Origin: Elusimicrobiaceae bacterium
GTDB lineage: Bacteria; Elusimicrobiota; Elusimicrobia; Elusimicrobiales; Elusimicrobiaceae
NCBI GenBank assembly: GCA_017525025.1
Contig: JAFXUJ010000014.1
Location: forward strand, 186,001-250,000
DNA: 64,000 nucleotides
Reading direction: 5' to 3'
Program-made: the position numbers and the translations under genes
Shown: positions 1 to 64,000 of the stretch, one piece after another
How positions within the stretch are numbered: the stretch's first letter is position 1
Layout of the letters: every line of letters begins with the position of its first letter
The notes under the pieces: model-generated
The model's input: the letters and a program-made list of their open reading frames with translations, nothing else
Told to the model about the DNA's origin: nothing
Databases searched by the model: none

Positions 1-1080
1 CTTATTGCCGTAGCGGAGGACGTACGCGTTATCCTAATTAAATTGGCTGACCGCACCCACAATATGCGCACCTTGGATGCGCTTTCGCCCGAACGTCAAA
101 AATTTAAAGCCTACGAAACCATTTCTCTTTATGCGCCGCTCGCCCAGCGTTTGGGAATGTTTACCATTAAAACGGATTTGGAAGATTTGTCTTTCAAATA
201 CCTTCACCCGGAAGTGTACGAGGATATCCGCCAGCAAGTAGAAGCCCGCACCGCCGATCGGCAAGCGGCTCTGGAACATTTTAAGTCTCACTTGGAACCG
301 GCTTTAAAAGAAGCTAATTTGGAAACCCGCATCTTGGCGCGGGCTAAAAATTACTATTCCATATACCGCAAAATGCAAAAACATCATTGTTCGTTTGCGG
401 AGATTCAAGATTCGCTTGGGGTACGCATTATTACTAAAACCCTACAAGATTGTTACCGCGCGTTGGGCGTTGTACATAATGTATTTAAACCGATTGCCGG
501 CACGTTTACCGATTATATCGCCACCCCCAAAGCCAATATGTACCAAAGTATCCATACCACGGTGCTCTCCCCGGACGGAGATATGATAGAATTGCAGATC
601 CGCACCGAAGAAATGCACCGCACCTGTGAGTACGGTATCGCCGCACACTGGCGTTATAAAATGGGTGGCACCAAGCAAGATAAAAACTTTGACGAAAAAA
701 TCAACTGGATCCGCCGTTGGATTGAGTGGCAGCAAGACTTAACCGCCCCGCGGGAATTTTTGGAAGGATTCAAAACAGACGTCAACTTGCAACAAATTTT
801 TGTATTCACGCCGCGAGCGGACGTAAAATCGCTGCCGGAAGGCTCTACCCCCATTGATTTTGCTTATGCTATCCATACGGACATCGGCAACCATTACGTG
901 GGGGCCAAAGTGAACAACCGCATGGTACGCATGGACTACGTTTTCAAGACCGGAGACGTATGCGAAATTATTACCCGTAAAAACGGGGAACCCAAGCGCG
1001 ATTGGCTTACGGTAGCCAAAACGGCGGCAGCCCGCAGCCACATTAAACGATTTCTACGTAACAAAGGGATCTCGCTATGA
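1..1080 (+). CDS. RelA/SpoT-family (p)ppGpp synthetase, 5' end outside window
   Basis: The frame is open from base 1 and reads LIAVAEDVRVILIKLADR, then THNMRTL, the end of the HD hydrolase domain, so the start lies upstream of the window. The synthetase domain follows: YYSIYRKM, the DSLGVRII strand, DYIATPKANMYQSIHTT and ELQIRTEEMHRTCEYGIAAHW. These are the signatures of the ppGpp-making pocket. A TGS domain comes next (IFVFTPRADVKSLPEG...). The protein stops about 30 residues after TGS, at HIKRFLRNKGISL. Most RelA/SpoT proteins continue for some 250 residues with helical, zinc-finger and ACT domains, which are absent here. The role is making, and probably degrading, the stringent-response alarmone. 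The stop overlaps the next start (ATGA). Confidence 0.93.
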   Translation, partial: LIAVAEDVRVILIKLADRTHNMRTLDALSPERQKFKAYETISLYAPLAQRLGMFTIKTDLEDLSFKYLHPEVYEDIRQQVEARTADRQAALEHFKSHLEPALKEANLETRILARAKNYYSIYRKMQKHHCSFAEIQDSLGVRIITKTLQDCYRALGVVHNVFKPIAGTFTDYIATPKANMYQSIHTTVLSPDGDMIELQIRTEEMHRTCEYGIAAHWRYKMGGTKQDKNFDEKINWIRRWIEWQQDLTAPREFLEGFKTDVNLQQIFVFTPRADVKSLPEGSTPIDFAYAIHTDIGNHYVGAKVNNRMVRMDYVFKTGDVCEIITRKNGEPKRDWLTVAKTAAARSHIKRFLRNKGISL

Positions 1081-1397
1081 CACAACTTACTACCCCAAAA
1101 GCTTGCCCCGCTTGCCACCTACTTATAGAGGAAACCGATAACTTCTGCCGCCATTGCGGACGCAGTTTAAAACCGGGGGAAAGCTTTTTCTATTCTCATA
1201 CGGGGATTATTTTGATGGCCGTGGTGCTCGGGCCGTTTGCGCTTCCTTTTGTTTGGCTTTCTAAACGTATCAGTGCTGCTGCCAAGATCATCTATTCGGT
1301 AGTATTAGGCGCCATCGGTGTTTACTTTTGCATTGCCTGCTACCGGATTTATCAACTTACCATGCAAACCGCTCAAGGCTTAATGGGTGGTTTTTAA
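1077..1397 (+). CDS. Small zinc-ribbon membrane protein, unknown function
   Basis: This 106-residue protein begins with a zinc ribbon (CPAC at 11-14 and CRHCG at about 27-31). Two hydrophobic helices follow, roughly 43-62 and 69-92. It belongs to the broad class of 'zinc-ribbon domain' membrane proteins with no assigned reaction. Its ATG overlaps the stop of the RelA/SpoT gene by four bases, so the two are almost certainly translationally coupled. I do not recognise a specific family, and no function is claimed. Confidence 0.75.
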   Translation: MTQLTTPKACPACHLLIEETDNFCRHCGRSLKPGESFFYSHTGIILMAVVLGPFALPFVWLSKRISAAAKIIYSVVLGAIGVYFCIACYRIYQLTMQTAQGLMGGF

Positions 1398-1422
1398 CAA
1401 AATCCGTCGCGCGCTCTTCATA

Positions 1423-1433
1423 TTTGGTATAAT
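1423..1433 (+). promoter_or_regulatory. Extended -10 promoter of the peptide transporter
   Basis: TTTGGTATAAT contains a perfect TATAAT (1428-1433) preceded by TG plus one base, the extended -10 element. The expected transcript start is near 1440. An AAGGAG ribosome site lies at 1458-1463, about 12 bases before the ATG at 1476. No good -35 box is visible. The same 11-base motif recurs elsewhere in the window. Confidence 0.7.
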
Positions 1434-1475
1434 ATGGGGTAGCCGTTTTTTTAAATTAAGGAGAAAATAAGTAAA

Positions 1476-2900
1476 ATGACAGATGAAGAAGTAAAGCACA
1501 ATGTAACCAAAAACGGCCACCCAAAAGGCTTGTACATGCTTTTTATGGTGGAAATGTGGGAGCGTTTTAACTACTATGGTATGCGTGCACTGCTCGTCTA
1601 TTTTATGACCAGTGCCGTCATTGGTTTCAGCGACCCCCAAGCGTATAAAGTCTACGGTTGGTTTACGGCCTTAGTTTACGCCACGCCCTTGTTAGGGGGT
1701 TTTTTAGCAGATCGGTATATTGGAAAACGTCACGCCATTACCATCGGGGCTATTTTGATGGCGTTGGGCCAATTTACATTGGCCTCCTACGGATTTATCC
1801 CTGCCAAAGTTGCTTTGTATGCCGGTTTGGCTTTAATCATTGCCGGAAATGGTTTTTTCAAACCCAATATTTCCAGTATTGTAGGGGAACTGTATGAACC
1901 CAATGATGTCCGCCGCGACGGTGGTTTTACCATTTTTTACATGGGAATCAACATCGGGGCGTTCTTTGCGCCGTTCGTAACCGGCTATTTGGGAGAAGTA
2001 ACCGCTACCTCTCCGGCCTGGGTTCAATGGCGTTGGGGGTTCCTGGCTGCTGGGTTGGGTATGGTAATTGGCTTGGTATGGTATTTGGTCTCCCAAGAAA
2101 AATACTTGGGGCACGTCGGTTTATTACCGGCACGCAAAGCGGATAAATTCCAAGATCCGGCCGAAAAGGCCAAGGCCGAAGAGGCCAACCGCCCGCTTAC
2201 GCCGGATGAATGGGATAAAATTAAAGCGATCTTCACTTTTACCTTTATCGCCGTTTTCTTCTTTGCGTTCTTTGAGCAAGCAGGCTCTTCCTTGAGTAAA
2301 TTCGCTCAGACCTCTATTCACTTGCCCGTACTGCACTTTCCGGCTTGGTTGGCAGGATTGTTGCCCGAACACATAGCAAAGGCCGGGTTAGAGTTCAAAG
2401 CCTCTTGGTTCCAATCTATCAATCCGATTTCTGTAGTCATTTTGGCGCCGTTATTTGCCAAAATGTGGATTAGATTAGGGCAGAAAAACAAAGAACCTTC
2501 CATCCCTTTTAAATTCGCCATGGGTGTATTTTTAACGGGCTTTGGCTTTTTAGTATTAGCCATTGGAGCCATGTTCTTGTCCCCCACCCATCAAATCAAT
2601 ATGATGTGGTTAATCGCCCTCTACGTGATTCATACTTGCGGCGAGCTTTGCCTGTCGCCGGTGGGGTTATCCATGGTAACTAAGCTTTCACCGGCTAAGT
2701 TCATGTCCATGTTTATGGGTGTATGGTTAGCGTCCTCCTTTGTTGGAAACTTGATGGGAGGATACTTCGCTACGCTATCGGCCAGATTAGAAAATATGTC
2801 TGTTTTCTTTGCAATACCGGCAGGTATTCTCATGGTATTTGGCCTTTTGGTATGGGCCTTCTCTGGCAAAATCAAACAGTGGATGCATGGTGTACACTAA
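1476..2900 (+). CDS. POT/PTR-family proton-dependent oligopeptide transporter
   Basis: This 474-residue inner-membrane protein carries the POT-family signature E-x-x-E-R-F-x-Y-Y-G near residue 26 (MVEMWERFNYYGMRALLVYF), with the proton-coupling ExxER motif intact. The second family block, FYMGINIGAFFAPFVTGYLG, is at about 152-171, and a GELCLSPVGLSMV segment sits in the C-terminal half. It should have 12-14 transmembrane helices. Family members import di- and tripeptides with protons, which suits an organism that ferments amino acids. It is transcribed alone from its own extended -10 promoter and ends in a strong terminator. Confidence 0.92.
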   Translation: MTDEEVKHNVTKNGHPKGLYMLFMVEMWERFNYYGMRALLVYFMTSAVIGFSDPQAYKVYGWFTALVYATPLLGGFLADRYIGKRHAITIGAILMALGQFTLASYGFIPAKVALYAGLALIIAGNGFFKPNISSIVGELYEPNDVRRDGGFTIFYMGINIGAFFAPFVTGYLGEVTATSPAWVQWRWGFLAAGLGMVIGLVWYLVSQEKYLGHVGLLPARKADKFQDPAEKAKAEEANRPLTPDEWDKIKAIFTFTFIAVFFFAFFEQAGSSLSKFAQTSIHLPVLHFPAWLAGLLPEHIAKAGLEFKASWFQSINPISVVILAPLFAKMWIRLGQKNKEPSIPFKFAMGVFLTGFGFLVLAIGAMFLSPTHQINMMWLIALYVIHTCGELCLSPVGLSMVTKLSPAKFMSMFMGVWLASSFVGNLMGGYFATLSARLENMSVFFAIPAGILMVFGLLVWAFSGKIKQWMHGVH

Positions 2901-2913
2901 GATATTTAGCAGC

Positions 2914-2945
2914 AAAAAAGACTCCCCAAACGGGGAGTCTTTTTT
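2914..2945 (+). terminator. Bidirectional intrinsic terminator
   Basis: AGACTCCCC (2919-2927) pairs with GGGGAGTCT (2932-2940) around a four-base loop. An A tract lies upstream and a T tract downstream, so it can work for both the peptide transporter (+) and the convergent pheST operon (-). Confidence 0.92.
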
Positions 2946-2965
2946 ATGAGATAATAGCTGTTTAA

Positions 2966-3226
2966 CTAAACGATTTTGCTCTCTTCTTCTTCCGTTTTGG
3001 CAATCTCTTTATCCAGCTTGGTAGCCAACCGCCGCAATACGGTTTGCGCATTCTTTTTCCACTCCCGCAAGGCCCGTACTTCGGCTTCGGTATTTTTCAA
3101 TTTATCTACGCTGTCTTCCAAGGTTCGCAACCGCTGTTTAAGCGCAAAATTCTCACCCTGCACGTCTTTCTGCCGGGCTAACAGCTGGGAGACCAATAAC
3201 TCTAACTCTTTTAATTTTTCTTGCAT
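2966..3226 (-). CDS. Short coiled-coil protein downstream of pheT (ZapB-like?)
   Basis: An 86-residue, highly charged protein that is helical almost throughout, with heptad-like spacing of leucines (EKLKELELLVSQLLAR, ENFALKQRLRTLEDSV, VLRRLATKLDKEI). There is no signal peptide or membrane segment. It starts three bases after the pheT stop and is surely co-transcribed with pheS-pheT. Many bacteria carry the cell-division protein ZapA close to pheT, and the size and coiled coil here resemble ZapB, so a division-ring role is a reasonable guess but unproven. Confidence 0.7.
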   Translation of the reverse strand: MQEKLKELELLVSQLLARQKDVQGENFALKQRLRTLEDSVDKLKNTEAEVRALREWKKNAQTVLRRLATKLDKEIAKTEEEESKIV

Positions 3227-3229
3227 AGT

Positions 3230-5614
3230 TTAGCGCAATTCCGCGCCGACATGTGCCTTTAACTGTTCTACAATGCGGTTGAAAGCGTCGTCAGTTTCTT
3301 TATCTTTAAGCGTGCGCGCCTTATTGAAAAACGCAAGCGAGAAAGTAACGCTTTTCTTGCCTGCCGGCAAATGTTCGCCTTCATACTTATCAATCAAATG
3401 ATAAGAAAGTTCTACATCTAGCGGCGTTTTATCAAGCGCAGAGGCAATTTGTGCATACGTAACGGCTTTGTCCACTACCACGGACAAATCCCGCAAGGAT
3501 GGCGGAAATACCGCTACCTCTTTGGCGGGTTTAAAATCCTGAGCCGAAAAGCTTTTTTCAATTTGCTTGGTAGTAAATTCAAACGCCCATACATCAGCCG
3601 TTTTAATTCCGAAAGTTTTTAACGTAAGCGGATGAAGTTTGCCGAACTGTCCAATAGATTTACCGCCTAAAAGGATATCCATGCAAATTTTGGGATGCAT
3701 ATAGCAAGGTGCATTTTTAGCCGGAGCAAAAGAGACACCTTCCACCTGGCGCAAAAGTGCTTGCATCATGCCTTTTAGCAGGTAAAAATCAACCGGTTTT
3801 TCCGGCGAGCCGAAGAATTTTTCCTGTTCCAACGTACCGCACAACACACCGGCTACGGCATACCCCTCTACGGGAAAGCCTTTCATAGACTGGAATGTTT
3901 TGGTCGCTTCAAAAAGGGCCAAATTACGGTTGCCGAAGCGCAAATTGCTCTCTACGTTTTTAAGTAACGCAGGTAATAATACCGGACGCAAATAATCCCA
4001 CCCTTGCGCCAAGGCATTTTTAATTTTAATGCAAAATTGCGGGTTTTGCCCGAAGGCTTTTAATTCTTTTTCGCCTACGAAATCAATATTTTTACATTCG
4101 CAAAATCCAAGCCCGATCAGCTCTTGCGCAAATTTCCGGCCCAGTTCAATCCCCTTGGGGGCATCCACAAAAGCTACATACGCGCGTGAAGCGCAAACCG
4201 GAATCTGGTCGTAACCGGCAAAGCGGGCCGCTTCTTCAGCAAGGTCCCACTTATGATTTAAATCGCGTCGGTGCGTGGGTGCTACAAAAGTCCAAGTGTC
4301 TCCATCCGCATGAAATTCCAGCGCCAAGCGCGAGAAAATTTCTTTTAACCGTTCTTCCGTAATTTGCGTGCCCAGAATTTTGTTAATTTCCGCGGGCGTA
4401 AATTTCACCGTCGGGTTTTTATACGGAGCAGGATAAACGTCATTTATTTCGCTGGCCGTTCCGCCGCAAATTTGCACAAACAGTTCGCTGGCCCGGCGCA
4501 TGGCCAAGAGGGCACCGTTTATGTCCGTTCCGCGCTCAAAACGTTGGGAAGAGTCGGACGATACCCCAAACTTCTTAACGGTTTTATTGATCGTCGGCGC
4601 GTCAAAGTGCGCGGCTTCCACAAAAATGTCTGTGGTATCCTCTTGAATACCGCTGTTCAAACCGCCCATAATACCGGCTAAGGCCGTTGCTTTGTTTGCA
4701 TCGGCAATGAGCAGGCAATTTTCATTCAAGATAAGTTCACGACCGTCCAAAACGGTAAATTTTTCGCCTTCTTTTGCGTTGCGGACAATCACTTTTCCGC
4801 CTTCCACCAGGCGCAAGTCAAAGGCGTGCATGGGGTGCCCCAGTTCAAACATAACGTAATTGGTAATATCCACCAGGGCATTTTTAGGGTTGAGGCCCAT
4901 AGCTGCCAAACGCATTTTAAGCCACTCGGGCGATTCTACATTTTTAACACCGCGAATCACGCGCCCAATGTAGCGCGTACAAGCTTGCGGGTTTTGGATT
5001 TCAATATCCAACGCTTTACCCTGCCCCGGGATATCTTTAATTTCCGGAAGTTTAACGGATTTATTAAGTAGCGCGCCCAACTCCCGCGCCACCCCTAAGT
5101 GCGAAAGCAAATCGGGGCGGTTAGAAGTAATTTCCAACTCAAAAAGTGTATCCGCTTTGCCATAGAGAGAAGAAACATCCGTCCCGAGCGGAATTTTTTC
5201 GTCCAGCACCATAATACCGCGTGCCCGGGTATTGGTTAAACCCAATTCATCCGATGAACAAATCATCCCTTCCGATTCTATCCCGCGGATAACGGCCGGT
5301 TTTAATACTTCCTTGCCAAGCCGGGCCCCTACACGGGCCAAAGGCACCTTTTGACCAATAGCCACATTCGGTGCGCCGCAAACTACGCGTTGCGTTTTTC
5401 CGTTCCCCAAATCTAGCGTAACCAAGTGCAAGTGATCGGAATTGGGGTGGTCTTCAATTTGCGTAATCTGCGCCACAAAAACGCCTTCAAAATCGGCCCC
5501 GGTTTTTTCCATAGAAGCGACTTCTATTCCCAAATCGGTTAGTTTTTGGGATAAATCTTCGGGCGTTAAATCAAGTTCAATAAAATCTTTAAGCCAAGAA
5601 TATAGAATTTTCAT
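3230..5614 (-). CDS. pheT: Phenylalanine-tRNA ligase beta subunit
   Basis: The 794-residue protein has normal bacterial PheT length and domain order: N-terminal tRNA-binding domain (about 40-150), B3/B4 editing domain (about 210-370, with ALVDITNYVMFELGHPMHAFD), B5 domain (about 400-480), the catalytic-like core and the C-terminal FDX-ACB anticodon-binding domain (from about 700; PSLRDLSVVVD). With PheS it forms the alpha2beta2 enzyme that charges tRNA-Phe and removes mischarged tyrosine. It starts 12 bases after the pheS stop with an AAGGA site upstream. A tRNA-Phe gene lies elsewhere in this window. Confidence 0.98.
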   Translation of the reverse strand: MKILYSWLKDFIELDLTPEDLSQKLTDLGIEVASMEKTGADFEGVFVAQITQIEDHPNSDHLHLVTLDLGNGKTQRVVCGAPNVAIGQKVPLARVGARLGKEVLKPAVIRGIESEGMICSSDELGLTNTRARGIMVLDEKIPLGTDVSSLYGKADTLFELEITSNRPDLLSHLGVARELGALLNKSVKLPEIKDIPGQGKALDIEIQNPQACTRYIGRVIRGVKNVESPEWLKMRLAAMGLNPKNALVDITNYVMFELGHPMHAFDLRLVEGGKVIVRNAKEGEKFTVLDGRELILNENCLLIADANKATALAGIMGGLNSGIQEDTTDIFVEAAHFDAPTINKTVKKFGVSSDSSQRFERGTDINGALLAMRRASELFVQICGGTASEINDVYPAPYKNPTVKFTPAEINKILGTQITEERLKEIFSRLALEFHADGDTWTFVAPTHRRDLNHKWDLAEEAARFAGYDQIPVCASRAYVAFVDAPKGIELGRKFAQELIGLGFCECKNIDFVGEKELKAFGQNPQFCIKIKNALAQGWDYLRPVLLPALLKNVESNLRFGNRNLALFEATKTFQSMKGFPVEGYAVAGVLCGTLEQEKFFGSPEKPVDFYLLKGMMQALLRQVEGVSFAPAKNAPCYMHPKICMDILLGGKSIGQFGKLHPLTLKTFGIKTADVWAFEFTTKQIEKSFSAQDFKPAKEVAVFPPSLRDLSVVVDKAVTYAQIASALDKTPLDVELSYHLIDKYEGEHLPAGKKSVTFSLAFFNKARTLKDKETDDAFNRIVEQLKAHVGAELR

Positions 5615-5626
5615 CTCGCAGTTTCC

Positions 5627-6667
5627 TTAGAATTGTTTTAAAATACGCAAATCGTTTTCATAAAACGTGCGGATATCTTTGATGTTTAGCATCATCATAG
5701 CCAAACGTTCTACTCCCATTCCAAACGCATAGCCGCTAAACTCTTCCGGATCAATGCCGCAATTTTTAAGCACGTTGGGATGGACGACACCGGCACCTAA
5801 CATTTCAATCCAACCGCTTCCTTTGCATACGTTGCAACCTTTCCCCTGGCAAAATACGCATTTCACATCCACTTCCACGCTGGGTTCCGTAAAAGGGAAA
5901 AAGGACGGGCGGAAACGAATTTCGGCCTTGTTCCCAAACAATCCTTTCATGAACGCGGTAAGATCGCTTTTCAAATCAGCCATACTGACGTTTTTATCCA
6001 CATATAATCCTTCTATTTGGTGGAAAACAGGGCTATGGGTAGCATCCAAACTGTCGTTTCTAAATACGCGGCCCGGTGCCATAATACGCAGCGGCGGTTT
6101 ATGTTTTTCCATATACCGGCTTTGTACATTAGAGGTGTGCGTACGCAATACAAGCGGAGTTTTGCCATCTACAAAAAAAGTATCTTGGGCATCCCGCGCC
6201 GGGTGGTGAAGCGGAATATTTAACAAATCAAAGTTATGTTTCTCATCTTCTACCCAAGGTCCTTCGGCCCACTCAAAACCGAGGCGCGCCAAAATATCGG
6301 TCATACGGTCTTGTGCAACCGCTAAAGGATGACGATGCCCTTGTGCCACGGGATAGCCGGGCAAAGATAAATCTATATCGGTTTTATTTAATTCTTCATT
6401 GATCGCCTTGGCGGCTAACGTTTGCGTTTTTTCATCCAGGGCAGCCGTCAACTCCGCTTTTAAGGCATTCCCCAGCGGTCCGGCTGTTTTTTTATCTTCA
6501 ATAGAAAAATCTTTCAGGCCCTTTAACAACTCGGTTAAGGCCCCTTTGCGGCCCAGGGCAGCCACCCGTAATTCTTCTACGGCGGCCAAATCATTTACCT
6601 GGGAAATTTTTGTTTTGTATTCTTGCGCAATGGTTTCGCAAGCGGTTTTGAATTCAGCAATCGTCAT
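5627..6667 (-). CDS. pheS: Phenylalanine-tRNA ligase alpha subunit
   Basis: The 346-residue class II synthetase subunit shows the conserved blocks NFDLLNIPLHHPARDAQDTF, LRTHTSNVQSRYM, VFRNDSLDATHSPVFHQIEG (motif 2) and GYAFGMGVERLAMM (motif 3). A four-cysteine insert (CVFCQGKGCNVCKGSGW) matches a form common in many bacteria. The N-terminal coiled coil that binds tRNA spans about residues 1-90. It is the first gene of pheS-pheT-coiled-coil. No Shine-Dalgarno site precedes the ATG; a TATAAT box lies six bases upstream, suggesting a leaderless message. Confidence 0.98.
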   Translation of the reverse strand: MTIAEFKTACETIAQEYKTKISQVNDLAAVEELRVAALGRKGALTELLKGLKDFSIEDKKTAGPLGNALKAELTAALDEKTQTLAAKAINEELNKTDIDLSLPGYPVAQGHRHPLAVAQDRMTDILARLGFEWAEGPWVEDEKHNFDLLNIPLHHPARDAQDTFFVDGKTPLVLRTHTSNVQSRYMEKHKPPLRIMAPGRVFRNDSLDATHSPVFHQIEGLYVDKNVSMADLKSDLTAFMKGLFGNKAEIRFRPSFFPFTEPSVEVDVKCVFCQGKGCNVCKGSGWIEMLGAGVVHPNVLKNCGIDPEEFSGYAFGMGVERLAMMMLNIKDIRTFYENDLRILKQF

Positions 6668-6673
6668 AATATT

Positions 6674-6679
6674 ATTATA
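6674..6679 (-). promoter_or_regulatory. -10 box of pheS, placed for a leaderless mRNA
   Basis: A perfect TATAAT on the minus strand is followed by only six bases (AATATT) before the pheS ATG at 6667-6665. A start site seven bases after the box would fall on the A of ATG. No purine-rich ribosome site lies in between. Confidence 0.6.
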
Positions 6680-6711
6680 GTAAATAATCCGCTACGCGCA
6701 CTACACGCGCG

Positions 6712-6753
6712 TACGCAAGAAATCAAAAGGGAACGGAAAGCGTCCGTTCCCTT
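6712..6753 (-). terminator. Intrinsic terminator of the efflux operon
   Basis: AAGGGAACGGA (6727-6737) pairs with TCCGTTCCCTT (6743-6753), an 11-bp perfect stem with a five-base loop. Read on the minus strand it is followed by TTTTGATTTCTT. It lies 23 bases after the RND pump stop. Confidence 0.88.
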
Positions 6754-6776
6754 ATCCGATCGTATTTGAAAGGACG

Positions 6777-9700
6777 TTAATCTTCTTGGGGCACCTCGGA
6801 AAGGATATGGGGCTGATTTTTATCTTCCGGGTAAGGGATCCCTTTGAATTTATAGTTAATCCAATCGCCCAAGTTATCCATTAAAATGTAGGTAACCGGT
6901 GTCATCAACAGCGTAACTAAGAGGGACAAAGCTTGTCCACCCACAATTACAATCGCCAAACTGCGGCGTTGCTCGCTACCTACGCTATTGGAAAATAACA
7001 TCGGGGCTACACCCACAATTAACGTTAAAGTGGTCATTAAAATCGGACGCAAACGCACGCGGTTGGCTTGCAAGATTGCGTTTGTCCGACCATATCCACG
7101 GGCGCGGAGCTGGTTGGTATAGTCCGTCTGCAAAATAGCGTTTTTACTGACTACCCCAATCAACATAAAAATACCTAACAAACTATACAAGTTAAGCGAT
7201 TGCCCGGTTAAAAAGAGTGATAGCACCGCAAACGGTAGTGTCAGCGGCAAGCTGACAATAATTGCCACCGGGTGAGTATAACTTTCAAACTGGGCTGCTA
7301 AGATCATGTATTTAAAGAAGAACGCTAAAATGAAGGCCATTAGGAATGAGCTGAACATTTTACCCATTTCCTGCGCCATACCGGACGAGCCACCCGTATA
7401 TTCTACTCCGGCATGTAAGTTCTCATAAATTTTATCCACCAGTTGCAAGGCACTGCGCATATCAATACCGTTCAAGTTGGCCTGTACGGTTACTTGCCGC
7501 TGGCGATTGTGGCGGTCAATTTGGCTGGGGCCGGTGCCTTCCTCTACCACGGCTACCGCGTCCAAACGGAACATTTGGTCTTTCCCGTTTACTTTACCCG
7601 GCACCATCAGGGCGGAAATAGCTTCCTTTGTGTCGCGGTATTCTTCTGCCACGCGAACACGCACATTGTAGAGTTCATCACCGTCTTTAAACTTAGTGAT
7701 ATCGTCCTCACCGCCTACCATGGTACGCAAAGCAGAAGCAATTTGAGAGATTTTAACCCCTAAATTCTGCGCTTTATCGCGGTTAATGATAACGCGGTAT
7801 TCCGGCTTGGATAAATCTAACGATGTATCTAAATCAATAAACCGCGGATCTTTGGCTAACTGATCCAACATTGCCTGACTGTATTCGCCCAGTTTTTCAA
7901 TATCCGGCCCGGAAATAATGTATTCCAGTTCGTGCGCACCGGAAGAAGGCGTTTCACTGGCAATATAAGCGTTGCTTTTCAATCCGTCGTACTTTTTCAT
8001 GAGTTCGCGCACGGTTTTTAAATATTCAGCCGTCGTAAGGCCTCCGCGTTTTTCGCGGTCCTCAAACTCTACACGGATATATCCTTTATTGGCCGGATTG
8101 GCCGACACAAAACTGCTGGATGACACCCCGGCCGCCACTAAGGTATCTTTCACATACGGCAAGCGTCGCACGTCGCGCTCGATTTGTTGTAAAATTTCCC
8201 GGGTATCCGTATAGCTCGTTCCTACCGGAGCTTCTATGGAAATTTGAATTTTACCGCTATCATCCGTTGGGAAAAATTCCCCCCCTACGCGCATGACCAT
8301 CGGAATCAACAGGAACATACACAGACACGCCAAGCCCACCATAATTTTGCGGTGGTGAATAGACCAGTTTAATAGCGGCATATACCAATCCACCAATTTC
8401 TTATTGATGCCGTCAACGATCTCATCCATTTTTGTTTTGGCCAACCCGCCTTTTAACATCTTGGCACATAACATGGGAGTCAACGTCAAAGCCACGATAC
8501 CCGATAATGCAATGGCGAACACAACCGTCATCCCGTAACTACGCACAATACGCCCAACCATTCCGTCCATGTACGCAAGCGGCAAGAAAATAACCAAAAT
8601 AGAGAGCGTAGTGGCAATAACGGTAGATGTAATTTCGTGCGAACCGTCAAACGCGGCTTGTTTGGCACTTTTGTTATATTTTTCCATATGACGGAAAATA
8701 TTTTCCAGCATAACGATAGCGTCGTCAATTACAATACCCACCGCCACCAAAAGGCCTAAAAGCGTCATGGTATCAATGGTAAACCCGGACATTTTCATGA
8801 AAATAAAGGAGCCGATAATAGAAATCGGCATAGCTAAAAACGCAATAAAGGTAGAGCGCAAAGAGCCCATGAAAATAAGCACCATGATACCGGCCAAAAA
8901 TCCACCCAGAATCAAGTGTTCTAACACGCTATGGACGGAAGCATTGATGTTGCCGGATTGGTCCATCAATAGAGAAATAGAGATATCTTGCGGCAAAGAA
9001 GGAGCAATGCGTTCTAATTTTTCTTTAATACCTTCCACCACGGCCAGCGTATTGGTACCGGATTGTTTGGTTACTTCCAACGTAACAGAGCGACGACCGT
9101 TTAAGAAAGTAGATTCCCGTTCGTATTCGCCGGAGTCTTCCGCATAGCCGATATCGGCGATTTTGATAGAGGTTCCGTTGCGATTGGCAATAAAAATATC
9201 GTTAAAAGAATCTACTTCTTCTATGCGGCCCAAGATACGCAAGTTAAATTCTTGGTGCACTTGCTCCACACGCCCGCCGGGGATCTCCACGTTTTGGTCC
9301 GCCAAGGCAGCAGCCACATCACTAATCGGTAAATTAAGTGAAAAGAGTTTCAACGGATTGACCGTAATGTGGATTTCACGCTCCCGGCCTCCAACGATAT
9401 TAACGGCCCCTACCCCGCGGATATTTTCAATATTTTCTTTGATTTTCTTTTTGGCAATTTCGGTTAGTTCAATAATATCCCGGTCTCCCGATACAATCAC
9501 GTTGATAACAGCCATCGCGTCCACATTTATTTTTTGCACCACGGGGACTTCCGTTCCTTGCGGGAGTTCGTTTTTGACAAGTTCCACTTTATCGCGGACT
9601 TCCTGGGCAGCCACAGCTCCGTCTTTATCCATCTTGAATTTAATACTGACAAGCGATGCACTTTCCATACTTTGGGATTTAATTTCATCAATCCCTTCTA

Positions 9701-9965
9701 CCTGGTTGACGGATTCTTCAATAATTTTGGTAACAGAAGTTTCAATTTCTTCCGGGCTGGCTCCGGGCAGAGTAGTTTGTACGAGCACATAGGGAATATC
9801 TATGTTCGGGAACATCCCCACGCCCATAGAAGAATAGGCCATAAGCCCGATTACCACCACTGAAAGACACATCATGATGGTGGTTACCGGGCGGCGGATA
9901 AAAATAGCTGTAAAGCCCGTTCCGTGTTTAAAAGGCGTAGACGTTTGTTGTTTTTCTTCTGCCAT
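6777..9965 (-). CDS. RND multidrug efflux transporter (AcrB/HAE1 family)
   Basis: The 1062-residue length is typical of the hydrophobe/amphiphile efflux RND family. TM1 sits at about 20-44 (RRPVTTIMMCLSVVVIGLM), followed by a porter domain starting FPNIDIPYVLV. The proton-relay aspartates are intact in TM4 (VAVGIVIDDAIVMLEN). A second RND half begins with NWSIHHRKIMVGLACLC. The C-terminal GIFMLIGVVSKNAILQTDY and RLRPILMTTLTLIVGVAPM blocks are also family signatures. It should sit in the inner membrane as a trimer and pump drugs, bile salts or lipids out through the adaptor and TolC protein encoded just upstream. It starts two bases after the adaptor stop. Confidence 0.95.
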   Translation of the reverse strand: MAEEKQQTSTPFKHGTGFTAIFIRRPVTTIMMCLSVVVIGLMAYSSMGVGMFPNIDIPYVLVQTTLPGASPEEIETSVTKIIEESVNQVEGIDEIKSQSMESASLVSIKFKMDKDGAVAAQEVRDKVELVKNELPQGTEVPVVQKINVDAMAVINVIVSGDRDIIELTEIAKKKIKENIENIRGVGAVNIVGGREREIHITVNPLKLFSLNLPISDVAAALADQNVEIPGGRVEQVHQEFNLRILGRIEEVDSFNDIFIANRNGTSIKIADIGYAEDSGEYERESTFLNGRRSVTLEVTKQSGTNTLAVVEGIKEKLERIAPSLPQDISISLLMDQSGNINASVHSVLEHLILGGFLAGIMVLIFMGSLRSTFIAFLAMPISIIGSFIFMKMSGFTIDTMTLLGLLVAVGIVIDDAIVMLENIFRHMEKYNKSAKQAAFDGSHEITSTVIATTLSILVIFLPLAYMDGMVGRIVRSYGMTVVFAIALSGIVALTLTPMLCAKMLKGGLAKTKMDEIVDGINKKLVDWYMPLLNWSIHHRKIMVGLACLCMFLLIPMVMRVGGEFFPTDDSGKIQISIEAPVGTSYTDTREILQQIERDVRRLPYVKDTLVAAGVSSSSFVSANPANKGYIRVEFEDREKRGGLTTAEYLKTVRELMKKYDGLKSNAYIASETPSSGAHELEYIISGPDIEKLGEYSQAMLDQLAKDPRFIDLDTSLDLSKPEYRVIINRDKAQNLGVKISQIASALRTMVGGEDDITKFKDGDELYNVRVRVAEEYRDTKEAISALMVPGKVNGKDQMFRLDAVAVVEEGTGPSQIDRHNRQRQVTVQANLNGIDMRSALQLVDKIYENLHAGVEYTGGSSGMAQEMGKMFSSFLMAFILAFFFKYMILAAQFESYTHPVAIIVSLPLTLPFAVLSLFLTGQSLNLYSLLGIFMLIGVVSKNAILQTDYTNQLRARGYGRTNAILQANRVRLRPILMTTLTLIVGVAPMLFSNSVGSEQRRSLAIVIVGGQALSLLVTLLMTPVTYILMDNLGDWINYKFKGIPYPEDKNQPHILSEVPQED

Positions 9966-9967
9966 AA

Positions 9968-10876
9968 TTATTTTTCCAATTCAATTTTGCTACCGTCTTT
10001 CAAACCGTAAGTAAACGCCAAAATGGTGTCCCCCGGTACCAAGCCTTCGGTAATTTCTAAATAATTACTATTCACAAAACCCGTTTTTACATTTCTGCGT
10101 ACCGCGGTTTTCCCGTCGGCAGAAGGCAAGAATACATACGTTTGTCCGTTGGCGGCATCCGTATACAAACTTTGTTTATTCACCGATACGGCCCCTTGTT
10201 TTTGAGCAAGCGTAATATCCACTTTGGCAAACATGCCCGATTTAAGTAATCCCTTGGTATTATCCGCATAAAATTCCACGGCAACCGAACGGCTGGAAGA
10301 ATCTACCACCGGGCTGATAATACGCAGTACAGCTTCAAACTCTTGGCCGGGAAGCGCATCTACCCGCAAGGTAGCAGTTTGGCCCTGATAAATTTCTCCT
10401 ATATACCGTTCCGGGATATCCACGGCAATACGGACTCTTTCCTGATTGACTACCAAGGCAATAGCGGTAGAACGGGTAACGTTGGCTCCCGGATCCAAAT
10501 ACACACGTCCGACAATCCCCGTGATGGTAGACGGTACTACAACCGGTTCGTATACGGCCCCGACTTCATCACGTTCAATGAGCGAAACGGTTTGGTTCTT
10601 GTTTACTTTGTCCCCTTCCCGCAACAAATTGCGCAGGAGCTTTCCTTCCACGCGCGGATAAAGCGTCGCTTCTTCCAGGGCTTTAATACTACCAGACATC
10701 AAAAGTTCATGCTTTAAATCACGCTTTTGCACCTGTTCCGTTTTTACCAAAAATACATCCCGGGCCACAACGTCCAGCGGGCCTTTGCTTTTGGGTTTAA
10801 AAATAACCATCAAAACCAAGATAAAAAGAGCAATAATAACTGCCCAAATAATTCTGTTTTTTGTTTTCTTTTTCAT
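9968..10876 (-). CDS. RND periplasmic adaptor (membrane fusion protein)
   Basis: This 302-residue protein has an N-terminal membrane anchor (about 8-26) and no lipobox. It then shows the HlyD/AcrA-type lipoyl fold (SGSIKALEEATLYPRVEG, LLREGDKVNKNQTVSLIE) and beta-barrel segments (VRIAVDIPERYIGEIYQGQ). The hairpin between the lipoyl halves is very short, so it is smaller than AcrA (about 400 residues). Adaptors bridge the RND pump to the TolC channel in the periplasm. It lies in the tetR-tolC-adaptor-pump operon with gaps of one and two bases. Confidence 0.93.
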   Translation of the reverse strand: MKKKTKNRIIWAVIIALFILVLMVIFKPKSKGPLDVVARDVFLVKTEQVQKRDLKHELLMSGSIKALEEATLYPRVEGKLLRNLLREGDKVNKNQTVSLIERDEVGAVYEPVVVPSTITGIVGRVYLDPGANVTRSTAIALVVNQERVRIAVDIPERYIGEIYQGQTATLRVDALPGQEFEAVLRIISPVVDSSSRSVAVEFYADNTKGLLKSGMFAKVDITLAQKQGAVSVNKQSLYTDAANGQTYVFLPSADGKTAVRRNVKTGFVNSNYLEITEGLVPGDTILAFTYGLKDGSKIELEK

Positions 10877-10877
10877 G

Positions 10878-12254
10878 TTAATTAACCTCTGTACCTACAG
10901 CAAATTTTAAATCGGCCAGGGCAGTTGCCCCGTCGTACACAGCTTGTACATACTGCAAATCGGATTGGTTTACATTGGCCGTAGCGTCATTGAGCTCCAA
11001 TTGGCTGGCCAAACCGGCGCGATAACGTTTCATTTGTGCCGTTAAATTTTTACGGGCTTGATCCACCACGCCTTTGGTGGCTTCAATACGGGTGCGGGCT
11101 TCTTCTAAGTTGAGCCAGGCATCTTTCACTTGGATACGTGCATTTTTAAGAGCATTTTGATAATTGGTCATTTGTTGTTCGTATTCAAGTTCTTTTTGCG
11201 TCACCTGCGATGACACCTTTCCCCCCTCAAAAAGCGGCAAGCTAAATTGTACACCCGCGTTGGAAGACCAATAATAGTCGGTATGGTGTTGCGGTAAGCC
11301 GTTTTCCGTAGCGGCATTATAGGTGTAATCGCCAAATAAAGCCAACGTGGGCATATGCCCCGAGCGGACAATTTTTACCTGATAATACGCTGCATCTGCC
11401 GCCAACTTGGCCAGCTTTAACTCCGGCCGGTTTTCTATCGCCCGTTTATACAATTCTTCCAACGGTTCCGTTTTGGGTAAAAGCATATCTTCCGGCGTCC
11501 AGGTTAAGTATAATTTATCCTCCGGATCGCGGTTTAAAATTTGGCGCAAATACAAATTACCCAGTTCAAAATTCTTTTTAGCTTGCAAGACGAGGGGTTC
11601 AATATTTTCCACTTTTACTTTTTGGTTTAATACATCTAAGTTGCTGGCCAACCCTTGTTTATATTTAGCCCGCGCTTCGGCCAAGTGTTGTTTGGCAATA
11701 CTTAAATATTCTTCTTGTACGCGGATTAGTGCCGAGGCGTAAATGACGTCGTAGCAAAATTTTACCACGTCGCGCGCAACAGACTGTTGCACATTCCATA
11801 GATTATAAACGCCCGTCTCGCGCCCGACTTTAGCCAAACGCACCGAATTACGCACCTGCCCGCCGGACCATAGTACATAAGAAGCATTGAGCCCGGCTTT
11901 ATACGTATTATTCTGCCCGATTTCCATCATGCCGCTACCCATCGGGCTACCGCTACCCAGCACAATTTTGCTTTTTTTGAGCGCGCGCGTGTAAGTAGCA
12001 TCTAATGATAACGACGGATAATAATTGGAACGAGCCGCCGTTAACTGTGATTCATAAATCTCTTTTGTTTTTTGCGCATTAACCACTTGGAAATTATCCG
12101 ACAAAGCCCGCGATACTGCCTGTTTAATCGTAATGCGTTCTCCGCCTATTTCCGCACGATCGGCAAATAACTCCCGGGCACTTTGGTCCACGTTGGCCCC
12201 AAAGGCAACTTGCCCTAAAAATAACGATAAAAGTAAAACAAGTCCTTTCTTCAT
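10878..12254 (-). CDS. TolC-family outer-membrane efflux channel
   Basis: A 458-residue protein with a signal peptide (MKKGLVLLLSLFLGQVAFG-A). The repeated long-helix pattern of outer membrane efflux proteins follows: two halves, each starting with an ALxxNxxL-like segment (ITIKQAVSRALSDNFQV; LYKRAIENRPELKLAKLAAD) and each containing a coiled-coil hairpin. It should form the trimeric outer-membrane channel of the pump encoded next to it. The order regulator-channel-adaptor-pump indicates a complete tripartite exporter. Confidence 0.94.
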   Translation of the reverse strand: MKKGLVLLLSLFLGQVAFGANVDQSARELFADRAEIGGERITIKQAVSRALSDNFQVVNAQKTKEIYESQLTAARSNYYPSLSLDATYTRALKKSKIVLGSGSPMGSGMMEIGQNNTYKAGLNASYVLWSGGQVRNSVRLAKVGRETGVYNLWNVQQSVARDVVKFCYDVIYASALIRVQEEYLSIAKQHLAEARAKYKQGLASNLDVLNQKVKVENIEPLVLQAKKNFELGNLYLRQILNRDPEDKLYLTWTPEDMLLPKTEPLEELYKRAIENRPELKLAKLAADAAYYQVKIVRSGHMPTLALFGDYTYNAATENGLPQHHTDYYWSSNAGVQFSLPLFEGGKVSSQVTQKELEYEQQMTNYQNALKNARIQVKDAWLNLEEARTRIEATKGVVDQARKNLTAQMKRYRAGLASQLELNDATANVNQSDLQYVQAVYDGATALADLKFAVGTEVN

Positions 12255-12258
12255 AATT

Positions 12259-12924
12259 CTATTTCTTTCCCTTATAATAAGCTTTAATACCTAAAAGCAT
12301 AATATGTACCAAACGGTCTAAACGCTCTTGCGTGTATTCCTGATGCAAGTACGGCTTATCAATCCATGTGTCCAAATGTTGGTGGAAGTAAGCATTTAAC
12401 ATCATCCCGGCCGATAAAGCCGCCATGACCACCCGCATATCGTTAATAGCCGCAGCAGGCCATTTTTCTTTGACGGCCTTCTCTTGCAACAAGCGCTGCA
12501 AAACCACATGCGGATCGGTACTTTTACGGCGAGACAGGGCTTTGGCAGAGGGCCCCAGCGAATAAGCCAACATTTGAATTACAAAACGCGAACGGGCACT
12601 GTTTTCCGCAAAAAACCGCCGCTGGATTTGGCATGCTTGCTTAATGACTTCTTCCATGCCGTGAGCCGTATTTTGCAAGTTGGATAATTTTTGCCCAAAG
12701 CCCTCGGTATATTCTTCAATAATACTACTACACAGATCTTCTTTATTTTTGAAATAGTAATAAAGTACCGGTTTGGTAACTTTTAATTTCTGGGCAATTT
12801 CGCGCATGGACACATTATCAAGCCCTTTTTGGGCCATCAGTTCGAACGCCTTCTCTTTGATGGTTTGGCGCATTTGTTCTTCGTGCGAAACAGATTTTTT
12901 AGAAACACGTTTGGGTGTTGCCAT
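12259..12924 (-). CDS. TetR/AcrR-family repressor of the efflux operon
   Basis: The 221-residue protein has the TetR helix-turn-helix in its first 65 residues (VSMREIAQKLKVTKPVLYYYFKNKEDL). A variable ligand-binding C-terminal domain follows. It is the first gene of the operon, five bases before tolC. A near-perfect palindrome lies directly over its own transcription start, so it most likely represses itself and the pump until a substrate binds. The ligand cannot be read from the sequence. Confidence 0.94.
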   Translation of the reverse strand: MATPKRVSKKSVSHEEQMRQTIKEKAFELMAQKGLDNVSMREIAQKLKVTKPVLYYYFKNKEDLCSSIIEEYTEGFGQKLSNLQNTAHGMEEVIKQACQIQRRFFAENSARSRFVIQMLAYSLGPSAKALSRRKSTDPHVVLQRLLQEKAVKEKWPAAAINDMRVVMAALSAGMMLNAYFHQHLDTWIDKPYLHQEYTQERLDRLVHIMLLGIKAYYKGKK

Positions 12925-12930
12925 AAATTT

Positions 12931-12946
12931 TACCTACCGGTAAGTA
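12931..12946. promoter_or_regulatory. Operator palindrome for the TetR regulator
   Basis: TACCTACCGGTAAGTA has a perfect 8-base core (TACCGGTA); only one symmetric pair mismatches over 16 bases. It sits just downstream of the -10 box and upstream of the regulator's ATG, where a bound dimer would block transcription initiation. TACCGGTA-centred sites are typical of TetR regulators of efflux pumps. Confidence 0.78.
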
Positions 12947-12947
12947 T

Positions 12948-12976
12948 ATTATACCAAATAATTTTAAATTTTCCAA
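12948..12976 (-). promoter_or_regulatory. Promoter of the tetR-tolC-adaptor-RND operon
   Basis: On the minus strand, TTGGAA (12976-12971) and TATAAT (12953-12948) are 17 bases apart. The -10 is also of the extended type (TTTGGTATAAT). This is the most complete sigma-70-type promoter in the window. Confidence 0.85.
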
Positions 12977-13011
12977 CCGCTTTTTGGAACTACCAAGGGG
13001 AAAGAACAGGT

Positions 13012-13464
13012 TTATTCGTCAGTAAGGGATGTTTCGGGCACGTCCGCCGGGGGCATATGCAAAGAGGCCATCAACATATCCACTAAACGAATATCGCTGG
13101 GATATTGCACCAATTCGTGTGCTTTTAAAAGGGACACCCAACGTATAGCTAAAATCTCGGAAGCATCGTGTTTGCCAATGCGGCCCAGTTTTTTCATGAG
13201 GTACCATTGCACCACTTTTTTGATGTAATTGCCTTGAAAAGTAAAAGCATACCGCACCCGGATCATCGGGCGGATAATAACAGCTTTGTATCCGGTTTCT
13301 TCTAATACTTCACGCAAAGCGGCTTGCCGGGGGGTTTCGCCGGCTTCAATATGGCCTTTGGGGAATGTCCAAATCTTTTTCCCCTTCATATTTTTGACTT
13401 GGACTAAAAGCACTTTTCGCCCGTCCAAAATCACGCCACCGCAAGAAAATTCGGAAACGATCAT
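13012..13464 (-). CDS. NUDIX hydrolase
   Basis: The 150-residue protein carries an exact Nudix box, G-x5-E-x7-R-E-x-x-E-E-x-G, at about residues 37-59 (GHIEAGETPRQAALREVLEE followed by TGY). The preceding WTFPKGH segment resembles diadenosine-polyphosphate and mutT-like hydrolases. It would cleave a nucleoside diphosphate linked to some group X; the substrate is not evident. Its start overlaps the gatA stop by four bases, so it is the last gene of gatC-gatA-nudix. Confidence 0.92.
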   Translation of the reverse strand: MIVSEFSCGGVILDGRKVLLVQVKNMKGKKIWTFPKGHIEAGETPRQAALREVLEETGYKAVIIRPMIRVRYAFTFQGNYIKKVVQWYLMKKLGRIGKHDASEILAIRWVSLLKAHELVQYPSDIRLVDMLMASLHMPPADVPETSLTDE

Positions 13465-14876
13465 ATACTTTTCTCTAATTGATAAGCTGCTTGAAGGATT
13501 TTTCCCTCTTGCAAAATGGGCCCGTAAAACTGCACCCCTACCGGCAAATTCTTTTTATCCTTGCCGAAAGGCACGCTAATACCGGCTAATCCCCCGATAT
13601 TGCCCGGGCAAGTGTATAAATCAGCTAAGTAGAGCGAAATGGGACTTTTGCCCCCTTTGCCCAACCGAAAAGCCGTAACCGGTGAGGTGGGCGTCAAAAG
13701 CACATCCACCTGCTCAAATACTTTTTTAAAATCTTGGCGGATAAGTTCACGTACTTTCATGGCTTTTAAGAAACATTCTTCATAACGTTTAGACGTCAAC
13801 GCATATGTACCGATAATAATACGTTTTTTAACTTCCAAACCGAACGGCGCGCGGGAATTTTCGTAATAAGCATTCAAATCCGGGGCGGTTTGGTCGGCAT
13901 ATCCGTAACGGATTCCGTCGTAGCGGCCCAGGTTGGAGCTTGCTTCGGCACTGGTAATGATGTAATACACCGCGGCTGAATATTTGGCAAACGGTACATC
14001 TACTTCCATAACCTCGGCCCCGAGCTTTTTAAGTTGTTCGGCCGCGGCCAATAAACGCGCTTTAATATCTTCATATAAACCATCCAAAAATCCCTTGGGG
14101 AGGCCTACTTTAAGCCCTTTTAGATTTTGGGAAATTTGTTGGGTATAAGCCGGAACAGGGGCCTCTAGCGACGTGGAATCATGCACATCTTTACCGGATA
14201 AAACTTCTAATGCCAAAGCGGTATCTTTTACATTAGCGGCAAGCACCCCCACCTGATCGGCACTGGACGCAAAGGCAATCACACCATAGCGCGAGATGCG
14301 TCCGTACCCGGGTTTCATCCCTACCACACCGCAAAAGCTGGCCGGTTGGCGGACTGAACCGCCCGTATCCGTACCCAAGGCAAGCGGCACCATACCGGCA
14401 GCCACGGCCGCCGCACTCCCGCCGGAACTTCCGCCGGGCACACGCTCAATATCTACCGGGTTTTTGACCGGTCCGTACACCGAGGTCCGGTTGGTGCTTC
14501 CCATAGCGAACTCATCCATATTTGTCCGGCCAAGAATGACGGCATCGGCCGCCAGCAATCTTTCTACAACGGTAGAGGTATATGGGGCCACGTAATTAGC
14601 CAGCATTTTAGAACAGCAAGTTGCTTTATGCCCCTTATATAAAATGTTATCTTTAATCGCCACCGGTACTCCGGCAAGCGGGCCGAGTTTTTCACCCCGG
14701 GCACGTTTTTGATCTACCGCCTTGGCTTGCGCCAGAGCATCTTTTTCAAATACTTCCACAAAAGCGTTGATCGTGGGATTTTTTTGTGCAATTACGGCCA
14801 AAGATTCCTTGACGATTTGTTCGGCCGTTTTTTCCCCGTTGTTAATGGCGGATACAATTTGTTCAATGGTCATCAT
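13461..14876 (-). CDS. gatA: Asp/Glu-tRNA amidotransferase subunit A
   Basis: The 471-residue amidase-signature protein has the Ser-cisSer-Lys triad in recognisable blocks: the Lys in PVAIKDNI (about residue 74), then RVPGGSSGGSAAAVAAG and LGTDTGGSVRQPASFCG. GatA releases ammonia from glutamine so that GatB can convert Glu-tRNA-Gln or Asp-tRNA-Asn to the amidated forms. It starts one base after gatC. GatB is not in the window and must be encoded elsewhere. Confidence 0.97.
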   Translation of the reverse strand: MMTIEQIVSAINNGEKTAEQIVKESLAVIAQKNPTINAFVEVFEKDALAQAKAVDQKRARGEKLGPLAGVPVAIKDNILYKGHKATCCSKMLANYVAPYTSTVVERLLAADAVILGRTNMDEFAMGSTNRTSVYGPVKNPVDIERVPGGSSGGSAAAVAAGMVPLALGTDTGGSVRQPASFCGVVGMKPGYGRISRYGVIAFASSADQVGVLAANVKDTALALEVLSGKDVHDSTSLEAPVPAYTQQISQNLKGLKVGLPKGFLDGLYEDIKARLLAAAEQLKKLGAEVMEVDVPFAKYSAAVYYIITSAEASSNLGRYDGIRYGYADQTAPDLNAYYENSRAPFGLEVKKRIIIGTYALTSKRYEECFLKAMKVRELIRQDFKKVFEQVDVLLTPTSPVTAFRLGKGGKSPISLYLADLYTCPGNIGGLAGISVPFGKDKKNLPVGVQFYGPILQEGKILQAAYQLEKSI

Positions 14877-14877
14877 T

Positions 14878-15159
14878 TTAAAGCACCTTCTTTACCTTGG
14901 CGCAATCCGCCTCTTGGTCAGTAAATGTGTTACGCAACTGCTCTGCACGGGCCGAATCACTGATCGGTTCATCCGGACGAATATGGGCCGCCAAATTGAC
15001 ATTGGTTAGCTTAACCCCATCTGTATTGACGGCGGAAAGCTCGTCTACCCAGGTAAACAGCTCTTTTAATTGGTCTTCGTAGATGGTGGCTTCTTCGTCG
15101 CTGACTTTCATTTTGGCCAGTTTTGCCGCCAATTCTACATCTTGTTTTGTAATGGACAT
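14878..15159 (-). CDS. gatC: Asp/Glu-tRNA amidotransferase subunit C
   Basis: The 93-residue protein matches GatC in size and pattern (VELAAKLAKMKVSDEEATIY, the LKELFTWVDELSAVNTDGV segment, then IRPDEP). GatC is the small belt that holds GatA to GatB. A GGAG ribosome site precedes it, and an AT-rich stretch (about 15178-15192) upstream could hold its promoter, although it may also be read from the helicase gene. Confidence 0.95.
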   Translation of the reverse strand: MSITKQDVELAAKLAKMKVSDEEATIYEDQLKELFTWVDELSAVNTDGVKLTNVNLAAHIRPDEPISDSARAEQLRNTFTDQEADCAKVKKVL

Positions 15160-15209
15160 AAAAGGCTCCTTAAAATCTATTTTATATAATATGCGAACTA
15201 TTTGTTAAG

Positions 15210-17660
15210 TTACAAAATTTCCAGCGGCGCAAATTTTAACATAAAAGTGCGGCGCGTACCGTTACCAAATAGCACCGTAATTTTAGCACTCTCGCCACTG
15301 CCCGCAATCTGCACGATTTTTCCTTGCCCGAATACTCCGTGCTTTACGAGTCCCCCCACCGCTACACCATCCGCATTTTTTTCGGCGGGTTTAGTGGGCT
15401 CCGGCGCAAGAGGAACAGCCCCGGGGACGCGGCGCGGATCGGATAAACTATAACCGGACGGCTTGGGGGCGCCATATAACGCACCTACGCCGGAAGTCCG
15501 TTCATACGAAGAGGCAGCATAATCCAAATTATCGTCATCTGTAATCTCATAACCGTATTCGTCGTATCTTTTTTGAAAACGGCTTTTACGTGCGTAACCT
15601 TCAAACCCCTCACTGTATTGGCGTTTACGCTGGGTAAAGCGCTCGTAATTCCCGCCGGAATAACCGCTATTTCCGCCCCAGGCAAAACGCGGGCGCGGCG
15701 CGGTTTCTTGTACCGCGTTTTCATCCAACAAATCGCTTTCAAACAAAAAGCGTGAAGGCAAATTTTCTTGTAACTGCCCAAACTTACGACGCGTTTGCGC
15801 GTACGTTAAAAATAATTTCTTGCGGGCACGCGTCATGGCTACGTAACAAAGACGGCGCTCTTCTTCCAAATCGTCCTCGTTGTCGCACCCGATGGGGAAT
15901 AAATTTTCCTCAAGTCCCGTAACAAACACATTATCAAATTCAAGCCCCTTGGCCAGGTGCACCGTCATAAGTGTAACCGCGCCGGATTCATCTGCCTGCG
16001 TTTCGTCATCACCGGATAAAAGAGAAATCTCTTGTAAGAAGTCCGCTACCGACGGTTCTTTCTCTCCCTTTTCGCACCGCTCTTCATATTCTTTCACGGC
16101 GTTAATTAGAGCGTCTAAGTTTTGCAGGCGGGATTCGGCCTCCGGGTCTTTTTCCATTTCCGCTTTAACCGCATCCATATAGCCGGATTCCACTAAAATT
16201 TTATGGAAGATATCCGTCGGGGCTGTGAACAACATTTCCCCACGCCATTTTTCAAACAGTTGCACCAACTTAATAGCCGCCTTTACCGCAGCCGAACTGA
16301 GCCCCGGCACATACGCCGCGTTTTTGAGTGCGTCATATAATGATATTTGTTTTTCTTGTGCATGGGCCACCAGATGTTCCTGCGCCACCTTGCCTAGCCC
16401 GCGCGTAGGCGTGTTGATAATGCGTAGCAAACTCACGTCATCAGACGGGTTAATGAGCATGCGAGCATAACACATTACATCCTTAATTTCTTTACGGTCG
16501 TAAAACCGCACGGTACCGATTAGGCGGTACGGAATTTGATAACGCCGAAACGCATCTTCAAAACTGCGGCTTTGCGCGTTGGTACGGTAAAAAACGGCAA
16601 TATCTCTCAGGCTGGCCCCTTCGGTTTCCACAAGCGCCTTAATGTTTTGGCTGACCCAGCGCGCTTCGCGCCCTTCGCTTTCCAATTGGCGCACTTCAAT
16701 AGGATCGCCGGAGTCTTTATCCGTAAATAAATTTTTCTCTTTGCGTTGTTTATTTTTACAAATAAGTTTATTAGATGCGTCCAAAATTACCTTGGTGGAA
16801 CGGTAGTTTTGCTCCAAGGTAATAATCTTGGCGTCTTTGAAATCTTTTTCAAACTCCAAGATATTGCGAATGTTCGCTCCGCGCCAGGAATAGATACTTT
16901 GGTCCGGATCTCCCACCACACACAGTTTGCGGTGGACGGATGCGAGCATTTTGGTAATTAAGTATTGGGTACGGTTGGTGTCCTGATACTCATCCACCAG
17001 GATGTATTGGAAAAACGACTGATAATAACTACGGATGTCTTCGTGGTCGCGCAAAAGGACAGCGGTTTTAACAAGCAAATCCCCAAAATCCAGCGCGCCG
17101 GCCTCTTTTAATTTTTGCTCGTAGCGACGGTAAATTTCCGCGGTGCGGATTTTACCGTCCAAGCCGGAAGCGGTGGCCGATTGCATGAGCGTATCGGGCG
17201 AAATCATATCGTCTTTAGCACGGGAAATCGCGCTGACAATTTGGTTGACCTCTTTTTTGGGCTCTTTCACTCCCATTTGCTCCAGTAGCATAGTAACTAC
17301 CTTTTTTTGGTCGTTGTCATCATAAATAGCAAAATCTTTGCTGAGCCCTAAGACGCCCGCATGCTGGCGTAAAATGCGCACGCCAAACGAGTGAAAGGTA
17401 TGTATCCACACGCGCCGCGCATTACCGGGAACGAGTTGTTCCACACGCTCGCGCATCTCGCCCGCGGCCTTGTTGGTAAACGTAACCGCCAAAATGCGCG
17501 ACGGATTGTAACCGTCCGCAATCAACTTGGCAATTTTGGTGGTTAAGGTTTTCGTTTTCCCCGTTCCGGCACCGGCCACAATAAGGCACGGCCCGCCGTC
17601 GTAATTTACGGCAGCGAGTTGCTGGGGGTTAAGAGAATTTAAAGCTTCTTGTAACGTCAC
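15210..17660 (-). CDS. pcrA: UvrD/PcrA-type ATP-dependent DNA helicase
   Basis: The 816-residue superfamily 1 helicase shows NPQQLAAVNY (Q motif), Walker A AGAGTGKT (about 29-36), FTNKAAGEMRERV, LVDEYQDTN (motif II, about 226), GDPDQSIYSWRGA, LEQNYRST, VTLMTVHLAKGLEFDNVFV and VAMTRARKKLFL. The C-terminal tail ends in a Tudor-like segment (VGGLVKHGVFGQGKIV), as in PcrA. It unwinds DNA in 3'-5' direction during repair and clears replication conflicts. I take the GTG at 17660 as the start because AAGGAAG lies just upstream. Confidence 0.95.
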   Translation of the reverse strand: MTLQEALNSLNPQQLAAVNYDGGPCLIVAGAGTGKTKTLTTKIAKLIADGYNPSRILAVTFTNKAAGEMRERVEQLVPGNARRVWIHTFHSFGVRILRQHAGVLGLSKDFAIYDDNDQKKVVTMLLEQMGVKEPKKEVNQIVSAISRAKDDMISPDTLMQSATASGLDGKIRTAEIYRRYEQKLKEAGALDFGDLLVKTAVLLRDHEDIRSYYQSFFQYILVDEYQDTNRTQYLITKMLASVHRKLCVVGDPDQSIYSWRGANIRNILEFEKDFKDAKIITLEQNYRSTKVILDASNKLICKNKQRKEKNLFTDKDSGDPIEVRQLESEGREARWVSQNIKALVETEGASLRDIAVFYRTNAQSRSFEDAFRRYQIPYRLIGTVRFYDRKEIKDVMCYARMLINPSDDVSLLRIINTPTRGLGKVAQEHLVAHAQEKQISLYDALKNAAYVPGLSSAAVKAAIKLVQLFEKWRGEMLFTAPTDIFHKILVESGYMDAVKAEMEKDPEAESRLQNLDALINAVKEYEERCEKGEKEPSVADFLQEISLLSGDDETQADESGAVTLMTVHLAKGLEFDNVFVTGLEENLFPIGCDNEDDLEEERRLCYVAMTRARKKLFLTYAQTRRKFGQLQENLPSRFLFESDLLDENAVQETAPRPRFAWGGNSGYSGGNYERFTQRKRQYSEGFEGYARKSRFQKRYDEYGYEITDDDNLDYAASSYERTSGVGALYGAPKPSGYSLSDPRRVPGAVPLAPEPTKPAEKNADGVAVGGLVKHGVFGQGKIVQIAGSGESAKITVLFGNGTRRTFMLKFAPLEIL

Positions 17661-17704
17661 AACTATCTTCCTTCTTTATGTATATAATTTTATTATTTTT
17701 GTTG

Positions 17705-18733
17705 TTATGTTAAAGCTTGCACCCATTTGGCAGAGCTTCGCTTTTGCATATACAAAACAAACACACAAATAACGGCAATAATGAACATAGATATAAAATA
17801 AGAAATCATTGCCGAATATCCTAACATTTTTTTACAAAATGAGTTCACCAATAGCACGTTCCCTTGGCAACAAAAAATAATAATGCTTAATTTCCTCAGC
17901 AAAAGAGGCTTTTCAATGTGGACCTTAGCTTGCATACAAAACAAAAATAAAGAAGAACTCATCAAAACGGTACAAAACGCTACATCCGACCAACTATAAA
18001 ACTTAAAATACTCAGCTAACTGTATTTCCAACCCATAGAGTAAATAGAATACCAAAAAACATAATAGAGCTTTCTTTTGAGTGAACACTTTCTCTATTTT
18101 CTCTTTGTTCTCACAAATATACTTTCCTACCGCAAAATAAAATAGACCGTTAAAAATATTAAGCGGAAAACAAAACATACGTAAGACTTGCGTAAACGAA
18201 GGGAAAAGATTACCGTACGCGGAAGAAAAAACGCAAAAAAGATAAAAAACAAAAGTGAAGCAAAGAATAATTTTTGTGGAAAATTTTTTACTAAGCACAT
18301 AGATTAAAAATGCACTAAAAATACTGCTCGCAAGATACCAAGAGCCCGTAAAAGTAGATGATAATATTGAGTTTTTGATAAAGCCCAACCAGGTGGTTAT
18401 TTCTGCCAAGTTTTCCGGGTACAATCTAACGAAAAACACATTAGGCAAATTATATACGAACCAAACCGCATATAACGCGCCTATCCGGCTGATGTATTTA
18501 CGGACGGCACTTCCAAGCTGCCCGTTCTTGCTTTTGCTAAAGAGAAAATAAGAAGAACAAATAAAGAAAAAAGGCACTCCCCAATGGGATAGAAATTCCG
18601 TCAGCCAAAGGTTATTGAACCCTAAAATAACATGGCAATGCCTGGAAAAAATCAGCACACTGGCAATAAATTTAGCAATATCAACAGCCTCTAATGATGC
18701 TTTGGGTTGATTTATTTTATACGTATCACTCAT
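17705..18733 (-). CDS. Acyltransferase-3-family membrane protein
   Basis: The 342-residue polytopic membrane protein has about ten hydrophobic helices. It starts VDIAKFIASVLIFSRHCHV, the acyltransferase-3 (OafA/YrhL-type) signature with a conserved His, followed by WGVPFFFICSSYFLF. Family members O-acylate sugars of surface polysaccharides. Base composition is strikingly different from its neighbours: sampled 60-base lines inside it are near 30% GC (18001-18060 has 18 G/C) while lines in the flanking helicase are far richer. This suggests recent acquisition. Its target glycan is unknown. Confidence 0.85.
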   Translation of the reverse strand: MSDTYKINQPKASLEAVDIAKFIASVLIFSRHCHVILGFNNLWLTEFLSHWGVPFFFICSSYFLFSKSKNGQLGSAVRKYISRIGALYAVWFVYNLPNVFFVRLYPENLAEITTWLGFIKNSILSSTFTGSWYLASSIFSAFLIYVLSKKFSTKIILCFTFVFYLFCVFSSAYGNLFPSFTQVLRMFCFPLNIFNGLFYFAVGKYICENKEKIEKVFTQKKALLCFLVFYLLYGLEIQLAEYFKFYSWSDVAFCTVLMSSSLFLFCMQAKVHIEKPLLLRKLSIIIFCCQGNVLLVNSFCKKMLGYSAMISYFISMFIIAVICVFVLYMQKRSSAKWVQALT

Positions 18734-18743
18734 ACATCTACTT

Positions 18744-19967
18744 TTACGATTTCTTTACCATAGAGAGGAACGTTTCTATATGTTCGCTGTGCGGAAAGAA
18801 ATCAAACGCTTCCACGTGTAAAATTTCATAGTGCTCTGTGAGAATTTTTAGGTCGTTTGCGAGCGTTACCGGGTTACACGAAATATACAGTACGTTTTTC
18901 ACACCACTTTCGGCCACCGCCTTACACGCCTTGGGGTGCATTCCGCCGCGGGGCGGGTCCAAAATAATAAGCGCGTCCTTTCTTTCTATGGGTTGCTGCT
19001 TGACGAAATCTTCTACTTTGGCGCAGAAAAATTGCACGTTTTTTACGCCGTTAATTTTCGCGTTTTCAATGCCGTTATAAATAGCGGGCGCCACACTTTC
19101 CACGCAAATACTTTTTTCGCATAAGTCCGCACACGAAAGCGAAAAACTTCCCGCGCCGCCGTACAAATCATAAATCTTTTTAGGCGATAATTTTTTTACA
19201 AACCCGCGTACGCGGCTGTACATTTTTTGCGCGGTCTTAGTATTCGTTTGAAAGAACGATTGCGGCGAAAGTTTAAAAACTACTTCGCGCTCCGTTTGGC
19301 CGTTATCATCCGTTAAAATAATTTTTTCAAAAATGTGGTCCTTGCCTTTTAAGACGCGCAGACTTTCCGGTGCGGCCGTATCGGCCAGGCCCGTATTCAC
19401 GGCAGCCATAATGTTGGCGTTGGGAAGCACGCTTTCCACCGCTTGCACAAATGTTTTTTCGTTAAAATCATCTGTTACAAAAAGTACCACAATTTGTTCG
19501 CCGGTGTTTTTCCCTTCGCGTACTAATAGATGTCGCAAAACGCCGGTGTGTTTGCGCGTGTCGTAATACGGCAGATTTTCGGACGCAGCCCATGTGCGCA
19601 AGGCGTCCAAAAGCGGCACCAGTTTTTCATTAAATAAAAGGCACTCGCTGATTTCCACCGCTCTGTCAAAACGCCCTTTATACTTAAAACCAAGCGCTTG
19701 CTCAAATTCTAATGGGCGCGTTTTATTGGCGGGGTCCTTTTTGTCATAGTCGTCGCGCCATTTAACTTGGTGACAAAAACCGAGTTCCACTTTGTTACGG
19801 AAATAAAACGGACGATCTGTTTTTGTAACGGGGATTTCGGCGGTCCAAAATTCGGCAAGCGTATTTTGCAATTTAGCTTGTTTTTTAGCCACTTGCTCGT
19901 CGTAGGATAAGTTCAGCAGTGCGCACCCGCCGCACACGCCGAAATGTTTACACGTTTGATTAGGCAT
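18744..19967 (-). CDS. TrmA/RlmD-family RNA m5U methyltransferase
   Basis: The 407-residue class I SAM enzyme has an N-terminal Fe-S cluster motif (CKHFGVCGGC, residues 6-15) plus a later Cys (ISECLLF). It also has the SAM-binding KIYDLYGGAGSFSL and the catalytic blocks ILDPPRGGMH and VLYISCNPVTLANDL, whose Cys is the family nucleophile. Members add a methyl group to C5 of specific uridines in 23S rRNA or tRNA. Which uridine is modified cannot be told from motifs. The start overlaps the end of ychF by eight bases. Confidence 0.93.
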   Translation of the reverse strand: MPNQTCKHFGVCGGCALLNLSYDEQVAKKQAKLQNTLAEFWTAEIPVTKTDRPFYFRNKVELGFCHQVKWRDDYDKKDPANKTRPLEFEQALGFKYKGRFDRAVEISECLLFNEKLVPLLDALRTWAASENLPYYDTRKHTGVLRHLLVREGKNTGEQIVVLFVTDDFNEKTFVQAVESVLPNANIMAAVNTGLADTAAPESLRVLKGKDHIFEKIILTDDNGQTEREVVFKLSPQSFFQTNTKTAQKMYSRVRGFVKKLSPKKIYDLYGGAGSFSLSCADLCEKSICVESVAPAIYNGIENAKINGVKNVQFFCAKVEDFVKQQPIERKDALIILDPPRGGMHPKACKAVAESGVKNVLYISCNPVTLANDLKILTEHYEILHVEAFDFFPHSEHIETFLSMVKKS

Positions 19968-21033
19968 TGATTTTAAACAGGCAGACGTCGCCGTCCTTTA
20001 CAATATAGTCTTTGCCTTCACTGCGAATTAAACCGTGCTCACGCAAGGCTTTTTCGTCGCCGTATTTAACAAGGTCATCAAAAGTATATACGTCGGCGCG
20101 GATGAATCCTTTTTCAAAATCGCTGTGAATTTTGCCGGCCGCCTGCGGAGCCGTGCACCCTACGGGAATGAGCCAACTGCGTACTTCCACTTCGGCTCCG
20201 GCGGTAAAATAGGTGCAGAGGTTTAAGAGTTTCATACCTTCGCGTACTACTTTTTCAAGGCCGGTGTAATCATTGCCCGTTTCGGCGAGAAATGCCTTCT
20301 TTTCTTCTTCGCTAAATTCGGCAATGTCAGCTTCAAATTTTACACACAACTCCACAAATCCCGCTCCCGTTTCTTTGGCGTAAGCGGCCACTTTGGCGGC
20401 GTTGGCTTCGTTTCGCTTTTCGCTATTATTTCCTACATACAAGACGGGTTTGGCGGTTAAAAATTGATATTCTTTTAATTCTTCCGGCTCCAAACCAAGC
20501 GAAGAAACCGGCTTGCCGTTTTCCAAGGCGGCCTTAATTTCCTTCATCCGTTCAAATGCGGCCACAGCGTCTTTCTTGCCGGATTTGGCATTACTGCCCA
20601 AACGGTCGCAAATTTTAGTAGCACTTTCCAAATCCGCGAGCATAAGTTCCGTATTGATAATTTCAATGTCGCGCAAAGGATCTACGGAGTTCATCACGTG
20701 CGTAACATTTTCATCTTCAAAAAGCCGCACCACGTGGATAATAGCATCCACTTCGCGGATATTGGCCAGAAATTTATTGCCGAGCCCTTCGCCTTGGCTG
20801 GCGCCCTTTACAATGCCCGCAATATCCACAAACTTAATAAACGCAGCGGTTTTCTTGGGCGGTTTGAACATGTCAAAAAGTTTATCCAACCGTTTATCAG
20901 GTATCGGCACAATACCGACATTGGGCTCAATGGTGCAAAAAGGATAATTGCTTGCTTCCGCGCCCGCGCACGTAAGCGCATTAAACAGGGTGGACTTGCC
21001 AACGTTGGGCAACCCGACAATACCAATTTCCAT
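19960..21033 (-). CDS. ychF: Ribosome-binding ATPase/GTPase YchF
   Basis: The 357-residue protein begins MEIGIVGLPNVGKSTLFNAL (P-loop, G1) and has the G3 block VDIAGIVKGASQGEGLGNKF typical of YchF/OLA1. The nucleotide-specificity loop reads GNNSEK, where YchF differs from true GTPases. A TGS-like C-terminal domain includes DVYTFDDLVKYGDEKALREHG. It is a conserved cytoplasmic protein associated with ribosomes and stress responses. AAGGAG lies nine bases before ATG. It is first gene of a long minus-strand run. Confidence 0.97.
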   Translation of the reverse strand: MEIGIVGLPNVGKSTLFNALTCAGAEASNYPFCTIEPNVGIVPIPDKRLDKLFDMFKPPKKTAAFIKFVDIAGIVKGASQGEGLGNKFLANIREVDAIIHVVRLFEDENVTHVMNSVDPLRDIEIINTELMLADLESATKICDRLGSNAKSGKKDAVAAFERMKEIKAALENGKPVSSLGLEPEELKEYQFLTAKPVLYVGNNSEKRNEANAAKVAAYAKETGAGFVELCVKFEADIAEFSEEEKKAFLAETGNDYTGLEKVVREGMKLLNLCTYFTAGAEVEVRSWLIPVGCTAPQAAGKIHSDFEKGFIRADVYTFDDLVKYGDEKALREHGLIRSEGKDYIVKDGDVCLFKINA

Positions 21034-21155
21034 GTAAGAACTCCTTGAAACAGCTGGGATGAAAGTTATACAATCATTTTAGCATTTTACCCAGGTGCTC
21101 GGCGAGCGATTACTCTTTCCGACGCCGAAAATTCCCTTTTTAAAGAGAGTCACCC

Positions 21156-22202
21156 ATGAAAAAACTTGGCCTTATTGTCCTGTTATTTTTTATCCTCATT
21201 GGCGCGTTGTGCGTGGGTCCTTTAAACCGTCCTTACACCGCCGTTAAACAGTACTTATTATCATCACCGGCGCAAAAAGCCCATTTCCACTTAAAACGCG
21301 GTTATCAATGTGAAAAAGAGGGACGCTTTCATATGGCACTGTGGCATTATGGGCGGGTTGTTGAGTTAACACCTTCCAATAGCGAGGCGTATATATACCG
21401 CGGCACCTTGAAAAATAATTACGGCTATTTTGAAAGCGCACTGGAAGATTTTGATAAAGCAATTGCCCTCAACTCCCACAACGATACGGCCTACAATAAC
21501 CGCGCATTTTCCAAAAATAACTTGGGGGATTACGCCGGGGCATTGGAAGATACCACCCGGGCTATTGAGTTAGCCCCGCAAAGCCCAAACGCATATACGA
21601 ACCGAGGGATTGCCAAAGAAAATTTGGGAGACTATAAAGGCGCCGTTGCCGATTACGATAAATCGCTGGAACTTCGCCCCAACCATGACCGCACCTATAC
21701 GGACCGCGGCAACGCCAAGAAAGAACTGGGCGATTATCAAGGGGCCGTGCAGGACCACACCAAGGCCATTGAGCTGAACCCCCGCAACGCAGGGGCCTAC
21801 AACAACCGGGGATTAGCCAAGGACGCCCTCAAAGATTATGCGGGCGCGTTGGAAGATTTTGACAAAGCAATTTCGTTATCTCCCCACTATGCCTACGCCT
21901 ATAATAACCGCGGATTTACCAAAAATAATATGAAAGATTATGCGGGTGCGTTGCGTGATTTTGAAATTTGTCTCCGATGGAGACCGCAACATCCCGGGGC
22001 TTATTTCGGACGCGGCAACGCCCGGGCCGGATTGGAAGACTTGCGCGGAGCTGTGGCAGATTACGATATAGCCATCCAATTAGATCCCAACGATGCTGAT
22101 TTTTACGAAGCCCGGGCAAAAGCCAAAGAATCTCTGGGAGATTACAACGGATCCGTTGAAGATTGGAAAATGTCCAAACAATTGCGAATTTCTTCCCATT
22201 AG
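21156..22202 (+). CDS. Membrane-anchored TPR-repeat protein
   Basis: A 348-residue protein with an N-terminal hydrophobic helix (about 4-22), either an anchor or an uncleaved signal. It is followed by nine consecutive 34-residue TPR units covering nearly all of the rest (units begin near AHFHLKRG, SEAYIYRG, DTAYNNRA, PNAYTNRG, DRTYTDRG, AGAYNNRG, AYAYNNRG, PGAYFGRG, ADFYEARA). TPR solenoids bind partner proteins. Position and anchor suggest the envelope, facing the periplasm. It stands alone between divergent ychF and the DUF2157 pair. The partner is unknown. Confidence 0.88.
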   Translation: MKKLGLIVLLFFILIGALCVGPLNRPYTAVKQYLLSSPAQKAHFHLKRGYQCEKEGRFHMALWHYGRVVELTPSNSEAYIYRGTLKNNYGYFESALEDFDKAIALNSHNDTAYNNRAFSKNNLGDYAGALEDTTRAIELAPQSPNAYTNRGIAKENLGDYKGAVADYDKSLELRPNHDRTYTDRGNAKKELGDYQGAVQDHTKAIELNPRNAGAYNNRGLAKDALKDYAGALEDFDKAISLSPHYAYAYNNRGFTKNNMKDYAGALRDFEICLRWRPQHPGAYFGRGNARAGLEDLRGAVADYDIAIQLDPNDADFYEARAKAKESLGDYNGSVEDWKMSKQLRISSH

Positions 22203-22252
22203 TCCGGTGTTTTATGCGCGGGTATATCCGCCAAACACAACAGGGTATTATA

Positions 22253-22258
22253 TATAAT
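22253..22258 (+). promoter_or_regulatory. -10 box for the DUF2157/GDYXXLXY operon
   Basis: A TATAAT lies 23 bases before the chosen ATG at 22282. A GGAGGG ribosome site (22273-22278) sits between them, which decides for this ATG over an upstream in-frame GTG at 22261. Confidence 0.6.
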
Positions 22259-22281
22259 GAGTGTATATAAACGGAGGGATT

Positions 22282-23253
22282 ATGTCTTTGTCCAAAAAAT
22301 TAAACCGTTGGAAAGAACAACAATTTATTACACAGGAACAATGCGATAAAATCTTATCCTTTGAACGCGGACGCAACAACCACCTCTTTTGGCGCAGCGC
22401 GTTTATTTTTGCGGGACTTTTAATCGGGTTGGGAATTTGTTTACTGGTAGCGGCTAACTGGGATTCGTTTGGAGCCATTATCAAACTAACCGGTGATTTT
22501 ATTTTACTGGCAAGTGCCATTTATGCCGTTTATTGGAGCGTCTGCCACGAATGCCATGGCCTAAGAGAACTATTTTGTATTGTTTCTTTCGCCCTGGTAG
22601 GAGCGTCCATCGGGTTAATTGCGCAGGTATTCCAACTGGACGGTGGGTGGGCCTCTTTTGCCATATCTTGGGCCTTGCTTGGATTGCCGTTTATATGGCT
22701 AAGCCGGGTATTATTTTTCAATATCGTTTGGTGGTTTTTGGTAATAAGCGGTTTGCCTGACGGCTGGATATCCGGTTGGATAGAACACTTGGATAAACAA
22801 CTGGTGATCGCATTGGAAACTGTTGCGGCCGGGTGGTTACTAAGTTACGTAGGGCAATATCTGGACAAAAAATATGGCGAGTACACTCGGCTCGCGGGGG
22901 CTTTTGAAAAAGTAACCATGTGGTTGGTATACATAACGATAGCATTTGTCGGCCTGCGGTGGGGCCTTAACCATTGGCATAATATCATTTGGAACAGACT
23001 GTTTGCCCACGTGTTGGTATTTGGTTTTTTGGGCATGCGAATGTACGTGGCTATACAAACGCAGAATTTAACCTCTTTTAAACGCAATGCGATTTTGGCA
23101 GAAATTTACTTATTTTGTATTTTTGCGTCCCGGCTTAATAATTTATCCATGTCCGGATTGGGGTTCATTGCCGGCGGTTTTTTGGTGTTGGGACTCATCT
23201 ACGCCCTACGTAAGACGTCGCACTACATTAAAAATATGGAGGCTTTTAAATGA
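22282..23253 (+). CDS. DUF2157 membrane protein
   Basis: This 323-residue protein starts with a soluble segment (LNRWKEQQFITQEQCDKIL) and then has many hydrophobic helices beginning SAFIFAGLLIGLGICLLVAANWD, the signature of DUF2157. I place the start at the ATG with a GGAGGG site four bases upstream. Its stop overlaps the next start by four bases. DUF2157 proteins are commonly encoded next to GDYXXLXY proteins, as here; the function of the pair is unknown. Confidence 0.87.
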   Translation: MSLSKKLNRWKEQQFITQEQCDKILSFERGRNNHLFWRSAFIFAGLLIGLGICLLVAANWDSFGAIIKLTGDFILLASAIYAVYWSVCHECHGLRELFCIVSFALVGASIGLIAQVFQLDGGWASFAISWALLGLPFIWLSRVLFFNIVWWFLVISGLPDGWISGWIEHLDKQLVIALETVAAGWLLSYVGQYLDKKYGEYTRLAGAFEKVTMWLVYITIAFVGLRWGLNHWHNIIWNRLFAHVLVFGFLGMRMYVAIQTQNLTSFKRNAILAEIYLFCIFASRLNNLSMSGLGFIAGGFLVLGLIYALRKTSHYIKNMEAFK

Positions 23254-23675
23254 AAAAACCCCTTTTGCTTGTTGCTCTTTTTTTACCGCTGGTTTGTTTA
23301 ATCGGTTGGACTCTTTTCTTAACTGCTTCGCGTAACCAAGGCACAGATGTAAAAGTGGCCGTAACGGGCTATGACCCGCGCGATCTGCTTTCCGGGCATT
23401 ATATTGCGTACCAAATTGACTGGGAACGCACCGATTGCCGCCAATTTGCGGGAAATGTGTGCCCGAAAGATAAATTCTGCCGCGAAGCCCGTTGGGGACG
23501 CCAATGCCGTTTTTATATCCCGGAACAATACGCGAAGGAATTAGATGAATTATTCCGCAAACGTAACACCTCCGATAATGTCTTTGAAGTGGTTTATTCT
23601 TACCGCGCCGGGCATAAGCCCATGGCTAAAGAAATGTTAGTTAACGGACGCTCGTGGAAAACCGCTGTAAAATAA
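23250..23675 (+). CDS. GDYXXLXY-domain protein
   Basis: A 141-residue protein with one N-terminal hydrophobic helix (about 5-25, anchor or signal) and the family motif in variant form (TGYDPRDLLSGHYIAYQID; family GDYxxLxY). The middle contains a cysteine-rich stretch: four Cys between about residues 69 and 87 (DCRQFAGNVCPKDKFCREA...), then QC. This may form disulfides outside the membrane. It is translationally coupled to DUF2157 (ATGA overlap). Function unknown. Confidence 0.85.
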   Translation: MKKPLLLVALFLPLVCLIGWTLFLTASRNQGTDVKVAVTGYDPRDLLSGHYIAYQIDWERTDCRQFAGNVCPKDKFCREARWGRQCRFYIPEQYAKELDELFRKRNTSDNVFEVVYSYRAGHKPMAKEMLVNGRSWKTAVK

Positions 23676-23705
23676 TATACAGAGTTCCCCTCTTTTGTTT
23701 CCTAA

Positions 23706-23716
23706 TTTGCTAAAAT
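23706..23716 (+). promoter_or_regulatory. Extended -10 promoter of tRNA-Glu
   Basis: TTTGCTAAAAT has TG-n before TAAAAT (23711-23716). A start about seven bases on (near 23723) would fall just before the mature tRNA 5' end at 23725, which supports the call. Confidence 0.72.
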
Positions 23717-23724
23717 ATATATAG

Positions 23725-23798
23725 GTCCCGTTCGTCTAGTGGTCCAGGACGCCGCCCTCTCAAGGCGGAGATCACGAGTTCGAATCTCGTACGGGACG
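23725..23798 (+). tRNA. tRNA-Glu (anticodon CTC)
   Basis: The acceptor arms GTCCCGT (23725-23731) and ACGGGAC (23791-23797) pair fully, with G as discriminator. The anticodon stem is CCGCC/GGCGG with loop CTCTCAA, giving anticodon CTC at 23759-23761 (reads GAG). The T arm holds GTTCGAAT. CCA is not encoded. The length of 74 nt is normal. Confidence 0.97.
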
Positions 23799-23807
23799 TG
23801 TCTTTTT

Positions 23808-23832
23808 GTACGGGTTAACCCGTACTTTTTTT
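23808..23832 (+). terminator. Terminator after tRNA-Glu
   Basis: An 18-base perfect palindrome (GTACGGGTTAACCCGTAC) forms a GC-rich 7-bp hairpin with a TTAA loop and is followed by seven T. It lies nine bases after the tRNA. Confidence 0.9.
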
Positions 23833-23850
23833 AGGGGGTTGTAATAAGTT

Positions 23851-24906
23851 ATGGAGTTGTCTGCCGTGCAAACAAACATACTGACGCTGCTAGTGGTGTT
23901 AGTGTTGATCTTGCCGCTCCTTCTGCACAAGATAGAAGAAAACCTGGAAATATTCCTCTTTGCCTGCGGTGTCTTGGCCGTTACCGTTAGCCGGGTGTGG
24001 AGCGTGCCCCTTATCAAAACTGCGCTGGAAGATCCTATCCGAATTACCCTGGCCGTCTTGGCCGCCGGAATACTATTCCGCCACTTTAATGTTCACCTGC
24101 AAAAGCTTACCCATAAAGCCATTAAAACCATCGGCTTACAATGGACCTTGTTTTTAGCCGTACTACTGCTGGGGCTAACGTCCAGTTTAATTACGGCTAT
24201 CATTGCCGCCCTTATATTGGCTGAGGTTACCGTACTGCTGCCTTTGTCGCGCGAGCAACGCACCCGATTTGTAGTGCTGGCCTGTTATGCTATCGGCATG
24301 GGCGCAGTGCTGACCGCGATCGGCGAGCCGTTGGGAACGGTGGTAATTTCCAAGCTCAAAGATGCTCCCCACTATGCCGGATTTTTCTTTTTGATTAAAC
24401 ATGTGGGTTGGTATGTACTGGCCGGTATTTTACTCATGGCAGGTTTAGCTTCCCGCATTCAACCCGGCAAACGCGCTCTCGGCCTGCATGCCGCGCCCGA
24501 AATAGAAAAGGAACACTCCGTAAAAAGCATTCTGTTCCGGGCAGGCAAAGTATACTTGTTCGTAATGGCATTGGTGCTCCTGGGGGATGGATTAAAACCG
24601 CTGGCTTTGCAAACCATTTCTCATCTTTCTGACAATTGGCTGTATTGGATTAACACCGTATCCGCCGTTTTGGATAACGCCACGTTGGCCGCTATAGAAG
24701 TTACCCCCGCCATTTCGGACCGCTCTATTACGTTCTTGCTGATGAGTCTGATTGTATCCGGCGGCATGATGATTCCGGGGAATATCCCCAACATTATCTG
24801 CGCGTCCAAATTAGGCATTAAGAGCAAAGAATGGGTAAAAACCGCGTTGGGCCTTGGCGCATTACTCATGACGGGTTATTTTATCTTGCTGCATATTTTT
24901 ATGTAA
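23851..24906 (+). CDS. DUF1646 predicted cation transporter
   Basis: The 351-residue integral membrane protein has around ten hydrophobic helices. Family blocks include LHKIEENLEIFLFACGVLAV, GMGAVLTAIGEPLGTVV, INTVSAVLDNATLAAIEVTP and SGGMMIPGNIPNIICASKL. DUF1646 proteins resemble the ion-transporter superfamily (NhaD/ArsB-like folds) and are predicted ion antiporters or anion carriers. The substrate is unproven. AGGGGG lies about 12 bases before the ATG. It is not part of an operon. Confidence 0.88.
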   Translation: MELSAVQTNILTLLVVLVLILPLLLHKIEENLEIFLFACGVLAVTVSRVWSVPLIKTALEDPIRITLAVLAAGILFRHFNVHLQKLTHKAIKTIGLQWTLFLAVLLLGLTSSLITAIIAALILAEVTVLLPLSREQRTRFVVLACYAIGMGAVLTAIGEPLGTVVISKLKDAPHYAGFFFLIKHVGWYVLAGILLMAGLASRIQPGKRALGLHAAPEIEKEHSVKSILFRAGKVYLFVMALVLLGDGLKPLALQTISHLSDNWLYWINTVSAVLDNATLAAIEVTPAISDRSITFLLMSLIVSGGMMIPGNIPNIICASKLGIKSKEWVKTALGLGALLMTGYFILLHIFM

Positions 24907-24941
24907 GCGGTTGTTTTGCCCACCAAACGAGCACGATTTTA

Positions 24942-24947
24942 TATAAT
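24942..24947 (+). promoter_or_regulatory. -10 box of glgP
   Basis: TATAAT in an AT-rich stretch 34 bases before the glgP ATG; AAGGAG (24971-24976) lies between. No convincing -35 is seen. Confidence 0.5.
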
Positions 24948-24981
24948 AAACTATACTCAAGCGACGAAGTAAGGAGACCCT

Positions 24982-27537
24982 ATGAAAATTCATTCGTTTA
25001 ATGTGCAACCGCACCTGCCGGAAAATATTAAATTTTTGGAAGAACTCGCCAATGATATGTGGTTTACGTGGAATTGGCAGGCTATCTTGCTTTTTGTGCA
25101 AGTAGATCCCAAATTATGGGTAAGTGCCAAACGCAACCCCAAATGGTTTTTGGGCAGCATTCCGCAAAAACGTTTTGAAGAACTCAGCCAAGACCAAAAC
25201 TTCGTCAATAATTTAAACCAAGTCAAAGAAGCCTATTATAACTACAAGAAAAATTCTCACACTTGGTATAACGACCACAAACACGAAAACGGACAACTTC
25301 TAACCGCTTATTTTTCCATGGAATACGGCATCGGGGAAGGATTACCGATTTATTCCGGCGGGTTGGGTATGTTGGCCGGAGATCATATCAAATCCGCCAG
25401 TGATTTGGGCATGCCGATTATCGGCGTGGGGCTATTTTACAAACAAGGTTATGTACAACAAGTACTCAACCGCGAAGGTTGGCAAAATGAAGAATACCCG
25501 GATAACGATTGGGCACACATGCCGGTTGAACGGGTGCTGGATAAAAACGGCAAAGACATCGTGGTAGATATTCCGCTGGCCGGCGAAAACGTAAAAGCAT
25601 GCGTGTGGCGGGTACCGGTAGGACGCACTTCCCTGTACTTGCTGGACACCAACTTGCAAGAAAATACACCGGCCCAACGCGCCATTACTGAAAAACTTTA
25701 CGGCGGCGACCGCGAAAACCGCATCCGCCAGGAAGTAGTGCTCGGTATCGGGGGCGTTAAAGCATTAACGGCTATGGGCATTCATCCTACCGTTTATCAC
25801 ATCAACGAAGGCCACAGTGCATTCCTCTTGTTCCAACGCATTATTGATATCATGCAAGAGAAAAAGCTTTCCTTCGCTCAGGCGCGCGAAATCGTGTGGG
25901 CCTCTTCCGTATTTACCACCCATACTCCGGTTATCGCCGGCAACGAGCATTTTGACCCTGTTTTAGTACGCAAATACATGCAACATTATGCAGACGAAAT
26001 GCATATTTCTTGGGACGAATTCTTAGCTTTGGGCAAAGAAACTCCCACCTCTTCTACGTATTGTATGACGGTGGTAGCGTTGCGCTTGTCGGCCTATGCC
26101 AACGGCGTGGCCAAATTGCATGGAGCCGTCAGCCGCGAAATGTGGCACAATTTGTGGCCGGAACTCCCCATTAGCGAAGTTCCCGTTACCAGTATTACAA
26201 ACGGAATTCATAGTTCTTCTTGGATTTCCCATGAACTCAATGATTTACTGCGCCGGTACCTTTTTGACAATAATCAATACGGCGAAATTGATCCTTCCGA
26301 AGAACAACCTTGGACCAAATTGGATGCTATCCCCAATGCGGAATTGTGGAATGTGCATAATACCCGCAAAAATAAACTCATCAACATGGTACAACGCCGG
26401 TTAAAACGTCAATTAACCCGCCAAGGGTTTGATATCATGACGGTCAAAAAGAGCAGCAAAGTTTTACAACCCGATGTGCTGACCATCGGTTTTGCCCGCC
26501 GGTTTGCTACTTACAAACGGGCCACGCTCTTATTTAAAGATTTGAATCGCTTAGACAAAATTGTTAACAACCCGCAACGCCCGGTACAGTTTGTATTCGC
26601 CGGCAAGGCGCACCCGGCCGATACCGCCGGAAAGGAGTTTATTAAATTGATTGTAAGCCTTACTCAAAATGATCCGCGCTTTAAAGGGAAAATCGTTTTC
26701 GTGGAAGATTACAACATGAATACCGCTCGTTATATGGTGCAAGGGGTGGACGTATGGCTCAATAACCCCATTCGCCCGATGGAAGCCAGCGGGACGAGCG
26801 GAATGAAAGCCGCTCTCAACGGAGCATTAGCCCTTTCTGTATTGGACGGTTGGTGGGATGAAGTCGGACCGTGTGATTTCGGTTGGTCTATCGGTGGGCC
26901 GGAAAATTACAAAACCGAAGCCGAACGCGACGCCGTGGAAGCGGAATCTTTGTACAACCTCATTGAACAAGAAATTGCGCCCACCTATTACGCCAAAGAT
27001 GATAAAGGAATTTCTGCCGCGTGGATCACGCTTATGAAAACCTCTATCAAAAAAATCGCCCCCGTGTTTAACACAAACCGGATGGTAAAGGAATACTACG
27101 AACGCTTTTATATCCCGGCCCATAACTACGGCCAAGTATTACAAGAACCCGGTAAAGCTGAGTCCGTGGCTACTTGGCGGCAGAAAATTGCCGAAAACTG
27201 GTACCGAGTCAGCATTACAGACGTTACACCTATCCCGGATACCGCTATTTCTATGGGGGACAAAGTTCTCTTTAAAGCCCGTGTCAATTTAGGCGGCCTA
27301 ACTCCCGAGGATGTACAGGTGGAACTCTATTTAGGCCAACGCGGCAACCGCGGAGATATCATCAAAGAAGATACCATCGCGATGGCGTGCACCGGGCAAA
27401 CGGACGGGGCTTATACGTATGAGGTTTCCATGGCTCCCTTAAATAGCGGACGGCAAGATTATGCCTTGCGTATTTTGCCTGCTAACAAAGATATTCCCAA
27501 CGTATTAACGCCCTTATTCATTCGTTGGGAAGAATAG
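24982..27537 (+). CDS. glgP: Alpha-glucan (glycogen) phosphorylase
   Basis: This 851-residue protein is the GlgP form with an N-terminal DUF3417 segment (LEELANDMWFTWNWQAI). It also has AYFSMEYGIGEGLPIYSGGL, HINEGHSAFL, TTHTPVIAGNEHF, FARRFATYKRA and the pyridoxal-phosphate lysine in EASGTSGMKAALNGAL (Lys about 609). It releases glucose-1-phosphate from glycogen or maltodextrin. No other glycogen genes adjoin it. A 14-bp hairpin lies just past the stop. AAGGAG precedes the ATG. Confidence 0.96.
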   Translation: MKIHSFNVQPHLPENIKFLEELANDMWFTWNWQAILLFVQVDPKLWVSAKRNPKWFLGSIPQKRFEELSQDQNFVNNLNQVKEAYYNYKKNSHTWYNDHKHENGQLLTAYFSMEYGIGEGLPIYSGGLGMLAGDHIKSASDLGMPIIGVGLFYKQGYVQQVLNREGWQNEEYPDNDWAHMPVERVLDKNGKDIVVDIPLAGENVKACVWRVPVGRTSLYLLDTNLQENTPAQRAITEKLYGGDRENRIRQEVVLGIGGVKALTAMGIHPTVYHINEGHSAFLLFQRIIDIMQEKKLSFAQAREIVWASSVFTTHTPVIAGNEHFDPVLVRKYMQHYADEMHISWDEFLALGKETPTSSTYCMTVVALRLSAYANGVAKLHGAVSREMWHNLWPELPISEVPVTSITNGIHSSSWISHELNDLLRRYLFDNNQYGEIDPSEEQPWTKLDAIPNAELWNVHNTRKNKLINMVQRRLKRQLTRQGFDIMTVKKSSKVLQPDVLTIGFARRFATYKRATLLFKDLNRLDKIVNNPQRPVQFVFAGKAHPADTAGKEFIKLIVSLTQNDPRFKGKIVFVEDYNMNTARYMVQGVDVWLNNPIRPMEASGTSGMKAALNGALALSVLDGWWDEVGPCDFGWSIGGPENYKTEAERDAVEAESLYNLIEQEIAPTYYAKDDKGISAAWITLMKTSIKKIAPVFNTNRMVKEYYERFYIPAHNYGQVLQEPGKAESVATWRQKIAENWYRVSITDVTPIPDTAISMGDKVLFKARVNLGGLTPEDVQVELYLGQRGNRGDIIKEDTIAMACTGQTDGAYTYEVSMAPLNSGRQDYALRILPANKDIPNVLTPLFIRWEE

Positions 27538-27565
27538 GGTATTTTGCTGCAAACGGTCCCAAATA

Positions 27566-27599
27566 ACAACGCACAAAATGAACTAATTTTGTGCGTTGT
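27566..27599 (+). other. 14-bp perfect hairpin after glgP
   Basis: ACAACGCACAAAAT (27566-27579) pairs without mismatch to ATTTTGTGCGTTGT (27586-27599) around a six-base loop. No T tract follows, so it is not a textbook intrinsic terminator. It could protect the glgP 3' end from exonucleases or assist a factor-dependent stop. Confidence 0.6.
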
Positions 27600-27628
27600 G
27601 CGTAAAATATCACGCGTAAAAATTATTG

Positions 27629-27634
27629 TATAAA
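27629..27634 (+). promoter_or_regulatory. Putative -10 box of trmL (leaderless arrangement)
   Basis: TATAAA is followed by seven bases (TTGTATT) before the trmL ATG. No ribosome-binding sequence is present upstream of that ATG, so the transcript probably begins at or next to the start codon. Confidence 0.5.
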
Positions 27635-27641
27635 TTGTATT

Positions 27642-28103
27642 ATGCTCAACATCGTTTTAGTAAACCCGGAAATCCCCTTTAACACCGGCAACATTGGCCG
27701 TTCTTGTGTGGCTACCGGCACACGGTTGCACCTGGTAGGAAAGCTCGGTTTTATTATTGCTTCTAAAGAAATTCGCCGATCGGGCTTGGATTATTGGCCC
27801 AACCTGGATTACAAACGCCATGAAACGTGGGAAAGTTTTTTGGAAACGGAAAAACCAACCGAAGAAAAAATGTTCTTTCTTTCCACAAAAGGGAAAAAGG
27901 CATATTGGGACGCCGCCTTCCCGCCGGACGGATATTTAATTTTCGGTGCGGAATCATGTGGGCTGCCCAAAGATTTTTATACTCGCTATGCCCACCGCTT
28001 GTTTACAATCCCTATGACGGGCCCGGTGCGCTCTTTAAATTTATCTTCCTCTGCAGCCATTGTACTATTTGAAGCATTGCGACAAAACCGTTCCACTAAA
28101 TAA
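27642..28103 (+). CDS. trmL: tRNA (cytidine/uridine-34 2'-O)-methyltransferase
   Basis: The 153-residue SPOUT enzyme matches TrmL in length and motifs: the N-terminal VLVNPEIPFNTGNIGRSC, the central LIFGAESCGLP, and the knot-forming IPMTGPVRSLNLSSSAAIVL. It methylates the ribose of nucleotide 34 in certain leucine tRNAs using SAM. It is monocistronic between the glgP hairpin and a terminator, with no Shine-Dalgarno sequence. Confidence 0.95.
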   Translation: MLNIVLVNPEIPFNTGNIGRSCVATGTRLHLVGKLGFIIASKEIRRSGLDYWPNLDYKRHETWESFLETEKPTEEKMFFLSTKGKKAYWDAAFPPDGYLIFGAESCGLPKDFYTRYAHRLFTIPMTGPVRSLNLSSSAAIVLFEALRQNRSTK

Positions 28104-28108
28104 CAAAT

Positions 28109-28143
28109 AAAAAACCGCCCCGGAAAAGCCAAGGGCGGTTTTT
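28109..28143. terminator. Bidirectional terminator between trmL and a prepilin gene
   Basis: AACCGCCC (28113-28120) pairs with GGGCGGTT (28133-28140), with A tracts on the left and T on the right. It serves the convergent trmL (+) and prepilin (-). Confidence 0.88.
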
Positions 28144-28157
28144 AAACTAAACTAAAA

Positions 28158-28649
28158 TTAGTTGCCGAATTTTAGTTTAAATTTATGATCGGCCGGGTCC
28201 AGCTCCATACCGATTCTGTCACAAATATCTTCATCCCCATTGGCCCTTCTTATGCAAACAATTTCTTTCAGTTCGCCGTTGGAACTGCGGGCAATCAAGG
28301 TGTAATCGCCGCTCAAACGCTCCACGGAAATTTCTTGAAAGCGCGACGGAATATCACGTGGCCACTGGGGCACGCCAAAATAACGGGATTTGGGAAATCC
28401 GTTGGTGTTTTCTTGCGCAAAAGCATCCGAGCCGGAAGCCAATAATTTCGTACGCAAGCCACTGTAACTGTTATCATTCAACACATAATGCGTATTGATC
28501 AGATCGCTGGCCGCTTTCAAACTGGCAAAACCTTCTTGGGCGCGGCCGCGCTCCAAACCCGCATAATATTTGGGCAATGCCACAGCTACCAATATACCTA
28601 CAATTACCATTACAATCAATAATTCAATCAGCGTAAAACCTTTTTTCAT
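28158..28649 (-). CDS. Type IV prepilin (orphan)
   Basis: The product of 163 residues begins MKKGFTLIELLIVMVIVGIL, a class III signal cleaved by prepilin peptidase between Gly4 and Phe5, with Glu at mature position 5. The start is the ATG at 28649 with GGAGG upstream; an upstream in-frame TTG exists but lies on the ribosome site. The hydrophobic assembly helix is followed by a globular domain with two Cys (VCIRRANGDEDIC). No pilus assembly genes lie nearby. It could be a major or minor pilin or a pseudopilin. Confidence 0.9.
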   Translation of the reverse strand: MKKGFTLIELLIVMVIVGILVAVALPKYYAGLERGRAQEGFASLKAASDLINTHYVLNDNSYSGLRTKLLASGSDAFAQENTNGFPKSRYFGVPQWPRDIPSRFQEISVERLSGDYTLIARSSNGELKEIVCIRRANGDEDICDRIGMELDPADHKFKLKFGN

Positions 28650-28723
28650 AGTTTCCTCCAATTAAGTTTATTATATAAAAATTTCAGCAAAGTGCCCTTT
28701 TTTTATAGAATAATGGAAATATC

Positions 28724-29902
28724 ATGAAAAACAACCGTATTTTTTGGATTTTATTTTTGCTCAACCTGTTTAACTATATGGACAGGCAAGTACTTTATGC
28801 CGTTTTCCCGCTTTTACAGACGGATTTACACTTAACGGACGGACAACTGGGCACCCTGGCAAGCGTGTTTATGCTGGTCTATATGTGCTATGCCCCCGTC
28901 GTAGGATATTTGGCAGACCGTTTTTCGCGCCCTAAGTTAATCAGCCTTAGTGCACTTATTTGGAGCGGAGCCACTTTGGCCTGTGGGGCAGCTAAAAATT
29001 GGGCCCATCTGCTGGCGGCGCGCGGACTGATCGGGGTGGGTGAAGGCGGATTTACCACCCTTGCCCAACCGTTTCTGGCTGAACATTACCCTAAAGAAAA
29101 ACACGCCTCGCGCTTAGCGTTATTCGGCCTGGCCCTGCCGCTTGGCAGCGCGCTCGGATATACACTAGGCGGCCTAATCGGGCAGGCGTGGGGATGGCGG
29201 CTTGCCTTTATGATAGTAAGTGTGCCGGGTGTATTTTTGGCTTTGCTTGCCTGGTTTCTACCAGAACGAACACAACGAATTACCCACCGCAAACCGCATT
29301 TGAAAGAATACCGAACGCTTCTGCGAAACAAACCGTTTCTCTACGTATGTTTTGTACAGGCCGCTGTTACATTTATGATGGGCGGATTTTCGGCTTGGGC
29401 CCCTACTTACCTGTTCCGCTACTTGCACTTAGACGCCGCGCGTGCAGGCAGTTATTTTGGCATATTAGTAATTGTCTGCGGTGCGATTGGCACATACGCG
29501 GGCGGAAAACTGGCCGAAAATCGGTTCAAAAAATCACCGCATGCTTATAAACAGGTAATGGCCCTGGCATTACTGGGGTGTTTACCGCCTATTTGGTTGG
29601 GGCTTTTTTCCTCCAATTTATATGCGGTACTCAGCTGTTTTGGACTAGCCATTATATTTTTATTTTTACCTACAGGTGCCATTGCCGCCGCCCTGGTAGA
29701 TACTACCCATACGGCTGTGCGCGCCATGGCCTTTGCACTAAATATTTTCATCATTCACTTGTTGGGGGATACCCTTTCCCCGGTGCTAATTGGTCTATTG
29801 TCTAACCAATGGGGTTTAAAACTCGCTTTGCTCGTCTGCACGGCGGTGGTATTACCCGGTTTGTGGTGTTGCTATCACGTCAAGTGCCGCCTGCACAGGT
29901 AG
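28724..29902 (+). CDS. MFS transporter, spinster-like
   Basis: The 392-residue protein has 12 predicted helices. Its first helix reads LLNLFNYMDRQVLYAVFPLL, as in the spinster/sugar-phosphate branch of the major facilitator superfamily. The MFS loop motif appears as GYLADRFSRPK, and RGLIGVGEGGF is also typical of this branch. It is an inner-membrane carrier, substrate unknown. It ends at residue 392 without a soluble tail. A weak -10 (TAGAAT at 28706) lies 12 bases before the ATG with no strong ribosome site. Confidence 0.88.
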   Translation: MKNNRIFWILFLLNLFNYMDRQVLYAVFPLLQTDLHLTDGQLGTLASVFMLVYMCYAPVVGYLADRFSRPKLISLSALIWSGATLACGAAKNWAHLLAARGLIGVGEGGFTTLAQPFLAEHYPKEKHASRLALFGLALPLGSALGYTLGGLIGQAWGWRLAFMIVSVPGVFLALLAWFLPERTQRITHRKPHLKEYRTLLRNKPFLYVCFVQAAVTFMMGGFSAWAPTYLFRYLHLDAARAGSYFGILVIVCGAIGTYAGGKLAENRFKKSPHAYKQVMALALLGCLPPIWLGLFSSNLYAVLSCFGLAIIFLFLPTGAIAAALVDTTHTAVRAMAFALNIFIIHLLGDTLSPVLIGLLSNQWGLKLALLVCTAVVLPGLWCCYHVKCRLHR

Positions 29903-29974
29903 GACCTTTTTTCACTTTATTCTGGGTCTTTTGGCCCTTGTGTCTCTCCGTCTGAAAACGCTACAGTATAAGTA

Positions 29975-31159
29975 ATGAAATATTTTGAAAAGCTTTTACT
30001 TTTATTTTTTGTGTTCAATTTGTTTACGCCTTTGTATGCACAATTGGAATTAGGCCCGGCGGCAAAACTAGTCCGCAAGGGAAAACTCCTTCCCCGGCCG
30101 GGCGTTCCCTATTTATCACATCGTGTCAATGCTGATTTTTACCAACGCATGACGGATCAAGTTTCCAGGGCCGCATCGTTCCCAACTGTAGACTTAAAGC
30201 AAGGCCATGCTTTCCGTTCTACTTTCCAATTACAACATACCGATAGCCCCTTCGCTCTAACGGGTTCCGGTTTTGCTATTGATTTACTGGACGATGGAAA
30301 TGTGTGGGGGGTAACGGCCGGACATGTTATGCGAAGAATTGCCCACTACAAAAAACACCGAAAACCACACATCCGGGTGACAACAGGGCCTGACTCTTTT
30401 ATTATTGCCCCAATAAAAAATTTTTATATTGGGAATCCGGAAAGCATGGACATTGCTCTTTTTGAAATTCCGAAAGAGGTTCTGCCCTATGTAACCGTGT
30501 TGCACCCCGCCAAGCAGGCACCCGCCGTAGGGCAAGAAGTTACTATTCGGGGATTCTTTGAGGAACACGCCCAACCGTTTACCTTGTCACATCAAAAGAT
30601 TTTGTCCGCAACACCTCTTAGATTATTCCTACAAAAGACACCTGTAGAAGATATGCGGGGATTTTGCGGCTCGCCGGGATTTATAAATGACCGCGTTTCC
30701 ATGGTATATATTGGGTTTGACAGTGCACGGACGATGGTCTATTACGATTGGTTCAACAAATTGCCCCCCAAGGCTAAATTTCCCATGTCCAATTTGCACT
30801 ATGCTATCCCTATTGACGTGGCAAAATCAATGGCAAAATCTATTAAAGAAAATGGCACTACCGAGGAAAATGCAATCATGATGAAAGTTTTGGGGCATCC
30901 CGTTGCGGTCTTACACCCTAACGAATCCATTGTCTCTATTGAACAACTTAGAAATGGGGAAATAATTGCCAAAGAGGACATTTATAGGCACATTGCCGTT
31001 AACCCCGAACACTTAGATTTATTCTTCAATCTACAGGAAAATGACGTCCTGCGCATTTCGCTTGATAATTTCTCTATGCAACACCCGTATCCCCCCGTAT
31101 CTATGGTGTACGAAGTAAACGTATCCACCGGGCAAGTAACCAAAATTCCGGTTCCATAA
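29975..31159 (+). CDS. Secreted chymotrypsin-fold peptidase-like protein with Cys at the nucleophile position
   Basis: A 394-residue protein with a signal peptide (cleavage likely after LFTPLYA, residue 22). The core from about 80 to 280 looks like a trypsin-like double barrel: GSGFAIDLLDDGNVWGVTAGH (His117) matches the active-site His block, SMDIALFEIP (Asp159) the Asp block, and MRGFCGSPGF the GDSGGP block, with Cys231 where serine is expected. HYAIPIDVAKSM resembles the closing strand. The last 110 residues are an unrecognised domain. No ribosome site is seen; TACAGT at 29962 sits seven bases upstream. It may be an active thiol peptidase or an inactive relative. Confidence 0.7.
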   Translation: MKYFEKLLLLFFVFNLFTPLYAQLELGPAAKLVRKGKLLPRPGVPYLSHRVNADFYQRMTDQVSRAASFPTVDLKQGHAFRSTFQLQHTDSPFALTGSGFAIDLLDDGNVWGVTAGHVMRRIAHYKKHRKPHIRVTTGPDSFIIAPIKNFYIGNPESMDIALFEIPKEVLPYVTVLHPAKQAPAVGQEVTIRGFFEEHAQPFTLSHQKILSATPLRLFLQKTPVEDMRGFCGSPGFINDRVSMVYIGFDSARTMVYYDWFNKLPPKAKFPMSNLHYAIPIDVAKSMAKSIKENGTTEENAIMMKVLGHPVAVLHPNESIVSIEQLRNGEIIAKEDIYRHIAVNPEHLDLFFNLQENDVLRISLDNFSMQHPYPPVSMVYEVNVSTGQVTKIPVP

Positions 31160-31160
31160 A

Positions 31161-31195
31161 AAATAACGCACCCAATAATTGAGTGCGTTATTTAT
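31161..31195. terminator. Bidirectional terminator
   Basis: AAATAACGCAC (31161-31171) pairs with GTGCGTTATTT (31183-31193), with an inner CAAT/ATTG helix and one mismatch. On the minus strand it ends in a long T run. It separates the secreted protein (+) from the oxidoreductase operon (-). Confidence 0.85.
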
Positions 31196-31210
31196 TTACC
31201 GAAAACTCCC

Positions 31211-31747
31211 TTATTTCGCGGCATCAAAACCGGCTTGCAAGGCTTTCTTATTCAGTTCCAGCATTTCCGGTTTGGCACGTTTATACACTTTTTTCATGGC
31301 GTGCTCCACGCTTTCCAGCGTAACGGCACCCGTCAGTTTAATAAACGCTCCTAATGCCACCAAGTTGGCAATTCTATCCATACCCACTTTGCGGGCAATT
31401 TCGTTGCAAGGCACGCAAACGGTGGTAATATCTTTACGCGTCGGGCGTGAATTGATAAGCGAACTGTTTAAAATAAGGAGTCCGCCTTTTTTAAGCAGCG
31501 GCTCAAATTTAGGCAAACTCGGCTCGTTCATTATAATTACCGTATCGGGTGCGGACACGATCGGCGTATAGACTTCGCCGTCCGTTACCACCACCGAGCA
31601 GTTAGCTGTACCACCGCGCATTTCCGGCCCGTACGAAGGGAGCCAGCTGGCGTTTTTCTTATTTTCTACGCCTGCTTGGGCAAGCAAAATACCGGCAGAA
31701 ACTACACCCTGCCCACCGAATCCGGCTATACGAATACCTTGATACAT
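31211..31747 (-). CDS. 2-oxoacid:ferredoxin oxidoreductase, gamma subunit
   Basis: The 178-residue protein starts IRIAGFGGQGVVSAGILLA, the conserved glycine-rich start of the gamma (KorC/VorC-type) subunit, and has SYGPEMRGGTANCSVVV, also diagnostic. It completes a four-subunit complex with the alpha, beta and ferredoxin subunits encoded upstream. The stop of the beta gene and this ATG share a base (TAATG). The complex makes an acyl-CoA, CO2 and reduced ferredoxin from a 2-oxoacid. Confidence 0.93.
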   Translation of the reverse strand: MYQGIRIAGFGGQGVVSAGILLAQAGVENKKNASWLPSYGPEMRGGTANCSVVVTDGEVYTPIVSAPDTVIIMNEPSLPKFEPLLKKGGLLILNSSLINSRPTRKDITTVCVPCNEIARKVGMDRIANLVALGAFIKLTGAVTLESVEHAMKKVYKRAKPEMLELNKKALQAGFDAAK

Positions 31748-32493
31748 TATTTTGCCCCCTCGTCTTTGAAAATTCCCAGCGGATATTGCGGCATCATCTT
31801 AGTACGCACAAATTCAAGTGCCTGCGGCACACTGGCGTGCCAGTTCGTCGGGCATTGAGATAATACTTCCACCATAGAAAACCCAACATTGTTCACTTGG
31901 TTTTCAAACGCTTTTTTAATGGCTTGTTTAGCTTTGATGACATTCTGCGGGCAGTCCACCGCTACACGCGCCAAAAACTTGCTGCCGGTAATTTGTGCAA
32001 GCATTTCGCACATGTTAATCGGCCAACCTTGCAGTTTCGGGTCGCGTCCTTTGGGAGCGGTGGTAGCTACTTGGCCGACAAGCGTGGTGGGAGCCATCTG
32101 GCCACCCGTCATCCCGTAAATAGCGTTGTTGATAAAAATGATAGTAATATTTTCGCTACGCACGGCCGCGTGTACAATTTCCGCCATACCGATAGAGGCC
32201 AAATCGCCATCGCCTTGGTACGAAAACACAATCGCGCCCGGTTTGGAGCGTTTAACACCGGTAGCAATCGCCGGGCCGCGCCCGTGGGCACCCTGCACCG
32301 TATCGCACTTAAAATAATCGTCGGCAAATACAGCACACCCCACCGGAGCAATCCCAATCACGCGATCCGCAATACCCAGTTCATCAAACGTTTCCCCCAT
32401 CAAGCGATGCACAATACCGTGCCCGCAGCCGGGGCAATAGTGCATCGGCACATCCGTTAAACTTTTTGGTTTTTGGGCAATAATCGTACTCAT
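31747..32493 (-). CDS. 2-oxoacid:ferredoxin oxidoreductase, beta (thiamine-diphosphate) subunit
   Basis: The 248-residue subunit has the CPGCGHGIVHRL start and the thiamine-diphosphate motif GDGDLASIGMAEIVHAAVR...INN. HGRGPAIATGVKRSKP matches KorB/VorB. It binds the cofactor at which the 2-oxoacid is decarboxylated. It overlaps the alpha gene by four bases. Whether 2-oxoglutarate or branched-chain 2-oxoacids are used is not clear from motifs. Confidence 0.93.
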   Translation of the reverse strand: MSTIIAQKPKSLTDVPMHYCPGCGHGIVHRLMGETFDELGIADRVIGIAPVGCAVFADDYFKCDTVQGAHGRGPAIATGVKRSKPGAIVFSYQGDGDLASIGMAEIVHAAVRSENITIIFINNAIYGMTGGQMAPTTLVGQVATTAPKGRDPKLQGWPINMCEMLAQITGSKFLARVAVDCPQNVIKAKQAIKKAFENQVNNVGFSMVEVLSQCPTNWHASVPQALEFVRTKMMPQYPLGIFKDEGAK

Positions 32494-33656
32494 TGGTTGC
32501 CTCCTTTGCGATCTCCCTGGACACCCAGCGATAAATTACGCTCACATTTGTAAGTAAAGTTAGCAGCATGCCATTGTAAATCAAACAAACCTTCTGTTTG
32601 TCCTGTTAGTAAAGACTTCGCTGCAGTTAGGATTTGGTTGCCGTCCGGTTGGCCGCCGGCAGGATACGCATTAAGCCCAACCGGCACATTGCTGCCTACG
32701 GCTAATTTTACATCTTGCACGAGTTGGCCTAAGCTTTGCTCTACCACCAAAATTGCCTTGGCTTTCTTGGATAGTTCTGCCAAACGTTTAGATGGGAACG
32801 GCCAAAGCGTAATCGGGCGGAACAGCCCCACCTTAAGGCCCTTTTCCTTTGTGGTGCTGACGGCTTCCAAACAAGCGCGGGAAGATAAACCATACGCCAC
32901 TAAAAGCACGTCGCAATCGTCGGTATTTCGTTCTTCGTAGCGCGCTTCGTCTTTTTCAATAAGGCCGTAGCGTTTGGCACGCTCTACAACGTCTGCAATT
33001 AAATTATCCCCTTTGTAGGAAAATACTTTGCTCTTGCCGCGGCCTTGTTTGTTGATATCCACCGCCCAGTCAAATTTCCCCAGCTTATTGGGATCTATGG
33101 GATCAAAGTTGAAGGCCATGCTTTCCATCATTTGCCCCAAAATACCGTCCGCCAAAATCATACAAGGCATGCGGTATTTTTCAGCCAGTTCAATACCCAG
33201 TTTAGGGAAGTTACCCAATTCTTCAACGGAATTTGGGGCTAAAACGATAATATGATAATCTCCATTTCCGCCGCCGCGCGTAGCCTGGAAATAATCCCCC
33301 TGCGCACCGGAAATGCTACCGAGCCCCGGTCCGCCGCGCATAACGTTTACAATTAAGCATGGCAAATCGGCACTGGCTAAATACGTAATACCTTCTTGCT
33401 TTAAACTAATCCCCGGGGAAGACGACGACGTCATACTGCGCGTGCCCGTAGCGGCGGCGCCGTAGACCATATTGATAGCGGCTACTTCACTCTCGGCCTG
33501 CACGAATGCTCCGCCGTTTTCCGCCATATGAGCGGCCATATATTCGGGCACTTCGTTCTGCGGGGTTATGGGATAACCGGCAAAAAACCGTATTCCCGCG
33601 CGGATGGCACCTTCAGCCAGCGCTTCGTTACCTTTTCGTAATGTTTTTTCGGTCAT
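32490..33656 (-). CDS. 2-oxoacid:ferredoxin oxidoreductase, alpha subunit
   Basis: The 388-residue subunit starts with KGNEALAEGAIRAGIRFFAGYPITPQNE, the pyrimidine-binding family start. MTSSSSPGISLKQEGITYL and MRGGPGLGSISGAQGDY follow, typical of KorA/VorB-type alpha chains. It pairs with the beta chain to form the active site. Gene order is ferredoxin-alpha-beta-gamma, the usual order for four-subunit enzymes. In anaerobes it serves amino-acid fermentation or reductive synthesis of 2-oxoacids. Confidence 0.93.
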   Translation of the reverse strand: MTEKTLRKGNEALAEGAIRAGIRFFAGYPITPQNEVPEYMAAHMAENGGAFVQAESEVAAINMVYGAAATGTRSMTSSSSPGISLKQEGITYLASADLPCLIVNVMRGGPGLGSISGAQGDYFQATRGGGNGDYHIIVLAPNSVEELGNFPKLGIELAEKYRMPCMILADGILGQMMESMAFNFDPIDPNKLGKFDWAVDINKQGRGKSKVFSYKGDNLIADVVERAKRYGLIEKDEARYEERNTDDCDVLLVAYGLSSRACLEAVSTTKEKGLKVGLFRPITLWPFPSKRLAELSKKAKAILVVEQSLGQLVQDVKLAVGSNVPVGLNAYPAGGQPDGNQILTAAKSLLTGQTEGLFDLQWHAANFTYKCERNLSLGVQGDRKGGNQ

Positions 33657-33671
33657 GATAAACTCTCAAAA

Positions 33672-33878
33672 TTATTCTTTGATTACCGTAATGGCAATAT
33701 CAGGGCACATCCGGTAGCACATGGCACAACCAATGCAATTTTCCGAATGTTGCATTTCAGCGGGAAAGTATCCTTTTTTGCTGATGGACTTAGATGGACC
33801 CAGACATTTTTTAGGGCACACATCTACGCACAGATAACACGCTTTGCAGCGGGTTGCGTCTACTTCTATTCTAGGCAT
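33672..33878 (-). CDS. 2-oxoacid:ferredoxin oxidoreductase, 2x[4Fe-4S] ferredoxin subunit
   Basis: The 68-residue protein has two cluster motifs, CKACYLCVDVCPKKC and CIGCAMCYRMCP, each C-x2-C-x2-C-x3-C. It is the delta subunit that carries electrons from the active site to free ferredoxin. It is first in the operon; AGGAGG lies four bases before the ATG. Its likely promoter box is TATACT at 33925-33920 on the minus strand. Confidence 0.94.
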   Translation of the reverse strand: MPRIEVDATRCKACYLCVDVCPKKCLGPSKSISKKGYFPAEMQHSENCIGCAMCYRMCPDIAITVIKE

Positions 33879-33965
33879 AAGCCTCCTATACAGCCGGGGG
33901 TTTAACCGGCCCTATTTAAAGTATATTTCTTTTGAGGGCCCCAGTGCAATAATACAACTGTGTTA

Positions 33966-33976
33966 TTTGGTAAAAT
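33966..33976 (+). promoter_or_regulatory. Extended -10 of msrC, leaderless arrangement
   Basis: TTTGGTAAAAT is followed by six bases (ACTGCT) and then the msrC ATG at 33983, so the predicted start of transcription falls on the start codon. No ribosome site is present. Confidence 0.65.
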
Positions 33977-33982
33977 ACTGCT

Positions 33983-34459
33983 ATGACTAAAATTGAATTA
34001 TATGCCCAACTTTTGCCTCAAATAACTTCCCTTTTACAGGGAGAAACGGACCCGGTAGCCAATATGGCTAACTTGGCAGCCGTGCTTTACCATAATTTGC
34101 AGCAAATCAACTGGGCCGGGTTTTATGTGCGGCGCGAGGATGAACTGGTGTTAGGGCCCTTCCAAGGAAAACCGGCTTGCGTGCGGCTAAAACGCAGACA
34201 CGGAGTGTGCTGGGCCGCTGTGGAAAAGCGGGAAACCCTCATCGTGCCGGATGTGCACACGTTTGCGGGGCATATTGCGTGCGATAGCGCTTCACAAAGT
34301 GAAATTGTCGTCCCGATTTTGAAAGGAACAGAAGTGTGGGGTGTATTGGATATAGACTCCCCGGTGAAAGCGCGGTTTGATGAAACGGATCAAGCGTTTT
34401 TGGAACAAACGGTAAATATATTTGTGACGGCTACGTTTGCACGCTCAAAACAAATTTGA
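33983..34459 (+). CDS. msrC: Free methionine-(R)-sulfoxide reductase (GAF domain)
   Basis: The 158-residue GAF-domain enzyme has all three family cysteines in context: QGKPACVRL, HGVCWAA and HIACDSASQSEIVVP. INWAGFYV and GVLDIDSP also match fRMsr. It reduces free methionine-R-sulfoxide in the cytoplasm using thioredoxin-type reductants. Family members usually read RGVCG where this one reads HGVCW, a small departure next to the catalytic Cys. It is followed directly by the tRNA-Phe promoter, whose motif overlaps its stop codon. Confidence 0.94.
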   Translation: MTKIELYAQLLPQITSLLQGETDPVANMANLAAVLYHNLQQINWAGFYVRREDELVLGPFQGKPACVRLKRRHGVCWAAVEKRETLIVPDVHTFAGHIACDSASQSEIVVPILKGTEVWGVLDIDSPVKARFDETDQAFLEQTVNIFVTATFARSKQI

Positions 34460-34465
34460 TATGAT
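34455..34465 (+). promoter_or_regulatory. Extended -10 promoter of tRNA-Phe
   Basis: TTTGATATGAT overlaps the msrC stop codon (34457-34459). The predicted start near 34472 is five bases before the tRNA. Confidence 0.68.
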
Positions 34466-34476
34466 ATATAGGTAAT

Positions 34477-34548
34477 GCCGAGGTAGCTCAGTGGTAGAGC
34501 ACTGGTCTGAAAAACCAGGTGTCGACAGTTCGATCCTGTCCCTCGGCA
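34477..34548 (+). tRNA. tRNA-Phe (anticodon GAA)
   Basis: Acceptor GCCGAGG (34477-34483) pairs with CCTCGGC (34541-34547), discriminator A. The anticodon stem CTGGT/ACCAG holds loop CTGAAAA, anticodon GAA at 34509-34511. D arm GCTCAGTGGTAGAGC and T loop TTCGATC are standard. Length 72 nt; CCA is not encoded. Confidence 0.97.
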
Positions 34549-34566
34549 TTTCGTTTTGTCCTTATT

Positions 34567-35739
34567 TTATCTTACTTGCACGAGCGCAAAGTGTAGGTAT
34601 TCCGTTTCCGGCATACCGATTAAAACCGGGTGATCTTTGGCTTGACCGCGCAGTTCAATTAAACTGGCTTGCACGCCCGATTTGCTTACCCCTTGGCGGA
34701 TGATATCCATAAATAATTCACGCGACACATGGTGTGAACACGTAGAAAATGCTAAATACCCGCCGGGCTTTAATCCTTCTAACGCCATTTTGACGAGTTT
34801 TACATACAACCCTACTGCCTGCGGCAGTGCCTTGCGGCTTTTGACAAACGCGGGCGGATCCAGTAAAACAATATCCGGTTGGTCGGGCAATTCTCCCTTT
34901 TTCATGGCGGAGAGTAGCCGCTCGGCATCGTCGCGGTGGAAAACGGCAATATCACTTACGCCATTAAGCTCCGCATTCTTTTTAGCGAGTTCCACCGCCG
35001 CGGCAGAGGAGTCGCACCCCCATACTTGTGCCGCGCCGGCAAGTGCCGCCGTAATGCCAAACGAACCAATATACGAATACAAATCTAACACCAATTTATC
35101 TTTAAAATACGGTTTTAAAAATGCGCGGTTTTCACGTTGGTCAAAATAAAAACCTGTTTTCTGGCCGCCGCGAATGGGCACGATATACTTTACACCGTTT
35201 TCTTCTATCTCTACCGTTTCGGGCACTTCGCCGATGATTTCAGGCGTATTGGTAAGGCCTTCCAGGGCACGGAAAGCACTATCGTTTTTATAATAAATAC
35301 CCTTAGGTTTGAAGATTTTTTTGAGTGCTTTGGTAATTTGCGGTTTTAACAGCTCCATGCCAGCCGTTAAAACGTCCACCACCAGAACATCCCCATATCT
35401 ATCAATTACAAGCCCGGGCAAATTATCTCCCTCGCCATAGCACATGCGGCCGTATTTGCGCACACCGATTTCTTTGCGCCGCGTATAGGCTTCATCTAAT
35501 TTCTCAAAGATAAAATCATCCGGCAAATCGCCTTCACCTTTTTGCACAAGCCGCACGGCAATTAAACTATGCGGATTGAACGTACCGATCCCCACTTGCA
35601 CACCGTCGCTAGCTAACGCACGCACGAGCGTACCGGGCTCAATAGAGGTATCCAGTTTATCAATCTCATTAGAAAACACCCACCAATGTCCGGCTTTCAA
35701 GCGGCGTTCTTCTTTGGGTTTTAATTTGATTTCCAACAT
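34567..35739 (-). CDS. rlmI: 23S rRNA m5C methyltransferase, RlmI-like
   Basis: The 390-residue protein has an N-terminal PUA domain (RRLKAGHWWVFSNEIDKL) and a SAM-binding Rossmann domain: QKTGFYFDQRENRAFL, VLDLYSYIGSFGITAA, VLLDPPAFVKSRKA and LAFSTCSHHVS. This order is that of RlmI, which methylates a cytosine in 23S rRNA. It starts three bases after the pyrE stop. The exact base modified is inferred from family. Confidence 0.9.
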   Translation of the reverse strand: MLEIKLKPKEERRLKAGHWWVFSNEIDKLDTSIEPGTLVRALASDGVQVGIGTFNPHSLIAVRLVQKGEGDLPDDFIFEKLDEAYTRRKEIGVRKYGRMCYGEGDNLPGLVIDRYGDVLVVDVLTAGMELLKPQITKALKKIFKPKGIYYKNDSAFRALEGLTNTPEIIGEVPETVEIEENGVKYIVPIRGGQKTGFYFDQRENRAFLKPYFKDKLVLDLYSYIGSFGITAALAGAAQVWGCDSSAAAVELAKKNAELNGVSDIAVFHRDDAERLLSAMKKGELPDQPDIVLLDPPAFVKSRKALPQAVGLYVKLVKMALEGLKPGGYLAFSTCSHHVSRELFMDIIRQGVSKSGVQASLIELRGQAKDHPVLIGMPETEYLHFALVQVR

Positions 35740-35742
35740 GAC

Positions 35743-36330
35743 TTACATTCCTTTATCGCGCAGTTCTTCCACTTCCGTAAATGGGATCTTGGCCGCGCAA
35801 AGCGGACATTCCTTGGCTGTAAAGGTCTGCATAGGATAGGATAGTAACGAGCGCAACGGCACCGTTAAAGGTAAATAACCCATGGAGCGGTCCACAATCA
35901 CGCCCACGCCGATTACATCTCCGCCCAGTTTACTCACCAGGCCGATGGCTTGGTTGATTTTACGCCCGGAAACGGCTACGTCATCCACAATAAGCACCTT
36001 TTCCCCTTCTTTAATCGTGAAGTTGTGTTTTAAAATCATAACGCCGTTTTCGTCTTTGGAAGCGAAAATAGCACGTACGCTGCGCGCGCGGGCCACTTCT
36101 TGCGCCAAAACCGAATCCGAGGGGGTAAGGGCCATGACTACGTCGGCCTTTTTAGCAAATTTATCCGACAAGGCCCCGGCAATGCGTTGTGCTAAATGCG
36201 GATGCTGCATTAGCAAAGACGTTTGGATATACGTCTGGCTATGAAACCCGGAAGGCATAACAAAATGGCCTTCCAGAATTGCACCGTGCTCTTGTAAAAG
36301 GCACAGTATGTCCATATTATTTCTTGGCAT
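35743..36330 (-). CDS. pyrE: Orotate phosphoribosyltransferase
   Basis: The 195-residue protein contains the PRPP-binding loop KVLIVDDVAVSGRKINQAI and the N-terminal GHFVMPSGFHSQTYIQ, as in longer PyrE proteins (many bacteria). It makes orotidine monophosphate in pyrimidine synthesis. The C-terminus adds a CPLC pair (CPLCAAKIPF), a feature of some PyrE forms. AAAGGAG before the ATG fixes the start, which overlaps the end of the AsmA-like gene by 14 bases. Confidence 0.93.
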   Translation of the reverse strand: MPRNNMDILCLLQEHGAILEGHFVMPSGFHSQTYIQTSLLMQHPHLAQRIAGALSDKFAKKADVVMALTPSDSVLAQEVARARSVRAIFASKDENGVMILKHNFTIKEGEKVLIVDDVAVSGRKINQAIGLVSKLGGDVIGVGVIVDRSMGYLPLTVPLRSLLSYPMQTFTAKECPLCAAKIPFTEVEELRDKGM

Positions 36331-38626
36331 GGAAGTCTCCTTTAATAAAATCCTGTGCGGTTTGGAAATCCGTCGGCAATCCTTTTTCTTGCGCGGCGCG
36401 GATCTCTGCCCCGGTTTTTTTGGCGCGTTGCATTTCCACTTTGGGTTTTAACATGGACGACGAAATACGAAACGCCAAAGCCGGATTACCGGACTCATCT
36501 GTTAAATTCTCCGCTAGTGCCCCGGAACGCGAGGTGTTGGAGAACATCGTCCATACTATAATATCAAAATTTTCCTTAGCCCAGTCTACCCACCCGCTAA
36601 CTGTAGCGGAAATGGACGGTCCCACCGTATAGGCGTTTTTAATATCCATTTTGCCGTTTTCAAAGGCGGCACTGGCGGCCATATCCGTAAAGGGAACGTC
36701 TTTTAGCACCTTACCGACTTTAAAACTTCCGGCACGCTCCATGCGGTGCATGATAATAAACGGTTGGAAAGTAATATTTAAAGCCTGTTGTTCTTCGGCC
36801 CACTTTTCCATTTGGTGCACAACTCCTTTACGCAATTGGGCATCTATTTGTCCGGACAACTCTTTCATCCCGGGGCGTAACCCCGTTAGTTCAAACTCGG
36901 CATTAAATGTCGTTCCGGAAAGTACAGGGCTTTCAAACGTATCTGCCACCAGGCTCCCGGCAAAGTTACTCATAAAACTCGGCAAGCGATCTCTAAAATT
37001 GCGCAGCCAGGCCAAATTCCCGCTAACCTCTTCCGGGAAGTGCGTCCCTCCCGGTATCAGCGGAGAAATCACCGTTACAAAATCGCGCACGGTACCGATA
37101 AAATTCATGGGGTTAAAATGTTTCCAATACATCGCCGTACGAATCCGGCGACGCGCACTTTTTAGATTATTTACGGTTACACTCATTTTAAGCGGAACGC
37201 CGTTTACCTCGCACGAAGCCAAGTGGGCATACAAATTACCTTTGCGCCATGTCCCGCTTAAGTCCATTTTGTCAAATACCGTCTTGTCCACGGTCAGTTT
37301 CCCGGTGGAGGTAGCTGCGAATAAATCCGCAAAGTTTTCTTTGGCTATAAACTGGCCGGAGACCTTTTCAACCAAGAAACCGTAAATATCCCCGCTGACT
37401 TCTTGCGCCTGAATCTGCATAAGCGGCCAATTGTATTTACCCTTTCCCCGTGCCAAAAGAGCCTTTATGGAAGTTTTTCCGCTTAGCTTGTAACGTTCCA
37501 AGGCGGGATAATATTTATCTTTCCCGGCCAGGCTAAAAGTGTTCGTGGACGCTTCTAAATCGGCAGTATAAGGGGCCTGTGTAAAATCAAATTTTCCTTT
37601 GCCGTCTACTTTGATATCTGCAGACGTTACCGCAACTTGGTTAATTTTAACTACGTGATAGCTGTCACTCACCACTCCTTTGGCCGTTACCGTACTGCGC
37701 GGAACGGAAAAAGGAATTTTTTCCAAATGAAACACCGATAAATCTTTGCTGGTAAAAGCCGGGATATTGGCCTTGATATTGAAAAAGGGCGTGCGCAAAT
37801 TGTCCAGATCCAAGGTTAAATCCACCGGTTTCTTGAATAAATACGCGTGGGCCCGCAAACTGCGAAGGGCAAAATTGCTCCAATCAAAATTTGCAAAATT
37901 AATATGACCGGTGCCTTTAATTTCTATATCGGAAATTCCGTTAGTCCACTCGCTACGCAGTACCATATCCATCGTAAAGCGGGAAAGTTCATCAAACCGC
38001 AACCGCTCAAAATGCATATTGAGCCCGTAAATCGCGTGCGTTACGCCGGATGCCAAATCTTTGTAACTCAGCACGCCGTCTTGCAAGGTCCAGTCTTCTA
38101 TGCTTACCAGCAGCTTGCGTCCCGTTTTATCATTCGTATAAACTGAAGTTTGGCTTGTTTTAATAGGGGGTATATTGTACGTTCCTTCCCGGCTACGTAC
38201 CACACTAAAACGCGGCGTATGAAAAGCAACTTCATCAATGATCAGTTGATGGTTAAATAGGGGCCATAACCGAAACCGTACCGTAACGGAATCAGCCGAT
38301 AACAACGCTTGCCCGGGGGCCCCTTCCGTGTCCAACACGCGGAAGCCTTTGAGTTCCAGGGTATTTATAAATTTTAAATCCACCGTTGCAATAGCTACCG
38401 GACGGTCTAAACGTTTTTGCAATTCCGCGGTAATGATTTCGCTGATATGCTGGGCGTTGAACATTTTTATAAAAACCAACCACGCGCACGCACATACCAA
38501 AAGCAAGAACATGGATATAAAAAGCCCCGCCCGTAACCCCCAGATAAAACTGGTTTTTACGAAGCGTTTGAGATAATATTTCCACGTTTTGTTTTTCTTG
38601 TTTTTGGACATAGCACTATAACGCAT
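36317..38626 (-). CDS. AsmA-like envelope protein
   Basis: The 769-residue protein has one N-terminal transmembrane helix (about 31-54) and a large, beta-rich periplasmic region. AELQKRLDRPVAIATVDLKF and SADSVTVRFRLWPL resemble the start of AsmA/DUF748 proteins, the repeating-beta-groove family that includes lipid-transfer bridges such as TamB and YhdP. That suggests moving or organising outer-membrane lipids. The start is uncertain: ATG at 38626 overlaps the upstream stop, ATG at 38611 is four bases after it, and neither has a ribosome site, so translation is probably coupled. Confidence 0.78.
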   Translation of the reverse strand: MRYSAMSKNKKNKTWKYYLKRFVKTSFIWGLRAGLFISMFLLLVCACAWLVFIKMFNAQHISEIITAELQKRLDRPVAIATVDLKFINTLELKGFRVLDTEGAPGQALLSADSVTVRFRLWPLFNHQLIIDEVAFHTPRFSVVRSREGTYNIPPIKTSQTSVYTNDKTGRKLLVSIEDWTLQDGVLSYKDLASGVTHAIYGLNMHFERLRFDELSRFTMDMVLRSEWTNGISDIEIKGTGHINFANFDWSNFALRSLRAHAYLFKKPVDLTLDLDNLRTPFFNIKANIPAFTSKDLSVFHLEKIPFSVPRSTVTAKGVVSDSYHVVKINQVAVTSADIKVDGKGKFDFTQAPYTADLEASTNTFSLAGKDKYYPALERYKLSGKTSIKALLARGKGKYNWPLMQIQAQEVSGDIYGFLVEKVSGQFIAKENFADLFAATSTGKLTVDKTVFDKMDLSGTWRKGNLYAHLASCEVNGVPLKMSVTVNNLKSARRRIRTAMYWKHFNPMNFIGTVRDFVTVISPLIPGGTHFPEEVSGNLAWLRNFRDRLPSFMSNFAGSLVADTFESPVLSGTTFNAEFELTGLRPGMKELSGQIDAQLRKGVVHQMEKWAEEQQALNITFQPFIIMHRMERAGSFKVGKVLKDVPFTDMAASAAFENGKMDIKNAYTVGPSISATVSGWVDWAKENFDIIVWTMFSNTSRSGALAENLTDESGNPALAFRISSSMLKPKVEMQRAKKTGAEIRAAQEKGLPTDFQTAQDFIKGDFHAKK

Positions 38627-39299
38627 TGATAAAACGTTCTACTATATAGTTTACTAAAATTCGCCAAGTGTTTAGGGTACCGCGTATCACATTAAAGCTT
38701 GCCTGCCGCAGAGAAACTAATTCCGGGAAAACTCCTTTTAATAAAACAGCCAAAACCACTAAATTGGCCGATACAATCATTACCACGGAAAAAACCTTTC
38801 CGCCCGCCAATTTTAAATCCGGCTGGTCCGCCTCAAAAAGTGTTTTGAACGTTTGGATAAAATGGAAGGAGGTAAAAAACCCCATCAAAAACAGAAAAAC
38901 TTGCCGATATGGGGTCAAATCTACAAATAAATCTCCTATCATGTATACGAATACTGTAATCAGCACATACCCCGGCACGAAATACGGGGCCAAGACGATA
39001 AAAACATTGGCTTTATCCATTTTTACGTATCCGCTTTCACGCCCGACGCTTACATCTTTAACACGGCTACCGCAACAAAGCGCGGCCAAGGCGTGCGTCA
39101 TCTCATGCATAAATACATATATGCGGGAAAAATCGTACCAAGTATAATGAATAACAGCATATATGCCCGCCCCTAACACAAAGCTCAACACGGACTTAAA
39201 ATTCCCCAATACATGCACCAAAATGGTCCCTGTTTCTACAAGCATAAAACACAGGGTGGGTAGCAAAACTAAGGCGAGTAAAAATTTTAAAAACCGCAT
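38616..39299 (-). CDS. M50-like membrane metalloprotease homologue
   Basis: I start this 227-residue protein at the ATG at 39299, which shares a base with the lplA stop (TAATG) and has GGAGAAG upstream. A longer frame reading into lplA is rejected. It has about five hydrophobic helices and the zinc-protease motif HEMTH (HExxH) in FMHEMTHALAALCCGSRVKD. GYVLITVFVYMIGD follows. The pattern resembles intramembrane site-2-type (M50) proteases. The second zinc-ligand motif (NxxPxxxxDG) is not evident, so activity is uncertain. Confidence 0.7.
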   Translation of the reverse strand: MRFLKFLLALVLLPTLCFMLVETGTILVHVLGNFKSVLSFVLGAGIYAVIHYTWYDFSRIYVFMHEMTHALAALCCGSRVKDVSVGRESGYVKMDKANVFIVLAPYFVPGYVLITVFVYMIGDLFVDLTPYRQVFLFLMGFFTSFHFIQTFKTLFEADQPDLKLAGGKVFSVVMIVSANLVVLAVLLKGVFPELVSLRQASFNVIRGTLNTWRILVNYIVERFINAL

Positions 39300-39997
39300 T
39301 AAAACTTCTCCGTCCAACCGAATGTGTTGTATTGCGTACGGGCTAATTCTTTCGCGGCCGTCAAATCCTCTGGGGCGCATGCCATTGGATGTAAATCTAC
39401 TGCTAAAAATTGACGTACTCCTTCTATCACTGCACGTTTAAAAAGTGGATTTGTACGCGCCCCAGGCTGTTGCAAGGAACCTTGATAGAGTACGGTTTGA
39501 CCAAAACGGCGGATGGCCCCTCCCAACATTTTTTGTCCATCAGCTGCCAACAAATCGTTTTCTACCGGGCGGATAAAACACGCGTTTGCTTCGTGGTTTA
39601 TGCTGGGAGCATATTCCGCGGCCGGCAAGATCTTTCCAAAAACCTCTCCGCCAAAGCCGCTCTTTTGAAGTTGGGCGAAAATAGCCGAATGCAAGTTTTT
39701 GTAAATTTCAGCCGGTTTTGCCAGAGAAGTAAACACTAAAGAAAAAGTTAAATCGTCCGTATGAAAAACAACTCCGCCGCCGGTGGGCCGGCGCGCATAA
39801 GAGCCGCTGAAACCTTGCCCGTTTAGGGCCCGGCGGACTTCGCTGATAAATTGCGCATAACCAAACGTGACCGCCGCGCCGGGTGTCCAGTTATAAAAAC
39901 GCAATATAACCGCACCGGGCCAAACGTGCACAAGGTGCTCGTCCAAAGCCATATGCTCAAAAACATTTAGCGGCGGTGTGGAAATAAGCGTATTCAT
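39299..39997 (-). CDS. lplA: Lipoate-protein ligase A family protein
   Basis: The 232-residue protein carries the lipoyl/biotinyl-ligase motif YARRPTGGGVVFH at about residue 66-78, with HMALDEHL near the start and a lysine in GQKMLGGAIRR, where the activated acyl group binds. It would attach lipoate to protein. The only lipoyl protein visible here is GcvH, about 6 kb away; since 2-oxoacid oxidation uses ferredoxin enzymes, GcvH may be its main client. Octanoyltransferase (LipM-like) is an alternative. It heads lplA-M50-AsmA-pyrE-rlmI. Confidence 0.85.
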   Translation of the reverse strand: MNTLISTPPLNVFEHMALDEHLVHVWPGAVILRFYNWTPGAAVTFGYAQFISEVRRALNGQGFSGSYARRPTGGGVVFHTDDLTFSLVFTSLAKPAEIYKNLHSAIFAQLQKSGFGGEVFGKILPAAEYAPSINHEANACFIRPVENDLLAADGQKMLGGAIRRFGQTVLYQGSLQQPGARTNPLFKRAVIEGVRQFLAVDLHPMACAPEDLTAAKELARTQYNTFGWTEKF

Positions 39998-40092
39998 AAT
40001 ATGTGTCTTGTTTAAAATATTGTATCATAGTTTGTGAAATAGACTCGTACCATACAACAAAATTTCAAATAGTAGTTTCTTGGATAATATTT

Positions 40093-42921
40093 ATGACAAA
40101 AGAAGAAGCTAGAAAAGAATTCTTAGAAGCGTGTAAAATAGGAAACCTCGAAGTTATAAAGCAAATGTTACGCAAATATCCGAGTTTTATCAAACCGTCA
40201 TCAACATCCCATGGGTGGGGCTACTCGCGCCCGTCCAAATCTCTCTGTCCTTTATACATCGCCTGCATCAACAACCGGGTAGAAACCGTTAAGTTTCTAT
40301 TAGAAGCCGGTGCTGACCCCAACCAACGTTTCCATGAATTTGAAATAGGAGACCGATGTCCAAACCGCGAATGGGATTGGTACCTTTTGGAAGCGGTGGC
40401 CAAACAGGGGCCCTTTGCCATAATTAAGTTGTTGTTGGAATACGGAGCAGACCCTTCGAATTATTTAATCATACAAAACGCTTGGGAATGGGCCGCCAAA
40501 CAAGCCACCGAAAAAGATAATAAAATTGTTCTTCTGTTGGCTAGCGCAGTCGGCGAAACAAACCGAGTAAAACAATTGTTACAAACCAGTTTAAAAGATG
40601 ATCATAAAAGCTGCAAGGCCGCTTATACTTATGCCGATCGTTTTCGCCATCAAGAAACAGCTAAACTATTAGCGATCCATATAGCCAAACATAAATCTTG
40701 GCTTTCTAAATGGACCTCTAAACAGCGGCAAATCTTAGAAAAATATCTAAACCCTGCTCCCAAAACTGTCGCCAAACCAATAAAAGCCGAGAAAGACTAC
40801 GACTCGCTCACCGCTGCCAGCAGACAAGGCCAAACGGAAACGGTAAAACATTTGTTAGAGAAGGGAGTCAGCCCCAATTATCACGGGAATTCCGACCCAC
40901 TGGTAGTGGCATGCATATGCGGCCGGAAAGAAATTGTCCCGCTATTATTGGCAGCCGGGGCCAACCCGAATCATAATAACTATTCCCCGGCCCTTATAGC
41001 CGCCTGTGAGCACGGTCGGAAAGAAATTGTCCCGCTATTATTGGCAGCCGGAGCCAAGATCAACGCTGCAAATCCCTCCGGCCAATCTCCCCTTGTAAAT
41101 GCCGTAAAAAGCGGTTCTTTACCCATTATTTCTTTACTATTAGATGCTGGGGCAGATGTTCATACCCAAGAGGAAAAGGCCCTCTTGGCCGCGTGCAGTA
41201 ACGGCGGACAAACAGAAATGGTTAAACGGCTGTTACAAGCCGGGGCCAACCCGAATCATAATAACTATTCCCCGGCACTAATAGCCGCGTGCCAATCTGG
41301 TAAAAAAGAAATTGTTTCTCTATTGTTAGAAGCCAACGCAAACGTCAACGGTGCAGCCCCAAATAAGAATTACCCACTTTTACAAGCTGTTCAAAGCGAA
41401 TCCCGCCAAATTGTTCCGCTCTTGTTAGACCACGGAGCCAACCCCTCACTAAAAAACATATTAGATAGTATCCATAACGGGGAATACGAGATGGCCGCAC
41501 AGCTTATACAATCGGTACCCGCCTCCAATAAAAAAATACTAAAAAGCCGCGAGCTTCTTTCTGCTGCTTTCTTATCGGGGCATGTGCAAATGATTGAAGC
41601 CTTAGTAAAAGCCGGGGCCGATGTTAACTTTACTGAAAATCACGGAGAAACTCCCCTCATGTGGGCCACCAATCACAGCCACTTGACACTACTGAAACTA
41701 TTGCTAGAAGCCGGAGCGGATGTAAACAAAACAAACCGCAAGGGTTTCACAGCACTTATGTGGGCCTGCGATAACAAAAATATTTCGTTGGATTTTATTA
41801 ACCAACTCCTCAAAGCCGGGGCCGATGTAAACGCAACCAACAAAAACGGAGAAACCGCCCTGATGCTGGCAAGCAGAAGTCAAAATTCAGTCACTGTAAA
41901 GGCCTTGCTGGGAGCCAAGGCAAACGTAGACATTCAAGATAACGACGGTAACACTGCTCTCATGTATGCTTGCTGTGAAGGTACACAATCCATCGTAAAG
42001 CTATTGCTAAAAGCCGGAGCCAACCCTCATGCACGAAATAAAAAGAAGTTTACCCCGCACCTTGTAGCCATAGAAAAGAAAAACTGGGAACTGTTGGACG
42101 TTCTATCCCCTGGGGTCAAAACAGATATAAAAGATTTCGCCACCGTCTTACAAACCGATGTCTGGATATGGGATGAATTTTGCTTTGAGATGCTAAAATT
42201 TTTGCTTAGTGCTCACTACCCGGACAAAGACATCATCGAGATATTAAAACCGCTAAAATCTCGTTTGCCCGATGTGTTAGACGAAGCAATCCGCAAGGAT
42301 AACACCGAAGTGGTAGATTTATTGCTCAAAGCCGGCACACCGACAGATAAAATCCATTGGGGCCTTGTAGCACGAGGTAATAAGAAAATATTGGATTTAT
42401 TACTTCGCGCTAACGCAAGAATAAATGCGTCTGATGAAAACGGATTGGAACAACTGCTTAAACATAAATATGATAAAGAATCGCTTGTTGAGCTAATACG
42501 CCCCGGCAAAGACGATATGAACCGGACGGACGCCGAAGGCCTCACTTCCTTAACCCGGGCTGTCAAAAAACATAAATTAGATGTGGTGGACGTGCTAATC
42601 CGGGCCGGGGCGGATGTAAACGCTACCGACAAAAAACATGCCGAAACAGCTCTTATGTGGGCTTGCCGCGAAGGAAACATCAAATCCATAAAAATGCTGT
42701 TGGCGGCCAAGGCCGATGTAAACTTTAAAGACCAAATGGGACGCACGGCGTTAATTTGGGCCTGTGAAGCCGAGCAACAAGCTGCTGTGGAGTTGCTTTT
42801 GCATGCCGGAGCTGATGTAACCATAGCCGATAAAAACGGTATTACCGCATTGCAAGCGGCTCAGGAAAGAAGATACGGAAAACTGGTTACCCTGCTTAAA
42901 GAGGCCGGGGCCCAAAAATAG
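40093..42921 (+). CDS. Large ankyrin-repeat protein
   Basis: Starting at ATG 40093 (MTKEEARKEFLEACKIGN) the product is 942 residues and consists almost wholly of ankyrin-type repeats. I count more than twenty, including clear ones (ETPLMWATNHSHLTLLKLLL, TALMYACCEGTQSIVKLLLK, TALMWACREGNIKSIKMLL) and several degenerate ones. An in-frame ATG at 40003 would add 30 residues unlike the rest, so I prefer the internal start, although its ribosome site is poor. No signal peptide or catalytic domain is visible. Ankyrin proteins bind other proteins; in host-associated bacteria some are effectors. It splits lplA from the gcv genes. Two near-identical DNA segments inside it indicate repeat duplication. 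Confidence 0.88.
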   Translation: MTKEEARKEFLEACKIGNLEVIKQMLRKYPSFIKPSSTSHGWGYSRPSKSLCPLYIACINNRVETVKFLLEAGADPNQRFHEFEIGDRCPNREWDWYLLEAVAKQGPFAIIKLLLEYGADPSNYLIIQNAWEWAAKQATEKDNKIVLLLASAVGETNRVKQLLQTSLKDDHKSCKAAYTYADRFRHQETAKLLAIHIAKHKSWLSKWTSKQRQILEKYLNPAPKTVAKPIKAEKDYDSLTAASRQGQTETVKHLLEKGVSPNYHGNSDPLVVACICGRKEIVPLLLAAGANPNHNNYSPALIAACEHGRKEIVPLLLAAGAKINAANPSGQSPLVNAVKSGSLPIISLLLDAGADVHTQEEKALLAACSNGGQTEMVKRLLQAGANPNHNNYSPALIAACQSGKKEIVSLLLEANANVNGAAPNKNYPLLQAVQSESRQIVPLLLDHGANPSLKNILDSIHNGEYEMAAQLIQSVPASNKKILKSRELLSAAFLSGHVQMIEALVKAGADVNFTENHGETPLMWATNHSHLTLLKLLLEAGADVNKTNRKGFTALMWACDNKNISLDFINQLLKAGADVNATNKNGETALMLASRSQNSVTVKALLGAKANVDIQDNDGNTALMYACCEGTQSIVKLLLKAGANPHARNKKKFTPHLVAIEKKNWELLDVLSPGVKTDIKDFATVLQTDVWIWDEFCFEMLKFLLSAHYPDKDIIEILKPLKSRLPDVLDEAIRKDNTEVVDLLLKAGTPTDKIHWGLVARGNKKILDLLLRANARINASDENGLEQLLKHKYDKESLVELIRPGKDDMNRTDAEGLTSLTRAVKKHKLDVVDVLIRAGADVNATDKKHAETALMWACREGNIKSIKMLLAAKADVNFKDQMGRTALIWACEAEQQAAVELLLHAGADVTIADKNGITALQAAQERRYGKLVTLLKEAGAQK
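40924..41276 (+). repeat. Direct DNA repeats within the ankyrin gene
   Basis: A 35-base segment at 40924-40958 recurs exactly at 41017-41051, 93 bases on (31 codons). A 38-base segment at 40954-40991 recurs exactly at 41239-41276, 285 bases on (95 codons). Identity at the DNA level shows recent duplication or gene conversion among repeats. Confidence 0.9.
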
Positions 42922-42946
42922 CTACACCGTGTTTTTTATAACCATA

Positions 42947-42973
42947 CGGCCCGTTGGATTTTCCAACGGGCCG
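42947..42973. terminator. Strong hairpin between ankyrin gene and gcvPB
   Basis: CGGCCCGTTGGA and TCCAACGGGCCG form a 12-bp perfect stem with a TTT loop between two convergent genes. Neither side has a long T run, so it is a probable but not textbook bidirectional terminator. Confidence 0.7.
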
Positions 42974-42994
42974 CATCTTTAAAATTAGAACAAT

Positions 42995-44440
42995 CTACCA
43001 CCGCAGGTTGGGGTTGCGCGCGGCGGAAACCTCATCAATGCGGGCCACCGGTTGCGTGGTGGGCGCATCATGCAAGAGTTGTACGTTCGTTTGGATTTCG
43101 TCATAGATTTTTTCCAACGCATCCACAAACGCATCCAGCATTTCTTTGCTTTCCGTTTCCGTCGGCTCAACCATCATAGCCTCCGGCACAATCAGCGGAA
43201 AATAAATCGTAGGCGCGTAAAAACCGTAATCCAAAAGCCGTTTTGCCACATCAGCGGTATGCACACCGTTCATTTCTTTGGGATTGATGGACAGCACGCA
43301 CTCGTGCATACAATTTTCGTCAAAAAACGCATTAAATTTGCCTTTGAGTTTGGCACGCACGTAGTTGGCATTTAAAATGGCTTTTTCGGCAATGTTTTTG
43401 AGCGTGTTTGCGTCAAATTGGCGCAAATAACAATACCCGCGTAAACAAATCGCGATATTGCCGTAAAATGCTTTCATTTTGCCTAAACTTTGGGGCATCT
43501 CGCCGGTTAGTGTATAAACTCCGTCTTTCTTTTCCACAATTGGTTTAGGTAAAAAGGGCGCCACGTGCGCAGCCGCCCCCACCGGGCCCGAACCCGGTCC
43601 GCCGCCGCCATGCGGAGCCGCAAATGTTTTGTGTAGATTTAAGTGCATTACATCCACTCCAAAATCAACCGGCTTGGCCAAACCGATTAACGCATTAAAA
43701 TTCGCTCCGTCCATATACAACAAAGCCCCTGCTTTGTGGACCATGTCCGCAATTTCACGGATGTCTTTTTCAAAAAGGCCCACCGTGTTCGGTACGGTAA
43801 GCATGACAGCCGCCGTTTTATCCGACAGCGCCGCTTGCAAGGCTTCTTTATCTACGCAACCATCCGCGGCAGATTTGATATTTACTACCGTATAACCTGC
43901 CATGTTAGCCGTAGCCGGGTTGGTGCCGTGGGCGGTATCGGGCACAATTACTTCCGTGCGGGAACCATTTTTTTGTGCATCATGATAGGCACGCACGGTC
44001 AAAATACCCGTCAGTTCTCCATGGGCCCCCGCTGCCGGTTGCAAGGTAAAAGCGGCCAGACCGGTAATTTCTTTTAAAAGTTCCTGGAGTTCATACATCA
44101 CTTGCAATGTACCCTGTACGGCACTTTCGGGCGCAAACGGGTGCGCGCTCGCAAACGGCTCCAAGACGGATAAAGTATCATACGCCTTGGGGTTATATTT
44201 CATCGTACAAGACCCCAACGGATAGAATTGCCCGTCTAGGGAATAGTTTAATTGTGAAAGCCGTGTAAAGTGCCGCACGGTATCAAATTCACTCAATTCG
44301 GGTAAATGCGGGACGGACGTACGCAATAAATTTTTAGGTAAATACCCTTCCGCGTGTTTCTGCACACTTTCAAAACGTACACCACGGCGGCCGGCGCGGG
44401 ATTTTTCAATAGATAATTTATTCTGCAAAATATTTTCCAT
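42995..44440 (-). CDS. gcvPB: Glycine dehydrogenase (decarboxylating) subunit 2
   Basis: The start is the ATG at 44440, one base after the gcvPA stop, with GGGAGAG upstream; the longer frame overlaps gcvPA. The 481-residue protein has QLNYSLDGQFYPLGSCTMKY, FTLQPAAGAHGELTG and the pyridoxal-phosphate lysine in MHLNLHKTFAAPHGGGGPGS. It is the C-terminal half of the P protein, split from subunit 1 as in many bacteria. With GcvPA it decarboxylates glycine and loads the aminomethyl group onto lipoyl-GcvH. Confidence 0.96.
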   Translation of the reverse strand: MENILQNKLSIEKSRAGRRGVRFESVQKHAEGYLPKNLLRTSVPHLPELSEFDTVRHFTRLSQLNYSLDGQFYPLGSCTMKYNPKAYDTLSVLEPFASAHPFAPESAVQGTLQVMYELQELLKEITGLAAFTLQPAAGAHGELTGILTVRAYHDAQKNGSRTEVIVPDTAHGTNPATANMAGYTVVNIKSAADGCVDKEALQAALSDKTAAVMLTVPNTVGLFEKDIREIADMVHKAGALLYMDGANFNALIGLAKPVDFGVDVMHLNLHKTFAAPHGGGGPGSGPVGAAAHVAPFLPKPIVEKKDGVYTLTGEMPQSLGKMKAFYGNIAICLRGYCYLRQFDANTLKNIAEKAILNANYVRAKLKGKFNAFFDENCMHECVLSINPKEMNGVHTADVAKRLLDYGFYAPTIYFPLIVPEAMMVEPTETESKEMLDAFVDALEKIYDEIQTNVQLLHDAPTTQPVARIDEVSAARNPNLRW

Positions 44441-44441
44441 A

Positions 44442-45767
44442 TTAAATCTCTCCCAGCGCTTTGACGTAATCTTGCAAGTCCCTTTCACTACGCATTTCTG
44501 TGGCGCATACAAGTAAACAATTAGCCATTTGCGGGCTTAAATTACCTAAATCATACCCCGCGGCAATTCCGCGTGCGGCTAATTTTTCAACCACCTGCTT
44601 AGCCGGTACCGGGCAAGTAACCACAAATTCATTGAAGAACGGGGCCCCCGTCGTAGCAATAAACCCTTTTACTTGTTTAATCATATCGGCTAATCGGTGC
44701 GCACGCTCCACATTCAACTCCGCTACTTCTTTGAGCCCTTGCGGCCCCAGTAATGTAAGATAGATAACCGCGTTGAGAGCACAAATAGCTTCGTTGGAAC
44801 AAATATTGGACGCGGCTTTTTCACGCCGGATGTGTTGTTCCCGCGCCTGAAGCGTAAGCACAAACGCACGCTTGCCGTTTTTATCTTGGGCAATCCCCAC
44901 CATGCGTCCGGGTAATTGGCGCATATAAGCCTTTTTAGCGGTCATCACACCGAGCCCCGGCCCGCCGAAACTCATCGGGTTTCCCAACGCTTGGCCTTCA
45001 CAAACGGCAAAATCGGCACCGTACGAACCCGGGGTTTGCACCACGCCCAAAGAAAGCGGATTTACAACCGCTACAAGCAGGGCTCCTGCCTCGTGTACAG
45101 CTACAGAAATGCTTTGAGCGTCCTCTAAATTCCCCAAAAAGTTGGGGTTGGGCAGCACAAAACAAGCTGTTTTATCCGTTATTTGTTTTTGAAGTTCTTT
45201 TAGAGCAATCGTACCGTCGGCTTCCACTTTGGCTTCCGCAATCGTCAGCCCCATGTGGCGCGTATAGGTTTGCAACACTTCTTTGTAATGTGGGTGCAAG
45301 AGGGTGGAAATAATAATTTCCTTACGTCCGGTAACACGCGCTGCGGCTAAAACGGCTTCCGCCATGGCGGTAGCGCCATCATAATGGGAAGCCGTCGCCA
45401 CATCCATATCCAGAAGCGCGCACATACAACTTTGAAACTCATAAATCGTTTGCAACGTGCCTTGGCTGGCTTCGGCTTGGTAAGGTGTATAAGCCGTTAA
45501 AAATTCCCCGCGGCCGGATAAAGCGGGCACGGCCGCCGGTATAAAATGTTCGTATATCCCGGCCCCGATAAAATTTTTAAGCGGTTTGTTCGCAGCAGCT
45601 AACGCATGTAAATGCGCAGTCAACTGTTGTTCCGTTAATGCAGCAGGCAAGTTATAACGAGGGTATAACAAATCCGCCGGAATTTTGTTTAGTAATTCTT
45701 TAACAGAAGAAACACCGACCGATGCCAGCATTTCTTTTTCATCTTCACGCGTATGTGGAGTAAACAT
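44442..45767 (-). CDS. gcvPA: Glycine dehydrogenase (decarboxylating) subunit 1
   Basis: The 441-residue protein matches the N-terminal half of P protein: FIGAGIYEHFIPAAVPAL, FLTAYTPYQAEASQGTLQ, EFQSCMCALLDMDVATASHY and GGPGLGVMTAKK. It pairs with GcvPB. An AAAGGA site precedes the ATG. A terminator-like hairpin lies just upstream, between gcvH and this gene. Confidence 0.96.
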   Translation of the reverse strand: MFTPHTREDEKEMLASVGVSSVKELLNKIPADLLYPRYNLPAALTEQQLTAHLHALAAANKPLKNFIGAGIYEHFIPAAVPALSGRGEFLTAYTPYQAEASQGTLQTIYEFQSCMCALLDMDVATASHYDGATAMAEAVLAAARVTGRKEIIISTLLHPHYKEVLQTYTRHMGLTIAEAKVEADGTIALKELQKQITDKTACFVLPNPNFLGNLEDAQSISVAVHEAGALLVAVVNPLSLGVVQTPGSYGADFAVCEGQALGNPMSFGGPGLGVMTAKKAYMRQLPGRMVGIAQDKNGKRAFVLTLQAREQHIRREKAASNICSNEAICALNAVIYLTLLGPQGLKEVAELNVERAHRLADMIKQVKGFIATTGAPFFNEFVVTCPVPAKQVVEKLAARGIAAGYDLGNLSPQMANCLLVCATEMRSERDLQDYVKALGEI

Positions 45768-45780
45768 AAAGTCCTTTGAA

Positions 45781-45802
45781 AATCCCCCGTTAGCCGGGGG
45801 AT
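45781..45802 (-). terminator. Terminator-like hairpin between gcvH and gcvPA
   Basis: ATCCCCCG pairs with CGGGGGAT around a five-base loop. On the minus strand it is followed by TTTTC. It lies inside the gcv operon, so it may act as a partial terminator or protect the upstream gcvTH message. Confidence 0.65.
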
Positions 45803-45809
45803 ATTAACA

Positions 45810-46190
45810 TTATTTTTGAATAGTAGCCTGGTAAGACGATAAGTCCAGCAAAGCATCCATTTCGGTTGGATTTGTCATCTTGATTTTGAACAACCAACCG
45901 TTTCCGTGCGGTTCGCGGTTTACAAGAGCGGGATCCCCATTTAAAGCTTCGTTAACGGCTACAATTTCACCGCTGACGGGGGCGTAAATTTCGGAAGCGG
46001 ATTTGACCGATTCTACTACGCAGCAGTTTTCACCCGCTTTTACACTGCGGCCTACTTTGGGCAAATCCACAAAAACGATATCGCTGATTTCCTCCTGTGC
46101 GTGGTTGGAAATTCCCACCACAGCCAGTTCACCCTCTTTATAGGCCCATTCATGTGTTTTTAGAAAACGGCAATTTTCTTCGTTATACAT
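45810..46190 (-). CDS. gcvH: Glycine cleavage system H protein
   Basis: The 126-residue protein shows SDIVFVDLPKVGRSVKAGE and the lipoylation site VVESVKSASEIYAPVSGE with the modified Lys at about residue 63. H protein carries the aminomethyl group on lipoate between P, T and L proteins. It starts 14 bases after the gcvT stop with a GGAG site. The L protein (lipoamide dehydrogenase) is not in this window. Confidence 0.97.
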   Translation of the reverse strand: MYNEENCRFLKTHEWAYKEGELAVVGISNHAQEEISDIVFVDLPKVGRSVKAGENCCVVESVKSASEIYAPVSGEIVAVNEALNGDPALVNREPHGNGWLFKIKMTNPTEMDALLDLSSYQATIQK

Positions 46191-46204
46191 TGGTTTCTCC
46201 TCAG

Positions 46205-47287
46205 TTATACACGGTTTTTATAAAACGGCGGCTTGACGACCTGAGCCGCGAGACGGCGAGTGTGAACTTCAATTTCCACCTCTGCCCCAACGGGAATTTG
46301 GCTGTCCAAATAACCAACCCCAATCCCCTTAAAAAGCGGCGAAAACGTACCGCTGGTTAAAACCCCGGCCTCTTTTCCGTCCGCAAAAATTTTACAACCG
46401 GCGCGCGGCACCCCGGGAACCTTCAACACAAAACCCACTAACCTGTCTTTAAACCCGGCCGCCTTTTTCGCTTCTAACGCCGCCTTGCCGATAAAATCCG
46501 GCTTGGCCAATTTGACCACCCAACCGCACCCGGCTTCATAAGGGGTACGCGTTTGGTTAGCATCTTCCCCGTTTAACAAATATCCGGCCTCCAGCCGAAG
46601 CACGTCCCGCGCGCCTAAACCGCACGGCTTGACGCCCAGTTCCAAAAGGACGTCCCATAATTGTGTAATTTGCGCGGCGGGCAACATAATTTCCACCCCG
46701 TCCTCCCCAGTATAACCGGTACGGGTTACATAACCGTCTGTTTCAAACATGGTAAGCGGTGAAATATGAAAGCGCGGCAAATCTTGTACTCCCGGAAGAA
46801 TGCGGTTGATAATCTCCACCGCGTGCGGCCCTTGTACAGCCAACATGCTCCATTGATTACTTTCGTTACGCACTGTTACGTGAAAAGTGCCGGCGTGTTT
46901 TTTAAGCCAGGCAAAATCTTCTTCCACACAAGCAGCATTGACGACAATTAAAAATTTTTCCGGGGCCAAACAAAATGAAATGGCATCATCAATAATCGTG
47001 CCTTTTTCAGTAAGGATATGAAAGTACGTACCTTCCGCCGGCCCGTTTTTGATGTGGTTGCAACTGATGTATTGCAAAAAAGGCCAGGCATTTAAACCCT
47101 CCACCACTAATTGCCCCATATGGGACACGTCAAACATTCCCGCATGTTCACGCACGGCTTTGTGCTCGGCCAAAATACCGTCAAATTGTACGGGCAACAA
47201 CCACCCGTGAAAATCTACCATCTTGCCGCCGGCTTTCTCACAAGCTTGGCGCAAGGCAGTTGTTTTAAGTGTAGGTGTACTTTTCAC
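46205..47287 (-). CDS. gcvT: Glycine cleavage system T protein (aminomethyltransferase)
   Basis: The 360-residue protein carries the T-protein blocks MFDVSHMGQLVVEG, YTGEDGVEIMLP, LGARDVLRLEAGYLLNGED and TSGTFSPLFKGIGVGYLD. It moves the methylene group to tetrahydrofolate and releases ammonia. It is first in gcvT-gcvH-gcvPA-gcvPB. AGGAG precedes the start. The 81-base gap to the divergent neighbour is too short for a glycine riboswitch and shows none. Confidence 0.97.
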   Translation of the reverse strand: MKSTPTLKTTALRQACEKAGGKMVDFHGWLLPVQFDGILAEHKAVREHAGMFDVSHMGQLVVEGLNAWPFLQYISCNHIKNGPAEGTYFHILTEKGTIIDDAISFCLAPEKFLIVVNAACVEEDFAWLKKHAGTFHVTVRNESNQWSMLAVQGPHAVEIINRILPGVQDLPRFHISPLTMFETDGYVTRTGYTGEDGVEIMLPAAQITQLWDVLLELGVKPCGLGARDVLRLEAGYLLNGEDANQTRTPYEAGCGWVVKLAKPDFIGKAALEAKKAAGFKDRLVGFVLKVPGVPRAGCKIFADGKEAGVLTSGTFSPLFKGIGVGYLDSQIPVGAEVEIEVHTRRLAAQVVKPPFYKNRV

Positions 47288-47351
47288 AAAAATCTCCTAT
47301 ACGTTTATTGTATAAAAATATTCTTTAAAGGGCTCAAATTTAAAAGGTGAA

Positions 47352-47362
47352 ATTGATATAAT
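47352..47362 (+). promoter_or_regulatory. Extended -10 of the YgjP-like gene, leaderless arrangement
   Basis: ATTGATATAAT (TATAAT at 47357-47362) is followed by six bases and the ATG at 47369. The predicted transcript begins on the start codon and no ribosome site is present. Confidence 0.66.
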
Positions 47363-47368
47363 ACAAGT

Positions 47369-48037
47369 ATGGCAGATACACAAAGCGTTGTCAGTGATGT
47401 GAAATTGTTTTTAGAACGGCTTAAAAAGGAAATGCCGGAGATTTTCGGCCCTACCGAAAAAGCCGGCACTACGGTTAACACCGAAACGTCCGCCCCTACT
47501 GAAAACAAAGTCCTCTATAACGGGGATTTATTTGAGGCCCGTGTTTACCTTACCCCGGATCAAGAAGAAGGGGTGGCGTTTGACGGTCAAGTATTTCATG
47601 TATATTTGCAGAACAAAGAAAGTAATCCTTCCGCGCTGGTAACCCAATGGCTACGGGATAAAGCGGCCGAAGTGTTACCGCAAAAAACAAAAGAATGGGC
47701 GGAAAAAATAGGCGTGGAATACAACAACGTAGTGTTGAAGGACCAACGCACGCTGTGGGCCAGTTGCTCGGGCAAAAAAAATATCAACTATTCCTACCGC
47801 ATTATTAAAATGCCGCGCGTAGTACAAGATTATTTGGTAATACACGAACTGTGCCACTTAAAATTTATGAATCACGGCGCGGAATATTGGGAATTGGTTG
47901 CCCAGTTCAGCCCTGACTATAAACTCCACCGCCGTTGGCTTAACGAACACAAAGACGCTGTTTTTGAAGAAGTAAAACTAACCATTTCTGCCCAAGACTC
48001 GGCTTCTATCCCAACGGAATCAACTCCGGGAAATTAA
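47369..48037 (+). CDS. YgjP-like (DUF45/M48-type) metallopeptidase-domain protein
   Basis: The 222-residue protein has the YgjP/WLM-like core in its C-terminal half: RTLWASCSGKKNINYSYRI, then VIHELCHLKFMNHGAEYWELV with the HExxH zinc motif (HELCH) and a downstream His in NHGAEYW. The N-terminal 100 residues are variable and acidic. There is no signal peptide. The cytoplasmic function is unknown; many relatives are found beside restriction genes, but not here. Confidence 0.85.
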   Translation: MADTQSVVSDVKLFLERLKKEMPEIFGPTEKAGTTVNTETSAPTENKVLYNGDLFEARVYLTPDQEEGVAFDGQVFHVYLQNKESNPSALVTQWLRDKAAEVLPQKTKEWAEKIGVEYNNVVLKDQRTLWASCSGKKNINYSYRIIKMPRVVQDYLVIHELCHLKFMNHGAEYWELVAQFSPDYKLHRRWLNEHKDAVFEEVKLTISAQDSASIPTESTPGN

Positions 48038-48048
48038 TCTTTAGCAAA

Positions 48049-48079
48049 AAACACCCCGGCACTTGGCCGGGGTGTTTCC
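48049..48079. terminator. Bidirectional terminator, left flank of the cysteine-rich prepilin
   Basis: AAACACCCCGGC (48049-48060) pairs with GCCGGGGTGTTT (48066-48077). A tract on one side, T-rich on the other. Its 17-base core CCCCGGCACTTGGCCGG recurs on the other side of the prepilin gene. Confidence 0.9.
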
Positions 48080-48099
48080 TTTATAAAACCATCCTGTAC

Positions 48100-48597
48100 T
48101 TATTTAAGCGTGCAACTGCTACTGCCACATAACATTTGGCAATAGTCCTTTGAACTGTTATCATTTATACACTCAATAGTGCCGTTTTCATAATCCATAT
48201 AGAGGAAATAAGGATACCCACCGCTTATATTCCGATTTGCATAAAATCCAATATGCGTATCTGTGTCATATGTCCAATCTTTAGTTTTGAAACAGGCCGT
48301 CGAGCCTGTAGCACAATTATTTACATTACTCTCATATTCACCGGGCAAGTCATCTCGCATATATTCGACGAAATCCACATAAGGTTCATCACATGCTGAC
48401 GCGCCTTGTTCCAATACACATAATTGGTGGAGTTGACGCACTTTATTCAGTATGATTTTTGCTTCTGCTATACGGGTTTTTTCTACGGCTTTTTCATACT
48501 GTGGTAACGCTACCGCCGCCAAAATACCAATAATTAATACCACTACAAGTAATTCGATGAGGGTAAAACCTTTCATACAACAACTTTTATTTTTCAT
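48100..48597 (-). CDS. Cysteine-rich type IV prepilin
   Basis: From the ATG at 48597 (GGGAG upstream) the product is 165 residues: MKNKSCCMKG then FTLIELLVVVLIIGIL, cleaved before Phe with Glu5 present. The mature protein has many cysteines (LCVLEQGASAC, NNCATGSTAC, IECIND, YCQMLCGSSSC), so the exposed domain is probably held by disulfides. The segment EAKIILNKVRQLHQLCVLE is a style I associate with Elusimicrobium-type pilins. No assembly genes are nearby. An A12 tract lies about 40 bases upstream of the start. Composition is lower in GC than neighbours. Confidence 0.9.
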   Translation of the reverse strand: MKNKSCCMKGFTLIELLVVVLIIGILAAVALPQYEKAVEKTRIAEAKIILNKVRQLHQLCVLEQGASACDEPYVDFVEYMRDDLPGEYESNVNNCATGSTACFKTKDWTYDTDTHIGFYANRNISGGYPYFLYMDYENGTIECINDNSSKDYCQMLCGSSSCTLK

Positions 48598-48682
48598 ACG
48601 TATCTCCCTATACGCTTTAGAATAAAAGTAGTGTATCAAAAAAAAAAAATAAACAAGGCACTCCTACTTTTATAACAACAAA

Positions 48683-48710
48683 ACAACCCCCGGCACTTGG
48701 CCGGAGGTTT
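48683..48710 (-). terminator. Terminator of the secreted unknown protein, right flank of the prepilin
   Basis: AACC-C-CCGGC pairs with GCCGG-A-GGTT (one mismatch); on the minus strand it is followed by TTGTTTTGTTGTT. It repeats the core CCCCGGCACTTGGCCGG (48688-48704) of the terminator at 48049-48079. Confidence 0.85.
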
Positions 48711-48744
48711 ATCGTTATAGAACAAAACATAAACAGTTGAACAA

Positions 48745-49482
48745 CTAACGTATCACGGCAAAGGCACTTTCCGACACGCCGCCCAATCTATCCGTATAAC
48801 TGCCAACTACTTTCTTTACTAAGGCCACCACCTTACCTTGATAAATTAGGGCATCCCCCACTTGCAATATTCCGCGTTCCACAGCGGACATTTTTATACG
48901 AGTACGTCCCAACGGTCCCACGTTCTTGGCATGGAAAAACAAGCGTAAATGTCGGGTCATTTCCTCGCCGTAGGCTTCTTGCAAACTCAACCCCGCCGCA
49001 ACAGGCATTGTTTGCACGCTGGGAGCCCCAAGGGTTACATCCGCCGGTACCGGCAACCAAATTATTTCTCCCGATTTTTTTACCTTTTCCCCCGCTATTA
49101 CAATCCGGCGGCCATTTTTAAAATGCAAGGTCAAATCGTCCAACTGATATTTCCCTTCCTCCACACACACGGACGGGAATAATACATAGTGTCCGTCATG
49201 TACTAACACGCCCCGGCAAGAAGTATCTTTTTGTTTTTCTTTAATAACTTGCTCTTGGCGGGCCGGACGGCGTGGTGCACGCAGCATCATGTCTCTGAGT
49301 GTAATTTCTTTTTTCCAATGAAGGGATATCTCTACCTCGTACGGATTTTCCGCCAGTTGGGCTTGCGCGGCAACGCGGGCCACACGAGGGGTTAGCTCCG
49401 CCTCTCCGGCAAAAACCGCCAGCGCGTTCAAGCAAATAAAAACCGCACCGAAAAGAACTTTTGTATATATATTGTTTTGCAT
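48745..49482 (-). CDS. Secreted protein, possibly a degenerate trypsin-like domain
   Basis: I take the ATG at 49482 (GAGGT upstream); a longer frame has no ribosome site. The 245-residue product has a signal peptide ending near LAVFA (25). From about 88 on, SCRGVLVHDGHYVLFPSVCV resembles the His region of trypsin-fold proteins, SGEIIWLPVP the Asp region and LQVGDALIYQGKVVALV the Ser region, but His, Asp and Ser are all replaced. If the likeness is real it is a pseudoprotease, perhaps a binding protein. Otherwise function is unknown. Its promoter overlaps a palindrome. Confidence 0.65.
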   Translation of the reverse strand: MQNNIYTKVLFGAVFICLNALAVFAGEAELTPRVARVAAQAQLAENPYEVEISLHWKKEITLRDMMLRAPRRPARQEQVIKEKQKDTSCRGVLVHDGHYVLFPSVCVEEGKYQLDDLTLHFKNGRRIVIAGEKVKKSGEIIWLPVPADVTLGAPSVQTMPVAAGLSLQEAYGEEMTRHLRLFFHAKNVGPLGRTRIKMSAVERGILQVGDALIYQGKVVALVKKVVGSYTDRLGGVSESAFAVIR

Positions 49483-49521
49483 ATCATTACCTCTTTTATA
49501 TCTGTTTATTTTGATACATAT

Positions 49522-49550
49522 ATTATACAAAAGTTAGTTTAAACTAACAA
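49522..49550 (-). promoter_or_regulatory. Promoter of the secreted unknown protein
   Basis: TTGTTA (49550-49545) and TATAAT (49527-49522) on the minus strand are 17 bases apart. The space between and the -35 are covered by a perfect palindrome. Confidence 0.78.
49533..49548. promoter_or_regulatory. Perfect 16-base palindrome over a promoter (operator 1)
   Basis: GTTAGTTTAAACTAAC is a perfect inverted repeat sitting in the spacer and -35 of the promoter. A bound dimeric repressor would block RNA polymerase. The regulator is not identified in the window. Confidence 0.7.
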
Positions 49551-49598
49551 ATATTTTTTAAATTACTCGTAAAATCAAATAAAAATATATAAATTAAA

Positions 49599-49613
49599 GT
49601 TAGTTTTAACTAT
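49599..49613. promoter_or_regulatory. Second copy of the operator-like sequence (operator 2)
   Basis: GTTAGTTTTAACTAT shares GTTAGTTT and AACTA with the palindrome at 49533-49548 and is itself an imperfect inverted repeat. It lies about 66 bases from the first centre, upstream of the promoter and just past the end of the chromate transporter gene. Confidence 0.55.
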
Positions 49614-49625
49614 ATTTAGAACTTT

Positions 49626-50150
49626 CTAATACACCCAAAACGCCGCAACGGCTGCGCCCAGCAGTACCGCGATCGGGCTAGCCTTACGCGTAAAGACAAG
49701 TAAAAAAGCAGCTAAAAAGAAGAAAACACTTTTTACATCTATAAAATTTTCCGCATTGCATAACGCCAAGGCCGCTGCCGCAATCAAGCCTACTACCAAC
49801 GGACGCAAAACCTTAAACACGCCCTCCACGCGCGGTGCATGCCGGTTTTTAAGCAAAAATTTACCCAACCACAACATCAGCAGAAAAGACGGCAAACATA
49901 CCGCCAGTGTAGCCACCCCCGCGCCCCACACATTACCGGTCGCCAGGTAGCCGGTATAGGTAGCCATATTAATCCCTACCGGGCCGGGCGTTACTTGGCT
50001 GACGGCAACTAAATCGGTAAATTGCAAATTCGTGAGCCAACCGTATTTAAAGACCACTTCGTTTTGGATAAACGAGATCATGGCATATCCGCCTCCAAAA
50101 TTAAAAAGGCCTATTTTAAAAAAAGTGATAAATAAGCGGAGGTAAATCAT
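49626..50150 (-). CDS. Chromate-transporter family protein, half 2
   Basis: The 174-residue membrane protein is a single CHR domain: KIGLFNFGGGYAMISFIQNE and VSQVTPGPVGINMATYTGY match the family. Short-chain CHR proteins work as pairs of oppositely oriented halves, here with the gene upstream, which it overlaps by four bases. Despite the name, natural substrates in anaerobes are unclear; inorganic anions are likely. Confidence 0.9.
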   Translation of the reverse strand: MIYLRLFITFFKIGLFNFGGGYAMISFIQNEVVFKYGWLTNLQFTDLVAVSQVTPGPVGINMATYTGYLATGNVWGAGVATLAVCLPSFLLMLWLGKFLLKNRHAPRVEGVFKVLRPLVVGLIAAAALALCNAENFIDVKSVFFFLAAFLLVFTRKASPIAVLLGAAVAAFWVY

Positions 50151-50686
50151 TTATTCTCCCGTTTAACGGCCCATAAATAACCGCTCAATCCCGCAACCAC
50201 TACAAGATAAACAGGTGAAACATGCCCTATCCACACCAATCCCGCCGCCGCGGCGGGTAGCCACACCGTCTTCCAATTGATACGGGCCGCATGGGCCAGC
50301 CGGAAAACCGGCACGGCAATAAGGGCTACCACCGCCGGACGTACCCCTTTGAAAATACGCTCAACAATTGGATTTTCCCGGTATGTGGCAAAGAAAATAG
50401 CGATTAGCAAAATAATAATAAACGAAGGCAACGCCGCCCCCAGTGCCGCCCAGAAACTCCCCCAGGCGCGGGCACGTTTATAACCCGTCAAAATAGCTAC
50501 GTTAACCGCCATAATCCCCGGGGCGGTTTGGGCTACCGCTATGGTATCCAAAAAATCCTGACGGCCCATCCAGGCACGTTTATCTACCAATTCCCGTTCC
50601 ATGAGCGGCAACATAGCATACCCGCCGCCCAACGTAAACAGGCCTATCTTGGCAAAAATATAGAAAAGAGAAAACAGTTCTTTCAT
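50147..50686 (-). CDS. Chromate-transporter family protein, half 1
   Basis: The 179-residue CHR-domain membrane protein has KIGLFTLGGGYAMLPLMERE and VAQTAPGIMAVNVAILTGY. It is homologous to its partner encoded downstream (same GGGYAM and PG motifs), and together they would form one transporter. About six helices are expected. Confidence 0.9.
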   Translation of the reverse strand: MKELFSLFYIFAKIGLFTLGGGYAMLPLMERELVDKRAWMGRQDFLDTIAVAQTAPGIMAVNVAILTGYKRARAWGSFWAALGAALPSFIIILLIAIFFATYRENPIVERIFKGVRPAVVALIAVPVFRLAHAARINWKTVWLPAAAAGLVWIGHVSPVYLVVVAGLSGYLWAVKRENK

Positions 50687-50744
50687 ATGCCTAATTTTAC
50701 TATTTCGGAAGAAATTCTACCAAAGGGGTTTAAATGTATAAAAC

Positions 50745-50780
50745 AAGCGGAGCAATTCTTTGCCAAGGATTGCCCCGCTT
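50745..50780 (-). terminator. Terminator after the amidase gene
   Basis: AAGCGG-a-GCAAT pairs with ATTGC-c-CCGCTT; on the minus strand GTTTTAT follows. It ends the long cell-envelope operon. Confidence 0.78.
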
Positions 50781-50800
50781 TCTAATACAAAAATACTCGT

Positions 50801-52489
50801 TTAATTAATCCACCCTTCTTTCTTGGCGTAGTTGTAAATACCGTTATAAATACCCTGCGCCATCTTTTTTTGTACCGCACTTTGCGTCAGGCGGCCGCGG
50901 TCCTTTTGGCTGCTGATAAAGCCCATTTCCACCAAAATAGACGGGCTTTGCACCCCTTTTAACACATAGAAGTTGGCTTGCCGGACACTATCACTTTGAC
51001 TAACGGCAATGCCAATGCCGGGTTGTTTATATACCGCGTTACGCACATATCCGGCTAATTTAGAGCTTTCGTTGATGTATTCGTTTTTAGCCAAAGACTG
51101 CAACAAAGCATCCACAAAATTATAATGTACTTCTTCGTATTGCATGGCTTCGTTTTCCAGTGCGGCGGTTTCGGCCGCTTCTTTATCGGTAGCTTTGTCG
51201 GACCGGAAATATACTTGGAATCCGTTGGCTTGTTTATTTTTGCTGGCATTTGTGTGAACGGATACAAATAAATCTGCTTTGAAATTGTTGGCAATTCTGG
51301 AACGCTCCGATAAAGCAATAAAGGTATCGTTATCACGTGTAATTTTAACTTCAAAGCCACCTTTTTTAAGCAGTTTGAAAAGCTCTTTTGAAACAGCCAA
51401 ATTTAAATCTTTTTCCCGTACGCGGGACCGCATGGCTCCGGGGTCTTTACCGCCGTGGCCCGGATCTACCACAATACGCATTTTTTTATGAGCGGAGGTA
51501 ATAACCGGCGGCGGAGCCGGGGCAATAACAGGCTGCGGCTTCTCCGGCGCGGCCGGACCTATCTTGGGCAATTCTTTGGCGGCTACCGGTTTTTCTTTAG
51601 GATCTTCTTTTGCCGCCGGCGCGTCTGCTTCCAACACGGACGGGGCCGGTACTTCCACGGTAGCGGACGGTTTAGAGGCAGCTACCGACGATACACTTGT
51701 TTGGACACTCTCCGGCACCGTAGATTTCGCCTCCGTCGCAGCTTTTGAATAAGCAGACAAGGGCTTGGCAGACAAACGAATTACCATTTTACCGTCGGCT
51801 TCCGCTACATCCCAGTATTTCCCTTTTTTCCCGCGGGTAATCTTTACCAATCCGTCCGCGCGGACTTGCTCAATATGTACCGCCGAAATAATACCCGTTT
51901 TTAAACGGAAATATTCATCTCGTTTAATAACGGAATTGGGAAAAGTGACCTTTAAAACGCGCGGATTAGACTCATCTACTTGCCAGGTAACAGCATGGCG
52001 GGTTTTAAAAACCAGTTGGTCTTCCCCCGCGGTTAATACATTATCCGCGTGCTCCAAATCAAACTGCCGTTCGGCCGCTAAAATACCATCCCGGAAAGAC
52101 AACTCTTTACCAACGGCTTCTTGGAATTGCGGCAACAAAAAGAAAGAAACCGGAGCCATAATTACTCCGTTTTGTTCCAGAACCGGAGCGGATAGAGGAA
52201 CCGGGGCCGCGTTTAAAAGGACTTCGTTTGAAGAGGCGGTAAGAATTGCATAAAAGCCGCGGGTAGTGATTTTGGCTTGTTTAGAACGTGCAAATACTTC
52301 TACACTGGTACCTAATTTGCGGGACATTTTTTGCACGTCCACGTACGTTGTGCCCTCTTGTTGCAAAGCGTCAACTTTGCCATGCGCACGGCCCGACACC
52401 GTAAGGGTTACTTTCTCTTGACCAAAGCCTGTGCCGGCCAAGAATAAACACCCTATTACCGTTCCTAAGACCCGTAAAAATCGGTTCAT
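50801..52489 (-). CDS. N-acetylmuramoyl-L-alanine amidase (Amidase_3)
   Basis: The 562-residue secreted protein starts with a signal peptide (ending near GTGFG-Q). An N-terminal region resembles copper-amine-oxidase-like/AMIN wall-binding modules, then comes a Pro/Ala/Glu-rich linker (about 245-335). The catalytic domain has the zinc-binding blocks RIVVDPGHGGKDPGA, REKDLNLAVS, DLFVSVHTNAS and ILVEMGFIS. It cleaves the amide between muramic acid and the stem peptide during cell separation. It closes the mre-mrd-rod-rng gene run, fitting a wall role. Confidence 0.92.
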   Translation of the reverse strand: MNRFLRVLGTVIGCLFLAGTGFGQEKVTLTVSGRAHGKVDALQQEGTTYVDVQKMSRKLGTSVEVFARSKQAKITTRGFYAILTASSNEVLLNAAPVPLSAPVLEQNGVIMAPVSFFLLPQFQEAVGKELSFRDGILAAERQFDLEHADNVLTAGEDQLVFKTRHAVTWQVDESNPRVLKVTFPNSVIKRDEYFRLKTGIISAVHIEQVRADGLVKITRGKKGKYWDVAEADGKMVIRLSAKPLSAYSKAATEAKSTVPESVQTSVSSVAASKPSATVEVPAPSVLEADAPAAKEDPKEKPVAAKELPKIGPAAPEKPQPVIAPAPPPVITSAHKKMRIVVDPGHGGKDPGAMRSRVREKDLNLAVSKELFKLLKKGGFEVKITRDNDTFIALSERSRIANNFKADLFVSVHTNASKNKQANGFQVYFRSDKATDKEAAETAALENEAMQYEEVHYNFVDALLQSLAKNEYINESSKLAGYVRNAVYKQPGIGIAVSQSDSVRQANFYVLKGVQSPSILVEMGFISSQKDRGRLTQSAVQKKMAQGIYNGIYNYAKKEGWIN

Positions 52490-52516
52490 ATACCCGTTAT
52501 CCCCAGTTATAACCGA

Positions 52517-53971
52517 TTACTCTAATACAATTTTGTAATCTTCCCACGGCAATTGCGGATCTGCCTGAATTTTAAGCGTGCGATGGATATTTTGTTCAAT
52601 ATCTTCCTGGCGTTGTTTGATGGCTTCCGCCAATACCGGGTGCAAAACCACCCGCAGATTGCCGCCCGGACGCCCGTTTGTCAAATCGTAAATTTCCCGC
52701 TGGATTTTAATACGCATGCTTTCGGCAGAGAGAACCCGCCCGGAACCATGGCATTGCGGACATTCTTCACTAATAAAGCTCCCCGTGCTGGCCCGTTTAC
52801 GTTCGCGCGTCATTTCCACCAGTCCCAAGCGCGTAATGGGCAAAATACGGATTTTCGCCCGGTCTCCGCGGACGGCTTGCGCCAAAGCTTCTACCACGCG
52901 GTGACGGCTGGAGGCTTTGCGCATATCAATAAAATCAATCACAATAATCCCCCCGATATTACGTAAACGTAACTGGTGGGCAATTTCTTGGGCAGCTTCA
53001 ATGTTGGTTTGAGTAACGGTTTCTTCTTGCGATTTGTTACCCGTAAATTTACCGGTATTCACATCAATAGCACATAAAGATTCCGCTTCTTGGATGATGA
53101 TACTGCCTCCGTTGGGAAGCGGCAATTTAATTTTGCGCAAGTTATCTATTTCCGGCTCCACATTGTACGCCTCAAAAATCGGTGTTTTGCCTTTGTAAAG
53201 TTTCACGCGGTCTGCTAAATCCGGCGAGTTTTTGCTGACAAAATCCAACACCCGCTCGTAATCTTTTTTGTTATCCAGCAAATATACTTTTGCATTTTCG
53301 GACAGCACATCACGGGCCACTTGCAAGACGGCATCCATATCTTCATGTAATAGTTTGGGAGAGCGCGAAGTTTCAAATTTTTTCACAATGGATTGCCATT
53401 GGCGATATAAATATTTTACTTCCCGCTCCAATTCGTCTTTGCTGGCTTCTTCAGCTTCCGTACGCACAATACATCCCATACCGTTTAAATGTTTCTCGGC
53501 CAATTCCTGCATGATTTCATTTAATTGGCGGCGCGATTCCGAATCTTCAATATGTTTAGAAACCCCTACAAAACTTTGGTGCGGCGTTAACACCAAATAC
53601 CGGCCGGGAAGCGTCACATCCATGGTTACCTTCATCCCTTTGGTGCTGATAGCATCCTTGACCACCTGTACCATCACTTCTTGTCCTTTGTGCAAGGCTT
53701 TATCAATGTTCTTTTTGTCTCCGCCTAATACATCGGAAATATACAAATAGGCATTTTTTTCATAACCGATATTTAAAAACGCGCTGGAAATACCGGGCAA
53801 TACATTTTCTACCGTTCCCTTGTAAATATTTCCTACGATATTAAGTGCTCCGCGCCGTTCCCACAAAAGTTCATTTACGCGGCCGTCTTCCAAAATGGCG
53901 ATACGGGTTTCTTCAAAAGATGTATTTACTAATACTTCCACTGTTGGAAATTCTTCTAAACTCTTACTCAT
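52517..53971 (-). CDS. rng: Ribonuclease G (Rne/Rng family)
   Basis: From the ATG at 53971 (GAGG nine bases upstream) the product is 484 residues. An S1 domain occupies about 36-125 (GNIYKGTVENVLPGISSAFL, FLNIGYEKNAYLY). The catalytic region has SLCAIDVNTGKFTG and IIVIDFIDMRK with the metal-binding Asp residues, and the zinc link CPQCHGSGRV. The length is that of RNase G, without the RNase E scaffold tail. It processes rRNA and decays mRNA. Confidence 0.95.
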   Translation of the reverse strand: MSKSLEEFPTVEVLVNTSFEETRIAILEDGRVNELLWERRGALNIVGNIYKGTVENVLPGISSAFLNIGYEKNAYLYISDVLGGDKKNIDKALHKGQEVMVQVVKDAISTKGMKVTMDVTLPGRYLVLTPHQSFVGVSKHIEDSESRRQLNEIMQELAEKHLNGMGCIVRTEAEEASKDELEREVKYLYRQWQSIVKKFETSRSPKLLHEDMDAVLQVARDVLSENAKVYLLDNKKDYERVLDFVSKNSPDLADRVKLYKGKTPIFEAYNVEPEIDNLRKIKLPLPNGGSIIIQEAESLCAIDVNTGKFTGNKSQEETVTQTNIEAAQEIAHQLRLRNIGGIIVIDFIDMRKASSRHRVVEALAQAVRGDRAKIRILPITRLGLVEMTRERKRASTGSFISEECPQCHGSGRVLSAESMRIKIQREIYDLTNGRPGGNLRVVLHPVLAEAIKQRQEDIEQNIHRTLKIQADPQLPWEDYKIVLE

Positions 53972-54005
53972 GTTCAAATCCTCACTTGGGGGCTTTGTTT
54001 TCCCC

Positions 54006-54704
54006 TTAAATTAAATGCAATTCGCCTTGCGAATCTTTCCAATAAAAACCTTGCCGTATAAACATCATGTCTTCCGGCAAACAGCTCCCGCCTTGAAAGG
54101 GGACCTCCTCCCCCAACCAAGCGGCCACCACCCATTGCGGAGGCGTCCATTTACCATCTATACCGGCTAATGTTAATTCTATTTCTTCCGGAGAAAGGGT
54201 CTTGGCTTCCCATACAAAAGGTGTTATATCTTGTTGACACACCGTTCCGTTTTCAGCCCGTAAAACAACAAAAAGGTCCCCTTTACCGGCCCAATCTTCT
54301 ATCTTCCGCCCGGCTGAAATATATGGGGAAAAATCCCCTTTCACCCGGTACCTGACCGCGGCTGCCAGGTTCTGCACGGAAGGCAACGGATAGGGCACCC
54401 TGTCCACTTGTAACAACTCCAACCCCTTCGGGGCGGCTTGTTGTAACGCCTGGCGGACACCTTCCTCGCTACAATGTTCCCGCAGATAAATGTCCAGATA
54501 CTCGCGCTCGGCCCGCTGTTCTTGTGCGGGCGCCGGACCGTAGGCAAGCCGTGGCCAATTTTTGTTGACCTTCGCCGGCTCGTACGGCAACCCTGAGTCA
54601 AGCACCATTTTTCTTACCGCGTTAAAAACGTTTCTATTTTCCGCTTGATTTTCCATCCAGCGGAACACTATACGCATTTTATAAATTTTTGGCGTATCTT
54701 TCAT
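54006..54704 (-). CDS. DUF2344 (TIGR03936-type, radical-SAM-associated) protein
   Basis: From the ATG at 54704, five bases after the rodA stop, the product is 232 residues. KMRIVFRWMENQAENRNVFNA and RLAYGPAPAQEQRAEREYLDIYL follow the pattern of DUF2344, which usually sits next to, or fused to, a B12-binding radical SAM protein and just before rng. Here rng follows directly but no radical SAM gene is present. A longer frame into rodA is rejected. Function unknown, probably RNA- or ribosome-related. Confidence 0.75.
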   Translation of the reverse strand: MKDTPKIYKMRIVFRWMENQAENRNVFNAVRKMVLDSGLPYEPAKVNKNWPRLAYGPAPAQEQRAEREYLDIYLREHCSEEGVRQALQQAAPKGLELLQVDRVPYPLPSVQNLAAAVRYRVKGDFSPYISAGRKIEDWAGKGDLFVVLRAENGTVCQQDITPFVWEAKTLSPEEIELTLAGIDGKWTPPQWVVAAWLGEEVPFQGGSCLPEDMMFIRQGFYWKDSQGELHLI

Positions 54705-54709
54705 CTTTT

Positions 54710-56047
54710 TTAAGCCCGTAGCCGCCTGGCATATACAGATTGCACCACACCCAATGCCCACAAACTGGCTACCAGATTGGATCCCCCGTATGAAATAAAC
54801 GGCAACGGGATCCCCGCAACGGGCACGATACCAATTAACATACCAAAGTTAATCAACATATACGTAAAAAACATTCCAAAAATGCCCGAACAGACCAGAT
54901 ACCCATACCTATCGCCCGACATATAAGCGATTGAAATAATGCGCCATAAAATAATCAAATATAACCCGAGAACGCACAAAGTGCCCCACAACCCGAGTTC
55001 TTCCCCCACAACCGCCAAAATAAAATCGGTGTGGCGCTCCGGCACGAAGCCCAAGCGCGACTGCGTGCCTGAAAATAACCCCGTACCGAAAACACCCCCC
55101 GCGCCCATTGCAATTTGAGCTTGCAAAACATTATATCCCGCACCGCGCGGATCGGACTTGGGAGCTAAATAGGTTTCTACACGTTTACGTTGGTGAGGCT
55201 TCATTTGGTGTTCTACAAAAATTCCCCCAAAGAGCCCGGCCAAAACTACCAAGGTGGCCAACACGAAATAAACGGAAGGCAAGAAAATGCGGAATTGTTG
55301 GCACAACCACCACATGCCGTATCCCAAAAAGGTAACCAGCACCGAAAAACCAACCATATACCAACCGTTGTGTGCCAAATCGTGAAAGATCCGGAAAAAC
55401 TCATAATCCAATAATTCCGGATGCAAATAAATATACGTCCACGATATGGTAAAAAAGCCCGCCACCGCCGCAAATAGAATAATAAGCGCCAAATAGAAAA
55501 CGTTTACACCCGTGCAATATAACAAAATCAGTAACGCCGGAAACGTTACCACCACGGAAGAAAAATCAGGTTGCATCATGATAAGCCCGAAAATAGGTAT
55601 TAACAAAAGCCCCAAGAAAAATAAAGAAGATACTTCCCGGATTTGCGGGCCCCTTCTATCCAAAAAAGCGGCTGCTACCAAAATCGTACACACCCGGCAA
55701 ATTTCAGAAGGCTGCATAGAAAAAAACGGCAACACAAACCAGGAACGTGAACCCCGCTGATAGGAGCCAAACAAAAGGACTCCTACCAACAGTAATAGAA
55801 TAAAACCGTAGAGCCCCTTCCATTGGTCATCAAAAACCTGGTAATTAAAACTCCACCCTACAAAGAAAGCCACCAGCCCAACCGGCAACGCCACAAAATG
55901 CGTACGCACAACCGGGTTGGAAAATGACAAACTGTTTACCGCTGACATAATGCAAAGCGCGCCCAACAAAACCAAGGCAATCATAGCCCCTAGCAGCAAC
56001 GTATCAAACCGACTTCGCCCGGAACGCAACTGTTTCAAATCAGGCAT
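54710..56047 (-). CDS. rodA: Rod-shape SEDS glycosyltransferase RodA
   Basis: The 445-residue SEDS protein has about ten helices and the family blocks GSRSWFVLPFFSMQPSE, MQPDFSSVVVTFPAL, SDPRGAGYNVLQAQIAMGAG, FVPERHTDFILAVVGEELG and GIPLPFISYGGSNL. RodA polymerises glycan strands for the side wall together with PBP2. It overlaps the mrdA stop by eight bases. It is somewhat longer than the common 370-residue form because of an insert near residues 200-270. Confidence 0.95.
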   Translation of the reverse strand: MPDLKQLRSGRSRFDTLLLGAMIALVLLGALCIMSAVNSLSFSNPVVRTHFVALPVGLVAFFVGWSFNYQVFDDQWKGLYGFILLLLVGVLLFGSYQRGSRSWFVLPFFSMQPSEICRVCTILVAAAFLDRRGPQIREVSSLFFLGLLLIPIFGLIMMQPDFSSVVVTFPALLILLYCTGVNVFYLALIILFAAVAGFFTISWTYIYLHPELLDYEFFRIFHDLAHNGWYMVGFSVLVTFLGYGMWWLCQQFRIFLPSVYFVLATLVVLAGLFGGIFVEHQMKPHQRKRVETYLAPKSDPRGAGYNVLQAQIAMGAGGVFGTGLFSGTQSRLGFVPERHTDFILAVVGEELGLWGTLCVLGLYLIILWRIISIAYMSGDRYGYLVCSGIFGMFFTYMLINFGMLIGIVPVAGIPLPFISYGGSNLVASLWALGVVQSVYARRLRA

Positions 56048-57872
56048 TTTCTTCTCCTTCTGTGAGCAATAGCTCCTCGTAGTCTTCGGCCGGCTCCACG
56101 GTAAGGGCCGGTTTTTCCTCTTGTTTAAAATAGGCTTCTAACATTTGGCGGGCAATCGGGCCGGCCGCAGAGCTGCCGCCTTCCCCAAATTCCACAAATA
56201 CCGCCAGGGCAATAGAAGGGGGTTCCCCTTTTCTTCCCGCAAAAGCCATGAACCAACCGTGGTCAGCACCGTGCGGATTTTGGGCAGTCCCCGTTTTGCC
56301 ATATACATCCAATCCGGGAATTCTTACACGGGCGGCTGTCCCGGTATCCACCGTATGTTTTAAAGCTTTAAATAACGTATCGTACGTTTGCGGATGCAAA
56401 TTGGCGCGTTGCAGCACTTCCGGGAAACCAATCCGTTTCTCTTTTTCTGTTTGGTTACTGACAATCTTTTCCACGTAATACGGACGATATACATTACCAC
56501 GGCTGGCAATTGCCGCCGCAAATTGGGCCAATTTAATAGGCGTTACTAACAATTCCCCCTGTCCAATAGACAAATTAAGCGTATCCCCGATAAACCAATA
56601 CGTTTTATTACGCGCACGCCGGGTGGGGCCATATAAATTGCCGGCCTTTTCTCCGGGCAAGTCAATCCCGGTAGGACGGCCGAACATAAACATCCGTTGC
56701 ACTCGCTCAATGGCAGCCGCTCCGATCTGGGACGCAACCACATAGAAATACACGTCGCAAGAGTGGCTCATTCCTTCAAAGAAATCCATTGGCCCATGGA
56801 TACCCCAACATTTAAAAATACGCGGTCCCGAATCGTATTTGCCCGAACAATAAATCTTACGGTTAACATCTATTAAACCGCTTTCTAAAGCTGCGGCTCC
56901 CGTAATTACCTTAAAGGTGGAGGCCGGCGGATACACCCCTTGAATAGCTAAATTATATTCATCTATTTTCTTGAGGGGAGCTTCCACGGCCTCATCGCTG
57001 AAAGCAACGAACATATTAGGATCGTAGGCGGGCGCACTGGCCATCGCCAATACGGCCCCTGTACGCGGATCAAGCGCTACAGCGGCACCGCGCCCGGTTT
57101 TGGAATTTTTAAGACCTTCTTCAGCCGCTTGTTGCAGGGCAAAATTCAAGGTTAAATATACATCACTTCCGGCGGCCCATTTTTTGTCTTCAATGATACT
57201 TTTTACACGACCGCGATAGTCTACTTCCAAATACACACCACCGTCTTGTCCTTTTAAATCTTCTTCAAATTTTTTCTCAATACCGTTCTTACCGATCTTG
57301 CTATTCAAGCGGTAGCCCAATTTCACGTCGCGCTTGCGCCATTGCCGCTCATCCATGCTGCCCAGATAGCCCAGCAAGTGGCTGGCAAAGGAACCATACG
57401 GATAGTTACGTTTTGTTTCTTCAATCAAGTACATGCTGGGATAATAAAGCTGCAACTCTTGCAAAGCTACCGTACTTTTGGTAGATAAATTTTCCGCCAA
57501 CAACGTGGCTTTACCACTGCTGGAACCTGTTTGCAATTTAGAAAGAAGTTCGTCTTCACTTAACGGTAATAACGGAGCAAAATCATGCGCAAGCCGGGCC
57601 AAATATTCCGTATCTTGGTTCCCGCCTAAATAATACAAACTGAAAGACGGCGCGTTAGAAGCAACGGCTACGCCGTCTGCTGTGAATACGCGGCCGCGCG
57701 GAGCCGTTTGATAAATAATTTGGGTGCGGTTACGTTCCGCCATTTGTAAATAAGAATTGTGACGCAAGACTTGAATATCTACCAACCGAAGCGCAATAAC
57801 ACTCCCGGCTATCATAGCCAGTGTCATCATTATTTTTAAACGGGGATTGAAGAAAACTCTTGTAACTGCCAT
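56040..57872 (-). CDS. mrdA: Penicillin-binding protein 2 (elongation transpeptidase)
   Basis: The 610-residue protein has an N-terminal membrane helix, a pedestal domain (APRGRVFTADGVAVASNAPS) and the transpeptidase motifs: STFK (about 317, in PPASTFKVITGAA), SCD (about 370, the SxN motif position) and KTGTAQ (about 524). SCD in place of SxN is a feature seen in PBP2 proteins. It crosslinks wall made by RodA. It starts nine bases after mreD. Confidence 0.95.
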   Translation of the reverse strand: MAVTRVFFNPRLKIMMTLAMIAGSVIALRLVDIQVLRHNSYLQMAERNRTQIIYQTAPRGRVFTADGVAVASNAPSFSLYYLGGNQDTEYLARLAHDFAPLLPLSEDELLSKLQTGSSSGKATLLAENLSTKSTVALQELQLYYPSMYLIEETKRNYPYGSFASHLLGYLGSMDERQWRKRDVKLGYRLNSKIGKNGIEKKFEEDLKGQDGGVYLEVDYRGRVKSIIEDKKWAAGSDVYLTLNFALQQAAEEGLKNSKTGRGAAVALDPRTGAVLAMASAPAYDPNMFVAFSDEAVEAPLKKIDEYNLAIQGVYPPASTFKVITGAAALESGLIDVNRKIYCSGKYDSGPRIFKCWGIHGPMDFFEGMSHSCDVYFYVVASQIGAAAIERVQRMFMFGRPTGIDLPGEKAGNLYGPTRRARNKTYWFIGDTLNLSIGQGELLVTPIKLAQFAAAIASRGNVYRPYYVEKIVSNQTEKEKRIGFPEVLQRANLHPQTYDTLFKALKHTVDTGTAARVRIPGLDVYGKTGTAQNPHGADHGWFMAFAGRKGEPPSIALAVFVEFGEGGSSAAGPIARQMLEAYFKQEEKPALTVEPAEDYEELLLTEGEENA

Positions 57873-57881
57873 GATCTTACC

Positions 57882-58382
57882 TTATCGGCGCACCACCATG
57901 GGGGATTCTTCCCGTAAAGCAAAGCGGGCTAATCCAAACACAAACGGAGCAAATAATCCATCTATTATTGCTCCCCCCAACAAGCTCAAAACTCCGGGCC
58001 ATTGGGAAGAAGAAGTAAACCAAATGAGCAAAATGCTATTTATAATACCCACTATCAACGTGCATAGAAAAACCGTTACCATTTGCGGTAAATACCGTTC
58101 AAAATCAATACGTTCGCGCAAGGCATAGATAATGCATGCAATGACCGTAAACGAAAAAGCATTGTTACCAAACAGTTTTGTGCCGAAGAAATCCAGAAAT
58201 AAACCGCATAAGAAAACAAGCGGATATCCTGCCTCTAACGGGAGCACCGTACAAAACGCAATGGCAAAAACGAGCATCATGTTTACGCTCATGCCGTAAA
58301 ACGAGAAGAGAGTGGCTAACCCCCAATGGCATACCGTAGCAAAGATGAATAAGAATACCAGTTTAAATGCTTTGTATAACAT
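57882..58382 (-). CDS. mreD: Rod-shape protein MreD
   Basis: A 166-residue, very hydrophobic protein with about five helices. It lies between mreC and mrdA, and its pattern (AFCTVLPLEAGYPLVFLCGLFLDFFG) matches MreD, whose sequence is poorly conserved, so position carries much of the call. It starts one base after mreC. It is part of the elongasome in the inner membrane. Confidence 0.88.
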   Translation of the reverse strand: MLYKAFKLVFLFIFATVCHWGLATLFSFYGMSVNMMLVFAIAFCTVLPLEAGYPLVFLCGLFLDFFGTKLFGNNAFSFTVIACIIYALRERIDFERYLPQMVTVFLCTLIVGIINSILLIWFTSSSQWPGVLSLLGGAIIDGLFAPFVFGLARFALREESPMVVRR

Positions 58383-58383
58383 C

Positions 58384-59250
58384 TTATCTGCTCCCTTTTC
58401 TCAACGAAGAAATAACAAATAACTCTTTTACCGCGGCCGAACGAACCAACGGAACCACCTCTACCGTTTGGGCCGTTTGAAAGCTGGAATCTTCCCGCAC
58501 GTTACGCACATAGCCCACCAAAATACCCGCCGGGAAAAGCGTGCTGTTAGCGGAGGTGTAAACCTTATCTCCCCGTTGTACTTGTGCTTGTAAGGGGATA
58601 TATTTAATACGCACCGGATGAACACCTCCCCCCACCAAAAGCCCTTCTTCTTGGCCGTGCTCCAGCGTAACCGCCACGGAAAAATCTTCATCTTGTACCA
58701 GTAAAACTTTGGAAGTTTTTTCCGCTACTTCCACCACAATACCGGCCAGGCCTTCTTTACCATCTTCTACGGAGAGCACGGCACTGCGTTCTTCAATGCC
58801 GTCTGCCGATCCCTTATCAATAATAATTGTGTTCCATTGGCTGGGTTCCCGGTAGGCTACCTTAGCCCATATGCCCTTCCACGGTTTAGCCGGTTTTAAT
58901 TGTAAAATTTGAGTTAACCGTTCATTTTCCCGAATGACGGTTTCCGCCTGTGTAACCAACATATGGTTCATTTCAAGCTCTTGTTGCAGGGCAAGATTTT
59001 GCTGGTGCGTTTCTAATAATTCGCGGACCGTTTGGTGTACCCCTTTGGCATATTTAACAGCCCCGTGGGCTACACGCACTTGCGGAATAAACACGTAAGA
59101 AAGCAATGCTTTTACAGACGAGACAACGCCCCCTAAGGGCAAAATCATGAGTAGAAAAGAGAGCGCCAAAAAAATGGTGGGGAATAAAAAACTACTCTTA
59201 ATACTGATAGGACGTCTCTTTTGCGGTATTTTCTTTTTAATAACAATCAT
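58384..59250 (-). CDS. mreC: Rod-shape protein MreC
   Basis: From the ATG at 59250, with GGAAAG upstream, the product is 288 residues. It has one N-terminal helix (about 20-40), a coiled coil (about 70-110) and the beta domain (AKVAYREPSQWNTIIIDKGS, GDKVYTSANSTLFPAGILVG) of MreC. It links MreB inside to PBP2 outside. A 15-residue longer frame lacks a ribosome site. A terminator separates it from mreB. Confidence 0.93.
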   Translation of the reverse strand: MIVIKKKIPQKRRPISIKSSFLFPTIFLALSFLLMILPLGGVVSSVKALLSYVFIPQVRVAHGAVKYAKGVHQTVRELLETHQQNLALQQELEMNHMLVTQAETVIRENERLTQILQLKPAKPWKGIWAKVAYREPSQWNTIIIDKGSADGIEERSAVLSVEDGKEGLAGIVVEVAEKTSKVLLVQDEDFSVAVTLEHGQEEGLLVGGGVHPVRIKYIPLQAQVQRGDKVYTSANSTLFPAGILVGYVRNVREDSSFQTAQTVEVVPLVRSAAVKELFVISSLRKGSR

Positions 59251-59290
59251 ATTCTTTCCAAACCATAAAAATCGTTGGTAGCGGCTTTTT

Positions 59291-59332
59291 AACAAAAAGC
59301 GGACACGGCCTACAACAGGCTGTGTCCGCTTT
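59291..59332 (-). terminator. Intrinsic terminator between mreB and mreC
   Basis: AAAGCGGACACgGCC (59296-59310) pairs with GGCtGTGTCCGCTTT (59318-59332); on the minus strand TTTTTGTT follows. It ends the ribosomal-mreB transcript at least in part. No strong promoter for mreC is visible in the short gap after it, so read-through may feed mreCD. Confidence 0.87.
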
Positions 59333-59353
59333 AAATTTCAGTCAACAGGCAAA

Positions 59354-60382
59354 TTAAAAAGATTTTCGGTGAGAACCTTTTTCGTTTAGTTGTTCCAAAA
59401 ACTTGCCCGTCCCCAGCGCCACACAGCTAAGCGGATCGGCCGCCCGGTGAACTGGGATATCTGTTTCTTTGCGGATCAGTTCCGTAATACCTTTCAGGAG
59501 GCTGCCACCGCCAGCCACAACAAGCCCTCTGTCCACTAGGTCAGCGGCCAATTCCGGCGGGGTTTCTTCCAACGTGCTCTTGATAACATCTAATATCAAG
59601 CGCACCGGTTCCATTAAAGCTTGGCGGATTTCTTCCGAGGTTACCGTAAGCGTACGCGGTAAGCCCTGGGTTTGGTCTCGCCCTTTTACTTCCATGGATT
59701 TTTCTTCTTTCAAAGGATAAACAGAACCTAAATTTATTTTCACTTCTTCGGCAGTCGTTTCTCCGACAATCAAATTATATTTTTTGCGGAAATACTGCAC
59801 GATACAATCGGTAAGTTCGTCTCCGGCAACGTCAATGGATTTGGCTACCACCATGCCGCCCAACGAAATAACAGCTACTTCCGTTGTACCGCCACCAATA
59901 TCTACAATCATACTGGCATGCGGCTCGGCAATTGGCAAATCAGCACCCATAGCCGAGGCCATAGGCTCTTCAATCAAATACACTTTGCGCGCGCCGGCAT
60001 GATAGGCGGCGTCTTGCACGGCCCGCCGTTCCACACCGGTAATATCCGAAGGAATTCCGATTACAATACGAGGACGTAATAAACTGCTACGGCTGTGTAC
60101 TTTGCGGATGAAGTAGCGAATCATTTCTTGCGTTACTTCAAAATCCGCAATGACACCGTTTTTCATCGGGCGTACGGCTACGATGTTGGCAGGTGTGCGG
60201 CCTAACATTTGCTTGGCCTTGGTACCTACGGCTTTCACTTCACCGGTATCTCTTTCTACCGCAACTACGGATGGTTCGCGCAGCACAATGCCTTTATCTT
60301 TGACGTAAATCAAACAGTTGGCAGTACCCAAATCCATCCCCAGATCTGCTGAAAAGAGCCCTCCAAGATAGTCTATTACCAT
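59354..60382 (-). CDS. mreB: Actin-like rod-shape protein MreB
   Basis: The 342-residue protein carries the actin-fold nucleotide motifs [17 protein letters not shown] (phosphate 1), [19 protein letters not shown] (phosphate 2) and [14 protein letters not shown] (adenosine). It forms membrane-bound filaments that direct lateral wall synthesis. It begins 15 bases after rplQ, so it is transcribed with the ribosomal alpha operon. Confidence 0.97.
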
Positions 60383-60397
60383 CTTTCGCCTCTTATT

Positions 60398-60742
60398 TTA
60401 GTCTACGAGTTTCACAATCGCAACTTCTGCGTTGTCCCCTTGGCGAAGTCCCGCACGATAAATACGGCAGAATCCACCGGGGCGGTTGGCATAACGGGCA
60501 GCCAATACTTCAAATAATTTTTTGCAAGCCGCTGCATCTTTGATTGTATCCTTGGCCGCACGTTCGTTTTTGGCTTTGGCCAGGGTAATCAAACCTTCCA
60601 CCACGCGACGCACTTCTTTGGCTTTTTGCAAGGTCGTCTTGACTTCTTCGTGCAAGATGATGCTGGTAGCCATATTGGTTAACATCGCTTTGCGGTGGGA
60701 CGCAGTTTTACCTAGTTTTCTGTATCCGGTATTCTTAATCAT
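60398..60742 (-). CDS. rplQ: Ribosomal protein L17
   Basis: The 114-residue protein has the L17 pattern KLGKTASHRKAMLTNMATSI, VRRVVEGLITLAK and the C-terminal GFCRIYRAGLRQGDNAEVAI. It belongs to the large subunit near the exit tunnel. It follows rpoA by 15 bases. Confidence 0.97.
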   Translation of the reverse strand: MIKNTGYRKLGKTASHRKAMLTNMATSIILHEEVKTTLQKAKEVRRVVEGLITLAKAKNERAAKDTIKDAAACKKLFEVLAARYANRPGGFCRIYRAGLRQGDNAEVAIVKLVD

Positions 60743-60757
60743 ACTAAAAATTACTCC

Positions 60758-61756
60758 TTAAATTTTCATGCCAAGAGACAATTTCATCTCGGCAAGTCTT
60801 TCCTTAATTTCATCCATGGATTTTGCCCCGAAATTCTTGATCATTTTCAAGTCATCTTCGGACATTTTTACCAAGTCACGTACGGTGTTAATGTTTTCCG
60901 ATTTGAGGCAATTGATGGAGCGGGAAGATAATTCAATAAACTCAATAGACTGGCTGAGCAGTTCTTCTTGCTTTGAGTTTGCGGCGTTAGCATTAGCGGC
61001 CGGGTTGGCAACCACGGGCTCTTCCACAACTTCGTCGCTGGTAGTCGCTACGCAACCTTCTTCCCCTTCAATCGTAAAGATATGAAGTGAGCCGGAGAGT
61101 AAAACCGCCGCACGGTGCAAGGCCCGGGCCGGAGCCAAGGTTCCATCCGTGGTGATTTCCAAAATCAAGCGGTCATAGTCCGTTTTCTGCCCGACGCGGG
61201 CCGGTTCCACATCATAGTGCACTTTTACGATCGGAGAATATAAGGCATCTACCGGAATAAATCCGGCCGGGCGTTGCACTTTGGCAGATTCTTCCGCCGC
61301 AACGTAGCCTTTTCCGCGCGTAACTTCAATTTCCATATCTACTTGTCCGCCAACTTCCAACGTAGCTAACACGAGATCTTTATTGATAATTTCTACGCCA
61401 TCTACTTCTTCAATATCCGCGGCGGTAACAACACCGGGTTTAGAAGCATGTAAGTGCAAATATTCGCGGGTTTTGCCTTCCATTTTTACACGTAAGTGTT
61501 TGAAGTTAAGCAGTATGTTGATAACGTCTTCCCGTACGTTCGGAATCGTGCTAAACTCATGCACGGCCCCGGCAATGCGCACGGCACTGACGGCAGCTCC
61601 TTCCATACCGGAAAGCAAAATCCGGCGCAAGGAATTTCCTACCGTGTGTCCATAGCCGCTTTCATACGGTTCAGCAATGAACTTCCCGTAAAAATCGGAA
61701 GCAGTTTTTTCTTCTAACTGAATCTTTTGAGGAAGAACTAATTGATTCAAAGCCAT
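60758..61756 (-). CDS. rpoA: RNA polymerase alpha subunit
   Basis: The 332-residue protein has the N-terminal dimerisation domain (IAEPYESGYGHTVGNSLRRI, LLSGMEGAAV) and, after an Asn/Ala-rich linker, the C-terminal promoter- and activator-binding domain (LSSRSINCLKSENINTVRDL, MIKNFGAKSMDEIKERL). Both domains are of normal length. It sits between rpsD and rplQ as in most bacteria. Confidence 0.98.
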   Translation of the reverse strand: MALNQLVLPQKIQLEEKTASDFYGKFIAEPYESGYGHTVGNSLRRILLSGMEGAAVSAVRIAGAVHEFSTIPNVREDVINILLNFKHLRVKMEGKTREYLHLHASKPGVVTAADIEEVDGVEIINKDLVLATLEVGGQVDMEIEVTRGKGYVAAEESAKVQRPAGFIPVDALYSPIVKVHYDVEPARVGQKTDYDRLILEITTDGTLAPARALHRAAVLLSGSLHIFTIEGEEGCVATTSDEVVEEPVVANPAANANAANSKQEELLSQSIEFIELSSRSINCLKSENINTVRDLVKMSEDDLKMIKNFGAKSMDEIKERLAEMKLSLGMKI

Positions 61757-61773
61757 TATAAGCCTCCAAACTA

Positions 61774-62403
61774 TTATTTAGAATAGTACTCAACAATAAG
61801 CTGCTCATTGACAGGGTAGGACATTTCCGCTCTGTCGGGCCATCTTAACAATTTACCGGTCATTTTTTCGCTATCGTATTCCAAAAAGCTCGGACGTTGA
61901 TTGCGTTTTTCGGCTTCGGTTAAGCCTTGCTTGACCATTACGTTTTCCGCTAAGGATTTATCCAAGGTTACTTTATCACCTAAGCGTAATTGATAAGAAG
62001 GAACATTCACCGCTTTGCCGTTGACCGTTACATATCCGTGCAACACAATTTGGCGGGCCGCTTTCAAAGATACCGCAAAGCCTAAGCGGCGTACGATATT
62101 ATCCAAGCGGGTTTCCAATTTGCGAAGGAAATTTTCACCGGTTTGACCTTCCGCTTTAGCGGCTGCGTCAAACATATTGCGGAACGGAATTTCCGACATG
62201 CCCGATTGCAATTTAGCTTTTTGTTTTTCTTGCAAGCGGATACCGTATTCCGATACTTTGGCTTTGCGCACTTTTCCACCACGTTTCGTAGCAGCAGCCA
62301 ACTTATCCATCACACAGTTGGTGTAGCACTTCGTTCCTTTTAAGAAAAGTTTGCAATCTAATTTTCTGCATTTTTTGCAGCTGGGTCCTGTATATCTAGA
62401 CAT
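61774..62403 (-). CDS. rpsD: Ribosomal protein S4 (zinc-binding form)
   Basis: From the ATG at 62403, with AGGAGAG upstream, the product is 209 residues, the normal length. The N-terminus has C-x2-C-x4-C and further Cys (SCKKCRKLDCKLFLKGTKCY), the zinc-binding (C+) form. The S4 RNA-binding domain (RLDNIVRRLGFAVSLKAARQ, HGYVTVNGKAVNVPSYQLRL) follows. S4 starts small-subunit assembly. A longer frame overlapping rpsK is rejected. Confidence 0.97.
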   Translation of the reverse strand: MSRYTGPSCKKCRKLDCKLFLKGTKCYTNCVMDKLAAATKRGGKVRKAKVSEYGIRLQEKQKAKLQSGMSEIPFRNMFDAAAKAEGQTGENFLRKLETRLDNIVRRLGFAVSLKAARQIVLHGYVTVNGKAVNVPSYQLRLGDKVTLDKSLAENVMVKQGLTEAEKRNQRPSFLEYDSEKMTGKLLRWPDRAEMSYPVNEQLIVEYYSK

Positions 62404-62408
62404 AAAAA

Positions 62409-62831
62409 TTATACTCTCCTGGCTTTGGGCGGTCTGCATCCGTTATGCGGGATGGGGGTGATGTCTTTAATGGAAGACACGGTAAGTCCGGCTTGTTGGA
62501 CGGCTCTAACAGCCGTTTCGCGGCCTTGACCGGGCCCGCAAACCTTAACGGCTACTTCGCGCATTCCTAAAGCGTACGCTTTTTCCGCTGCTTTATTGCT
62601 GGTAATTTGCGCCGCAAACGGAGTGCTCTTTTTGGTGCCTTTAAAGCCGTGAGAACCAGCGGTAGACCAAGCAATCGTGTTGCCTTTATCGTCAGACACG
62701 GTCACGATGGTGTTGTTGAACGAGCAGTAAATATGCACGACCCCAAACACCGGAGCTTTGGAGTTTTTCTTTTTTGCTTTCGCCGCGGGCGCTTGGGCCT
62801 GCGCGGCCGTTGTTACTTTTTCTTCTGCCAT
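62409..62831 (-). CDS. rpsK: Ribosomal protein S11
   Basis: The 140-residue protein has an extra Ala/Lys-rich start and then the canonical [31 protein letters not shown] and [17 protein letters not shown] end. It belongs to the platform of the small subunit. It is five bases upstream of rpsD. Confidence 0.97.
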
Positions 62832-62850
62832 ATTAAATTCCTTCTAAAAG

Positions 62851-63225
62851 TTATTTGGTTTTGGAACCCACGGTTTTTCTTCTACCGCGGCGGGTTCGGC
62901 TGTTGGTTTTAGTGCGTTGGCCGCGTACCGGCAAATTGCGGCGGTGACGTTGACCACGATAAGAACCGATTTCAATCGCGCGGTGAATATTCTGTGCAAC
63001 TTCGCGGCGCAATTCCCCTTCCACTTTGTATTCTTTTTGCAAAATGGTGTTGAGCAAACCGGCTTGTTGTTCGGTCAAATCTTTTACGCGGGTAGCGGGG
63101 TCAATTTGGCCTTCCAATTTAGCAAGCACTTCTTTGGCGTTTTTCTTGCCGATGCCGTAGATGTATTCCAAGGCGACATCAATTCTTTTGTTTTTCGGTA
63201 AATCAATACCTGCGACTCTAGCCAT
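62851..63225 (-). CDS. rpsM: Ribosomal protein S13
   Basis: The 124-residue protein reads [34 protein letters not shown], then [20 protein letters not shown] and ends in a basic tail. It sits in the head of the small subunit and contacts the P-site tRNA. Order rpmJ-rpsM-rpsK-rpsD is standard. Confidence 0.97.
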
Positions 63226-63247
63226 ATTCTTCTAAAACTCCTATAAA

Positions 63248-63361
63248 TTAACCTTGGCGTTGTTTGTGTTTTGCTACTTCGCAAACCACACGGACTACGC
63301 CGTTGCGTTTAATGATTTTGCATTTCTGGCATATCTTTTTTACACTGGCTCTAACTTTCAT
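63248..63361 (-). CDS. rpmJ: Ribosomal protein L36
   Basis: A 37-residue protein too short for most gene lists. It starts [20 protein letters not shown] and ends [11 protein letters not shown]. The zinc ligands C-x2-C, a later Cys and His are all present (zinc-binding form). Its ATG directly abuts the infA stop codon, and GGAG inside the infA end serves as ribosome site. Confidence 0.96.
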
Positions 63362-63574
63362 TTATTTCTCCCTATAAGTTATTCTGCCGCGTGTTAAATC
63401 ATACGGAGATAACTCCAACTTAACACTGTCTCCCGGAAGAATTCTTATATGATGAACTCTCATCTTACCGGATATATGCCCCAGAATTACTTTACCGCCT
63501 GCAATTTCAATTTTAAACATTGCGTTAGGTAACGCTTCCAGGACTTTACCCTCAACTTCTATTTTGTCACTCAT
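63362..63574 (-). CDS. infA: Translation initiation factor IF-1
   Basis: The 70-residue OB-fold protein has [40 protein letters not shown] and [15 protein letters not shown], matching IF-1 at full length. It binds the ribosomal A site during initiation. CGGAG lies before the ATG. It follows map by about 74 bases. Confidence 0.97.
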
Positions 63575-63648
63575 ACAACTCCGAGTTCGGATTAAATCAC
63601 CAGAACAAACAACCTGCTGCGTTTTTACCTACAAAACGCGCTTGGTTG

Positions 63649-64000
63649 CTATTCAAAGGCAGTTAAAATTTCACTGCCGTTAGCGGTAACAGCTACGGTA
63701 TGTTCAAAGTGAGCGGCATAACTGCCGTCTAACGTAACAACCGTCCAACCGTCATCCAACTCCCTGACTTTATAACTTCCCGCAGTAAGCATGGGTTCTA
63801 TCGCCAAGGTCATTCCGGCTTCCAGCACCGGACCTGTACCCGGCTTGCCAAAATTGGGAATACTTGGTTCTTCGTGCATATTGCGGCCGATTCCATGCCC
63901 GCAATAATCACGCACAACACCCATGTTGTGTTGCATGGCAAATGTTTCCACCGCGTGCTGCGCGTCTCCCAGACGGCGGCCCGGCTTGATTTGCCCGATG
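63649..64000 (-). CDS. map: Methionine aminopeptidase type I, C-terminal part (start outside window)
   Basis: The frame is open to the window edge and reads IGQIKPGRRLGDAQHAVETF, then CGHGIGRNMHEEPSIPNFG, LEAGMTLAIEPM and ends AHFEHTVAVTANGSEILTAF. The metal-binding His (GHGIG) and Glu (AIEPM, FEHT) residues are present. It removes the first Met of new proteins. The N-terminal part lies beyond the window. Its place before infA is typical. Confidence 0.95.
   Translation of the reverse strand, partial: IGQIKPGRRLGDAQHAVETFAMQHNMGVVRDYCGHGIGRNMHEEPSIPNFGKPGTGPVLEAGMTLAIEPMLTAGSYKVRELDDGWTVVTLDGSYAAHFEHTVAVTANGSEILTAFE

What the first reader, a model, noticed from the sequence alone, without database searches (positions are those of the whole stretch)
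47352..47371. Several genes appear to be transcribed as leaderless mRNAs
In four genes a good -10 box lies six or seven bases before the ATG and no ribosome-binding sequence is present: pheS (TATAAT 6679-6674, ATG 6667), trmL (TATAAA 27629-27634, ATG 27642), msrC (TAAAAT 33971-33976, ATG 33983) and the YgjP-like gene (TATAAT 47357-47362, ATG 47369). The secreted peptidase-like gene at 29975 may be a fifth. A start site seven bases past the box falls on the start codon. Other genes here have clear GGAGG-type sites, so the organism would mix both modes. Seen in sequence: spacing and lack of Shine-Dalgarno. Inferred: transcript starts.
Basis: partly seen in the sequence, partly recalled or inferred. 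Interest (0 to 1): 0.62.

Follow-up and report, generated by a model that had tools for sequence, protein, structure and literature searches.

The report
Leaderless genes in a gut Elusimicrobium
In this gut bacterium about 7 to 8% of genes seem to be copied into messenger RNA starting exactly at their start codon, with no ribosome-binding leader; the phenomenon is known from other bacteria, and here it is shown by sequence statistics, not by experiment, for a little-studied lineage.

Summary
The host is a gut Elusimicrobiaceae bacterium. In a 464-kb sample (386 genes), a TATAAT-like box ends exactly 6 bases before the start in 29 of 168 genes without Shine-Dalgarno (SD), against about 1.6 expected per position (P about 1e-27). 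Gaps 5 and 7 are near background. A congener gives 25/150; two more distant families of the class (GC 60% and 67%) also peak at gap 6; one genome of another class does not. Gap-6 genes are mostly operon-first and have T before the ATG (47/53 against 61%). The box is kept next to the start in pheS (58/59 loci, gaps 5-10), ygjP (16/16) and msrC (14/14) while upstream DNA diverges. Best explanation: sigma-70 transcription from -10 boxes without a detectable -35, starting on the A of ATG, then leaderless translation. Transcript ends are inferred. The mechanism is known; the lineage looks new, though earlier surveys may have included it.

The parts
47357..47362 (+). -10 box TATAAT of ygjP, gap 6 to ATG 47369; preceded by TG (47354-47355), an extended -10
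   Evidence: box at gap 6 in 16 of 16 genus loci (this one included) while the DNA further upstream differs
47369..48037 (+). YgjP-like metallopeptidase-domain gene, predicted leaderless; its A is the predicted transcript start
   Evidence: Pfam PF01863 E 2.4e-40; homology starts at residue 1 in congeners
6674..6679 (-). -10 box TATAAT of pheS, gap 6 to ATG 6667
   Evidence: a box at gap 5-10 in 58 of 59 relatives
5627..6667 (-). pheS, phenylalanyl-tRNA synthetase alpha chain, predicted leaderless
   Evidence: Pfam PF01409 E 1.1e-100
33971..33976 (+). -10 box TAAAAT of msrC, gap 6 to ATG 33983; preceded by TG
   Evidence: 14 of 14 genus loci (this one included) at gap 5-7, 12 of them at gap 6
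33983..34459 (+).
   Evidence: Pfam GAF PF01590 E 1.7e-11
   Evidence: No SD; 14 of 20 genus loci, this one included, have a box at gap 6 or 7; Pfam PF02417
27629..27634 (+). TATAAA at gap 7 before trmL (ATG 27642): present, but not supported as a conserved leaderless promoter
   Evidence: 0 of 17 relatives keep a box at gap 5-7
29962..29967 (+). TACAGT at gap 7 before the gene at 29975: undecided
   Evidence: Two mismatches to TATAAT; two paralogs in the same genome have TACAAT at gap 7 (L216, L224)

Best explanation
pheS, ygjP and msrC, and roughly 7-8% of all genes in this genome, are transcribed from sigma-70-type promoters whose -10 box ends 6 bases before the start codon. RNA polymerase then starts on the A of ATG (or within a few bases of it), and ribosomes initiate on the 5'-terminal AUG without Shine-Dalgarno pairing. 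The promoters often carry a TG motif before the -10 box (extended -10), an A/T-rich stretch just upstream of that, and no detectable -35 box. Shown: the box, its fixed spacing, its genome-wide excess, its conservation, the lack of SD and the operon-first position. Inferred: the transcript starts and the mode of translation.
For: Sharp peak at gap 6 in no-SD genes: 29/168 in this genome, 25/150 in congener G015, 9/168 in G034 (another family, 60% GC), 10/164 in G114 (more distant family, 67% GC). A profile trained on one genome finds the same peak in the other (27 and 25 genes at gap 6 at threshold 8). Genome-wide exact TATAAT-N6-ATG exceeds TATAAT-N9-ATG in 30 of 30 genus genomes, 13 of 13 family, 14 of 14 order. 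The base before ATG is T in 47/53 gap-6 genes against 393/648 others, as expected for a pyrimidine-purine initiator. Gap-6 genes are operon-first-like 25/29 against 157/349, and only 1/29 lies within 20 bases of a same-strand upstream gene against 148/349. The box stays next to the start in orthologs of pheS, ygjP and msrC while the surrounding DNA diverges. In one pheS clade (loci L068-L080) TAAAAT lies at gap 9-10, which by the same 6-base rule gives a leader of only 3-4 bases (read by eye).
Against: No RNA data. Starts were called from codon usage, not proteomics. Across orthologs the gap is not perfectly fixed (pheS 5-10), so some transcripts may have leaders of 1-4 bases. Individual genes gain and lose the pattern: of 10 ortholog pairs where one member is gap-6, only 2 are gap-6 in both; some of these mismatches are gap 7 or mis-called starts. 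A second upstream promoter for any gene cannot be excluded.
Confidence: 0.88

Rival explanations
1. Very short leaders: transcripts start 1-5 bases before AUG rather than exactly on it, and are translated in a leaderless-like way.
For: pheS gaps range 5-10 across relatives, with one clade predicted to have 3-4-base leaders; a small number of no-SD genes sit at gaps 7-9.
Against: The peak is a single base wide at gap 6 in two genomes, and T before the ATG is enriched, which points to the A of ATG as +1.
Confidence: 0.08
2. The A/T-rich sequence before these starts is a translation signal (unstructured or protein S1-type site), not a promoter, and the real promoters lie further upstream.
For: Non-SD genes in many bacteria have A/T-rich upstream regions that could be S1 sites (PMC5397173).
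Against: The signal is a TATAAT-like hexamer with a one-base-wide spacing, often with an extended -10 TG; it is depleted from operon-internal genes, as a promoter should be and a translation signal need not be; it persists at 60-67% GC.
Confidence: 0.03
3. Chance: A/T-rich intergenic DNA often contains TATAAT near ATG.
For: Single cases such as trmL look like this (not conserved).
Against: Gap-6 excess P about 1e-27; 52 against 17 for the reversed pattern genome-wide.
Confidence: 0.01

Closest known systems
Bacterial leaderless ('TA-led') genes of Zheng et al. 2011 (PMC3160421)
   Same: TANNNT -10-like signal about 10-12 bases before the start, no SD, minority of genes; the averages reported for several bacterial groups are in the same range (a few to about 20%).
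   Different: Elusimicrobia is not named among the positive groups in the text, although the table's 'Other Bacteria' row (8 of 20 genomes) could include it. The spacing here is a one-base-wide peak.
Leaderless transcripts of Mycobacterium (PMC4633059)
   Same: 5'-terminal start codon, SD and leaderless genes mixed in one genome.
   Different: There nearly a quarter of transcripts, shown by RNA-seq and ribosome profiling, with ATG or GTG; here about 7-8% of genes, predicted only, and almost only ATG (31 of 32).
GeneMarkS-2 leaderless bacterial class (summarised in PMC9581028)
   Same: Genomes predicted to mix leaderless and SD starts; 21.6% of bacterial species.
   Different: The original paper is not held here, so whether Elusimicrobiota genomes were assigned could not be checked.

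Membership tests
Leaderless genes | -10 promoter box placed so that transcription starts at the start codon | tested here: met
   One-base-wide peak at gap 6
Leaderless genes | No Shine-Dalgarno sequence | tested here: met
   29 of the 32 gap-6 genes have no SD match; in SD genes gap 6 is at background
Leaderless genes | First gene of its transcription unit | tested here: met
   25/29 operon-first-like against 157/349
Leaderless genes | Start codon AUG (or GUG) | tested here: met
   31 of 32 ATG, 1 TTG
Leaderless genes | Mapped transcript 5' end at the start codon | not testable with these tools
   No RNA data
Leaderless genes | Ribosome initiation on the 5'-terminal AUG | not testable with these tools
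   Needs ribosome profiling or a reporter
Leaderless genes (trmL only) | Conserved -10 box next to the start | tested here: not met
   0 of 17 relatives

The most novel reading that the evidence does not exclude
Leaderless initiation from -35-less, often extended -10 promoters is an ancestral, standing feature of the class that contains this family, used for single housekeeping genes (for example pheS, smpB, mutS, peptide deformylase, tgt, mnmE), and is weak or absent in other classes of the phylum.
Probability: 0.4. Interest if true: 0.42.

Novelty: new member of a known kind. Interest (0 to 1): 0.33.

Why it matters
It gives a sequence-only case that a barely studied gut phylum mixes SD and leaderless starts, names which genes are affected, and lets start codons be annotated better (some starts called in these genomes lie inside or beside -10 boxes). 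It also supplies a ready set of conserved targets, pheS first, for testing when leaderless starts are kept or lost in evolution.

Tried and rejected
TATAAT-N{0,30}-ATG over the whole genome: only the first matches are listed, so no full histogram from it. N{5,7} counts in relatives: diluted, because the signal sits at 6. -35 boxes: no excess of TTGACA-like matches at 15-19 spacing in gap-6 genes (mean best 2.90 against 2.86 shuffled), and little in SD genes. trmL as a leaderless gene: rejected as conserved. Genome G060 of another class: gap 6 in 5/205 no-SD genes against 2.9 expected, P 0.16, so no peak; its low GC (34%) lowers power. Literature on Elusimicrobiota with 'leaderless': two papers, neither on this.

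Full report
What the window is. The window is 64 kb of a 1.55-Mb, 99%-complete genome of 17 contigs. Its pheS protein is up to 95% identical to those of many uncultured Elusimicrobium / Elusimicrobiaceae genomes from rumen and gut. GC is 46%.

Checking the observation. The gaps between box and ATG are 6 (pheS), 7 (trmL), 6 (msrC) and 6 (ygjP). None has a Shine-Dalgarno (SD) match. With a -10 box ending at -7, as in the textbook sigma-70 promoter (established knowledge), a gap of 6 puts +1 on the A of ATG.

Is it more than chance? I took 20 spread-out 20-kb stretches of the same genome, chosen by contig position and not by motif, plus the window, and called genes by codon usage with starts chosen without looking upstream. 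Of 386 usable genes, 218 have an SD match and 168 do not. In the 168, a TANNNT box with at most one mismatch to TATAAT ends 6 bases before the start in 29 genes; the mean at other positions is 1.57 (P 1e-27). Gap 5 has 2 and gap 7 has 4, both near background. In SD genes there is no peak there; their boxes are spread over gaps of about 15-45, as expected for genes with leaders. Over the whole genome, TATAAT-N6-ATG occurs 52 times against 17 for the reversed pattern, while TATAAT-N9-ATG occurs 12 times against 19.

Independent marks of transcription starts. The gap-6 genes have T before ATG in 47 of 53 cases (two genomes pooled) against 393 of 648 other ATG genes; they are operon-first-like in 25/29 against 157/349; only 1/29 sits within 20 bases of a same-strand upstream gene, against 148/349. 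Their promoters show A/T-rich -19 to -15 and often TG before the box (15 of 29 in this genome, 9 of 25 in G015; 17 of 62 and 31 of 82 in SD genes), and no -35 signal.

Relatives. Congener G015 gives 25/150 at gap 6, the order-level genome G034 (60% GC) 9/168, the class-level genome G114 (67% GC) 10/164; G060, of another class of the phylum and 34% GC, shows no peak, 5/205 against 2.9. Counting only exact TATAAT in 150 genomes, N6 exceeds N9 by 3.4-fold in the genus, 2.3 in the rest of the family, 2.0 in the rest of the order, 1.9 in the rest of the class and 1.2 elsewhere.

Orthologs of the named genes. pheS: 58 of 59 loci have a box at gap 5-10 (31 at gap 6), while the DNA above it differs; in one clade TAAAAT sits at gap 9-10, which predicts a 3-4-base leader. 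ygjP: 16/16 at gap 6. msrC: 14/14 at 5-7, 12 at 6. trmL: none of 17 relatives has a box at gap 5-7, and most have neither box nor SD. The gene at 29975 has a poor hexamer, but two paralogs in this genome have TACAAT at gap 7, so it stays open.

What the genes are. Of the 26 sampled gap-6 genes outside the window, 24 have a Pfam match above that model's own cut-off; they include SmpB, MutS, peptide deformylase, queuine tRNA-ribosyltransferase, MnmE, an rRNA methyltransferase, DnaJ, TatD and a lipid A acyltransferase. They look mostly like single housekeeping genes; no enrichment test was made.

What is known. Leaderless genes with a TANNNT signal about 10-12 bases before the start are well described in bacteria (PMC3160421) and shown by experiment in mycobacteria (PMC4633059). 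One survey predicts them in 21.6% of bacterial species (PMC9581028). I found no paper that reports them in Elusimicrobiota, but only open-licence papers were searchable and unnamed rows of earlier surveys may include the phylum. So this is a well-supported new lineage of a known mechanism, not a new mechanism.

Noticed in passing
G000 C15, about 54375-54432 (L351 1875-1932); L352 1826-1883: Two divergent genes (a HAD/KdsC-like protein and a small lipoprotein-like protein) both begin with a TATAAT-N6-ATG, their start codons about 50 bases apart; the same pair, in the opposite orientation, is in congener G011, and a third genome has the same layout with other genes. Protein names read by eye, not tested.
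   Followed up: partly
L115:8280 (minus) and L115:8341 (plus): Another divergent pair, TatD-like and SmpB, both with a gap-6 box, 60 bases between the genes.
   Followed up: no
window 27537-27642 and trmL loci L161-L178: trmL lacks both SD and a nearby -10 box in nearly all relatives; how its start is recognised is unexplained.
   Followed up: no
genome-wide, no-SD genes: About 36% of sampled genes have neither SD nor a gap-6 box; of the 139 counted in this genome, 52 follow a same-strand gene within 20 bases.
   Followed up: no
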